Source: Caulobacteraceae bacterium
GTDB taxonomy: Bacteria; Pseudomonadota; Alphaproteobacteria; Caulobacterales; Caulobacteraceae
DNA length: 44,127 nucleotides
Direction: 5' to 3'
Assembly: GCA_947475845.1 (NCBI GenBank)
Contig: CANJMO010000015.1
Span: forward strand, 1 to 44,127
This document shows positions 1 through 44,127 of the stretch, piece by piece (positions within the stretch are counted from its first letter, which is position 1; each line of letters begins with the position of its first letter). A program made the translations under genes and the position numbers. The notes under the pieces are model-generated. The model made no database searches and had not been told where the DNA came from. It saw nothing but the letters and a program-made list of their open reading frames with translations.

Positions 1-1
1 C

Positions 2-2179
2 GTCTGCGGCGCGCCCAACGCCCGCGCCGGCCTGACCACCATCTACGCCCCCATCGGCGCCTTCGTGCCCGGCCTCGGCGTGACCCTGGTCGAGAAGCCG
101 GTGCGCGGCGTCGTCTCCAACGGCATGCTGTGCTCCGCCGCCGAGCTTGAGCAGGTCTCCGACCTCGACGGCATCCTCGAACTGCCCGACAGCCTGAAGG
201 TCGGCACGCCCGCCTCGCAGGTGTTCGGCGCCGAAGCCGTCATCGACTTCGAGGTGACCCCCAACCGCCCCGACTGGCTCGGCGTCGCCGGCATCGCCCG
301 CGACCTCGCCGCCGCCGGCGTCGGCACGCTCAAGGAACTGCCGGTCAAGCCGGTCACGGGCGGCTTCCCCTGCCCGGTCAGCATCGACATCAAGGCCCCG
401 GAAGCCTGCCCGATGTTCGCCGGTCGCGTGATCCGCAACGTGAAGAACGGTCCCTCGCCGGCCTGGCTGCAGACCCGCCTCAAGGCCATCGGCCTCAGGC
501 CCATCAACGCCCTGGTCGACGTCACCAACCTGATCTCCTACGACCAGTGCCGGCCCCTGCACGTCTACGACATGGCCCTGCTGGTCGGCGGCGCCATCCA
601 GGCCCGCCTCGGCCATGAGGGACGCGAACACGCGCCCGAGCACCTGATCGCGCTGGACGGCAAGACCTACACCGTCACCCCCGACATGTGCGTCATCGCC
701 GACGCCTCCGGCGAGCGCCCCATCGGCCTCGGCGGCGTCATGGGCGGCGAGAGCACCGGCTGCTCCGAACCCACCACCGACGTCTTCCTCGAAAGCGCCT
801 GGTTCGACCCCCTGCGCACCGCCCAGACAGCGCGCACCACCGGCATCAACTCCGACGCCGCCTACCGCTTCGCCCGCGGCGTCGATCCCGGCTTCGTCGT
901 CTCGGGTCTGGAATTGGCCACCAGGCTGATCCTCGACCTGTGCGGCGGCGAGCCGTCGGACGTGCTGGTCGCCGGCCAGGCCCCGGCCGCCCCCGCGCCG
1001 GTCGCCTTCGACCCGGCCTATGTCCAGCGCCTGTCCGGCCTCGCCATCGCCCGCGACACCACCATCGATATCCTGGCCAAGCTCGGCTTCACGGTTGAAG
1101 GCTCCGGCTCGGCCCTCACCGTCACCCCGCCCACTTGGCGCCGCGATGTCGACGGCAAGGCGGACCTCGTCGAAGAGGTCGCCCGCATCGCCGGCTACGG
1201 CGCCCTGCCGTCCACGCCCCTGCCGCAGCTCCCCGCCGCCGTCGGCGGCGTCCTGACCCCACGCCAGGCCCGCGTCCGCGCCGCCCGCCGCGCCCTCGCC
1301 GCCCAGGGCTTCAACGAGGCAGTCACCTGGTCCTTCACCGCCACCAAGACCGCTGAGCTGTTCGGCGGCGGCCACCCATCGCTGATCCTGTCAAACCCGA
1401 TCGCGGCCGAGCTCGACTGCATGCGCCCGTCGATCCTGCCCAACCTGATCGAGGCAGCCGGCCGCAACGCGCGCCGCGGCTTCCCCGACGCCGCCCTGTT
1501 CGAGATCGGGCCGGTGTTCGCCGGCGACAAGCCGGGCGACCAGCGCACCGCCATCGCCGCCATCCTCGCCCCCCACGCCGCCCGCCGCTGGGATCACGGC
1601 GCGGCCGAAGACGTGTTCGCCATCAAGGCCGAGCTGATGGCCCTGCTGGATGAACTGGGCGCACCCACCGCCTCCCTTCAGTTGGCGCAAGGCCAGGCCG
1701 CATCCTGGTGGCATCCGGGCCAGTCGGCCCAGCTGCGCCTCGGCAAATCGGCCCTGGCCGAGTTCGGCGCGGTCCACCCCGGCGTGCTCAAGGCGCTCGA
1801 CGTCGAAGGCCCCGTCTATGCTTTCGAGATCTGGCTGGAGGCCGTGCCCGAGCCCAAGCGCAAGGCGACCAAGAGCCGTCCGGCCTGGCGCGCCTCGTCC
1901 CTGATGCCGCTGTCGCGCGATTTCGCCTTCCTAGCCCCTGAAGACATGGCTGCTGGCGACCTCGTGCGCGCCGTCCAGGGCGCCGACAAGGCCCTGATCG
2001 CTACCGTGCGGGTGTTCGACGTCTACCAGGGCAAGGGCGTGCCGGAGGGCTTCAAGTCCGTGGCGCTCGAAGCCCTGATCCAGCCGTCCGACAAGACCCT
2101 CACCGACGCCGAGATCGAGGCCCTGTCCGGCCGCATCCTGGCGGCGGCGGAGAAGGCCGGAGCGAAACTCCGGTCTTGA
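2..2179 (+). CDS. pheT: Phenylalanine-tRNA ligase beta subunit (5' partial)
   Basis: The beta chain of the alpha2/beta2 phenylalanyl-tRNA synthetase attaches Phe to tRNA(Phe) in the cytoplasm. The frame is open from base 2 with no start codon, so the first part of the N-terminal tRNA-binding OB-fold lies outside the window; 725 residues are present against roughly 800 in the family. The visible part begins in the OB-fold ([10 protein letters not shown], then [10 protein letters not shown]), continues through the B3/B4 region ([25 protein letters not shown]), the B5 segment ([22 protein letters not shown]) and ends in the ferredoxin-like anticodon-binding domain ([24 protein letters not shown]). 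pheS is expected just upstream. It converges with the next gene, the two stops being almost adjacent. Confidence 0.97.
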
Positions 2180-2180
2180 G

Positions 2181-3470
2181 TTAGTCCTCGGTGATCAGGC
2201 TGGTGTCGCGGGTGTCGCCCATGAACACGGCGGCAGCCAAGGCCACGCCGATCATGATCGTGACGTAGATATAGAAGCCGCTCTCGTTGCCGCCGTTCTT
2301 GAACCACAGGGCGGCGTATTCCGCCGTGCCGCCGAACATCGAGTTGGCCACCGCGTAGGGCAAGGCCACGCCCAGGGCCCGCACGCCCACCGGGAACATC
2401 TCGGCCTTCACCAGCCCGGCGATCGAGGTGTAGCCCGACACGATCAGCAGCGCCGTCAGCGACAGGGCGAAGGCGATCCAGGGATCGCGCGCGGCGCCCA
2501 GCGCCGTCATGATCGGCCAGGTCGCCAGCATGCCCAGCACTCCGAACCCGACCAGCAGCGGCCGCCGCCCGATCCGGTCCGACAGGGCGCCGTAGACCGG
2601 CTGCAGCAGCATATAGACCAGCAAGGCCCCGGCGCTGATCTGGCTGGCCTGATCCTTGGTGAAGCCCGCCGTGTTGGTCAGGAACTTCTGGATGTAGGTC
2701 GTGTAGGTGTAGAATGCCAAGGAGCCCCCCGCCGTCAGGCCGAACACCAGCAGCGTCGCCTTGGGGTGGCGCACGAACAGGAACATGGTCTTGGCCCGCT
2801 CGCTGGGGGCCATGGTCTCGGCCTTGAACTGCTCGGTCTCGTGCAGATTGCGGCGTAGCCAGAACACCACCACCGCCAGCACCGCGCCGATGGCGAACGG
2901 AATCCGCCAGCCCCAGGACGCCAGGGCCGCGTCCGACATCGTCGCCTGCAGCACCAGCAGCACCGCCAGGGCGATCAGCTGGCCCGAGATCAGGGTGACG
3001 TACTGGAAGCTCGCCCAGAAGCCGCGGTTCTTCTTGCTGGCGACTTCACTGAGGTAGGTGGCGCTGGCGCCGTACTCCCCGCCCAGGGACAGGCCCTGCA
3101 GCATGCGCACGATCACCAGGATCACCGGCGCAGCCACCCCGATGGTCTGGTAGCCGGGCACGATGGCGATCACCAGCGAACCGAAGCACATCAGCCCGAC
3201 CGATGTCGTCAGCGCCTTCTTGCGGCCGTAGCGGTCGGCGTACAGGCCCATCACCCAGGCCCCGATCGGCCGCATCAGGAAGCCCACCGCGAACACCGCC
3301 GCCGCGTTCAGCAGCTCGGCGGTCTGGTCGCCCTTGGGGAAGAACACCTTGGCGAAATAGAGCGAGAAGGCCGAATAGACGTACCAGTCGTACCACTCCA
3401 CCAGATTGCCCGCGGACCCGCCGAAGATGGCTTTGATCCGCGCTGCCGGCGTCATGGTGGTGGTGGTCAT
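2181..3470 (-). CDS. MFS metabolite:H+ symporter, KgtP-like
   Basis: This 429-residue major facilitator protein with about 12 membrane helices belongs to the metabolite:H+ symporter family and most resembles alpha-ketoglutarate permease KgtP. Supporting signatures are GNLVEWYDWYVYSAFSLYFA in helix 1, FLMRPIGAW in helix 2, the cytoplasmic loop YADRYGRKKAL, and LQGLSLGGEYGASATYLSE in helices 4-5; these line up closely with E. coli KgtP from memory. It should import a carboxylate with protons. ProP-like osmolyte transport is possible but less likely. The divergent neighbour is the broken yqhA-like gene; a short inverted repeat lies upstream of the start. The substrate is inference. Confidence 0.88.
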   Translation of the reverse strand: MTTTTMTPAARIKAIFGGSAGNLVEWYDWYVYSAFSLYFAKVFFPKGDQTAELLNAAAVFAVGFLMRPIGAWVMGLYADRYGRKKALTTSVGLMCFGSLVIAIVPGYQTIGVAAPVILVIVRMLQGLSLGGEYGASATYLSEVASKKNRGFWASFQYVTLISGQLIALAVLLVLQATMSDAALASWGWRIPFAIGAVLAVVVFWLRRNLHETEQFKAETMAPSERAKTMFLFVRHPKATLLVFGLTAGGSLAFYTYTTYIQKFLTNTAGFTKDQASQISAGALLVYMLLQPVYGALSDRIGRRPLLVGFGVLGMLATWPIMTALGAARDPWIAFALSLTALLIVSGYTSIAGLVKAEMFPVGVRALGVALPYAVANSMFGGTAEYAALWFKNGGNESGFYIYVTIMIGVALAAAVFMGDTRDTSLITED

Positions 3471-3520
3471 GGTCTTCCCCCGGGCAAGCGGCCGATCTTC
3501 GCCCGCCGCCTGACATCAAA

Positions 3521-3536
3521 TGCATTCCTGTATGCA
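3521..3536. promoter_or_regulatory. Short inverted repeat upstream of the symporter gene
   Basis: TGCAT-N6-ATGCA lies 51 bases upstream of the symporter start and about 85 bases before the divergent yqhA-like gene. It has the size of a GntR- or LacI-type half-site pair, but no regulator gene is nearby. It could be chance. Confidence 0.25.
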
Positions 3537-3619
3537 ACTGGTCAATTGCCGGGACGCGCCCTGCGGCCTTGATCTTGCCCAGCCAGGCTGCGCTTGCTGC
3601 CGCCAGCCCCGGAGTGCGC

Positions 3620-4156
3620 ATGCCCGAATCCAAACCCAAACCCCTCGCCGAACGCATCCTGGAGCAAGGCCTGTTCTAGGCCCGCTGGCTGATGGCGCCC
3701 TTCTATCTGGGCCTGGTCCTGGCTCTGGTGGCGGTTCTGGTGGTCTTCGCCAACGAGCTGATCCACGAGCTGCCGCACCTGTTCAGCATGAAGCCCGAGG
3801 ACGCGATCCTGCTCGCCCTGTCGCTGATCGACCTGTCCTTGGCCGGCAACCTGCTCTTGATCGTCACCTTCTCCGGCTACGAGAACTTCGTCTCCAAGAT
3901 CGACACCGGCGCCCACGAGGACCGGCCCTCATGGATGGGCACGGTCGACTTCTCCGGCCTAAAGATGAAGCTGATCGCCTCCATCGTGGCGATCTCGGCC
4001 ATCGCCCTGCTGCGCGCCTTCATGCGTCTGGGCGAGGATGGCCAGATAGACGAGCCGAGGCTTCTGTGGATGGTGGTCATCCACGTCACCTTCGTCGTCT
4101 CGGGCGTGCTGTTGGCGCTGATGGACTGGCTGGCTTCGAAAGCCGACAGTCACTGA
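3620..4156 (+). pseudogene. YqhA/UPF0114 family membrane protein interrupted by an in-frame TAG
   Basis: From ATG 3620 the frame reads MPESKPKPLAERILEQGLF, then TAG (3677-3679), then ARWLMAPFYLGL and a full YqhA-type protein to TGA at 4156. The segment before the stop matches the conserved YqhA N-terminus (compare E. coli RFLENAMYASRWLLAP), so the stop sits inside the conserved part of the protein. Downstream hallmarks are intact: LPHLFSMKPEDAILL, LIVTFSGYENFVS, LKMKLIASIVAISAI. About 178 residues and three to four membrane helices would result without the stop. Reinitiation at ATG 3692 would remove the start of helix 1. Function of the family is unknown. Sequencing error, recent nonsense mutation or internal initiation are all possible. 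Confidence 0.8.
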
Positions 4157-4157
4157 C

Positions 4158-4760
4158 CTAGAACGGCAGCAGGTTGCGCTTCCGCGAATAGGACAGGTAG
4201 CCGAGATTGGTGCCCAGGCGCAGGCCGACGCCGGCCCGGATCGGGGCCAGGGTGATGTCGTCGGCGCGCTGGTAGTTCACGCCCATGCCGCCCACCAGAT
4301 AGGCCGAGCCCTCGACGCCGGGGAAGCGCTGGTACACATCGCGCGGCTCCTGCAGGCCGTAGCACAGGGTGAAGGTGCGCGAAGCGTTGCCGCCCAGGTC
4401 CCAGCCGATCGACGGCCCCTGCCAGAACACCGTCACCGGCTCCTGGTTCTTCATATAGAGCAGGCCCTTGCCGTAGCGCAGGCCGATGGTGATGGCGGCC
4501 GAAACCTCTTCCCCGGCGATGTAGCCGGTGGGGTTGCCGTTCTCCTTGAACACCTTGGTGATCACCGCGCCCGCCGCCTCGGCGGTCACGCCGAAGAAGT
4601 CGGACACCTTGTTGACCAGCTCATCCAGGGTAAAGGCTTCGGCCTTCGGGCGCGCCGGGAAATTGGGCTGCTGATTGGGCGGCGGCGGGCCGCCGTTCTG
4701 CGCCAGCGCTTGGGTGGCGACCAGGCTGAGGCCGGAAGCGATGAGCACGCGGCGGTCCAT
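4158..4760 (-). CDS. DUF1134 envelope protein (EipA-like)
   Basis: A 200-residue secreted protein of the DUF1134 family, whose Brucella member EipA supports envelope integrity. A signal peptide is visible at residues 1-20 (MDRRVLIASGLSLVATQALA) followed by a proline-rich linker. The core carries the family segments FTLDELVNKVSDFFGVTAEA, GYIAGEE, GLRYGKGLLYMK, IGWDLGGNASRTFTLCYGL and YLVGGMGVNYQR, ending near GLRLGTNLGYLSYS. It acts in the periplasm, probably in envelope assembly; the exact function is not known. It is the last gene of a minus-strand run after the HiPIP gene, separated by 89 bases, and its end lies one base from the yqhA-like gene. Confidence 0.88.
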   Translation of the reverse strand: MDRRVLIASGLSLVATQALAQNGGPPPPNQQPNFPARPKAEAFTLDELVNKVSDFFGVTAEAAGAVITKVFKENGNPTGYIAGEEVSAAITIGLRYGKGLLYMKNQEPVTVFWQGPSIGWDLGGNASRTFTLCYGLQEPRDVYQRFPGVEGSAYLVGGMGVNYQRADDITLAPIRAGVGLRLGTNLGYLSYSRKRNLLPF

Positions 4761-4849
4761 AGGCGAATCTCCTTCAAGAAGCTTTTCAGCCTCTACTGCC
4801 CCTATGGCCTGTTTTGGGCGCGCCGCTTTAATGTCCGGTTAACCGCGAT

Positions 4850-5101
4850 TTAATCCGCGATCTCGAACAGGTCGCACCAGCCGTCCGGGCTGACCTTGCC
4901 CAGCACCGCCTTGCAGCCGTCCGGCGCCTGAAACAGGGTGCAGGTGGCGCAGGCGCGGATGTCCATCGGATGGTCCTGGTACTTGGCCCGCGCCTGGGAC
5001 ACCTTGCGCCGCGGCTTCGGCTTAATCGCCGCGCGCGCGGAAGCAGCGGCGAGCACGCCCGCCGCCGCCAGTCCGCTCACGAAACGCCGCCGCGTCGCCA
5101 T
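4850..5101 (-). CDS. High-potential iron-sulfur protein (HiPIP), Tat-exported
   Basis: A small 83-residue protein carrying one [4Fe-4S] cluster for periplasmic electron transfer. Four cysteines are spaced as in HiPIPs: C51-x2-C54-x8-C63-x12-C76, with the family's G-W-C ending (DGWCDLFE). The N-terminus [20 protein letters not shown] is a twin-arginine leader with a likely cut after SARA near residue 24. This start is chosen because its A overlaps the TGA of the amidohydrolase upstream (TGATG on the minus strand), implying translational coupling. A longer frame continues upstream inside the amidohydrolase but has no HiPIP content. Its partner is unknown; the coupling points to the amidohydrolase. 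Confidence 0.88.
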   Translation of the reverse strand: MATRRRFVSGLAAAGVLAAASARAAIKPKPRRKVSQARAKYQDHPMDIRACATCTLFQAPDGCKAVLGKVSPDGWCDLFEIAD

Positions 5102-6624
5102 CAGGCGAAGACGTTGTGGTCCATCGGCCCCGGCGCGGCATAGCCGTAGCGCAGGTTGCTGGGCTCGGCGCCCGACTGCTCGTAGGCCACCTTCAAAGCG
5201 GTCAGCTTGTCCTTGGCCATCGCCGCCTCGGCCTGCTTCTGATCGACCTTGTACAGCCGTGCGTTGTTGCCGCCGAAGATCGCGCTCTTGATCGGCCCGT
5301 CCGCCGCCCCGATCGGCTTGAAGCGATGCTTCTTCTGCATGTCCTCGGGGATCTCCAGCCGCCGCAGGCCCTCGATCTGCCACTGCGGCGAGCCGGTCCA
5401 CACCGCGTCGGTGCCCCAGCAGACGTGGTCGGGGCCCATGTCGCGCAACAGGATGCCCATCAGCGCCGCCGTCACCTTCGGCTCGGCCACCAGGGTCGTG
5501 GCGAACAGCTGGCCGGTGTCGGCGTAGACGTTGTTGACCCCGTACTTCTGCGGCACGTCCGCCAGGTCGCTGACCCACGAGATGCGCCCGGTCCGCTCGA
5601 ACTCGCGCAGCGCCACCGCCGGGTCGCCGCCGACATGGCGATAGGCCGAGTGGTAGATGATGAAGTTCAGGTCCGGCCAGTCCTTGGCCGCCTTGCCCAC
5701 GTCGCTGGCGTCGGTGAACGGGCGCAGCTTGGGATAGGTCTTGTCCATGGTCGGCGGGAACAGCCCCTTGTGCACGCAGACGTTCTTGATGCCCGCCTTC
5801 ACGAACTTCTCGTAACCCTTGTAGGCGACCTTCTCGTCGTCCAGGCGCCAGGGGTAGCGGCTGATATCCTTGTGGGTGTTGTCGCCGATCGTATAGCCCT
5901 TCATCGACTCAGGCTTCAGTTCGATCGCCTGATCGATCGCGTCCAGCCAGCCCGGCTGCCCCGGCGTGAAGATCGCGTGCGAGAACAGCCGGCGCGAACC
6001 GAACCGCTCGTTCACCTTGGCCCGCGCCTGCGCCATCTGCTGGTTGGTCAGGAACCAGTCCTTGACGATGTCCGACGGCGCCGATGAGATCAGCACGATC
6101 TTGGTGTCGCTATCGAGGAACATCTCCTTGATATAGTTGTCGTATTTCAGGTCCGCGATGGTCTGGGGCTTGCCCACCAGATCCTTGTTCCAGCCGGCCT
6201 TGCCGACCGCGTTGCGCATGGCGACGAAGGTCATGTTGGTGGTGTCGTCGCGCAGGAAGTGGGTGTGCATGTCCATGATGAACTGCCCCTTCAGACCCTG
6301 CGCCCGGGCATTGGCGATCTCCGGCGTCTGGGCCTCGGCCCGGCTGGCCTCGAACACCCCGCCGCCGAAGGTCTCGTTGATCGCGACATAGGCCGCCGCC
6401 ATCCCCGCCGCCGTCTGGAAGAACTGACGTCGCGACACGCCATGCCGCCGCGCCTGCTCGTCGCCGATCGCCAGCAGCCGCGCCTCTAGTTCGCGCTGCC
6501 TCGGGCTCTGCGGCTGAGGGAAATATTCGTCGCTCGACACCGCCTGCGTCGGGATCGGCATGAAGTGCGGCAGTTCCTCGCCCGGGATCAGCTTCGCCCG
6601 GTCTTCGTCCGTCAGAAGGCCCAT
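5101..6624 (-). CDS. Amidohydrolase 2 family protein with displaced Tat motif
   Basis: A 507-residue metal-dependent hydrolase of the amidohydrolase_2 type (TIM barrel). The metal motif DMHTHF lies near residue 118; later barrel elements include [23 protein letters not shown] and [14 protein letters not shown], and the C-terminal segment [10 protein letters not shown] is typical. The start is ATG 6624; the same frame continues open far upstream only because lepA's antisense strand lacks stops. The twin-arginine motif SRRQFF is at residues 64-69, followed by an alanine-rich stretch and an AEA-Q cleavage-like site, so the leader has an unusually long charged n-region. An in-frame GTG at codon 63 is a less likely start. 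Substrate unknown; decarboxylase or lactonase activities occur in this family. Confidence 0.85.
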
Positions 6625-6774
6625 GTTCCTCACCTGTTTTTCTTGTCTTGGCGGGCAACGAGGCGCGCCGAGGCCGCAAGCGTCGTTATACAGACCGTCA
6701 TACAACAGCGGCCCCGGCGCTCCGTCAACGCGCGCCCTCTCGCACTCGCGCGGAGATGTGCTAGACGCACGCCC

Positions 6775-8580
<1,806 letters not shown>

Positions 8581-9372
8581 ATGGCCCAGCCGCCGCTCCG
8601 CGGCCTCTCCCGCTCGCGGGAGAGGGGGACCGCGAAGCGGTGGAGAGGGCATGCCGCGCTTACAGCGCTGGCCGCCGCCCTTCTCGCCTGCGCCTGCTCG
8701 CCCGCCAAACCCGACAAGGCCGCCGACGCCGCGCCACTGTCGCGCGACATGGACGCCGTCTTCCAGCTCGCCTTCGGCTCCCTCGCCCCCTCCCCGCGCG
8801 AGATCGAGCGCAAGGGCAAGAAGGTCGACATCGAATACTCCCCGTCCCACATTCAGGATCTCGGCGACGGCCGCATCGCCCTGATCTCCACCGGCGTCTC
8901 GCCCGACGGCTGCAGCCCTTGCGCCCGCGCCGTGGCCATCACCTACCTCGCGCGCACGGGTGCGAGCTACCGCGTCACCAACCAGTGGCTCGACCTCGGC
9001 GCCATCGGCAACCTCGGCGAGAAGCCCGACGCGCGCTTCCGCGAGGACCTGTTCGAAAAGCCCGCGCTCGACATCGAGATGCCGAACGAGAACCAGGGCT
9101 GCAACGAGGTCACCGGCACGCTCTACGAGCTTCTGCCCACCGGCCCCGCCCTGCGCGCCGCGGGCATCAGCACCCACCGTTCCAACGTCGCCATGGGCGG
9201 CATCCGCGTCGGTCTACAGGTCGACGACTACGGCGACATCCTGGCCGATCAGAAGGGCAAGCGCTTCATCGTGCGCTATCGCGGCACCTATCCGGGCGAG
9301 GTCCCTTACGCGCCGGGCGGCGCGGACGGCCTGTGGCTGCCGCAGAACGGGTTCAAGATTCCGGTGTGCTGA
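8581..9372 (+). CDS. Putative lipoprotein with repeat-derived N-terminus
   Basis: A 263-residue protein I do not recognise. The start ATG follows the lepA stop without a gap, so it is probably translationally coupled. Residues 8-25 are encoded by a dispersed palindromic repeat (see 8604-8656), which supplies the basic n-region of the signal peptide (RSRERGTAKRWRGH). A hydrophobic stretch and lipobox LLAC at C37 follow, so the mature protein should be lipid-anchored in the envelope. The mature part has cysteines in CSPCAR, GCNEVTG and at the very C-terminus (PVC), suggesting disulfides. No other start codon lies between the repeat and the hydrophobic segment, so the repeat must be translated if the gene is functional. 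Function unknown. Confidence 0.7.
   Translation: MAQPPLRGLSRSRERGTAKRWRGHAALTALAAALLACACSPAKPDKAADAAPLSRDMDAVFQLAFGSLAPSPREIERKGKKVDIEYSPSHIQDLGDGRIALISTGVSPDGCSPCARAVAITYLARTGASYRVTNQWLDLGAIGNLGEKPDARFREDLFEKPALDIEMPNENQGCNEVTGTLYELLPTGPALRAAGISTHRSNVAMGGIRVGLQVDDYGDILADQKGKRFIVRYRGTYPGEVPYAPGGADGLWLPQNGFKIPVC
8604..8656 (+). repeat. Two-hairpin dispersed repeat, copy 1
   Basis: 53 bp made of a 9-bp hairpin (CTCTCCCGC-TC-GCGGGAGAG), GGGACC-type linker sequence, a second hairpin (ACCGC-GAA-GCGGT), then GGAGAGGGCATGCC. It is nearly identical to the inverse strand of 35645-35697, differing at two bases that pair with each other. It is translated as part of the lipoprotein gene here. Confidence 0.9.
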
Positions 9373-9548
9373 GAGCCAAGCGTGGCCTTGCGTCCGCCGC
9401 AATCGCTCCCACATAATCCCTCGCGGGCCGGGCCCCTCTGGCGATCAGGCGATCGCGATGTCGGACCGCATCGGGTGCGCCCGATGCTCAAGGCTGGGAC
9501 CCTCCAGACATAAGCGAACGGCGCCCCCTCATTGTTGAGGAGCATGCT

Positions 9549-10496
9549 GTGAACCGTACCAAGACCTACATGTTGCTGGCGGCGCTGACCGCCCTGTTCA
9601 TCGGCGTCGGCTATGTCATCGGCGGTCCCGCCGGCATGCTGATCGCCTTCGCCCTGGCGGCGGGGATGAACCTGTTCTCCTACTGGAACGCCGACAAGAT
9701 CGTGCTGTCGATGTACGGCGCGAAGCCGGTCGACGAGAGCGACCGCGAACCGCTGATCGCCACCTTCGTCACTGACGTCTACGCCCTGGCGGACGGCGCC
9801 GGCCTGCCCCGCCCCAAGGTGCACATCGTCGATAGCGACCAGCCCAATGCCTTCGCCACCGGCCGCGACCCGGCCCACGCCGCCGTCTGCGCCAACACCG
9901 GCCTGCTGCGCATGCTGAGCCGGGCCGAGATCCGCGGCGTCATGGCCCATGAGCTGGCCCACGTCATGAACCGCGACACCCTGACCATGACCATCACCGC
10001 GACCTTGGCGGGCGCCATCTCGTCCCTGGCCAACATCGCCATGTTCGCCTCCATGTTCGGCGGACGGCGCGACGAGGAAGGCAGCCATGGCGGCATGATC
10101 GGAACCATCGCCGCGGCCATGATCGCGCCCTTCGCCGCGGCCCTGGTGCAGATGGGCGTGTCGCGTTCGCGCGAATACGAAGCCGACCGCGTCGGGGCCG
10201 AGCTATCGGGCGATCCCAAGGCCCTGGCCTCGGCCCTCGGCAAGATCGAGGCCTACGCCCGCGGCCTGCCCAACTATCCGGCCGAGGCCCATCCCGCGAC
10301 CGCGCACCTGTTCATCATCAATCCGCTGTCCAGCGGGCGGATCACCGATGGCCTGTTCTCGACCCACCCGGCGACGCAGAACCGGATCGACGCCCTGATG
10401 CGGATGACCAAGCGCGGCTGGACCCCTCCGGCGGCGACCATCGCCACCTCGGTCCCGCAGACGGTCGGCGGCGTGCGCAAAGGCCCCTGGGGCTAG
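9549..10496 (+). CDS. htpX: Membrane zinc metalloprotease HtpX
   Basis: An M48-family protease of 315 residues that degrades misfolded inner-membrane proteins. Two N-terminal membrane helices (about residues 8-45) precede the zinc motif HELAH at 134-138 ([13 protein letters not shown]); the third ligand Glu lies in [10 protein letters not shown]. Further helices lie near residues 150-200, and [10 protein letters not shown] near the C-terminus is characteristic of the family. GTG 9549 is the likely start, with GAGGAG seven bases upstream. The product is normally part of the heat-shock or envelope-stress response; I could not identify a convincing heat-shock promoter in the 176 bases upstream. 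It converges with the PAP2 gene, sharing CTAG as both stops. Confidence 0.95.
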
Positions 10497-11275
10497 GCGC
10501 CTTCCGAAAGGGCGCCCACGTCTTCGCCCTGCGCCGTCAGATCATCGTCCTTGGCCGCCTTGGTCAGCGACTTGCCCATCATCCGCTCGAACAGAAGCGC
10601 CAGGCTCCAGCATATCAGCGCCCAGGCCGCGCCGACGCACCAGCCGGCCAGCACATCGGTCGGCCAGTGGACCCCGAGGTAGACCCGGCTGCAGCCCACC
10701 AGCACGGTCAGGATGACCGCCGCCGTCAGGGCGTAGACACGCACCCGCCGCCGCTGGGCGAAGTGGGCGATCAGGGCGCCGAGGGTCAGGTAGACCGTAG
10801 CGCTGAGGGTGGCGTGGCCCGATGGGAAGCTGGCGTTGATCGCCGGGGCCAGATGCAGAACCATCGGCGGCCGGTCCCGCTGGAACACATCCTTCAGCAA
10901 GCCGGTCAGCAGCATCCCGCCGACCGAGGCCGCCAGCAGCAGCCCGCCCTCGCGCACCCGGCGCAGAGAGAACACCAGGCCGCACACCAGAATGACGATG
11001 ATCGACAATACCGTGATCGACCCCAGCGAGGTCACATCGGTCGCCGCCGTCGTCACCCACCAAGGACCGATGGGTACGCCCGGCTGTCCGGGCTGGCGCA
11101 GGCCGTAGATGATGGCGGTGTCGAAGGCGTGGGTGTCGCCCTCGCCCACTTCGTCGGCGATGTTGAGGAACCCCCACAGGAAGGCGCCGACGGTCAGCAC
11201 CACCGCGATCGGCCCGATTTCGCGCCGGGCCAGCGCCAGCAGGCCGCTGGTGCGGCGCTCCAGGAAATCTTTCAT
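10493..11275 (-). CDS. PAP2-family membrane phosphatase
   Basis: A 260-residue integral membrane phosphatase. The three PAP2 motifs are intact: [10 protein letters not shown] (KX6RP), PSGHAT, and [12 protein letters not shown] (SRX5HX3D), with the catalytic histidines in motifs 2 and 3. About six membrane helices are visible, the first near residues 22-40, with a long periplasmic loop before motif 1. Likely substrates are lipid phosphates such as undecaprenyl pyrophosphate or phosphatidic acid; which one cannot be decided. A charged cytoplasmic tail of about 30 residues follows the last helix. Its stop overlaps that of htpX by four bases. Confidence 0.88.
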
Positions 11276-11426
11276 CTATGCAAAGACCTTGAACACCCTC
11301 GGTGGTTCCTGCCGCCGTCGCACAGGTTTTTGCACGCGACGGTTGTAGCGTCGATCATCCGGCCTTAAAGGCTCGCATTGCGGCTGTTTTCTTGCGAAGC
11401 TGTCGCAAATAAAGTCCGCTGCGTGG

Positions 11427-11451
11427 GGAACACATCGTCCTGCCGCAGGTT
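11427..11451 (+). promoter_or_regulatory. Candidate EcfG/SigT-type general stress promoter
   Basis: GGAAC (11427-11431), a 16-base spacer and GGTT (11448-11451) match the alphaproteobacterial general-stress consensus GGAAC-N16/17-CGTT at all but one base. It stands about 90 bases before the response regulator start, on the same strand. Confidence 0.5.
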
Positions 11452-11458
11452 CGGTAGT

Positions 11459-11477
11459 TAAGTCGGGAACCGACTTA
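11459..11477 (+). promoter_or_regulatory. Perfect 8-3-8 inverted repeat in the leader of the response regulator gene
   Basis: TAAGTCGG-GAA-CCGACTTA lies just downstream of the candidate -10 element, about where transcription would begin. It could be an operator or a 5'-end RNA hairpin. Confidence 0.5.
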
Positions 11478-11538
11478 GGGGATCACGAATGGCGCTAAAG
11501 ACGACTATCGCCGCGTACCGCGTCCTCGTGCGTCCGTC

Positions 11539-11904
11539 ATGACCCGCGCGCCCGGCGAACCTGCTCGCATCCTGCTGGTCGAAGACGAAGCCCTGATCGC
11601 CTTGATGCTGGAGGACATGCTGGAAGGCATGGACTGCGCCGTTACAGCCCTCGCCCCGCGCGTGCCGCTGGGCATTTCCCTGGCCGAGAGCGGCGAATTC
11701 GAACTGGCCCTGCTCGACGTTAATGTCGCGGGCGAGAACGTCGAGCCGGTCGCCGACATCCTGGCCGCGCGCGGCATCCCCTTCATCTTCGCCACCGGCT
11801 ACGGCGAGGCGGGCGTGCCGCTCAAGCATCGCGACCGTCCGGTGGTGGCCAAGCCGTTCCGCTCCGAGCCGCTGGAATCCGCGATCAAGAAGGCCTTGGG
11901 TTAG
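11539..11904 (+). CDS. Single-domain response regulator
   Basis: A 121-residue CheY-like receiver with no output domain. Active-site residues are in place: acidic E15/D16 (ILLVEDE), phosphoacceptor D60 (ALLDVNVAG), T86 (PFIFATGYG) and K105 (VVAKPF). The PFIFATGY segment resembles the FAT GUY-type single-domain regulators that modulate the alphaproteobacterial general stress response (memory of that family; exact motif limits should be checked). The upstream stress-type promoter agrees with this. No histidine kinase is adjacent. It converges with the efflux operon, separated by a long hairpin. The start is ATG 11539; no better in-frame start is seen. Confidence 0.88.
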   Translation: MTRAPGEPARILLVEDEALIALMLEDMLEGMDCAVTALAPRVPLGISLAESGEFELALLDVNVAGENVEPVADILAARGIPFIFATGYGEAGVPLKHRDRPVVAKPFRSEPLESAIKKALG

Positions 11905-11952
11905 CGAGCCTGTCAGGCGAAGTGTGAGCGGTTCGCCGCCCGGACAGGCTCG
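11905..11952. terminator. Bidirectional hairpin between convergent genes
   Basis: A 10-bp perfect outer stem CGAGCCTGTC/GACAGGCTCG encloses an inner stem GGCGAA/TTCGCC. It fills the gap between the response regulator and the end of emrB. There is no strong T-run, so termination efficiency is uncertain. Confidence 0.6.
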
Positions 11953-11961
11953 ACTTGAAAA

Positions 11962-13509
11962 TCAGTGCGCATTGGCTGCCCCGGCGACGGGACCGGCCGG
12001 CTTGGGCGAGAACCAGATCGCCGCCACCGACACCGCCATCAGCACGCCGATGATCATGAAGATGTGGTTGGTCGCCACCATCACCGCCTGGCTCTGCACG
12101 ATCGACTCGATCGAGCCCAGCGCCTGAGCGTGGCTCATGCCGCCTTGGACCATCTTGTCGATCACCCCTTCGGCCCCGTTCAGGCGGCCGGCGAAGGCGG
12201 TGCGCGCCACGTCCGTGGAGTTGGCCCAGGCGGTGGTCGTCAGCGAGGTGGCGAACGCCCCGGCGGTGGTCCGCACGAAGTTGAGCAGGCCGGCGCCCGA
12301 GGCCAGCTCGCGCGGCTCCAGCGCCGCCATGGCCAGGGTCATCAGCGGGATGAAGAAGAACGGCATGGCCAGGCCCTGGGCCAGCTGCGGGATGATTAGC
12401 TGGTGGAACGCCAGGCCCTGCACGAAGGTCGAGCGCCACAGCATCACCCCGGCCATCCACAGGATGCCGAAGGTCACCAGCTTGCGCGGATCGACCTTGG
12501 TCACCAGCCCCGCGACAATGGGCGCGGCGATCACCGCCAGAGCGCCGTTGAACCCGGTGACGTACCCGGCCCAGGTGGCCGTGTAGCCCTGGTTCGTCTG
12601 CAGCCACAGCGGGATCAGCACGATCGATGAGAACATGCCGGCGAACGCCAGGGTCATAGCGAAACAGGCCGTGGTGAAGCCCCGGTGTCGGAACACCCGC
12701 AGATCGACGATCGGATGCTCCTCGGTCAGCTCCCAGATCAGGAAGGCGATGAAGCCGACGATGGCCGTCACCAGCAGGCCGACGATCACCGGCGAGTTGA
12801 ACCAGTCCAGCTCCTCGCCCTTGTCGAGCATGATCTGCAGGCAGCCGACCCAGGTAATCAGCAGACCGAGGCCGATGAAGTCCACCGGCAGGCGCTGGGT
12901 GACGTCCTTGCGCGGCAGGGTGCGCAGGGCGATGAACACCAAAAGCGCGGCCACCGGCACGTTGATGAAGAACACCCACGACCAGCCGAGCGCGTCGGAG
13001 ATCGAGCCGCCCAGCACCGGCCCCATGATCGGAGCGATCAGGGTAGTCATGGCCCACAGGCCCATGGTCTGGGCCCTGAATTTCGGCGGCACGATCCGCT
13101 GCAGCAGGGTCTGCGACAGCGGCATCATCGGCCCGCCCGACAGGCCCTGCATGATGCGGAACACCACCAGCCCGCCCAGCGACGGCGCGATACCGCACAG
13201 GAACGAGCACAGGCCGAACATGCCGATGGCGACGATGAACACCCTTGCCGCGCCGAACCGGCTGGCCAGCCAGCCGGTCAGGGGCACGGTGATGGCCTCG
13301 GCCACCGCATAGGAGGTGATCACCCAGGTGCCTTCCTGGGGCGACACGGCCAGGCCGCCGGCGATGTTGGGCACCGAGACGTTGGCGATGGTCATGTCCA
13401 GCACGACCATGAAGTTGGCGAAGGCCAGGGTGGCCACCGCCAGGATCATTGGCAGTCCGGTCAACTCGATATTGCTGTCCGCGGGCGCGGACGATGCGGG
13501 GCGGGCCAT
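11962..13509 (-). CDS. emrB: DHA2-family drug:H+ antiporter, EmrB/QacA type
   Basis: A 515-residue, 14-helix MFS exporter of the inner membrane, the pump of a tripartite efflux system. Signatures include FMVVLDMTIANVSVPNIAG in helix 1 (motif D1), the helix 2-3 loop LASRFGAARVF, and FRIMQGLSGGPMMPLSQTLL in helices 4-5. It is the last gene of the operon outer membrane factor-emrA-emrB, 31 bases after emrA. Expected substrates are hydrophobic or weak-acid toxic compounds; specificity cannot be read from sequence. Control is presumably by the divergent TetR gene. Confidence 0.93.
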   Translation of the reverse strand: MARPASSAPADSNIELTGLPMILAVATLAFANFMVVLDMTIANVSVPNIAGGLAVSPQEGTWVITSYAVAEAITVPLTGWLASRFGAARVFIVAIGMFGLCSFLCGIAPSLGGLVVFRIMQGLSGGPMMPLSQTLLQRIVPPKFRAQTMGLWAMTTLIAPIMGPVLGGSISDALGWSWVFFINVPVAALLVFIALRTLPRKDVTQRLPVDFIGLGLLITWVGCLQIMLDKGEELDWFNSPVIVGLLVTAIVGFIAFLIWELTEEHPIVDLRVFRHRGFTTACFAMTLAFAGMFSSIVLIPLWLQTNQGYTATWAGYVTGFNGALAVIAAPIVAGLVTKVDPRKLVTFGILWMAGVMLWRSTFVQGLAFHQLIIPQLAQGLAMPFFFIPLMTLAMAALEPRELASGAGLLNFVRTTAGAFATSLTTTAWANSTDVARTAFAGRLNGAEGVIDKMVQGGMSHAQALGSIESIVQSQAVMVATNHIFMIIGVLMAVSVAAIWFSPKPAGPVAGAANAH

Positions 13510-13540
13510 GACGGCCTCCTGAACGCTTAGGTGATCGGAA

Positions 13541-14740
13541 CTAGCGCGCGAACGCCTTGCTGGCTTTGGAGGTGTCGATCTTGGCCTTCATCGACAGGCC
13601 CACGCGCAGCGGATGCTCGTTCAGCTCCTTCTGATCCAGCACGACCCGCACGGGCAGACGCTGCACCACCTTGATCCAGTTGCCCGTGGCGTTCTGGGCC
13701 GGGATCAGGGCGAAGGCCGAGCCGGTGCCGCCGGACAGGCCGACCACCGTGCCGTGGTACTTCACGCCGCCGCCATAGAGGTCGGACTGCATGGTCACCG
13801 GCTGGCCGACACCGACCTTCTTCAGCTGGCCTTCCTTGAAGTTGGCGTCGACATAGACCTGCCCCGTGGGAACGATGGTCATCAGCGGGGTGCCCATCTG
13901 CACCCGCTGGCCGACCTGCACCTGACGCCGGGTCACCACGCCGTCCACCGGAGCGCGCAGGGTGGTGCGTTCCAGGTCGAGCTTGGCGGTGTTCAGCGCG
14001 GCGCGGGCCGAGGCCACCGCCGGGTTGGTCTCGGGCGAACCGGCGATCATCACCGCCTGGGCCGCCAGGGTGCCTTGGGCGGCCTTTTGCGTGGCGACGG
14101 CCTGGGCGCTGGAGGCCTCGGCGCCGGCCAGCATCGAGCGGGCGTTGGCGTAGGCGGTGGTGGTGGCGCTCAGCTCTTCGCCGGACACGGCGCCGGAAGC
14201 CGCCAGGGCCTGGCGGCGGTCCAGATCGAGCTTGGCCTTGGCCACGTCGGCGCGGGCCGCGTCGACCTGGGCCTTGGCCCGGTTGATGTCGGCGCCGCGG
14301 GCGTTGACCTGGGCGCCGAGGGCGTCCTGGGTGGCCAGATCGCCGCGGATGGTGCGCAGGGCGCGCTGGTATTCGGCGTCGGCGCGGGCGACCGCCAGGC
14401 TGGCGTCGGCCGGGTCGATCTCGACCAGCACGTCGCCGGCCTTGACTGCCTGGGTGTCGGCCACATGCACGGCCTTGACCGCGCCGGACACCAGTGGCGT
14501 CACCGAGGCCAGATCGGCTCCGACATAGGCGTCCTCGGTGGAGACGAAGTGTGAGGCCACCAGGAACCAGTACAGGCTGTACAGGATCGCGGCGCCCACT
14601 ACGCCCAGTCCGAGCATGCCGAACAGGCGCTTGCGCGCCTCGGCCTTGGCCGGGTCCGGCGGGGTCGGGGCGGGCGCTTGCGGCGCGCCCTTGGGCTTGT
14701 CAGCGGCGGCTGTCGGCGCCCCGGCGTGATCATCAGCCAT
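13541..14740 (-). CDS. emrA: HlyD-family membrane fusion protein, EmrA type
   Basis: A 399-residue periplasmic adaptor joining EmrB to the outer membrane channel. A proline/alanine-rich cytoplasmic N-terminus is followed by one membrane helix near residues 40-60 (LFGMLGLGVVGAAILYSLYW). Then come the lipoyl half-motif (VLVEIDPADASLAVARADAE), an alanine-rich alpha-helical hairpin of coiled-coil type (about residues 115-240), the second lipoyl half (TTLRAPVDGVVTRRQVQVGQ) and the beta-barrel region. Its start overlaps the end of the outer membrane factor gene by eight bases, implying coupled translation. Confidence 0.94.
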   Translation of the reverse strand: MADDHAGAPTAAADKPKGAPQAPAPTPPDPAKAEARKRLFGMLGLGVVGAAILYSLYWFLVASHFVSTEDAYVGADLASVTPLVSGAVKAVHVADTQAVKAGDVLVEIDPADASLAVARADAEYQRALRTIRGDLATQDALGAQVNARGADINRAKAQVDAARADVAKAKLDLDRRQALAASGAVSGEELSATTTAYANARSMLAGAEASSAQAVATQKAAQGTLAAQAVMIAGSPETNPAVASARAALNTAKLDLERTTLRAPVDGVVTRRQVQVGQRVQMGTPLMTIVPTGQVYVDANFKEGQLKKVGVGQPVTMQSDLYGGGVKYHGTVVGLSGGTGSAFALIPAQNATGNWIKVVQRLPVRVVLDQKELNEHPLRVGLSMKAKIDTSKASKAFAR

Positions 14741-16229
14741 GGGAAGGTCCCTTTACGTTCGAAGCGTTTGAAGCGGTTTTGTCATCGGTGAATCCGCCGC
14801 CCAGCGCGCGCACCAGGGCGACGTTGGCGACGAGGGTCTGCACCTGCAGGTCGGCCAGCGCTTGGCGCTGACGCAGCAGGGTGGTTTCGGCGGTCAGCAC
14901 CAGCAGGTAGGGCGACAGCCCGCCCTTGTAGCGCATGTTGGCCAGTTCATAGGCCTTCTCGCTGTCGGCCGAGGCCTGGCGGGCGAAGCCCAGCTGGATG
15001 GCGATGGCCTTCTGGGCGGACACGGCGTCGGCGACATCCTTCAAGCCCTGGACCACAGCCTTGTCATAGTTGGCCACGGCCTCTTCGTACTCGCCCGCGG
15101 CGCCGCGATAGGCGCCCTTGAGCCGCCCGCCCTGGAAGATCGGCAGGCTGATCGCCGGCCCGACCTGGGCCAGGATGATGTTGTGCGTGAGGATGTCCTG
15201 CGGCGTCAGCGACAGGTCCAGCAGTGAGCCGGTGATGCTGACGTTGGGATAGAAATCGGCGCGCGCCACCTTGATCCGGGCGGCGGCGGCCTCGACCCGC
15301 AGGCGCGCGGCGGCCACGTCCGGGCGGCGCCCGATCAGGTCGGCGGCGACGTTGGACGGCAGGCCGAACGGCAGGCTGACGTTCTTGGGATCGACCACGA
15401 TGTCCAGGCCCCGGTCGGGACCCTTGCCCACCAGCGCCGCCAGCTGATGGCGTGACTGCTCGATGCGTTCGTCCAGCGCGGCGACGTCGCCCTCGCTGAT
15501 GTTGCGCTCGGCGCTCGACTGGGCCAGCTGGCCCTGGTTCTCCAGGCCGTTCTTGAGGCGGTCGGAGACCAGCTGCAGGCTGTCGCCGCGCACGCGCACG
15601 GCCTGAACGGCGGCCGCGCGGTCGGCGGTCAGGCGCAGCAGGTCGGCATAGGCCGAAGCCACCGCGGTCGAGATCTGCAAACGGGCGGCGGCCAGTTCGA
15701 ACTCCGCGGCGCGCGCCTGCGAGGAGGCGGCGGCGACGGCGGCGTGGTTCTTGCCGAAGAAATCGACCTGATAGTCGATATTGGCCCCAATCTGGGTCAT
15801 CGGCTGCCAGTCGTTGGGCAGGACGTCCTTCACCGAAGCGGGAATGCCCTCGACGTTGAGCCGCACCGCGGTCGCCTTGATATTGCCGTTGGTGGTCACC
15901 GACGGCAGCAGGGCCGCGCCGGCCTGCTCGCTGCGCGCCTGGGCCTGGCGCACCCGCGCCGCCGCCGCCTTCAGATCGGGCGAGCCCTTCAGGGCTTCCT
16001 CGATCAGGATCGTCAGCTGCGGGTCGTTGTAGGCCTGCCACCAGTCCTGGCCGGGCCAGGGCGACATGGTCGGGGCACCCAGCGAGCGCTCCACGGCATA
16101 GTCGGTCGCCGGCCTGATCTGCGCCATCGGCCCCAGGTCGGGCGCGCAGGCGGAGAGGGCAAGGACGGAAACCGATCCGGCGACAAGGGCCGTTGTGGCG
16201 GCCCGCCGTGACGGGCGGAAGAAGGACAT
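14733..16229 (-). CDS. Outer membrane efflux lipoprotein, NodT/OprM type
   Basis: The TolC-like outer membrane channel of the pump, 498 residues from ATG 16229. That start gives MSFFRPSRRAATTALVAGSV and lipobox LSAC, so the protein is lipid-anchored after cleavage. A longer frame reaches 16310 but would run through the operator. Family markers: WWQAYNDPQL, AAARVRQAQARSEQAGAALLP, GRRPDVAAARLRVEAAAARI and ADFYPNVSITGSL, arranged as two outer membrane factor repeats. It is first in the operon with emrA and emrB. Its promoter overlaps the 19-bp palindrome at 16254-16272. Confidence 0.92.
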   Translation of the reverse strand: MSFFRPSRRAATTALVAGSVSVLALSACAPDLGPMAQIRPATDYAVERSLGAPTMSPWPGQDWWQAYNDPQLTILIEEALKGSPDLKAAAARVRQAQARSEQAGAALLPSVTTNGNIKATAVRLNVEGIPASVKDVLPNDWQPMTQIGANIDYQVDFFGKNHAAVAAASSQARAAEFELAAARLQISTAVASAYADLLRLTADRAAAVQAVRVRGDSLQLVSDRLKNGLENQGQLAQSSAERNISEGDVAALDERIEQSRHQLAALVGKGPDRGLDIVVDPKNVSLPFGLPSNVAADLIGRRPDVAAARLRVEAAAARIKVARADFYPNVSITGSLLDLSLTPQDILTHNIILAQVGPAISLPIFQGGRLKGAYRGAAGEYEEAVANYDKAVVQGLKDVADAVSAQKAIAIQLGFARQASADSEKAYELANMRYKGGLSPYLLVLTAETTLLRQRQALADLQVQTLVANVALVRALGGGFTDDKTASNASNVKGPSHG

Positions 16230-16253
16230 GACATGGCCTGAATAATTTGGTAT

Positions 16254-16272
16254 TGACCGTACTGTACGGTCA
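16254..16272. promoter_or_regulatory. Perfect palindromic TetR operator
   Basis: TGACCGTAC-T-GTACGGTCA is a perfect 9-1-9 palindrome in the divergent region between the efflux operon and the tetR gene. A TTGACC -35-like box overlaps its left edge on the plus strand, with TATGCG 16 bases on, so binding would block tetR transcription; it begins 25 bases before the outer membrane factor start, so it should block that promoter too. Confidence 0.85.
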
Positions 16273-16342
16273 GGTATGCGTTCATTGCGCTGCAGCAAGC
16301 ACGATGTCAAGCGCGAAGGCCCAGCCCCATATCGGTCCCTTG

Positions 16343-16954
16343 ATGAATGTAGTCATTGCCAAGCCCCAGCGAGACGAGAAGCGCGAAGCGATCCTCGGGA
16401 TCGCCCGTCAAGTCTTCCTGGAGGAGGGTTATGCGGCCGCTTCTATGTCGACCATCGCGGCCCGCGTAGGCGGGTCCAAGGGAACACTGTACAATTATTT
16501 CCGCTCCAAGGCCGAGCTGTTCGTGGCGGTGATTCAGCACCAGTGCGAACTCAATCAGGCCGAGCTGTTCGACACCCATCACCCCGACATGCACACCTAT
16601 CTGCGCGAGCTGGCTAAGCGCTTCACGCGCCTGATGCTGTCGGACGAAGTGCTGGGGATGCACCGCATCGTGGTCGCCGAGGCGGTCCGCTTCCCCGAGA
16701 TCGGCGCTGCCCTCTACGAAGCCGGCCCCAAGAAGGGCAAGCAGCGGATGATCGCCTATTTCGACCAGGCCATTGCCGAAGGCCGCCTGAAACCCTGCGA
16801 CACCGGCCGCGCCGCGGAACAGGCCATGGAACTGTGCTTGGCGGGCCTGTATCGCCGCGCCCTGTGGAACGTCGGCGCCAAACCGACCGACGCCGAGATC
16901 GACGCCAATGTCGAAGCGGGCCTCGATACCTGGATGGCGGCCTACGCGCTTTAA
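16343..16954 (+). CDS. TetR/AcrR-family repressor of the efflux operon
   Basis: A 203-residue regulator. The N-terminal DNA-binding domain is clear: REAILGIARQVFLEEGYAA, helix-turn-helix in MSTIAARVGGSKGTLYNYF, then RSKAELFVAV. The C-terminal ligand domain resembles the AcrR C-terminal type (LCLAGLYRRALWN). ATG 16343 is taken because residues from there match the family; ATG 16304 in the same frame would add 13 residues. It is transcribed away from the outer membrane factor gene with the palindrome between them, the usual arrangement of a self-regulating efflux repressor. The inducer is unknown. Its TAA overlaps that of selO in a shared TTAA. Confidence 0.92.
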   Translation: MNVVIAKPQRDEKREAILGIARQVFLEEGYAAASMSTIAARVGGSKGTLYNYFRSKAELFVAVIQHQCELNQAELFDTHHPDMHTYLRELAKRFTRLMLSDEVLGMHRIVVAEAVRFPEIGAALYEAGPKKGKQRMIAYFDQAIAEGRLKPCDTGRAAEQAMELCLAGLYRRALWNVGAKPTDAEIDANVEAGLDTWMAAYAL

Positions 16955-18360
16955 GCCACCGCTTCCCGCGCCGCCCCGATGCTGGCGACCTTGGCCTCGA
17001 ACGCGCTCCAGTCGTCAGTCTCCGCGATCTTCGCCCAGATCGCCTCGATCTCGTCGTAGAGCAGCTCTTCCGGCTCGACCCGCCCGAAATAGGCGCGCTC
17101 CAGCCGCTCGGGCCGTTCCGGCTCATAGGCCGCCAGCTTGCCCCGCAACGCCTTGAACGCCGAGCCCTCGTAGAGCGCCGCGCGCGGACCGGCCATCGCC
17201 CTGGCCTCAGACGCCGACCCGCCGAACCAGTCGAAGAAGAACGGCTCCCAGCGGAGTTCGCGCCCCGCCTCGCCGATGGCGCGGAACGCCGCGTTGGCCA
17301 GGGCCGCGTCGGCCTCCGGCGAGCTGCCCTTCAGTCCCAGCCGCTCCACCATCGCCGCCGCCAGGGCGTCGCGATAGGCGTCCGCGAAGCCATTCAGGGC
17401 GTCGACCAGCGGATCGCTATCCTCGATCGTCGAAAGCGCCCCGGCCAGCTGCTGCAGGTTCCAGAACACCGACTCCGGTTGTCGGCCAAAGGCGTACAGG
17501 CCCTGCTCATCGAAATAGGCGGCCGTGAACCGGGGGTCGTTGTACGGTAGGAAGCGATAGGGCCCGTAATCGAAGCTCTCGCCGGTCAGGTTCAGGTTGT
17601 CGGTGTTCAGCACCCCGTGCACGAACCCCGCGGCCATCCACCGCGCCGCCAACCGCGCCGAGCGTCCCACCACCGCGCGCAGCAGCCCCGCCGGGCCCTC
17701 GTCGGCGACCTCGGGGTAGTAGTTTTCCAGCACATGCTCCGCCAGCTGCTTCACCAGGTCCGGCCGTTCGACATAGGCGTGGCGCTGGAAGCTGCCGAAA
17801 CGGATGTGGCTGTGCGACAGCCGGGTCAGCACCGCGCCCCGCGTCGGGCTCGGCTCGTCGTTGCGCCAGAGCTCTTCGCCTGTCTCCACCAGCGAGAACG
17901 CCCGCGAGGTCGGCACGCCCAGCGCCTCCAGCATCTCCGCCGCCAGCACCTCGCGCACCCCGCCCTTCAACGTCAGGCGACCGTCGGCGGTGCGCGACCA
18001 CGGCGTCTGGCCCGACCCCTTGGTGCCAAGGTCGAGCAGCCGGTCCGTTCTCGTCTCGCGCAACTGAGCGAACAGGAAGCCGCGCCCGTCGCCGAGGTTG
18101 GGGTTGTAGTGGCGGAACTGGTGGCCGTGGTAGCGCATGGCCAGCGGCTCGGCTTGATTTCCCGGCAGGGGCGCAAAACTCGCGAACGCCGAGCGCCACT
18201 CCGCGTCGTCCAGCCTGTCCAGTCCCACCGTCGCCGCCGCCCGGTCGTTGCGGAAGCGGATGATCTGCTGCGGAAACGCGGCCGGCGCCACCGGATCGGC
18301 GAACTCGGGGCCGAGGGCGCTATAGCGTGGGCCGGGTCGATAAAGCGGGGAGACGGGCAT
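16951..18360 (-). CDS. selO: Protein adenylyltransferase SelO (YdiU family)
   Basis: A 469-residue pseudokinase-fold enzyme that transfers AMP from ATP to Ser, Thr or Tyr of target proteins, linked to redox homeostasis. Family segments in order: MRYHGHQFRHYNPNLGDGRG (residues about 75-94), LDLGTKGSGQTPWSRTADGR, LKGGVREVLAAEMLEALGV, LSHSHIRFGSFQRHA, FVHGVLNTDNLNLTGESFDY (metal and nucleotide residues), and LPYNDPRF. The protein ends without a C-terminal selenocysteine or cysteine motif, as in short bacterial members. It is somewhat shorter than E. coli YdiU (478), consistent with a complete gene. Confidence 0.93.
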   Translation of the reverse strand: MPVSPLYRPGPRYSALGPEFADPVAPAAFPQQIIRFRNDRAAATVGLDRLDDAEWRSAFASFAPLPGNQAEPLAMRYHGHQFRHYNPNLGDGRGFLFAQLRETRTDRLLDLGTKGSGQTPWSRTADGRLTLKGGVREVLAAEMLEALGVPTSRAFSLVETGEELWRNDEPSPTRGAVLTRLSHSHIRFGSFQRHAYVERPDLVKQLAEHVLENYYPEVADEGPAGLLRAVVGRSARLAARWMAAGFVHGVLNTDNLNLTGESFDYGPYRFLPYNDPRFTAAYFDEQGLYAFGRQPESVFWNLQQLAGALSTIEDSDPLVDALNGFADAYRDALAAAMVERLGLKGSSPEADAALANAAFRAIGEAGRELRWEPFFFDWFGGSASEARAMAGPRAALYEGSAFKALRGKLAAYEPERPERLERAYFGRVEPEELLYDEIEAIWAKIAETDDWSAFEAKVASIGAAREAVA

Positions 18361-18439
18361 CGGCCCTACCTAGACCATTTTCCAATCCGACGGACAGGTC
18401 CATGCTATCGCCCAGACTGTATTCCTAGGAAAGTTCGCC

Positions 18440-19639
18440 TTGTCCCGTCGCCCGACGCTTGAGTTCCTGAAGACCGAAACCGCCTCGGGCTTGATCCTGG
18501 GCGCCGCGGCCCTGGCCGCGCTGATCCTGGCCAACTCGCCCTGGTCGACCGCCTACTTCGGCTTCATCCACGCCCCCGTCACCATCCAGGTCGGCGCCTT
18601 CCGCGAAGACGCTGAGGTGATCGATTGGATCAAGCACGGCCTGATGGCGGTGTTCTTCTTCGTCGTCGGCATGGAGATCAAGTTCGAGATCCTCAAGGGC
18701 GAACTGGCCAATCCCCGGCGTCTGGCCATGCCGGTGCTGGCGGCGGTCGGCGGCATGGCCATCCCGGCGGGCATCTACCTCGCCTTCAACCACGACAACG
18801 CCGCCGCCCACGGCGGTTGGGCGGTGCCCACCGCCACCGACATCGCCTTCGCTCTGGCGGCCCTGGCGGCGGTATCCAAGCGCCTGCCCGCCTCCCTGCG
18901 CATCTTCCTGCTGACCCTGGCCATCGCCGACGACCTCGGCGCGGTGGCTCTGATCGCCGTGCTGTTTTCCAGCGACGTTCACTGGCAGGCCCTGCTCGGC
19001 GCGGGCGCCTGCATCGCCGGCATGGCGGCGCTCGGCCGCTGGCGCTCGGCGCCGTTCCTGTTCTACGCGGCGGGTTTCCTGCTGGCCTGGGGCTTCACCC
19101 TGGAGTCCGGCGTCTCGACCTCGGTCACCGGCGTCCTGGCCGCCTTCACCGTGCCGATCGGCCCGCGCCGGCGCGGACAAGAAAGCGTGCTGCGCTATTT
19201 CATGGACAGCCTGCACCCCTATGTCGCCTTCGGCATCCTGCCGCTGTTCGCCTTCGCCGCCGCTGGTTTCTCGTTCAGCGGCCTGTCTGGCGGCCACCTG
19301 ATTTCGCCGATCACCCTGGGGGTGCTCCTGGGCCTGTTTGTCGGCAAGCAGATCGGCGTGTTCGGCGCGGTTCTGATCGCCGTCCTTCTCGGCTTCGGCC
19401 GCAAGCCGACCGGCGCCAGCTGGCTGGAGGTCTACGGCGTTTCGCTGCTGTGCGGCGTCGGGTTCACCATGAGCCTGTTCATCGCCGCCCTCGCCTTCCC
19501 CGACGCCGACATCGACCATCAGAACCAGGTGCGCCTCGGCGTTGTCCTGGCCTCCGTCCTGTCGGCGGGTGCCGGCATGCTGGTGCTGAGCTGGGCGGGC
19601 GGCATCCGCGCCGGCCGCGAGGCCGCCGGCCAGACCTAG
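18440..19639 (+). CDS. nhaA: Na+/H+ antiporter NhaA
   Basis: A 399-residue, 12-helix inner membrane antiporter that extrudes Na+ in exchange for protons. The signature VPTATDIAFALAALA carries the helix 4 unwound region, and TLAIADDLGAVALIAVL contains the two ion-binding aspartates of helix 5 (IADDLGA). Also visible: FFFVVGMEIKFE and GVGFTMSLFIAALAF. Translation starts at TTG 18440 with AGGAAAG seven bases upstream; no ATG is placed suitably. Its promoter must lie in the 79 bases between it and the divergent selO start. Confidence 0.95.
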   Translation: MSRRPTLEFLKTETASGLILGAAALAALILANSPWSTAYFGFIHAPVTIQVGAFREDAEVIDWIKHGLMAVFFFVVGMEIKFEILKGELANPRRLAMPVLAAVGGMAIPAGIYLAFNHDNAAAHGGWAVPTATDIAFALAALAAVSKRLPASLRIFLLTLAIADDLGAVALIAVLFSSDVHWQALLGAGACIAGMAALGRWRSAPFLFYAAGFLLAWGFTLESGVSTSVTGVLAAFTVPIGPRRRGQESVLRYFMDSLHPYVAFGILPLFAFAAAGFSFSGLSGGHLISPITLGVLLGLFVGKQIGVFGAVLIAVLLGFGRKPTGASWLEVYGVSLLCGVGFTMSLFIAALAFPDADIDHQNQVRLGVVLASVLSAGAGMLVLSWAGGIRAGREAAGQT

Positions 19640-19702
19640 AGTCGCCTTGCGTCCAGCTCCCTGCAGGGCTAGAGCGGCGTCAGCATTTTCAGGAGAACTC
19701 CC

Positions 19703-19783
19703 ATGGTCGCGATCGGTGTGATCGTTCTGTTCATCGCTGCTTTCGGCGCCCTCAACTATTTCGAGTTCGGCCGTCTCGACTAA
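19703..19783 (+). CDS. 26-residue single-helix membrane microprotein
   Basis: ATG 19703 opens a 26-codon frame with AGGAG seven bases upstream. The product has one hydrophobic helix (residues 2-17) followed by a polar tail, NYFEFGRLD. The gene stands between nhaA and the SDR gene, eight bases before the latter, so it may be the first gene of the folate unit. The strong ribosome binding site and the clean helix-plus-tail shape argue for a real gene. Function unknown. Confidence 0.6.
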   Translation: MVAIGVIVLFIAAFGALNYFEFGRLD

Positions 19784-19790
19784 ACAAACC

Positions 19791-20549
19791 ATGACCGCCG
19801 AGCGTGGAGCGGCCCTGGTCACGGGCGCCGGCCGGCGGATCGGGCGCGCCCTGGCTCTGGCTGCCGCCGGCGCCGGCTTCGACGTCGCCATCCATCACCT
19901 GCAATCGCACGAAGACGCCCAGAGCCTCGCCGACGAGATCACGGCCCTGGGCCGCCGCGCTCATATCCTCACCGCCGACCTCTCGGTCGATTCTGAAACC
20001 CGCGCCCTGATCGCCGACGCCACAAAAGCGCTCGGCCCGATCACCCTCTTGATCAACAACGCCTCGATCTTCGAGGACGACCGCATCGACAGCTTCGACG
20101 CCGCAAGCTGGCGATGCCACATGGAGGTCAACCTCCACGCCCCCCTGATGCTGGCCCAGACCTTCGCCGCCGCCCTGCCGGCCGAGCGCCAGGGCCTGAT
20201 CGTCAACCTGCTTGATCAGCGGGTGTGGAATCCCAACCCGCAGTTCTTCAGCTACAGCCTCAGCAAGGCCGCTCTGTGGTCCGCCACCCAGACCATGGCG
20301 CAGGCCCTGGCGCCGCGTATCCGCGTCAACGGCATCGGGCCGGGCCCCACCCTGCCTTCCATCCATCAGACCCAGGCGGCGTTCGACGCCGAGGCCGCTC
20401 ATGTGCTGCTGGAGCGGCGGGCGGAGCTGCACGATATCGTCGCCGCCGCCCTCTACCTGATTGACGCCTCTTCGGTCACGGGCCAGATGATCGCCGTCGA
20501 CGGCGGCCAGCACCTGTCCTGGAAAACGCCCGACATCGTTCAACCCTAG
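19791..20549 (+). CDS. SDR oxidoreductase, FolM/pteridine-reductase-like
   Basis: A 252-residue short-chain dehydrogenase. NAD(P) binding is shown by TGAGRRIGRALA (residues 11-22), DLSVD and NNASIF; the catalytic YxxxK is YSLSKAA, followed by RVNGIGPGPT. The TGxxxRxG form with a second arginine resembles FolM and PTR1 enzymes, which reduce dihydromonapterin or dihydrofolate with NADPH. The dihydroneopterin aldolase gene starts four bases downstream, which supports a pterin role. A general SDR of other specificity remains possible. Confidence 0.8.
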   Translation: MTAERGAALVTGAGRRIGRALALAAAGAGFDVAIHHLQSHEDAQSLADEITALGRRAHILTADLSVDSETRALIADATKALGPITLLINNASIFEDDRIDSFDAASWRCHMEVNLHAPLMLAQTFAAALPAERQGLIVNLLDQRVWNPNPQFFSYSLSKAALWSATQTMAQALAPRIRVNGIGPGPTLPSIHQTQAAFDAEAAHVLLERRAELHDIVAAALYLIDASSVTGQMIAVDGGQHLSWKTPDIVQP

Positions 20550-20553
20550 GCCG

Positions 20554-20937
20554 ATGAACAAGCTGCCTTTCGCCTCATCCTCGACCATCGTCGCCGGCGC
20601 CAAGATCTTCGTGCGCGCCCTCACGGTGCAGGCCGAAATCGGCGTCTATGAGCACGAACACGGCCGCCGTCAGCCCCTGGTGCTGGACGTCGAGCTCGAC
20701 ATGGCCGCGTCCGGCTTCGAGCAGATCGGCGACACCATCAACTACGAGACCATCGGCCAGATCGCCCGCGAGGTCGCCGCGTCCGGCCATATCAAGCTGG
20801 TGGAGACCTTCGCCGAACAGGTCGCCCTGGCCTGCATGCGCGATCCTCGCGTGCTCTCCGCCCGCGTCCGCGTCGAGAAGCCCGAGGCCCTGGCCCCCGC
20901 CGTCGCCGGCGTCGAGATCCTGCTGCGCCGAGCCTAG
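20554..20937 (+). CDS. folB: Dihydroneopterin aldolase
   Basis: A 127-residue enzyme of folate synthesis that cleaves 7,8-dihydroneopterin to 6-hydroxymethyl-dihydropterin and glycolaldehyde. Markers: IFVRALTVQAEIGVYEHEHG (family opening), PLVLDVELDM, DTINYETIGQIA, the catalytic segment HIKLVETFAEQVA, and RVEKPEALA near the end. Length is normal for FolB. It lies in an operon-like position directly after the SDR. Confidence 0.93.
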   Translation: MNKLPFASSSTIVAGAKIFVRALTVQAEIGVYEHEHGRRQPLVLDVELDMAASGFEQIGDTINYETIGQIAREVAASGHIKLVETFAEQVALACMRDPRVLSARVRVEKPEALAPAVAGVEILLRRA

Positions 20938-20973
20938 CTTGGCTTCCGCAGCGTTTGGCCCCACCATCGGCCG

Positions 20974-21381
20974 ATGAGCGAACCCTATGCCCCCCAGCCC
21001 TACGATCCGCCCGATGAGGACGGCATCCTGCCGGCGGTGGTCTACGGCCTCTACTTCCTCGGCCTGATCAATGGCCTCACGATTCCGGTCGGCCTGGTCA
21101 TCGCCTATGCCAACAAGGCGGGCGCCGGCCCGCGCATGCAGAGCCACTACATCTTCCAGATCCGCACCTTCTGGACCGCCATCGGCTGGTGGATGATCGG
21201 CGGCATGCTGATGATCTGGGGGATTCTCCTCATGCTGATCGGCATCGGTTTCGTGATGATGGGCGTCGGCGGACTGATCTTCGCGGTCGGTCACGTCTGG
21301 TTCGCCCTGCGCTGCGGACTCGGCGTCATGTACCTGGCGCGCGGCGAGGCCTATCCGCGTCCACGCACTTGGTTGGTTTGA
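20974..21381 (+). CDS. Small membrane protein, DUF4870-like
   Basis: A 135-residue protein with about three hydrophobic segments: one at residues 18-45 (LPAVVYGLYFLGLINGLTIP), a pair at about 68-115. The pattern of an N-terminal acidic tail, a GLI/VAY motif, QSHYIFQIRTFW and a C-terminal YLARGE resembles DUF4870/Tic20-type small membrane proteins. Function unknown. It starts 37 bases after folB and may be co-transcribed. Confidence 0.7.
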   Translation: MSEPYAPQPYDPPDEDGILPAVVYGLYFLGLINGLTIPVGLVIAYANKAGAGPRMQSHYIFQIRTFWTAIGWWMIGGMLMIWGILLMLIGIGFVMMGVGGLIFAVGHVWFALRCGLGVMYLARGEAYPRPRTWLV

Positions 21382-21448
21382 CAGAGGATCGAACCGCCAA
21401 GCTGAACGTTGCAGAACCCGCCCGCCCCCGCCGGCCCAAGGAAACACG

Positions 21449-22759
21449 ATGAGCCAGACGGAACTGCCGGGTGCCCACGAACCCGACGCCGACGTTAAAC
21501 AGCCGCGCAAGCCGACCTTGCTGCAGATCATGGGGCCTGGCCTGATCACCGGGGCCTCGGACGACGATCCCAGCGGCATCGCCGCCTACAGCCAGGCCGG
21601 CGCCCAGTTCGGCTATCAGATGGGCTGGACCCTGTTGTTCAGCTGGCCTCTGATGTGCGCCATCCAGGAGATCAGCGCCCGCGTCGGCCGCGTCACCGGG
21701 CGCGGCATCGCCGGCAATCTCAAGCAGCATTATCCCCTGCCCGTCCTCTACATCCTGGTCGGCCTGCTGGTAGTGGCCAACGTCATCAACCTCGGCGCCG
21801 ACCTGGGCGCCATGGCGGCGGGCCTCAAGCTGGTGATCGGCGGGCCTCAGTTGCTCTATGTCGCCCTGTTCGGCCTGGTCTCCGGTCTGCTGCAGATTTT
21901 CGCCCGCTACTCGCGCTACGTCTCGGTGCTCAAGTGGCTGACCCTCTCCCTGTTCGCCTACATCGCCGTCGCTTTGGTGGTGCATGTGCCCTGGGGCACG
22001 GTGGCCTACCGGATGGTCGTGCCCAAGATCGAGTTCAAGGCCGAGTACCTGACCGTGGTCGTCGCCGTGCTCGGCACCACCATCAGCCCCTACCTGTTCT
22101 TCTGGCAGGCCGAGGAAGAGGTCGAGGACACCAAGGAGCGCGACGGGGCCAAGCCGCTCGAACGCGCGCCTGAACAGGCCAAGGAAGAATTCCACCGCAT
22201 CCGCATCGACACCTATGTCGGCATGGGGCTGTCCAGCTTGGTGGCCCTGTTCATCATGGTCACCGCCGCCGCCACCCTCAACGCCAACGGCATCACCAAC
22301 ATCGAAACCTCGGCTCAAGCGGCCGAAGCGCTGCGGCCCATTGCCGGCCAGGCGGCGTTCGTGATCTTCGCCCTCGGCATCGTCGGCACCGGCCTGCTCG
22401 CCGTTCCGGTCCTGGCCGGCTCAGCCGCTTTCGCGGTCGGCGAAACCTTCGGCTGGCACGTCGGTCTGGCGCGCAAGGCTCACCGGGCCAAGGCCTTCTA
22501 CGGCTGCCTGGCCGCCGCCATCGCCATCGGCGTGTTGATGAATATGTCGCCGATTGACCCGATCAAGGCCCTGTTCTGGAGCGCGGTCATCAACGGCGTC
22601 GTGGCCGTTCCGATCATGGTTCTGCTGATGCACCTTTCCAGCCGCAAGGAAGCCATGGGCGAATTCACCCTGCCGCCATTCCTCAAGATCGTCGGCTGGA
22701 TTGCGACTGGGGCCATGGCTCTGGCGGCAGTGGCGATGTTCGCAACTTTCGGCAAATAA
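21449..22759 (+). CDS. Nramp-related divalent metal transporter
   Basis: A 436-residue, 11-12 helix transporter of the Nramp superfamily. Helix 1 reads LITGASDDDPSGIAAYSQAG, where canonical Nramps have DPGN; helix 6 reads TTISPYLFFWQAEEEVED, where canonical ones have the metal-binding methionine motif MPHN. Both changes match the Nramp-related branch that includes magnesium-type transporters, so Mn2+/Fe2+ import should not be assumed. An acidic stretch and a charged loop follow helix 6. The start ATG 21449 follows AAGGAAACACG. Confidence 0.88.
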   Translation: MSQTELPGAHEPDADVKQPRKPTLLQIMGPGLITGASDDDPSGIAAYSQAGAQFGYQMGWTLLFSWPLMCAIQEISARVGRVTGRGIAGNLKQHYPLPVLYILVGLLVVANVINLGADLGAMAAGLKLVIGGPQLLYVALFGLVSGLLQIFARYSRYVSVLKWLTLSLFAYIAVALVVHVPWGTVAYRMVVPKIEFKAEYLTVVVAVLGTTISPYLFFWQAEEEVEDTKERDGAKPLERAPEQAKEEFHRIRIDTYVGMGLSSLVALFIMVTAAATLNANGITNIETSAQAAEALRPIAGQAAFVIFALGIVGTGLLAVPVLAGSAAFAVGETFGWHVGLARKAHRAKAFYGCLAAAIAIGVLMNMSPIDPIKALFWSAVINGVVAVPIMVLLMHLSSRKEAMGEFTLPPFLKIVGWIATGAMALAAVAMFATFGK

Positions 22760-22782
22760 TAGCGGGAACCTTTTGCCGTTTC

Positions 22783-22800
22783 GCGGCGCCCGAGCGCCGC
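22783..22800 (+). terminator. Weak hairpin after the Nramp-related gene
   Basis: GCGGCGC-CCGA-GCGCCGC forms a 7-bp stem 24 bases after the stop. No T-run follows, so it is only a candidate. Confidence 0.35.
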
Positions 22801-22915
22801 GCGCGGAATCTAACCCGTTGTCTAACAAGGCTATTCAGCCTGGGTTCATGCACCGCGCCTTATCTTCAGGTCAACGCTCGGGCAATCCGCCCTGGCATCG
22901 ATTTAGGAGGCGACC

Positions 22916-23266
22916 ATGAATAAGTTTTTGACCGGCGCCCTGGCGGCCCTGACGATCGGCGGCTCACTCGCCGCCACCACTGTCCCCGCTTCGGCCCAGC
23001 CGCACGGCGGCTATCACGGCGGTCGCGGCGGCGACGATGGCGGTTATCGCGGCGGCTACGGCGGCGGTTATCGGGGCAATGACGCCCTAGGCGCCGGCCT
23101 CGTCGGTCTGGCCCTCGGCGCGGCCCTAGCCGGCGGCAATGTAGGCTATGGCTATGGCGCGCCGGGCTATTACGCTCCCGGCTACCACGCCGCGCCGCGC
23201 TGCCGCATGGAGATGCGCTGGAACCCCCGCTGGGGCGGCTATGAGCGCGTCCGCGTCTGCTACTAG
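22916..23266 (+). CDS. Glycine/tyrosine-rich secreted small protein
   Basis: A 116-residue protein with a clear signal peptide (residues 1-27, ending ASAQ), a GGY/GGR-repeat region, a glycine-alanine hydrophobic stretch of glycine-zipper type (ALGAGLVGLALGAALAGG) and a C-terminal segment with CRMEMRWNPRWGGYERVRVC. The two cysteines probably form a disulfide. It starts after AGGAGG with good spacing and is followed by a strong terminator, so it is a single-gene unit. Probably an envelope protein; function unknown. Confidence 0.8.
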   Translation: MNKFLTGALAALTIGGSLAATTVPASAQPHGGYHGGRGGDDGGYRGGYGGGYRGNDALGAGLVGLALGAALAGGNVGYGYGAPGYYAPGYHAAPRCRMEMRWNPRWGGYERVRVCY

Positions 23267-23287
23267 ACGCTGGCTAGGCTGAAATCA

Positions 23288-23318
23288 GGCCCTCGCGATC
23301 CGTCGCGGGGGCCTTTTT
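23288..23318 (+). terminator. Rho-independent terminator
   Basis: GGCCCTCGCGA-TCCG-TCGCGGGGGCC followed by TTTTT, immediately after the glycine-rich protein gene. The stem is 11 bp with one internal mismatch. Confidence 0.9.
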
Positions 23319-23686
23319 CACGTCTCGCGCTGAGCGTTGGCCTTCAGTCGCTGCGCCACCGCGGCGCCGACCCAGCTCACCAGACTGACCACGATCGAGC
23401 CCAGCAGGGCGGCGACGAAGCCGTTCACGTGGAAGCCGCGCAGGAACACCGCCGTCAGAGCCAGCATGCCGGCGTTGATCACCAGCAGGAACAGCCCCAG
23501 CGTCAGGATGCTGATCGGCAGGGTCAGGATGATCAGCACCGGCCGCACCACCGCATTGATGATGCCCAGGATCAGCGCGGCGGCCAGCAAGTAGCCGAAG
23601 CTGCCCACCGATATTCCCGGCACGAGATTGGCGGCGGCCGACAGGCCTCCGGCGGCGAAGGCGAAGCGGATCAGCATCCCGGTCAT
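23318..23686 (-). CDS. PF04020 small membrane protein (phage-holin-4-like)
   Basis: A 122-residue protein with four hydrophobic helices. The family segment ILGIINAVVRPVLIILTLPI (about residues 40-59) and the following TLGLFLLVINAGMLALTA are diagnostic of PF04020, a widespread bacterial family named after phage holins but chromosomal and not lytic as far as known. GAGGAG lies just upstream of ATG 23686. It follows the frameshifted gene by ten bases on the same strand, suggesting co-transcription. Confidence 0.88.
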   Translation of the reverse strand: MTGMLIRFAFAAGGLSAAANLVPGISVGSFGYLLAAALILGIINAVVRPVLIILTLPISILTLGLFLLVINAGMLALTAVFLRGFHVNGFVAALLGSIVVSLVSWVGAAVAQRLKANAQRET

Positions 23687-23696
23687 GGCCGGCTCC

Positions 23697-24049
23697 TCAG
23701 CTGACGTGGAAGTCGTGGTAGCGCTCGGTCTCGTGATCGTAGATCTGAATCGCGTCCCCGGAGAAGACGCCCTTGAAATGCTTTTCGGAGGCGTAATCGT
23801 AGCCCGAGAAACCCTCCGCCTCCATATCCAGCTGGATGTAGCGCTCGGTGACCGAATGGTAGAGCGCGTCCGGCCGGCCGCTGATGCGCGCGCCCGATCC
23901 GCCCTCGATCACGTCCACGGCGTCGGCGCGCACCACGCCGCCCACCGGGATTTCGCGCTTGGCGTCGTGGTCGAACACATGGGGAAGGTCCGGCGCGCGT
24001 TCAGCGACGCCGCCATGAAGGCGACCATGTAGCGATGTTCCGGCTTCAT
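23697..24049 (-). pseudogene. Hypothetical protein gene, probable frameshift
   Basis: The best start on this strand is ATG 24049, with AGGAA five bases upstream, giving MKPEHRYMVAFMAASLNA. That frame then turns into implausible serine/threonine-rich sequence and stops at 23909. From about 24005 onward a second frame reads well to 23697 (DLPHVFDHDAKREIPVGGVV, DALYHSVTERYIQLDMEAEG, AIQIYDHETERYHDF). Joining the two with a one-base shift near the GCGCGCGCC run (23995-24005) would give a protein of about 117 residues. The second frame alone can start at GTG 24074 but lacks a ribosome binding site. I do not recognise the family. Sequencing error or a real frameshift cannot be told apart. Confidence 0.55.
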
Positions 24050-24163
24050 TGACGTTCCTGGCCCTCGTGAACACAGCTTGTAGGCCGGATTTTGCATGAA
24101 TCGATAGTCCGCTGGCGTGGTGTAGGCTGCGCCGATCATCGAGAGTCGCCTGCCGGAGGGCGC

Positions 24164-24982
24164 ATGCCCCACACCTCGCCGCAATCCAAGTCCGCCAGCT
24201 ACCGGCTGGCGATCGAAGACCCAGACTTCCTGCACCGCGACGAGCTTCGCGGACTGCGGCTGCAACTGGAGTACGACAAGCCGGAAATCCTGCTGCGCGA
24301 ATGGGGCGTCCGGTCGACCATCATCGTATTCGGCAGCGCCCGCATCCCCTCGCCTGAGCGGGCCCGGGCGATCCGCAAGGCGGCGGGCGGCGAGCTGGAC
24401 GACGCCGCCGAGGCCCTGCTGACCAAACACGTCGCCTACTATCAGCAGTCGCGCGAGTTCGGCCGCATCGCGTCGGAGCGGGGTGGCGCCTTTGCCCCGG
24501 TCGATCGCTGGCGCGACAACGTCATAGCAACCGGTGGCGGCCCGGGCATCATGGAGGCCGCCAATCGCGGCGCGCACGAGGCCGGCGCCCCGACCATCGG
24601 CTTCAACATCAACCTGCCCGCCGAGCAGTTCCCCAATCCCTACACCACGCCCGAGTTCACTTTCCGTTTCCAGTATTTCGGCATGCGCAAGATGCACATG
24701 GCCATACGCACCAACGCCCTGGTGGTGTTTCCCGGCGGCTTCGGCACCCTGGACGAAATGTTCGAGCTGCTGACGTTGCAGCAGACCGGCAAGGCCCCGG
24801 CCTCGCCCATCGTGCTGATGGACGAGGCCTATTGGCGCAAGTTGATCAATTTCCAGATGCTGATCGACGACGGCATGATCCGCGAAGCCGACATGAATCT
24901 ATTCTGCTTCGCCGAGACCGCGGAACAGGCCTGGAGCGCCCTGGTGGAGCGCGGCCTGCGCCACCTGGCCCCGCCGCGCTAA
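24164..24982 (+). CDS. LOG-family Rossmann-fold protein (TIGR00730-like)
   Basis: A 272-residue protein of the lysine-decarboxylase-like/LOG family, whose members are nucleoside 5'-monophosphate phosphoribohydrolases. The signature PGGFGTLDEMFEL is intact, as are VFGSARIPSP, ATGGGPGIMEAANRGAHEAG and the RKMHMAIRTNALVVF segment before it. It has a long N-terminal extension compared with short LOG proteins. ATG 24164 is preferred: GGAGGG lies four bases upstream; an upstream ATG at 24092 has no such site. Its TAA overlaps the stop of the convergent acid phosphatase. Confidence 0.88.
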   Translation: MPHTSPQSKSASYRLAIEDPDFLHRDELRGLRLQLEYDKPEILLREWGVRSTIIVFGSARIPSPERARAIRKAAGGELDDAAEALLTKHVAYYQQSREFGRIASERGGAFAPVDRWRDNVIATGGGPGIMEAANRGAHEAGAPTIGFNINLPAEQFPNPYTTPEFTFRFQYFGMRKMHMAIRTNALVVFPGGFGTLDEMFELLTLQQTGKAPASPIVLMDEAYWRKLINFQMLIDDGMIREADMNLFCFAETAEQAWSALVERGLRHLAPPR

Positions 24983-25710
24983 CCTTCCGTCAGTCCGGCC
25001 GCCTTGAGCTCGGCGCGCGCCGCCGCCAGGTCACCCTGCATCTTGGGGCTATGCAGCATCTCGACCGCCAGCGTCGTCCCCATCGCTTGGGAGGCCACCG
25101 TATCGCTGCGGTAGTGCAGGCCGCAAACTAGGCGGCTGTAGCCGTATTCCTGGGCGCGCTGCAGGATCGTATCCGCCTTGTCCGGCATCAGGTCGGCCAG
25201 GACCACGCCCAGCGAGAAGCCGACGATGGTGTGACCGCTAGGATAGGATGTCAGGGGATTGGCGCTCGGCTTGTAGTCGCAGCCGCGGATCGTCGGGTCT
25301 GCTTTCCAGGGGCGCGGCCGCTTGAACACGTCCTTGGCGCGGGTCGCGGCAATCTCCTGGTCGTTCATCACCGCGTCCAACACCTTCGCGGTGGCCGGTA
25401 GTTGGCTCATATCGAACTTCAGCCCGAGCGCGCCGACGAACAGGCGCCAGTCCTCATGCGTATCGTCCCACACCGCCTGATCGAACTGCCCGCCGGTTCG
25501 ATGGTCCTGGATAATATGCAATTCGGCCAGTTCGGCCTTCTCCGCGGCCGAGCCGACTGCCGGCGGGGGCGGGAGCAGGCGCGCCGCGTCGATGTCCCCA
25601 GGCGTCAGGATCATCAGCATTTGTTGCGGCTTGGCGGCTGGGGGCGTTTGGGCCAAGGCGCCGCACCCTAGGACGAGCAGACCGCCGGCGAGGAGGACCG
25701 AGCGAAGCAT
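24979..25710 (-). CDS. Class A acid phosphatase (PhoN/PAP2 type), periplasmic
   Basis: A 243-residue secreted phosphomonoesterase. The vanadium-haloperoxidase/PAP2 motifs are KDVFKRPRPW (KX6RP), YPSGHT and SRLVCGLHYRSD (SRX5HX3D). The signal peptide covers residues 1-21; the sequence LGC within it makes a lipoprotein alternative possible. ATG 25710 has GGAG five bases upstream; an in-frame ATG seven codons earlier lacks one. It lies 61 bases after the TonB-dependent receptor on the same strand, separated by a hairpin, and may release phosphate from organic esters in the periplasm. Confidence 0.9.
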   Translation of the reverse strand: MLRSVLLAGGLLVLGCGALAQTPPAAKPQQMLMILTPGDIDAARLLPPPPAVGSAAEKAELAELHIIQDHRTGGQFDQAVWDDTHEDWRLFVGALGLKFDMSQLPATAKVLDAVMNDQEIAATRAKDVFKRPRPWKADPTIRGCDYKPSANPLTSYPSGHTIVGFSLGVVLADLMPDKADTILQRAQEYGYSRLVCGLHYRSDTVASQAMGTTLAVEMLHSPKMQGDLAAARAELKAAGLTEG

Positions 25711-25738
25711 GGATGTCTCCTGTGGGATCAAACGAAAT

Positions 25739-25760
25739 CGGCGGCCCCGGGGGGCCGCCG
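25739..25760 (-). terminator. Hairpin terminator after the TonB-dependent receptor
   Basis: CGGCGGCCCC-GG-GGGGCCGCCG is a perfect 10-bp stem; on the minus strand it is followed by the T-rich ATTTCGTTT. It probably limits read-through into the acid phosphatase gene. Confidence 0.75.
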
Positions 25761-25771
25761 ACGCAGGCGTT

Positions 25772-28234
25772 CTAGAAGGCGACTTTCAGAGTCACCTGAT
25801 AGCCGGTCCCGATGTCGTAGACGTACTGGTTCAGGTTGGCCTTGCCGGCCACGGTCGGCGTGGTCGCCAGGACGTTGGTGCCCGGGAGGTAGGTCTTTCC
25901 GGAAACGCCCGTGATGCCTTTGCGGTTGGCCAGGTTCAGGACCTGACCCTGCAGGCTGTAGTTCTTCCAGCTGTAGGTTCCGCTGAAATTGAAGTCAGCG
26001 TACGCGTCGACGGTCCCGCCCGGCAGCAGGGTGGCGGTGGCGGCATTGACCGAATAGGCCCCTTGCCACTTGCCCGTCAGGTTCATGACCAAGCGGCTAT
26101 CCGACAGGCCGACGTTGCTCCATTCCGAGCGCAGCCCCCCGGCCGCCGTCCAGCGCGGCGCCCCGGCGATCTGCTGGCCGTTGGCCAGCGGCAGGACCGG
26201 GTCGTTCTTACCGACCGCGTTGTTGCGGCCGTAGTTGGCGAACACACTAAAGCCGTAGGGCAGAACATAGGTGCCCTGGACCTCGACGCCCGAGAAGGTC
26301 GCCCCGCCGCTGTTGGTGGTAAAGGTCTGGCCATTGAGTGGGCTGCCCGGATCGGAAATCGTCTGGCTTTGCAGCTTGTGCTTGAAGTCGATGTAGTAGA
26401 CGTCGCCGTCGAAGCTGAACTTGCCGGCGCTGAAAACGGTGCCGAGCTGATAGTTGGTCGACTCCTGCGGAATGACGTTCACGCTTCCCGGATTGGCGAC
26501 GTTGAAGACACTGACGTCGGGGACCAGGAAGCCCTGGGCATACTGGGCGTAGATCGCCCAGTTGCTGCGCAAACGATAGTTGGCGGTCAGGAACGGCAGG
26601 GTTTTCTTGAACGTCGGGCTGACAAAGACCGGTTGCAAAACCTTGGCGTCGTCGGGCGCATGGACGAACAGGTTGAAGTTCACGAACTTGACGCCGGGTG
26701 TGACAGTCAGGGCTTCGGTCGGCCTCCATTGGAACTGGGCGAATATTTGGTACTGATGCCAGCCCGAGTACTCTAGGTTGTTGATATAGAGCGGGACCTG
26801 GCACGAGCCGTTGCTCTGAACCCCATAGCCTTGAGCCGCGCAGGTCGTACCGGTGGGCAGATTCTTGGTCGAGGTCTCGCGGTAATCGAGCTTGTTGGTC
26901 AGCATGTCGATGTCGGTCTTGCCGCGCTCGGTGTTCGTATATTCGTACATCGCGCCGATCGTCGCCGTGCCGATCGAGAAGTCCTTATCGAAACGCAGGA
27001 TGTCGCCAGACACCCGGTACTGGTTGCGCTTCAGATAGCCTGGCAGGCCGAACACCTGGGCCGAAGCCGCATAGGCTGAGCCCGCGGCGGGATAGGCCGC
27101 CGGCGGGTTGATCGTCACCAGATTGGCCTTGTTCAGGGCCGCGCCGCCGTCGCCCGTCACTAGGGTCAAGGATTGGTCAGCCGTCGCGTCGTTGGCGGCG
27201 TAGGTGTTGTTGACGTAGGCGTAGGTGTAGGTGGTGTTTTCGAGCTTAAACCCTTGCCCGAAATCATAGTTTTCCTTCAGGTATGAAAAATCGGCCGTCT
27301 TGTTGGTGTAGTTGTAGCCCTTATAGGTCTGCAGGGTCGGGTCGTTGCTGAGCGCGAACCGCTTACCATAGACGGTGGTCTGCGCGACACTGGCGATCGA
27401 GTTGCTGTCGCCCTGGTTGTAGAAATTCTTGTTCCACGTGTAGAGCGCCGTCACGGTCAGGTTGTTGGTCACGGGCAGCGTGCCCTTCAGGAAGATGTTT
27501 TGGCCCTTGCTGGGGCTGTTCGTGAGATAGCCCTGCGTGGCGTAGGACATGTAGTTGGCCATCACGTTGAGGCCGCGCATCTGCGCCAGCGGACCCGAAG
27601 CGACCGTCGTAGCACTCAGCCATGTGCCGAAACTGGCGGTTGTCGCGGTTTGCCGGAAGCTGGGCTTGGTCTCGAAAGGCAGCGAGAACAGATTGACCTG
27701 GCCGCCGAAGTTCGCCTGACCGAGTTCGGTGGCGCCGCCCGGGCCCCGCTCGATGATGACCGCGCCGATGGTCGACGACGGGAAGAAGGAATTGGCGTGG
27801 TGCGACGGGCCGTTGGCGTCGCCCCAGGCGATGCCGTCGTAGGTGACGTTGAACGTTCCGTCTTTAAAGCCGCGCAGCGAGAGTTTGGCGCCGTCCGTCG
27901 AGCCGGGGCCATTCGGATTGGGCGTGGAGGACATCGACGGCGCCAGGGTGGCGGTGGTCGTGTAGTCGCCGACGCGCGGCGCGACCTCTTCGATCTGCTT
28001 GCGGCTAATCAGCGCCGTGGGCTCAGTGGCGTTGAGTGAGGACTTGACCGGCGCAACGTCGGCAGCTTGCCCCTTGGGCGCGGTCACCACGATGGCTGTC
28101 ACTTCGGTGTCCGTGACGGGAGCGTCGGCCGTGGCGACGGCGTCAGCCGCTTGAGCCGCGCCCGCGGCGGCCAGCATTAGAGCGATGCTTGCGCCCGCTA
28201 GGAGGCGGGTCAGGAAAATGTCGTGGCGAGTCAT
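25772..28234 (-). CDS. TonB-dependent outer membrane receptor
   Basis: An 820-residue outer membrane transporter for a large nutrient. The signal peptide ends near AQAADA; a candidate TonB box, TAIVVTA, follows at about residue 45. The plug domain is recognisable (ALISRKQIEEVAPRVGDY, LSLRGFKDGTFNVTYDGIAW, AVIIERGPGGATELGQANFG), then a 22-strand-type barrel ending in the terminal phenylalanine VTLKVAF. The start is placed at MTRHDIFLTRLL (28234), because the frame upstream lacks signal-peptide character. Base composition is a little more AT-rich than its neighbours. Substrate unknown: the neighbourhood (acid phosphatase, FeoAB) suggests an iron or phosphorylated ligand, but this is inference. 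Confidence 0.93.
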   Translation of the reverse strand: MTRHDIFLTRLLAGASIALMLAAAGAAQAADAVATADAPVTDTEVTAIVVTAPKGQAADVAPVKSSLNATEPTALISRKQIEEVAPRVGDYTTTATLAPSMSSTPNPNGPGSTDGAKLSLRGFKDGTFNVTYDGIAWGDANGPSHHANSFFPSSTIGAVIIERGPGGATELGQANFGGQVNLFSLPFETKPSFRQTATTASFGTWLSATTVASGPLAQMRGLNVMANYMSYATQGYLTNSPSKGQNIFLKGTLPVTNNLTVTALYTWNKNFYNQGDSNSIASVAQTTVYGKRFALSNDPTLQTYKGYNYTNKTADFSYLKENYDFGQGFKLENTTYTYAYVNNTYAANDATADQSLTLVTGDGGAALNKANLVTINPPAAYPAAGSAYAASAQVFGLPGYLKRNQYRVSGDILRFDKDFSIGTATIGAMYEYTNTERGKTDIDMLTNKLDYRETSTKNLPTGTTCAAQGYGVQSNGSCQVPLYINNLEYSGWHQYQIFAQFQWRPTEALTVTPGVKFVNFNLFVHAPDDAKVLQPVFVSPTFKKTLPFLTANYRLRSNWAIYAQYAQGFLVPDVSVFNVANPGSVNVIPQESTNYQLGTVFSAGKFSFDGDVYYIDFKHKLQSQTISDPGSPLNGQTFTTNSGGATFSGVEVQGTYVLPYGFSVFANYGRNNAVGKNDPVLPLANGQQIAGAPRWTAAGGLRSEWSNVGLSDSRLVMNLTGKWQGAYSVNAATATLLPGGTVDAYADFNFSGTYSWKNYSLQGQVLNLANRKGITGVSGKTYLPGTNVLATTPTVAGKANLNQYVYDIGTGYQVTLKVAF

Positions 28235-28599
28235 GCGGATTGTCCCCTTTTTTATCGATGGGGCCGCAGCGCGCAGGTCGAGACCTGTCACGGAGTGAGC
28301 AGCAACATACCGGTCCGACATGTGCGGAGATGTCGAAGCGAACGCTCTGAATCCTTTCTCAGGACCCCCAGCGGCGCTTTAATCACTCGGTGATATTGAC
28401 TCAAATGAAGTGTCGTTGACGAATTCAAGACAGTTTTACTTAAATCGATCCGCACAGAGACCAATTCGGACCAGCCGCCCAATTCGCCTGCGTAGGGAGG
28501 CGGCGTGCGCAGACGCGCAAGTTCTGTATAACGGCTCGTCGGCCAAGCTCGGGCGCACCGACCTGTCGCCGCCTGGAGGCGACTCATGGGGAATACGGA
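28235..28599. other. Gene-free divergent control region
   Basis: 365 bases separate the TonB-dependent receptor from the divergent DUF6134-like gene. I find no credible coding frame. The part from 28375 to 28450 is distinctly AT-rich and holds two TTGAC boxes. No clear Fur or Irr box is seen. Confidence 0.5.
28416..28445 (+). promoter_or_regulatory. Candidate sigma-70 promoter
   Basis: TTGACG (28416-28421), an 18-base spacer and TTAAAT (28440-28445) in the AT-rich tract upstream of the Tat-exported protein gene. Prediction by eye only. Confidence 0.35.
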
Positions 28600-29310
28600 A
28601 TGGACGACGACAGCGCTTCGGCCGGAACGGCGATCGGACTGAGGCGGCGCGCCTTTATGATGCAGGGCCTTGGCGCAGGACTAACCGTCGGCATGTTGGG
28701 CGCTTCGCCTGCTCGGGCGGCGACGTCCGGTGTGCCGTCGGAAGGGCGACTGGCCTTTCAGGTTTGGCGCAAGAGCGCCCACATCGGCCAGCACACCCTG
28801 CGGTTCGACCAGGATGGCGACAGCCTCACGGTCCATATCGACGTCAATATCGTCGTCCGGGTCGGTCCGGTGCCGGTGATGCGATACACCCACAGCGCCC
28901 GGGAGCACTGGCAAGGCGGCCGGTTCCAGGGTCTGGAAGCGACCACCCACTCCAACATGGATAAGCAGTCTGTCGTCGCCAAGCGGACCGCCGACGGCAT
29001 CTATATCCAGCCGGTCGCCCGCGCGCCCTACACGACATCCGGCGACACCCTGCCCATGACTCACTGGAACCGGCAGGTGATGAAGGCCCCGCTTTTCAAT
29101 CCCGACAATGGCAAGCTGCTGCGCGAGACCAGCCGTTCTGTAAAGGGTGAAGAGATGGTCAAGCTGGCCGATGGATCGAGCGTCCGCGCCACCCGCTACG
29201 GCGTTGTCGGCGACGCCACGCTTGACGATTGGTATGACGTCAATGACGTGTGGACCGCCCTCCACAGCCGGGTCGTAGACGGCTCCTACATCGAGTACCT
29301 GCGCCTTTAA
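28600..29310 (+). CDS. Tat-exported DUF6134/DUF3108-like protein
   Basis: A 236-residue periplasmic protein. The twin-arginine leader spans about residues 14-41 (GLRRRAFMMQGLGAGLTVGM, ending PARA). The mature part resembles a beta-rich lipocalin-like fold: LAFQVWRKSAHIGQHTLRFD, VMRYTHSAREHWQGGRFQGL, SVVAKRTADGIYI, and a closing DDWYDVNDVWTALHSRVVDG. I associate it with DUF6134 from memory. Function unknown. It is divergent from the TonB-dependent receptor, with which it may share regulation. Confidence 0.72.
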   Translation: MDDDSASAGTAIGLRRRAFMMQGLGAGLTVGMLGASPARAATSGVPSEGRLAFQVWRKSAHIGQHTLRFDQDGDSLTVHIDVNIVVRVGPVPVMRYTHSAREHWQGGRFQGLEATTHSNMDKQSVVAKRTADGIYIQPVARAPYTTSGDTLPMTHWNRQVMKAPLFNPDNGKLLRETSRSVKGEEMVKLADGSSVRATRYGVVGDATLDDWYDVNDVWTALHSRVVDGSYIEYLRL

Positions 29311-29330
29311 TCACGGACCAAGCAAAGAAA

Positions 29331-29377
29331 CGGACCGCGTCCGATCTCAGGGGGGAGACGATATCGGGCGCGGTCCG
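29331..29377. terminator. Long hairpin between convergent genes
   Basis: Bases 29331-29345 pair with 29363-29377: 15 bp with a single G-U-type mismatch (arm CGGACCGCGTCCGAT), around a 17-base purine-rich loop. It lies after the DUF6134-like gene and before the end of the convergent LTXXQ gene, so it is probably a bidirectional terminator without a T-run. Confidence 0.65.
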
Positions 29378-29440
29378 CAAGTCGCCTTCGGCTAGACCCC
29401 GAAAGCAGGACCTGGGTGAGGTCCATTCGAAATCAAAGGG

Positions 29441-29968
29441 TCAGCGCCTCATCATCGGCCCGTGGCCCATGCGCCCGCCGCGGCCCTCGCGCCCGGCCAT
29501 CATCATGGGCAGGGCGTCGAAGGCCCGACGCTGATCGGGATTCAGGGCCGCGTAGAACGTCTTGGTGGCGGAGGCCACCTTCTGGAAGCGCGTCTGACGA
29601 TCGGCCATCTGCGCCGCCATGCGGTCGAGGCGTTGAGGCGTCGTCATCGGCGCGTCCTGCGGATCGCGATTCGGCCGGCCCGGCCTATCGCCGTCCATCG
29701 GTGGCGCGACGGCTGTCAGATAGGCGCGAAAGGCGGCTTCCTGATCGGGTTTGATGGCCAGCACATCGTGCAACGTCTTTTCCCGCCGCGCCCGCATCGC
29801 CTCCATCATCTTACCGCGATCCATACCGGGCATGCCGGCCATGCCCGGTCCGTGCTGCCCCGCTCCCGGCGGGGTGGGGCGGTCCTGGGCCATGCTGATC
29901 GATCCTGCCGTCACAACGCCCAGGCACAAGGCTCCGGCGACGGCGGCGTGTTTCCAATAGCGATTCAT
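29441..29968 (-). CDS. LTXXQ/Spy-CpxP-like periplasmic protein
   Basis: A 175-residue secreted helical protein. The signal peptide is residues 1-27 (ending SMAQ). A Gly/Met/Pro-rich segment (HGPGMAGMPGMDRGKMMEAM) precedes helices containing TLHDVLAIKPDQEAAFRAYL and FYAALNPDQRRAFDAL, the second matching the LTPEQ-type motif of Spy/CpxP proteins, which act as periplasmic chaperones or metal-stress sensors. The methionine- and histidine-rich ends (GHGPMMRR) suggest metal contact; this is inference. The start is preceded by AGGAG. Confidence 0.8.
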   Translation of the reverse strand: MNRYWKHAAVAGALCLGVVTAGSISMAQDRPTPPGAGQHGPGMAGMPGMDRGKMMEAMRARREKTLHDVLAIKPDQEAAFRAYLTAVAPPMDGDRPGRPNRDPQDAPMTTPQRLDRMAAQMADRQTRFQKVASATKTFYAALNPDQRRAFDALPMMMAGREGRGGRMGHGPMMRR

Positions 29969-30192
29969 ATTCCGATAGCTCCTCTAGGGGCACCCAATGA
30001 CCCTATGGAACCAGTCCCGCGTCATTGAGCGATGTCATGGACGATGACTTTTGCGTCGGTTTATGTCCGCCTCGGCGATCTTCGCCTTTTTGCCGCCGCA
30101 CCCAGCTGGAAAGCGAGACGCAACTTTCTTGACGGCAGGGTCTGACGCTTTGCCTATCGCGACTGCATCTGATATTCACTCTCAGGTAGCGC

Positions 30193-30543
30193 ATGCCGGA
30201 AGGACCTCTTAGGGCGATGAATGTGCAGTGGCGTCAGTTGGATCAACCGCAAGAGATTGCCGCCCCGGCGGCGGGACTCATTCGGCTGAGCGACGCCCGG
30301 CGCGGGGATCGCGGCGTGGTGATCGCGGTGTCGCCCGCGGGTATCAACGGCGTCGGCAGCGCTGAAAGCGAAGAGCTGGAGCGGCGGCTGCTGGAGATCG
30401 GCTTCGTCGAAGGCGCCAAGGTCGAGATTCTGCACGAAGGCTTCATCGGCCGCGACCCGATCGCCGTGCGCCTGGACGACATGCGCGTGGCCCTGCGTCG
30501 GCGCGAGGCGCAGGGCGTGCTGATCACCCTGAGCGCCGAATGA
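30193..30543 (+). CDS. feoA: Ferrous iron transport protein A
   Basis: A 116-residue (or 108 from ATG 30217) SH3-like cytoplasmic partner of FeoB. The FeoA core is visible: LSDARRGDRGVVIAV, ELERRLLEIGFVEGAKVEIL, GRDPIAVRLDDMRVALRRRE. The first start lacks a good ribosome binding site; ATG 30217 has AGGG closely upstream and either could be used. It overlaps feoB by four bases (ATGA). The 224-base region upstream shows no clear Fur, Irr or Fnr box by eye. Confidence 0.9.
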   Translation: MPEGPLRAMNVQWRQLDQPQEIAAPAAGLIRLSDARRGDRGVVIAVSPAGINGVGSAESEELERRLLEIGFVEGAKVEILHEGFIGRDPIAVRLDDMRVALRRREAQGVLITLSAE

Positions 30544-32402
30544 ATGCGCCTGTGCCCGTCCGCGACCTGCGCCTGGCGCTGGTCGGCAATCCCAACAGCG
30601 GCAAGACCGCCCTGTTCAACGCCCTGACCGGCGGCCGCGCCAAGGTGGCCAACTACGCGGGCGTCACCGTCGAGCGCAAGGAAGGCTTCCTGACCTCGCC
30701 GGCCGGCCGCAAGGTCTCGGTGCTCGACCTGCCCGGCACCTACTCCTTGCGGGCGCGCAGCCCCGACGAGGAAGTCACCCGCGACGTGGTGCTCGGCCAG
30801 CGCGCCGGGGAAAGCCCGCCGGACCTTTTGGTGTGCGTGGCCGACGCGACCAACCTGCGCCTCGTTTTGCGCCTGATCCTGGAGCTGAAGCAGACCGGGC
30901 AGCCGGCGGTGCTGGCGCTGAACATGATCGACATCGCCCAGCGCCAGGGCATCGATATCGACATTCCCGCCCTGTCGCGCGAGCTGGGCATGCCGGTGGT
31001 GACCACCGTGGCCACGCGCAAGCGCGGCATCGAGGACCTGCTGGCGGCCATCGACACCCTGGCCGACGCCAAGGCGGAGCACGGCGTGTCTGCCTGGCAT
31101 GCGCCCTCGGCCAAGGAGATCCGCGACAGCCATCGCGAGGCCGAGCGGATCATCAAGATCGCAGTCCTGCCGCCCAAGCGGCCCGACACCTGGACCGGCA
31201 AGATCGACGACGTGCTGCTGCACCCGGTGTCCGGCATCCTGATCCTGCTGGCGATCCTGTTTTTGATGTTCCAGGCGGTGTTCAGCTGGGCGACGCCGGC
31301 GATGGACATGATCTCGGGCGCCTTCGAATGGCTGTCGGCGCAGGTGGTGCACTATGTGCCGGACGGGATGCTGCAGAGCCTTTTGGCCAACGGCGTCATC
31401 TCGGGGGTCGGCAGCGTGCTGGTGTTCCTGCCGCAGATCATGATCCTGTTCTTCTTCATCATCCTGCTGGAAGACTTCGGCTACATGGCCCGGGCCGCGT
31501 TCCTGATGGACCGGATCATGGGCGGCGCGGGGCTGCACGGCCGGGCGTTCATCCCCCTGCTGTCCTCCTTCGCCTGCGCTATCCCGGGGATCATGTCGGC
31601 GCGGGTGATCGACCAGAAGCGCGACCGGCTGACCACGATCATGGTGGCGCCGCTGATGACCTGTTCGGCGCGAATCCCGGTCTACACCCTGATCATCTCG
31701 GCCTTCATCCCGCGCCGTCAGGTGTGGGGCTTCATCAACCTGCAGGGGCTGGTGATGCTGGGGCTGTATGTCGCCGGAGCGGTCAGCGCCCTGGCGGTGG
31801 CCTTCGTGTTCCGCAAGATCTTCTGGAGAGGCGCGGCCGAGCCTTTCATCATGGAGCTGCCGGCCTACAAGATGCCGGACGCCAAGAACGTGGCGCGCAA
31901 CGTGCTGCTGCGGGCGCAGATCTTCCTCAACCGCGCCGGCACGATCATCCTGTCGATGATGGTGCTGATCTGGTTCCTGTCGACGGTGCCGTTCAAGCCC
32001 GCCGGCGCACCCGGCCCGGCCATCGACTACTCGTTCGCCGGCATGATCGGCCACTGGCTGCAGCCGCTGCTGGCCCCGATCGGGTTCAACTGGCAGATGG
32101 CGGTCGCCCTGGTCCCCGGCATGGCCGCGCGCGAAGTCGCGGTCGGGGCGTTGGCCACCGTCTACGCGATCGGTGACGGCCAGCCCGGGCAGCTGGCCAC
32201 GACGCTTTCCAACCGGTGGTCGCTGCCCACCGCCCTGTCGTTCCTGGCCTGGTACATCTTCGCCCCGCAATGCGCCTCGACCCTGGCGGTGGTGAAGCGA
32301 GAGACCAACGCCTGGCGCTGGCCGATCATCATGTTCGTCTACATGATCGCCCTGGCCTATATCGCCGCCCTGATCACCTTCCAGGTCGCCTCGCGCTTCT
32401 GA
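30540..32402 (+). CDS. feoB: Ferrous iron transporter FeoB
   Basis: A 620-residue inner membrane Fe2+ transporter with an N-terminal G domain. G1 is GNPNSGKT (residues 16-23), G2 YAGVTVERK, G3 DLPGTYSL, and G4 NMID. The membrane part has the two Gate-like repeats; LPQIMILFFFIILLEDFGYMARAAFLMD and the conserved SFACAIPGIMSAR with its cysteine are present, as is AREVAVGAL. It is shorter than E. coli FeoB (773) mainly through a short inter-domain region and no long C-terminal tail, as in many alphaproteobacterial members. Coupled to feoA by the ATGA overlap; no feoC is seen. Confidence 0.95.
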   Translation: MNAPVPVRDLRLALVGNPNSGKTALFNALTGGRAKVANYAGVTVERKEGFLTSPAGRKVSVLDLPGTYSLRARSPDEEVTRDVVLGQRAGESPPDLLVCVADATNLRLVLRLILELKQTGQPAVLALNMIDIAQRQGIDIDIPALSRELGMPVVTTVATRKRGIEDLLAAIDTLADAKAEHGVSAWHAPSAKEIRDSHREAERIIKIAVLPPKRPDTWTGKIDDVLLHPVSGILILLAILFLMFQAVFSWATPAMDMISGAFEWLSAQVVHYVPDGMLQSLLANGVISGVGSVLVFLPQIMILFFFIILLEDFGYMARAAFLMDRIMGGAGLHGRAFIPLLSSFACAIPGIMSARVIDQKRDRLTTIMVAPLMTCSARIPVYTLIISAFIPRRQVWGFINLQGLVMLGLYVAGAVSALAVAFVFRKIFWRGAAEPFIMELPAYKMPDAKNVARNVLLRAQIFLNRAGTIILSMMVLIWFLSTVPFKPAGAPGPAIDYSFAGMIGHWLQPLLAPIGFNWQMAVALVPGMAAREVAVGALATVYAIGDGQPGQLATTLSNRWSLPTALSFLAWYIFAPQCASTLAVVKRETNAWRWPIIMFVYMIALAYIAALITFQVASRF

Positions 32403-32451
32403 ATCGGGCGGTTCGCGGGGCGCCCGCGCCGACACGGCGTTGTGCGGCTGG

Positions 32452-32465
32452 GATTCGTCCGAATC
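32452..32465 (+). terminator. Weak hairpin after feoB
   Basis: GATTCG-TC-CGAATC followed within six bases by ATTTTG, 50 bases after feoB. The remaining bases to 32691 hold no feature I can support. Confidence 0.4.
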
Positions 32466-32691
32466 GGGAGATTTTGTACAGGCTAGAAAAGACTTACCTT
32501 GCCGCCCGCACGCGGCGCAAAGCAGGGATATCAAGGGGTTAGCCAAGCTTGGCCGGAACGGCATGAGGGCCTACCATCTTGGCAGTTGATCTATGGGGCT
32601 TAGGTTTGCGACAAGACGCTGACGCATCCGACAACGACTTCAAACGTTGGCTGCTCACGGTGGCGAGGCAGGACCCTCACCGAGGAGAGGC

Positions 32692-34023
32692 ATGAGGCGT
32701 AAGGTCGTCATTTCGACAGCGGGATCGTTGGGGGACCTCAATCCCTTCATCGCCCTGGCGCTTGACTTGAAGGCGCGCGGCTACGATCCCCTGATCGCCA
32801 GCCAACAGGAATTCCGCGCCAAGATCGAGGCCGAGCAGATCGCCTTCCACCCCCTGCGCCCCGGCGTCGAGGACGTGAAGCGCGAGCTGGGCATCGACGA
32901 ACAGACCATCTTCCGCAAGGCCACCAACGGCTCGTCAGGCCTGCCGTTCGTGGTGCGTCGGATCGCCATGCCGTTCCTGCGCCGCGCCTATGAGGACATG
33001 ATGTCGGCGACGCAAGGCGCGTCCCTGGTGGTGACCCACCCGTCCGCCTTCGCCGCCCGCCTGGCCGCCGAGAACCGCGGCCTTTTGTGGATGTCGGCGG
33101 TGCTGGCCCCGTTCGGCCTGATGTCCAACGACGACCCGCCGGTGCTGTCGACCGCGCCTGGCCTCGCGTTCCTGCGCGAGATGACCAACGCCCGCTCCGA
33201 CGCCGCCCTGCTGGGCGTGGTCAAGAAGGTGCTGGATCCCTGGACCGCGCCGTTCCAGCAGCTGCGCCGCGAGCTCGGCCTTCCGCCGGTGATCAACCCG
33301 CTGTTCGAAGGGCAGTTCTCGCCCTACGCCACCCTGGCGCTCTATTCCAAATGGATGGGCGATCTGCAGCCTGACCACCCGGTCAACTGCGACATCACCG
33401 GCTTCGTGTTCTACGACCGCCCGCCGGGCGCGCCCAATGTGCTGCCCGACGACATGAAGGCGTTCCTGGCCGCCGGCCCGCCGCCGCTGGTGTTCACGCT
33501 GGGCACCGCCCTGGTCAACGATCCGGGTGACTTCTACGAGCGCAGTCTGAAGACCGCCCAGACGCTCGGCCGCCGCGCCGTGTTCCTCGGGCTGGACAAA
33601 GACTCGCCGGACAAGGCCGACCGCTTGCGCCGCTCGCTGCCGGACACCGTGTTCGCCGCCGGTTATGTGCCCCATTCCCTGGTGTTCCCCCACGCCGAAG
33701 CCATCGTTCACCACGGCGGGGTCGGCACCACCGCCCAGGCCCTGCGCGCCGGCAAGCCGCAGCTGATCACGCCCTTCGCCGGCGACCAGCCGGACAATGC
33801 CATGCGCATGTGCCGCCTGGGCGTGGCCCGCCAGCTGACGCCGGGCGCCTATACCCCGCGCCGCGCCGCCGCCGACCTGGCCGCCCTGACCAGCGATCCT
33901 GCGTTGACGAGGCGCGCGGCCGAGATCGGCCGCGACGTTGCCGCCGAACGCGGCGCCTCGGTCGCCGCCGACCTGATCGAGGCGATGCTGAACGCGCAAA
34001 GCCCGCGGCAGGGTTTGGCTTAG
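32692..34023 (+). CDS. GT1-family glycosyltransferase (UGT/sterol-glucosyltransferase type)
   Basis: A 443-residue GT-B enzyme of the UDP-glycosyltransferase type. The N-terminal domain opens with KVVISTAGSLGDLNPFIALA (acceptor side, G-x-x-G-D-x-x-P motif); the C-terminal nucleotide-sugar site includes FAAGYVPHSLVFPHAEAIVHHGGVGTTAQALRAG and PFAGDQPDNAM. Likely acceptors are lipophilic molecules such as hopanoids, carotenoids or natural products; none can be inferred from the neighbours. GAGGAGAGG precedes ATG 32692. Preceded by a 289-base gap and not part of an obvious operon. Confidence 0.85.
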   Translation: MRRKVVISTAGSLGDLNPFIALALDLKARGYDPLIASQQEFRAKIEAEQIAFHPLRPGVEDVKRELGIDEQTIFRKATNGSSGLPFVVRRIAMPFLRRAYEDMMSATQGASLVVTHPSAFAARLAAENRGLLWMSAVLAPFGLMSNDDPPVLSTAPGLAFLREMTNARSDAALLGVVKKVLDPWTAPFQQLRRELGLPPVINPLFEGQFSPYATLALYSKWMGDLQPDHPVNCDITGFVFYDRPPGAPNVLPDDMKAFLAAGPPPLVFTLGTALVNDPGDFYERSLKTAQTLGRRAVFLGLDKDSPDKADRLRRSLPDTVFAAGYVPHSLVFPHAEAIVHHGGVGTTAQALRAGKPQLITPFAGDQPDNAMRMCRLGVARQLTPGAYTPRRAAADLAALTSDPALTRRAAEIGRDVAAERGASVAADLIEAMLNAQSPRQGLA

Positions 34024-34026
34024 ACT

Positions 34027-34090
34027 CACCTCCCCCACCGAAGGTGGCGGGAGGGGGACCGCCCGCTGGAAAGCGGGGGGTGGAGGGGGC
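34027..34090 (+). repeat. Two-hairpin dispersed repeat, copy 2 (divergent subtype)
   Basis: It has the same architecture as copy 1: a first hairpin (CCACC-GAA-GGTGG flanked by CCTCCC/GGGAGG), GGGACC, a second hairpin (CCGCT-GGAA-AGCGG), then GGTGGAGGGGGCAAGCC. Its tail is continuous with CCGCCAA at 34096-34102. Confidence 0.8.
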
Positions 34091-34150
34091 AAGCCCCGCC
34101 AATATCGTTAGCCGGAATCCAGATCGGGTGTTGTTGGCGGCGTGCGCCGG

Positions 34151-34254
34151 CCTTCCCCCTCCACCGCTGGCTCTTCGCTCCGCTCGGCCAGCGGTCCGTC
34201 CGGATCAATCGCATGCGATTGACCGAACCCCGACGCTTCGCGGGGGAGGTGACG
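34151..34254 (-). repeat. Two-hairpin dispersed repeat, copy 3 (long form)
   Basis: Read on the minus strand it starts CACCTCCCCCGCGAAG and ends CAGCGGTGGAGGGGGAAGG like copy 2, with an enlarged second hairpin (CGCTGGC/GCCAGCG) and an internal perfect 18-bp palindrome, TCAATCGCATGCGATTGA, at 34205-34222. Copies 2 and 3 face each other, with CCGCCAA (34096-34102) and TTGGCGG (34134-34140) between them. Confidence 0.75.
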
Positions 34255-34435
34255 CTGGCGGCGGAATCGGCTTTGGCCTCTGCCTCGACGACCGGGGCCC
34301 CGTCATAGCTTTGCGCCGCCGCCGGGGCCGCCAGGGCGGCCGCGGAGCAAAGCGTCAATGACAGCAGAGGGATTTTCATCCCGTTATACAGCCCCGGCTG
34401 GGGCCTTGTTCCGGCGGCCGCCGCCGCCGCCCGCC

Positions 34436-35503
34436 CTACCCCGCCACAGCCTCCAGAGCCGGATAGTCCACATAGCCCTGCCCCGTGCGGCCGTAGAAGG
34501 TGGCGAAGTCGGGCGGGTTCAGCGCGGCGCCGGTGCGCAGGCGTTCCGGCAAATCCGGGTTGGCGATGAAGGCCTTGCCGAAGGAGACGGCGTCGGCCCA
34601 GCCGGCGTCCAGGGCCTGCTGGGCGGTCTCGCCGGTGAAGCCCTCGTTGGCGATGTAGACGCCGCCGAAGGCCTGTTTGAGCTCGTGGCCGAGGCTGTCG
34701 GCGGCCTGGTGTTCGCGCGCGACGATGAAGGCGAGCTTGCGCTTGCCAAGCTCTCTGGCGACGTGGCCGAAGACGGCGGCGGGATCGCTGTCGCCCATGC
34801 CGTGGGCGTCGCCGCGCGGAGCCAGGTGCATGCCGACGCGGCCGGCGCCCCAGACGGAGATGGCGGCGTCGGTCACTTCCAGGAGCAGGCGGGCGCGGTT
34901 CTCGATCGAGCCGCCGTAGTCGTCGGTTCTGAGGTTGGAGGAATCCTGCAGGAATTGGTCGAGCAGGTAGCCGTTGGCGCCGTGGATTTCGACGCCGTCG
35001 AAGCCGGCTTCAAGCGCGTTCTGGGCGCCGATGCGGAAGTCCTCGATCACGCCGGGCAACTCATGGGCTTCGAGGGCGCGGGGGACGGGGTAGCCGCGCT
35101 CGGGGCGCAGGAGCGAGACGTGGCCGGTTGCGGCGACGGCGCTGGGGGCGACCGGGGGCTCGCCGTTCAGGAAATAGGGATCGGAGATGCGGCCGACGTG
35201 CCAGAGCTGAAGCACGATGCGGCCGCCTTGGTCGTGGACGGCGCGGGTGACGGCTTTCCAGCCTTGGGTCTGTTCGGGGCTCCAGGCTCCGGGGACGCCT
35301 TCGTAGCCGACGCCCCAGGGGGTGACGGGGGTGGCCTCGGTGAGGATCAGACCGGCGGAGGCGCGCTGGGCGTAATACTGGGCCATCAGGGCATTGGGGA
35401 TGTGGCCCGGCAGGTCGGCGCGCAGGCGGGTCAGCGGCGACATGACGATGCGGTTGGGCAGGTGCAGGTCGCCGGCGATCAGGGGGTCGAACAGGGTGGG
35501 CAT
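34436..35503 (-). CDS. Old Yellow Enzyme family alkene reductase
   Basis: A 355-residue FMN-dependent NADPH oxidoreductase that reduces activated C=C bonds, and in NemA-type members also nitro compounds. The start LFDPLIAGDLHLPNRIVMSPLTR, the segment IVLQLWHVGRI, the catalytic pair region GVEIHGANGYLLDQFLQ, and SIENRARLLLEV and GKAFIANPDLPERL are classical. TIM-barrel length is complete. The upstream region to 35708 contains a repeat copy. No TetR/NemR-type regulator is adjacent. Confidence 0.94.
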   Translation of the reverse strand: MPTLFDPLIAGDLHLPNRIVMSPLTRLRADLPGHIPNALMAQYYAQRASAGLILTEATPVTPWGVGYEGVPGAWSPEQTQGWKAVTRAVHDQGGRIVLQLWHVGRISDPYFLNGEPPVAPSAVAATGHVSLLRPERGYPVPRALEAHELPGVIEDFRIGAQNALEAGFDGVEIHGANGYLLDQFLQDSSNLRTDDYGGSIENRARLLLEVTDAAISVWGAGRVGMHLAPRGDAHGMGDSDPAAVFGHVARELGKRKLAFIVAREHQAADSLGHELKQAFGGVYIANEGFTGETAQQALDAGWADAVSFGKAFIANPDLPERLRTGAALNPPDFATFYGRTGQGYVDYPALEAVAG

Positions 35504-35644
35504 GGGTGTGGGTCCGGGCGCGAGGCTGCAACCGCCGCGGTGGCGCGGCGTGGAGATCAGCTAGGCATGGACGGGCGCGGCGTCCAGGGGCGTCCGGGCG
35601 GGATTATCTGATAGCGGCGATAGAGGGAGTGGTGGGACGTGCGC

Positions 35645-35697
35645 CGGCATGCCCTCTCCACCACTTCGTGGTCCCCCTCTCCCGCGAGCGGGAGAGG
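35645..35697 (-). repeat. Two-hairpin dispersed repeat, copy 4
   Basis: 53 bp, identical to copy 1 in inverse orientation except for two bases: the second hairpin is ACCAC-GAA-GTGGT instead of ACCGC-GAA-GCGGT, a compensatory pair change. It is intergenic, 12 bases downstream of the methyltransferase stop. Confidence 0.9.
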
Positions 35698-35708
35698 TCG
35701 CACTTCTG

Positions 35709-36971
35709 CTATCTTCTGAAGACTGCTGCGAGTTCGACGTGGGGGGACCAGAGGAACTGGTCGACGACCATGACGGTGTGCAGCTTGAGGCCGCCGTCGA
35801 CCAGGATGCGGGCGTCGCGGGCGAAGGTGGCGGGGTCGCAGGAGATGGCGACGACGGTTTCGACCTTTGACGCGGCGATCTGTTTGGACTGCAGGTCGGC
35901 GCCGGCTCTCGGCGGGTCGAACAGAACGGCGTCGATCTTCTTGAAGTCCTGGGTCAGGACCGGGCGGCGGAACAGGTCGCGGGCTTCGCCGGTGATGCTC
36001 TTGAGGCCGGGGGCCGAGGCGGTGGCGGCCAGCAGGGCCTTGATGGCAAGGGCGTCCGAGTCGACAGCATAGACCGGGGCGATGGAGGCCAGGCGGAAGG
36101 TGAAGGCCCCGGAGCCGCAGAACAGGTCGGCGATGCGCCTGGCCCCGTGCAGGTTGCGCACGGCGAAGTCGGCCATGGCGGCCTCGGCTTCGGGCACGGC
36201 CTGGAGGAAGCCGCCGGCCGGCAGGGCGACGGAGGCCGGGCCGAGGCGGACCATGGGCTGGCGGGCCATGAAGATCATCTCCCCCGCCATGGTGACGCGG
36301 GCGAAGTCGGATTCAATGGCGATGCGGGCGGCGCGGACGCGGGCGTCGGCGCTGAGGCCGCCGCTCTTGGCCTCGACCCCGGTGACGTCGATGTCCAGCC
36401 CGGTGTCGGTGAGGGTGATGTGCAGGGTCGGCGCCGACTTGGGATGCTCCAGGAACGGGACGGCCAGGCGGCGCAGAGCCGGCAGGGCGGCGACCAGGCG
36501 CGGATCGGCGATGGGACAGACCTCGATATCCACTAGCGACCAGGAGCGGCGCTCCTTGTAGCCGAGGCGGACCGGGCCCTTGTCGCCTTTGCGGGCGTGC
36601 AGGGCGAGGCGGCGGCGCGAGCCGGGGGGCGCGGCGTAGGGGCTGGTGAACTCGGCCTCAAGCTTCTCGCGGCCGAGGGCCTCGACCACCTTCTCCTGCT
36701 TCCAGGCGAGGTAGGGGGCGTGGTCCCAGTGCTGCAAAGCGCAACCGCCGCAGACGCCGAAGTGTGGACAGGGCGGGGTCACGCGGTCGTCGCTGGGGGC
36801 GATGACGTCGATCAGTTCGCCGCGCTCGCCGTGGGCCTGGGCGCGGATGGCCTCGCCGGGCAGGGTGTAGGGCACGAACAGGCTATCGCCGTCGACGGTG
36901 CGGCAGACGCCGTCCCCCTGGCCGCCGACGCGCAGCACCGATGCGTCGATCGGACCTTCAAGCTTAGCCAT
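35709..36971 (-). CDS. TrmA/RlmD-type RNA (uracil-C5) methyltransferase
   Basis: A 420-residue SAM-dependent RNA m5U methyltransferase. An N-terminal TRAM-like domain (residues 6-60) precedes an iron-sulfur cluster motif with C68, C74, C77 (CPHFGVCGGC) and C152. The Rossmann domain has IADLFCGSGAFTFRLA (SAM), DAVLFDPPRAG, and the catalytic nucleophile in AISCDPATFARD. These fit the RumA/RlmC/RlmD group acting on 23S rRNA; the exact position modified cannot be told. TlyA, another rRNA methyltransferase, is encoded 4 kb away. Confidence 0.92.
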   Translation of the reverse strand: MAKLEGPIDASVLRVGGQGDGVCRTVDGDSLFVPYTLPGEAIRAQAHGERGELIDVIAPSDDRVTPPCPHFGVCGGCALQHWDHAPYLAWKQEKVVEALGREKLEAEFTSPYAAPPGSRRRLALHARKGDKGPVRLGYKERRSWSLVDIEVCPIADPRLVAALPALRRLAVPFLEHPKSAPTLHITLTDTGLDIDVTGVEAKSGGLSADARVRAARIAIESDFARVTMAGEMIFMARQPMVRLGPASVALPAGGFLQAVPEAEAAMADFAVRNLHGARRIADLFCGSGAFTFRLASIAPVYAVDSDALAIKALLAATASAPGLKSITGEARDLFRRPVLTQDFKKIDAVLFDPPRAGADLQSKQIAASKVETVVAISCDPATFARDARILVDGGLKLHTVMVVDQFLWSPHVELAAVFRR

Positions 36972-37060
36972 GGATGGGGAACTACCTTTGCCGTCGCGGC
37001 ATTATGTGAGGGAGCCGACAGAGTGGACCGAAACCCCCTCCCCCGGCGTTGTAATCAAGA

Positions 37061-37096
37061 TGAACGAACATGAACGGCCCGCTCAAGTTTCGTTCA
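37061..37096. promoter_or_regulatory. Inverted repeat upstream of the glycine-zipper gene
   Basis: TGAACGAA (37061-37068) and TTCGTTCA (37089-37096) form perfect 8-bp arms around 20 bases, in the region divergent between the methyltransferase and the glycine-zipper genes. It could be an operator or a hairpin. Confidence 0.35.
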
Positions 37097-37170
37097 GGCG
37101 CGCGCAGGTACCTTAGCACCATACCGCAGCGTCTAGAGGAAGCGGATCGGCCGTAACCAAGGAGAATAAC

Positions 37171-37533
37171 ATGCGGAAGTTTCTCATTCTGGCCAGTGTC
37201 GCCGCGATGGCGGTCCCGGCCCTGACCATCACCCTGACCCCTGTCGAAGTCTCTGCCTCGGCGCGGGGTTGCCGCAACACCGGCACCGCCCTCGGCGGCG
37301 TCGGCGGCGCGGTGATCGGTTCCAACCTGGCCAGCGGCGGCGGCCGCACCGGCGGTGCCATCATCGGCGGCCTGGTGGGCGCCGTGGCGGGTCACGAGAT
37401 CGCCAAGAGCAACTGCGATCCCGACCGCACCACCTATCGCGCGGCATGCCGCAACGAAACCCGATACCGGAACCACCGGGCCTACGACGTCCGCGTCTGC
37501 CAAGGACGCGACGGAGTTTGGCGCGCGGTCTAG
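37171..37533 (+). CDS. Glycine-zipper secreted protein
   Basis: A 120-residue protein with a signal peptide (residues 1-29, ending VSASA) and a glycine-zipper membrane-associated segment (GTALGGVGGAVIGSNLASGG, then TGGAIIGGLVGAVAGHE), as in Rick_17kDa/2TM glycine zipper proteins. The C-terminal part has spaced cysteines (SNCDP, AACRN, RVCQG) plus one after the signal (RGCRN), suggesting two disulfides. AAGGAG precedes the start. It lies 30 bases before a second glycine-zipper gene, likely co-transcribed. Probably an outer envelope protein. Confidence 0.82.
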   Translation: MRKFLILASVAAMAVPALTITLTPVEVSASARGCRNTGTALGGVGGAVIGSNLASGGGRTGGAIIGGLVGAVAGHEIAKSNCDPDRTTYRAACRNETRYRNHRAYDVRVCQGRDGVWRAV

Positions 37534-37563
37534 TCCGGCCCAATCTTCTGAGGAGTTGAACCG

Positions 37564-38031
37564 ATGATGAAGTCCACCACGATCGCCAAGGGCGCCTTCG
37601 GCGCCGCCTTGGCCGCCATGACCCTGATCGGCGCCTCGGCGCTGCCCAGCGTGGCGGCGGCCCAGGATTGCTCCGTGCCCTCGACCGTCGGCGGCCTGGC
37701 CGGCGCCGGGCTCGGCGCCCTGGTCGGCGCCAACGCGGGGCGCAGCATGAGCGGCTGCGACTGTCAGCAGCAGGCTTACTACAACAACCAGCCGCAGTAT
37801 CAGCAGGGCTACCAGCAGGGCTACTACGCCCCGCCGGCGCCGCAGGCCTACTACGCGCCGCCGCCGCAGACTTACTATGAGCCGGCACCGCAGCCTTACT
37901 ACTCCCCCTCTTACGCCTATGCCCCGACCTACTACGATCCGGGTCCGGCGATCGTGATCGCGCCAGGCTACTACGGCGGGCGCGGCTACTACGGCGGCGG
38001 GCGCCACTATCGCGGCGGTCGCCGCTGGTAG
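37564..38031 (+). CDS. Glycine-zipper protein with Tyr/Pro/Gln-rich tail
   Basis: A 155-residue secreted protein. Signal peptide of about 34 residues (ending AAAQ), then CSVPSTVGGLAGAGLGALVG, a glycine-zipper segment, and CDC. The rest is low-complexity: QQGY units at about residues 75-87, YYAPP/YY-P units to about 130, and a Gly/Tyr/Arg-rich end. The GAGGAG site precedes the first of two ATGs. A strong terminator follows, so it closes a two-gene unit with the preceding zipper gene. Function unknown; such tails may bind surfaces or condense. Confidence 0.8.
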   Translation: MMKSTTIAKGAFGAALAAMTLIGASALPSVAAAQDCSVPSTVGGLAGAGLGALVGANAGRSMSGCDCQQQAYYNNQPQYQQGYQQGYYAPPAPQAYYAPPPQTYYEPAPQPYYSPSYAYAPTYYDPGPAIVIAPGYYGGRGYYGGGRHYRGGRRW

Positions 38032-38056
38032 GCTCCGCCTGACCTGAAGACCGAAG

Positions 38057-38085
38057 AGCCGTCCGCCTCGCGCGGGCGGCTTTTT
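38057..38085 (+). terminator. Rho-independent terminator
   Basis: AGCCGTCCGC-CTCGC-GCGGGCGGCT with one wobble, followed by TTTTT, 26 bases after the second glycine-zipper gene. Confidence 0.88.
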
Positions 38086-38144
38086 CGTTTGCGGGGCCGC
38101 GATGGCGTGTAAAAGCGCGTAGCAACGCTCAGAGGAAACGCGCC

Positions 38145-38420
38145 GTGGCCGACGAACCCATCAACCTTGCCGCCGAACTGATCGCCGTGCGGGCGACGCT
38201 CCAGGTGCTGATCGCGGTGCTGGAGCGCGCGGGCGCGCCGGGCCTGATCGAGGCGCTGCGCGAGCAGACCCAGCACATCATCTCGGGCGACGCCCTGGTG
38301 CTGCCGGCGGCGGTGGCGACGCGTGACATCTACGCCAAGGACATCCGCGACTACGCGCTGCAGATCATCGCCGAGACCCGGGCGATGGCCCCGCCGCTGG
38401 ACACGCCGCCCTCAAACTAG
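38145..38420 (+). CDS. Small helical hypothetical protein
   Basis: A 91-residue soluble protein without signal peptide. It is largely helical by composition (NLAAELIAVRATLQVLIAVL, then IEALREQTQHIIS and DIRDYALQIIAETRAM). GTG 38145 is the start, with GAGGAAA six bases upstream. I do not recognise the family. It converges with the DUF938 gene and the stops share CTAG. Confidence 0.7.
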   Translation: MADEPINLAAELIAVRATLQVLIAVLERAGAPGLIEALREQTQHIISGDALVLPAAVATRDIYAKDIRDYALQIIAETRAMAPPLDTPPSN

Positions 38421-39046
38421 GTTCGGCTGAGGATCTGGCGGAAGACCAGGATCAGATTGTTGGCCGGCATGGCGATGCGCTCGTCGAAGGCCAGACCGTG
38501 GCCGGCGGCCAGCGCCTTGACGTCCTCGAGGCGGCGCAAGCCCCAGGCGGGGTCGCGGCTCTTGAGGCTGGCGTCGAAGGCCAGGTTGGAGGGGGCGGTC
38601 TCGATCCCGTCCTCGATATAGGGCCCGTACAGGATCAGCAGGCCGTTCCGGGGCAGCAGTCGCCCCGCCCCGGCCATCAGGCCCTGGGCCGCCGACCACG
38701 GCGAGATGTGGATCATGTTGATGTTGACCACGGCGTCGGCGCGGCCGACCGGCCAGGAGGCCTGGTCGGCGGCGTCCAGGCGCAGGGGCGGCAGAAGGTT
38801 GGGCAGGGCTGAGGCGTCGCGCCAGGCGGCGATGCTGGCCAGGGCCGCTTCGTCGGGATCGGTGGGCTGCCAGGTCAGGTGCGGCAGGGCGCCGGCCAGG
38901 AAGGCGGCGTGCTCTCCGGCCCCGGCGGCGATCTCAAGCACCAGGCCTCCGGAAGGCAGGCGCGGGCGGATGACCTGCAGGATCGGGCCGCGGTTGCGGT
39001 TGGTGGCGGGTGAGGTGAAGGCGCCGGGCGGAACTGAGTCGCTCAT
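38417..39046 (-). CDS. DUF938 class I methyltransferase-like protein
   Basis: A 209-residue protein of the DUF938 family, predicted SAM-dependent methyltransferases of unknown substrate. It shows ATNRNRGPILQVIRPRL, the SAM loop VLEIAAGAGEHAAFLA, WQPTDPDEAALASI, NINMIHISPWSA and LYGPYIEDG, all typical of the family. Complete length. It lies 16 bases downstream of the hybrid kinase gene on the same strand, so co-transcription is possible. Confidence 0.88.
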   Translation of the reverse strand: MSDSVPPGAFTSPATNRNRGPILQVIRPRLPSGGLVLEIAAGAGEHAAFLAGALPHLTWQPTDPDEAALASIAAWRDASALPNLLPPLRLDAADQASWPVGRADAVVNINMIHISPWSAAQGLMAGAGRLLPRNGLLILYGPYIEDGIETAPSNLAFDASLKSRDPAWGLRRLEDVKALAAGHGLAFDERIAMPANNLILVFRQILSRT

Positions 39047-39062
39047 CGGCGCAGTTTAGCGC

Positions 39063-40757
<1,695 letters not shown>

Positions 40758-40820
40758 CAGGTTGCGGGCGAGCTGGATAGAGAATGCGAAGGCGTGCGGG
40801 TACTTGCCGCCGGAGGCCGC

Positions 40821-41558
40821 TCAGGGCGCAGGGGCGCGGGCATGGACCAGATACTCGCGGTTGCCGTCGGAGCCCTCGATCGGGCTGTCGATCACCGCGC
40901 CGACCCGCCAGCCGGCGCCTTCGAGGAAGGCCCTGACCCCGTCCTGGGCGTCCTGCCGGGCGCCCTCGTCCTTGACCAGTCCGCCCTTGCCCACGCGGGC
41001 GGGACCGACCTCGAACTGGGGCTTGATGAGGGCGATCAGGTCGCCGCCGGGCGCGGCGAGGCGCAGGGCGGCGGGCAGCGCCTTTTCCAGGCCGATGAAG
41101 CTGGCGTCGCAGACGATCAGGTCGATCGCGTCGGGGACGCTGATGGAGCACAGCTTGCGCGCGTCCATCCCTTCGAGATTGATCACGCGGGGATCGGCCG
41201 CCACCTGGGCGTGCAACTGGCCGCGGCCGACATCGACCGCATAGACCCGCTCGGCCCCGCCGGCGAGGCAGACCTGGGTAAAGCCGCCGGTGGAAGCGCC
41301 GATGTCGAGCACGATCTTGTCGGCGGGGGAAATCAGCCAATGGGCCATGGCGTGGGCCAGCTTCAGCGCGCCGCGTCCGACCCACGGATGGGCGGCCTGA
41401 GCGCTGATCTCGGCGCCGTCGGACACCATTTCGGAGGGCTTGGCGACGACTTCGCCGGAAACGCGGACGCCGCCGGCCTGGATCGCGGCCTGAGCCTTGG
41501 CGCGGCTTTCGAACAGGCCTCGCTCCACCAGGAGCAGGTCGATGCGCTTTTTGCTCAT
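40821..41558 (-). CDS. tlyA: TlyA-family rRNA 2'-O-methyltransferase
   Basis: A 245-residue protein with an N-terminal S4 RNA-binding domain (KKRIDLLLVERGLFESRAKA, residues 3-22, to about 60) and an FtsJ-like methyltransferase domain (PWVGRGALKLAHAM, VLDIGASTGGFTQVCLAGGA for SAM, LIVCDASFIGLEKALPAAL, LIKPQFEVG). Mycobacterial TlyA methylates 16S and 23S rRNA at C1409/C1920 and affects capreomycin sensitivity; the short form lacking an N-terminal extension often modifies only 23S. It lies directly upstream of the hybrid kinase gene in the same frame. Confidence 0.93.
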   Translation of the reverse strand: MSKKRIDLLLVERGLFESRAKAQAAIQAGGVRVSGEVVAKPSEMVSDGAEISAQAAHPWVGRGALKLAHAMAHWLISPADKIVLDIGASTGGFTQVCLAGGAERVYAVDVGRGQLHAQVAADPRVINLEGMDARKLCSISVPDAIDLIVCDASFIGLEKALPAALRLAAPGGDLIALIKPQFEVGPARVGKGGLVKDEGARQDAQDGVRAFLEGAGWRVGAVIDSPIEGSDGNREYLVHARAPAP

Positions 41559-41687
41559 GAACCCATAATCCTCATGAGCCCTTCTCGTTCAATTGGACAG
41601 CGAAGCCCAGCAAGCTTTGCAGTTGCCAATTGGCCCGCCCCGGTAATTGATAGCCGACGCCGAGGGCGCGCATTCATGGGGGTGGAT

Positions 41688-42065
41688 ATGACACGGATTT
41701 CGGATCGTTTCCTGTAGCTGGGCGTGCTGTTCGCCGTGGCCGGACTGGGACTGGGCGTATGGATGGGCGCCACGGAGAATTTCGCCCTGGCCCCGGTGCA
41801 CGCCCACACCAACCTGCTCGGTTGGGTGTCGATGCTGCTCTACGGCCTGTTCTACCGGGTGGTCCCGCAGGCGACGCAAGGCTCGCTGCCGATGGCGCAC
41901 TTCGTGATGAGCCTGGTCGGGCTGGTCATCATGCTGCCGAGCCTGGCTTTCTACCTGATGGGCAACAAGGCGGCGGCGGTCCCGCTGGCGGTGGCCTCGG
42001 TGGCGGTGTTCGCCGGGATGGTGATCTTCGCGGTGATCGTGTTTCGGGCAACGTCGCGGAAGTAG
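41688..42065 (+). pseudogene. Small haem-oxidase-like membrane protein with in-frame TAG
   Basis: ATG 41688 reads MTRISDRFL, then TAG (41715-41717), then LGVLFAVAGLGLGVWMGATE and a complete small membrane protein with three to four helices to the stop at 42065. The conserved-looking core NFALAPVHAHTNLLGWVSML and YGLFYRVVPQA recalls cbb3/NorB subunit I-like small proteins found in proteobacteria, where a bulky residue such as Trp precedes the first LGVLF by memory; TGG to TAG would be a single change. Without the stop it would be 125 residues; starting at GTG 41724 gives 113. Function unknown. Confidence 0.7.
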
Positions 42066-42070
42066 ACCAG

Positions 42071-42088
42071 CGCGGCTGGACAGCCGCG
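42071..42088 (+). terminator. Perfect 8-bp hairpin after the small membrane gene
   Basis: CGCGGCTG-GA-CAGCCGCG begins five bases after the stop. No T-run follows; it may still shield the gene from the downstream radical SAM locus. Confidence 0.45.
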
Positions 42089-42204
42089 AAAGCCGGGATC
42101 AAGTTCAACTATAGGGAGAGCGCCCCACGGGGCCCTGTGCCCTTCGCAGTGACCTGTAGCGTTTGCGTTTGTGGCGATTTTCAATCCTGCAAGAGGCACG
42201 TCCC

Positions 42205-42920
42205 ATGGGCATCCATACGATTGAACGCGAGACGAACCTGGAGTCCGCGACTCCGGTGAACGGGCCACGACTGGACTTTCTGTGGCTGGAACTGACCCAG
42301 AAATGCAATCTCAGCTGCGCCCATTGCTATGTGTCCTCCGGACCCGACCTGCCGCTGCATGGGGCCATGGGTCATGACGACTGGATCAAGGCCCTGCGGG
42401 ACGCGGCGGCGCTGGGCTGCCGGTCGGTCCAGTTCATCGGGGGCGAGCCGCTCCTCTACCCGTGGATCGACGAGTTGGTGGGCGAGGCGCGATCCCTAGG
42501 CTTCGCCATGATCGAGATCTATTCCAACGGCACGCCGATCACCCAAGCGCGCGCAGACTTTTTCGCCCGGTCGAACGTCAACATCGCCTGCTCATTCTAT
42601 TCCGACGATCCGATTGTCCACGACGCCATCACCGAGAAGCCCGGCAGTTTCCGCAAGACCGTGGCGGCGTTCGAGCATCTGGTGAAAGCGGGCGTCCCGG
42701 TGCGCGCCAGCTTTATCGAAATGGACCTCAACCGCGGACATCTGGACCGCGCCAGGAGCCTGCTTCACAGCCTGGGAGTCGAGCGGATCGGCTATGACTC
42801 GATCCGGGCCTTCGGCCGTGGAGAGGCCGAGGCTCCCGTCACGATCGAGGCTAAGGGTATGGGCGCTGCCCCCGCGTCACGCATAGGGATCAATTCGCAT
42901 GAGTCGCGGCGGTTACCGCA
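42205..42920 (+). pseudogene. Radical SAM protein gene, C-terminal part lost
   Basis: ATG 42205 with AGAGG upstream starts a radical SAM enzyme: the cluster motif C34-x3-C38-x2-C41 (LELTQKCNLSCAHCYVSSGP), GGEP at 79-82, then barrel strands IEIYSNGTPI, ASFIEMDLNRGH, GVERIGYDSIRAFGRGE. This is the type that carries a SPASM domain and modifies peptides. Homology ends near residue 212 (about 42840). The frame remains open to 43257, but only by running antisense through the 3' end of valS, so the SPASM cysteines are missing. The gene seems cut by a deletion or rearrangement next to valS. A short surviving enzyme is unlikely but possible. Confidence 0.75.
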
Positions 42921-44127
42921 CTACTCGACGGATTCCAGACGATGCAGCGCCGCCTTGAGCTTGGCCTGGGCAGTCTCTGCTTCTGACAGGCGCTCGCGGT
43001 TCTCCTCGACCACCGCCTCGGGGGCGCGGGCGATGAAGTCGGCGTTGTCGAGCTTCTTGCGCACCCGGTCGGCGTCGCCTTCCAGGGTGGCGATCTCCTT
43101 GGTCAGGCGGGCCTTCTCCGACGCCAGGTCGATGAAGCCGGCGATCGACAGGGCGCAGGTGGCCTCGCCGATGACGAAGGGGGCGGCGCCCTTGGGCGGG
43201 GCGTCGGCTTCGCGCACCGACTCCAGCCGGGCCAGGGTGACGATCAGGTCGCGGTGACGGTTCAGGCGCTTGCTGGTTTCGGCGTTGGCGCCGACGATGC
43301 TGAGGGGTGCGCGGGCCGAGGGCGGGATGTTCATCTCGGCGCGGACCTGGCGGACCTCGGTGACCAGGTCGACGATCCAGCCGATTTCGGCCTCGGCTTC
43401 GGCGTCGAGCCAGGCGTCGGGCAGGACGGGCCAGGGGGCGGTGATCAGCATGGAGTCGCGCTTGTGGCCCAGGTCGGCCAGCTTGTCCCACAGCTCCTCG
43501 GTCAGAAACGGCGAGACCGGGTGCAGCAGCTTGAGGATGACGTCGAGCGCCCAGGCGGTGGTGGCGCGGGTCTCTGCCTTGGCGGCGGCGTCGTCGCCGT
43601 TGAGGACGGGCTTGGACAGCTCGACATACCAGTCGCAGAACACGTTCCAGATGAAGCGGTAGAGGCTGTTAGCGGCGTCGTCGAACGCGCAATCCTCGAA
43701 CGCCTTGGTGACTTCCTGCACGGTCTTGACCGTCTCGCCGCGAATCCAGCGGTTGACGGTCTGCTTGACTTTGGACGGGTCGAAGTCGGCCGGGGCGACG
43801 CATTCGTGCATCTGGCAGAAGCGCGCGGCATTCCACAACTTGGTGCCAAAATTACGATAACCTTCAATGCGCTGCTTGGACAATTTAATGTCGCGCGCCT
43901 GGCCCGACATGGCGACCATGGTGAAGCGCAGGGCGTCGGCGCCATACTCGTCGATCAGGTCCAGGGGGTCCATGACGTTGCCCTTGGACTTGGACATCTT
44001 CTGTCCCTTGTCGTCGCGGACCAGGGCGTTGATGAACACCTTCTCGAACGGGACCTTGCCCATGAAGTGCAAGCCCATCATCATCATCCGGGCGACCCAG
44101 AAGAAGATGATGTCGAAGCCGGTAACC
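42921..44127 (-). CDS. valS: Valine-tRNA ligase (5' partial)
   Basis: The C-terminal 401 residues of ValRS, which charges tRNA(Val) and edits Thr. The frame runs off the window (codons from base 44126). Visible parts: GFDIIFFWVARMMMMGLHF, then the KMSKS loop (KGQKMSKSKGNVMDPLDLID), the anticodon-binding helical domain (LYRFIWNVFCDWYVELSKP, LLHPVSPFLTEELW), and the C-terminal coiled coil (residues about 320-388, ATLEGDADRVRKKLDNADF, then EAETAQAKLKAALHRLES). Start and HIGH motif lie outside. Confidence 0.96.
   Translation of the reverse strand, partial: VTGFDIIFFWVARMMMMGLHFMGKVPFEKVFINALVRDDKGQKMSKSKGNVMDPLDLIDEYGADALRFTMVAMSGQARDIKLSKQRIEGYRNFGTKLWNAARFCQMHECVAPADFDPSKVKQTVNRWIRGETVKTVQEVTKAFEDCAFDDAANSLYRFIWNVFCDWYVELSKPVLNGDDAAAKAETRATTAWALDVILKLLHPVSPFLTEELWDKLADLGHKRDSMLITAPWPVLPDAWLDAEAEAEIGWIVDLVTEVRQVRAEMNIPPSARAPLSIVGANAETSKRLNRHRDLIVTLARLESVREADAPPKGAAPFVIGEATCALSIAGFIDLASEKARLTKEIATLEGDADRVRKKLDNADFIARAPEAVVEENRERLSEAETAQAKLKAALHRLESVE

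Follow-up and report, generated by a model that had tools for sequence, protein, structure and literature searches.

Two nearly identical two-hairpin repeats lie in opposite orientation in the DNA analysed here, a stretch of 44,127 nucleotides (the window) that is the entire contig C15 of a Caulobacteraceae genome of 2.65 Mb in 101 contigs. A preliminary description of the window compared them to REP/BIME-type elements, whose usual partner would be a REP-associated tyrosine transposase (RAYT). We therefore asked what this repeat is, and what could have spread it. The evidence below indicates that it is probably one arm of a mobile-element family, the coding member of which consists of an arm, a DUF559 nuclease gene and an inverted arm. 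Our best reading of the family is that of REPIN-like, non-autonomous arms of DUF559-encoding elements.

Copies of the repeat in the window and its genome

The two copies, 8604-8656 (+) and 35645-35697 (-), are 53 bp each and have two mismatches (G/A and C/T) that face each other in hairpin 2; on direct comparison of both copies, the preliminary description was right on this point. The full repeat unit is 57 bp (8600-8656 and 35645-35701), the added bases bringing one more difference, G/A at position 4. In a repeat search this pair was the longest inverted match of the window (57 nt, 95% complementary). We refer to these copies as type A, and to a second pair, which has another sequence with the same layout, as type B. 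The features of the window are as follows:

8600..8656, plus strand: type-A two-hairpin element, solitary, 88.5 bits; 19 nt past the lepA stop (lepA 6775-8580)
8604..8625, plus strand: hairpin 1 of the 8600 copy, arms 8604-8613 and 8616-8625
8629..8641, plus strand: hairpin 2 of the 8600 copy, arms 8629-8633 and 8637-8641, with a GAA loop and a C-G closing pair
8642..8650, plus strand: tail GGAGAGGGC of the 8600 copy, a second possible partner of CCTCTCC in hairpin 1 (DNA fold)
34025..34096, plus strand: type-B element, left arm of a '+ -' pair, 24.1 bits; 1 nt past the stop of the gene ending at 34023
34147..34252, minus strand: type-B element, right arm of the pair, limits by eye, with an extra palindrome CAATCGCATGCGATTG within hairpin 1
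35645..35701, minus strand: type-A element, solitary, 89.8 bits; 7 nt past the stop of the minus-strand gene 35709-36938 (PF05958)
35660..35672, minus strand: hairpin 2 of the 35645 copy, ACCAC GAA GTGGT, the compensatory counterpart of the 8600 copy

In both type-B arms (34025-34096 and its mate 34147-34252), hairpin 1 is followed by GGACC, hairpin 2 and GGTGGAGGGGG, as had been described for the divergent copies. The extra palindrome inside hairpin 1 occurs in two type-B copies, 34147-34252 and locus L021.

The repeat family extends beyond the window. A query with 8590-8670 found 14 places in the genome at E <= 2.9e-8, and a covariance model gave 23 matches at E <= 0.01, some of which are opposite-strand half-matches to the same copies. 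Chance as the origin of the repeat is ruled out by these further copies. The strong type-A copies are found mainly on contigs of 8-21 kb (11 of 14, with 3 on larger contigs; C51, C52, C67, C71, C74 and C81 are the contigs concerned), a clustering that may be an assembly effect or may reflect islands or co-binned DNA.

At gathering scores, no Rfam family matched the repeat in the window, where the terC RNA (RF03067; 9420-9473, plus strand, 60.2 bits) alone was found. This RNA lies 3' of ORF 8581-9372 (+), which has no Pfam match and starts directly after the lepA stop. The 8600 copy (57 nt, or 19 codons) is in frame near the start of this ORF. A stretch that looks lipoprotein-like by eye, ALTALAAALLACACS, follows its translation, as though the copy supplied a signal-peptide n-region.

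In related genomes, the type-A covariance model matched 270 of 299 from the family, in 19 of 22 genera, and 65 of 385 from the class; nine of the 29 element-free family genomes were counted so by inference. The best 18 candidates per family genome and the best 14 per class genome were scored, so that copy numbers from this survey are to be read as 'at least'. There are 14 copies in the genome of the window, 54 in genome G158 and 134 (model hits) in the complete genome G047.

DUF559 genes lie between inverted arms

Some '+ -' pairs, in which hairpin 1 points outward in both arms, are 368-405 nt apart. We inspected five wide '+ -' pairs – that on contig C67 of the genome of the window, one in G158 and three in G047 – and the interior of each encoded a DUF559-like protein, one of them frameshifted. 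The gene on C67 is the sole PF04480 match of its genome (3.1e-28) and is flanked by type-A arms at L010:1062-1118 (+, 89.2 bits) and 1487-1543 (-, 89.4 bits), so that this unit and the gene-free copies of the same genome have type-A arms in common. The coding unit of arm, DUF559 gene and inverted arm spans about 480-770 bp where measured. One of the three G047 units, L253 (G047:C1:1392500-1395500), is 1.6 kb wide and holds a second long ORF that by eye resembles an IS110-family transposase. At L286, L291, L295, L302, L304 and L307, the DUF559 frames have C-terminal run-ons, for example PSPLAGEG and PLPLPPGEG, which are probably read from the downstream arm.

The DUF559 protein is a predicted Vsr-like PD-(D/E)XK nuclease, as judged from its family match, residues and fold. 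In an alignment of 26 proteins including that of the window's genome, 14 positions do not vary, D51, E62, D64 and H68 included; these four we take to be catalytic-type from their role in Vsr. An AF2 model (pLDDT 90.7) retrieved 3hrl (E 5.9e-7), I-Bth0305I (3r3p; E 1.1e-4) and Vsr itself (1cw0; E 9e-3) in Foldseek, and profile matches were obtained to 3hrl (1.5e-37) and 3r3p (0.0022).

PF04480 is common, being found in 249 of 299 family genomes and 125 of 385 class genomes, with 11 matches in G047 alone. We scored the surroundings of these genes by the best inverted match between the 300-nt flanks, with cuts at 31 and, for strong matches, 40. This score measures inversion alone, the two-hairpin layout being judged by eye, and some hits are simple palindromes (e.g. 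L363 and L380). As controls, 1000 random places had their 99% point at 31 and a maximum of 38, and among 103 small genes one scored above 31 and none above 40. The top-ranked DUF559 loci of the family exceeded 31 in 23 of 25 cases and 40 in 19 (5 of 30 lacked full flanks and were dropped), and 20 hand-picked, lower-ranked family loci gave 19 and 17, respectively. The named relatives of the window genome's DUF559 gene, which include loci in Brevundimonas, Caulobacter, Phenylobacterium, Asticcacaulis, Sphingobium, Sphingomonas and Sphingopyxis, scored above 31 in 65 of 78 cases and above 40 in 59 (2 of 80 dropped for incomplete flanks); some of them are near-duplicates (L315/L316 and L343/L351) or share a contig (L327/L328). 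In the class, 17 of 26 loci were above 31 and 14 above 40 (4 of 30 dropped for incomplete flanks). A plasmid collection contributed 4 of 7 loci above 40, the three without inverted flanks being from Azospirillum (one) and Escherichia (two). Inverted flanks were also seen around DUF559 genes in metagenome-assembled genomes labelled Phycisphaerales, Phycisphaeraceae and Anaerolineales (L356, L357, L363 and L388), which points to either a broader distribution or mis-binning of the contigs.

The DUF559 genes tested are thus mostly enclosed by inverted repeats, usually two-hairpin arms with hairpin 1 outward. Loci whose flanks are weak or absent at the cut of 40 (6 of 25, 3 of 20, 19 of 78 and 12 of 26 in the first four sets above) count against the DUF559-element reading. 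At 54 named loci the type-A model hit on at least one side of the gene, and where it hit both sides the arms were '+ -' in 31 of 33 cases; this is also the arm orientation of gene-free pairs. In L305 and L306 the arms are reversed, by eye.

Element and gene also occur together across genomes. Both were found in 241 family genomes, the element alone in 29, the gene alone in 8 and neither in 21 (odds ratio 21.8), and the corresponding class counts were 52, 13, 73 and 247 (odds ratio 13.5), with p-values that are inflated by relatedness. The 73 of 125 DUF559-bearing class genomes in which the element was missing came from a search that covered type-A arms alone. Over 92 loci scoring above 40, arm similarity followed protein similarity (Mantel rho 0.42, reached in 0 of 999 permutations). 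Vertical descent would also produce both the co-occurrence and the Mantel signal.

Arms and gene as a probable unit

One clean empty site emerged from the plasmid collection. In Sinorhizobium sp. C101 (L424:1279-2046) a 768-bp insert comprises a DUF559 gene and flanking repeats, and Shinella sp. PSBB067 (L428) has 9 bp in its place, arms and gene being absent together. By eye, the insert lies past one ORF's stop codon and ahead of the following ORF's ATG, a position after a stop codon that matches the preference of the repeat copies described below. Its arms belong to a different sequence family from type A, and no target-site duplication was recognised by eye. L424/L428 is the only clean empty site in the collection, which yielded none for the type-A unit. 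In Sphingobium RAC03 (L420), the carboxylase genes on either side of a unit are direct neighbours in two relatives (Sphingobium plasmids), but rearranged sequence comes with the unit, a case of insertion plus rearrangement. In a Sphingomonas parapaucimobilis plasmid (L422, NZ_CP155755.1), a DUF559 unit lies between two transhydrogenase subunit genes of the same direction, and among the listed relatives, those covering the site align at 72-76% only.

The foremost alternative is that the palindrome pairs are older and independent, and that DUF559 genes land in them as some insertion sequences do in REPs, making the copies in the window targets of the gene and not its offspring. Arms without DUF559 far outnumber DUF559 genes (in G047, the model has 134 hits and PF04480 has 11), as this explanation would have it, and PF04480 is missing from 29 of the 270 element-bearing family genomes, including a congener of the window's genome (G025, 91% complete, 6 copies). 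The IS110-like ORF within the L253 unit likewise implies that the spacer between arms accepts insertions. Against it stand the joint absence of arms and gene at the clean empty site and the correlation of DUF559 type with arm type. In addition, the three DUF559 units that we inspected among the 11 matches of G047 carry an arm subtype other than the abundant one of its gene-free pairs; this also counts against the DUF559-element reading, no parent unit of those pairs being found among the three. We consider landing in pre-existing pairs unlikely.

Structure of the arm

An arm consists of hairpin 1, which is outermost (CCTCYCCC..GGGRGAGG), followed by GGGACC, hairpin 2 and a G-rich tail, GGTGGAGRGGGC. 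The 5' strand of hairpin 1 has this tail as an alternative partner; in DNA folding the 8600 copy adopts that pairing and the 35645 copy does not.

We counted covariation on 13 full type-A copies aligned from the window's genome. Pairing is kept in 97.4% of stem cells; both-side changes account for 8 cells, spread over 3 pairs, one-sided variation is seen in no pair, and 5 stem cells, on 5 pairs, are unpaired. The substitutions, then, mostly respect the pairing, as the two copies in the window had suggested. None of 500 shuffles reached the observed percentage paired, both-side cell count or covariation score, in a test that is inflated by the common descent of the copies, and structures slid along the alignment scored below the true one. 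The count of both-side-changed pairs (matched by 39 of 500 shuffles) and that of pair types (441 of 500) do not stand out. Such paired substitutions could stem from selection on the hairpin, or from arm-to-arm correction while the element is copied.

Hairpin 2 is clear in 120 distinct copies and has a three-base loop in 107. In 102 of these 107 the loop is GNA, closed by C-G in 99; its middle base changes (A, C or G) and the flanking G and A are constant. Random hairpins of the same loci have GNA loops in 12% of cases, with stems of at least 5 required there and of at least 4 in element copies, and the bias is partly owed to shared descent. GNA loops form exceptionally stable DNA mini-hairpins, a melting temperature of 78 C being given for GCGAAGC in the part of PMC4686876 consulted. 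This suggests a single-stranded DNA hairpin as the recognised form.

Position near genes and pairing of arms

We examined the position of copies against genes called by a simple codon-based script, without annotation, merging 189 observations into 165 sides. On 69 of 107 merged stop-facing sides the nearest copy had hairpin 1 facing the stop, and within 26 nt this orientation was seen 55 times vs 11. Of the start-facing sides, 16 of 58 had a copy within 26 nt. Copies thus prefer the first 26 nt past stop codons, with hairpin 1 leading. Restriction to copies above 40 bits gave the same direction (39 of 51 vs 10 of 38 within 26 nt), in a distance count that overlooks intervening partners and excludes the 20 of 126 copies that overlap a called gene.

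Such a bias would also be expected if the element acted as RNA, as a 3'-UTR hairpin that shields the ends of mRNAs, causes ribosome stalling or terminates transcription, with its dispersal reflecting use; the convergent genes at L115 and L116, each with its own copy, fit this idea as well. We nonetheless think it improbable. No T-run follows the hairpins (by eye), the prevailing GNA loop is a known DNA mini-hairpin motif, and the enclosure of a nuclease gene is left unexplained. An insertion bias combined with the loss of harmful insertions could, moreover, yield the same positions.

Pairs are of one orientation. In the complete genome G047 there are 42 pairs within 300 nt, of which 41 are '+ -', one is '+ +' and none is '- +', with gaps of 23-83 nt. 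G158 has 12 pairs within 300 nt (10 '+ -', two '+ +' from one tandem group, no '- +'), with gaps of 26-64 nt. Several apparently single copies that we inspected in G047 have a sub-threshold partner. The pairing plan is REPIN-like, and the REP/BIME-like character proposed for the repeat is well founded in this sense: the copies are dispersed, conserved in structure and arranged in inverted pairs.

A replication-strand bias was considered and rejected. Among the 'singles' of G047, 37 of 51 have one sense (p 0.0018), but several of them have low-scoring partners, and the bias is absent from G158, with 8 '+' and 5 '-' in the first half and 9 of each in the second.

A RAYT as mobiliser is not supported

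The preliminary description reported no RAYT in the window, and the absence extends to the whole genome: PF01797, the Y1 transposase family, had no match there at E <= 0.001, and the control, Caulobacter vibrioides, does match. In the family, PF01797 is found in 48 of 299 genomes and the element in 270. We fetched 30 PF01797 loci from relatives; the element scored no higher than 17.4 bits at any of them, short of a threshold of 20. In the inverted-flank test, 8 of 24 Y1 loci scored above 31 (6 of 30 without full flanks were dropped), as expected if some of them are true RAYTs. We therefore reject a RAYT as the mobiliser; the expected RAYT link found no support, and the gene found between the arms is DUF559. 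On present evidence, the repeat is no ordinary REP and not a RAYT product. That a past or donor Y1 transposase spread the element, with DUF559 as a passenger, is very improbable: all 48 PF01797 family genomes do carry the element (48 of 270 vs 0 of 29) and the REPIN-like pairs resemble RAYT-linked ones (PMC3116915, as far as consulted), but PF01797 is missing from 222 of the 270 element-bearing family genomes as well as from that of the window, and from the 30 loci the element is absent at the score given.

A proposed mechanism and its implications

In the reading we prefer, that of arms belonging to DUF559-encoding elements, we infer the nuclease to be the mover of the arms. The DUF559 protein, being Vsr/homing-endonuclease-like, would recognise the arms and cut DNA, and repair would copy the unit to new places, by analogy with RAYTs and REPINs. 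For a nuclease without strand-transfer chemistry, the route might be break-induced copying or single-strand repair, both of which are guesses. The short gene-free pairs and the solitary copies, those of the window included, would then be non-autonomous derivatives.

More broadly, and tentatively, these elements may form a separate class of transposase-less mobile DNA. A Vsr/DUF559 nuclease would read the two-hairpin arms – probably in single-stranded form, where GNA loops cap mini-hairpins – cut near gene ends, and spread its own gene and gene-free pairs by repair, giving tens to more than 100 repeats per genome in Caulobacteraceae and perhaps in Sphingomonadales; other RAYT-less orphan REP-like repeats might have arisen likewise. 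We hold this wider proposal to be possible, with somewhat less confidence than the assignment of the repeat itself.

Some REP-like repeats are without a known mobiliser, and through the DUF559 link one further RAYT-less group gains a specific candidate enzyme. The link makes the mobiliser question testable in a laboratory strain of Caulobacter, and a common family of nucleases, still named as a domain of unknown function, may be read as a selfish element.

Comparison with known systems

The closest parallel is with REPINs or BIMEs and their RAYTs, which are likewise short extragenic palindromes in inverted pairs with short spacers and compensatory changes, linked to a gene whose product cuts DNA. 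Bertels and Rainey found 93% of 430 REP doublets to be inverted (PMC3116915, in the part consulted), compared with 41 of 42 pairs in G047. The present arms differ in having two hairpins, a G-rich tail and no GTAG head, and the linked gene is DUF559 and not a Y1 transposase. Neither a GTAG nor a CGTC tag is present in the type-A consensus or, by eye, in the profile of 97 aligned flanks.

CGTC REPs are mostly alphaproteobacterial, with C. crescentus among the carriers, and in the portion of the source consulted they are described as not flanking tyrosine transposase genes and as unassociated with transposase genes (Di Nocera 2013, PMC3733652). The present arms share with them the mainly alphaproteobacterial distribution and the RAYT-less flanks. 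According to the same portion, CGTC REPs start with CGTC, TGTC or CCTC, close the base of the stem with A-T pairs and mostly carry a CCA tail (PMC3733652), whereas in the arms described here the stem base is G-C and there are two hairpins. The CIR elements of Caulobacter (Chen and Shapiro 2003) are, where the consulted part of PMC2229807 describes them, about 110 bp long with GANTC at a loop; like the present repeats they are intergenic, two-armed and found in Caulobacter relatives, but the GANTC of that description is missing from the type-A consensus. Identity with CGTC REPs, GTAG REPs or CIR elements was thus rejected on sequence features.

On the side of the enzyme, VsrA of C. crescentus (CCNA_02930) is also a DUF559 protein, SOS-inducible and required for the DNA-damage response once ScmA methylation is lost (PMC12907096, in the part consulted). 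It differs in having been studied as a mismatch-repair nuclease, and neither 'palindrom' nor 'hairpin' occurs in the main text of that article. Among the matches listed from the open-licence literature, there was no report of DUF559 or Vsr-like genes linked to palindromic repeats.

I-Bth0305I resides in a group I intron. Its fold is near that of the DUF559 model and, as the name of PDB entry 3r3p indicates, it is an earlier case of a Vsr-type nuclease housed in a mobile intron; the DUF559 gene described here differs in lying between hairpin arms. With MITEs and their insertion sequences, finally, the family has in common that its own coding unit and its gene-free copies share terminal inverted repeats, and that one clean empty site is available.
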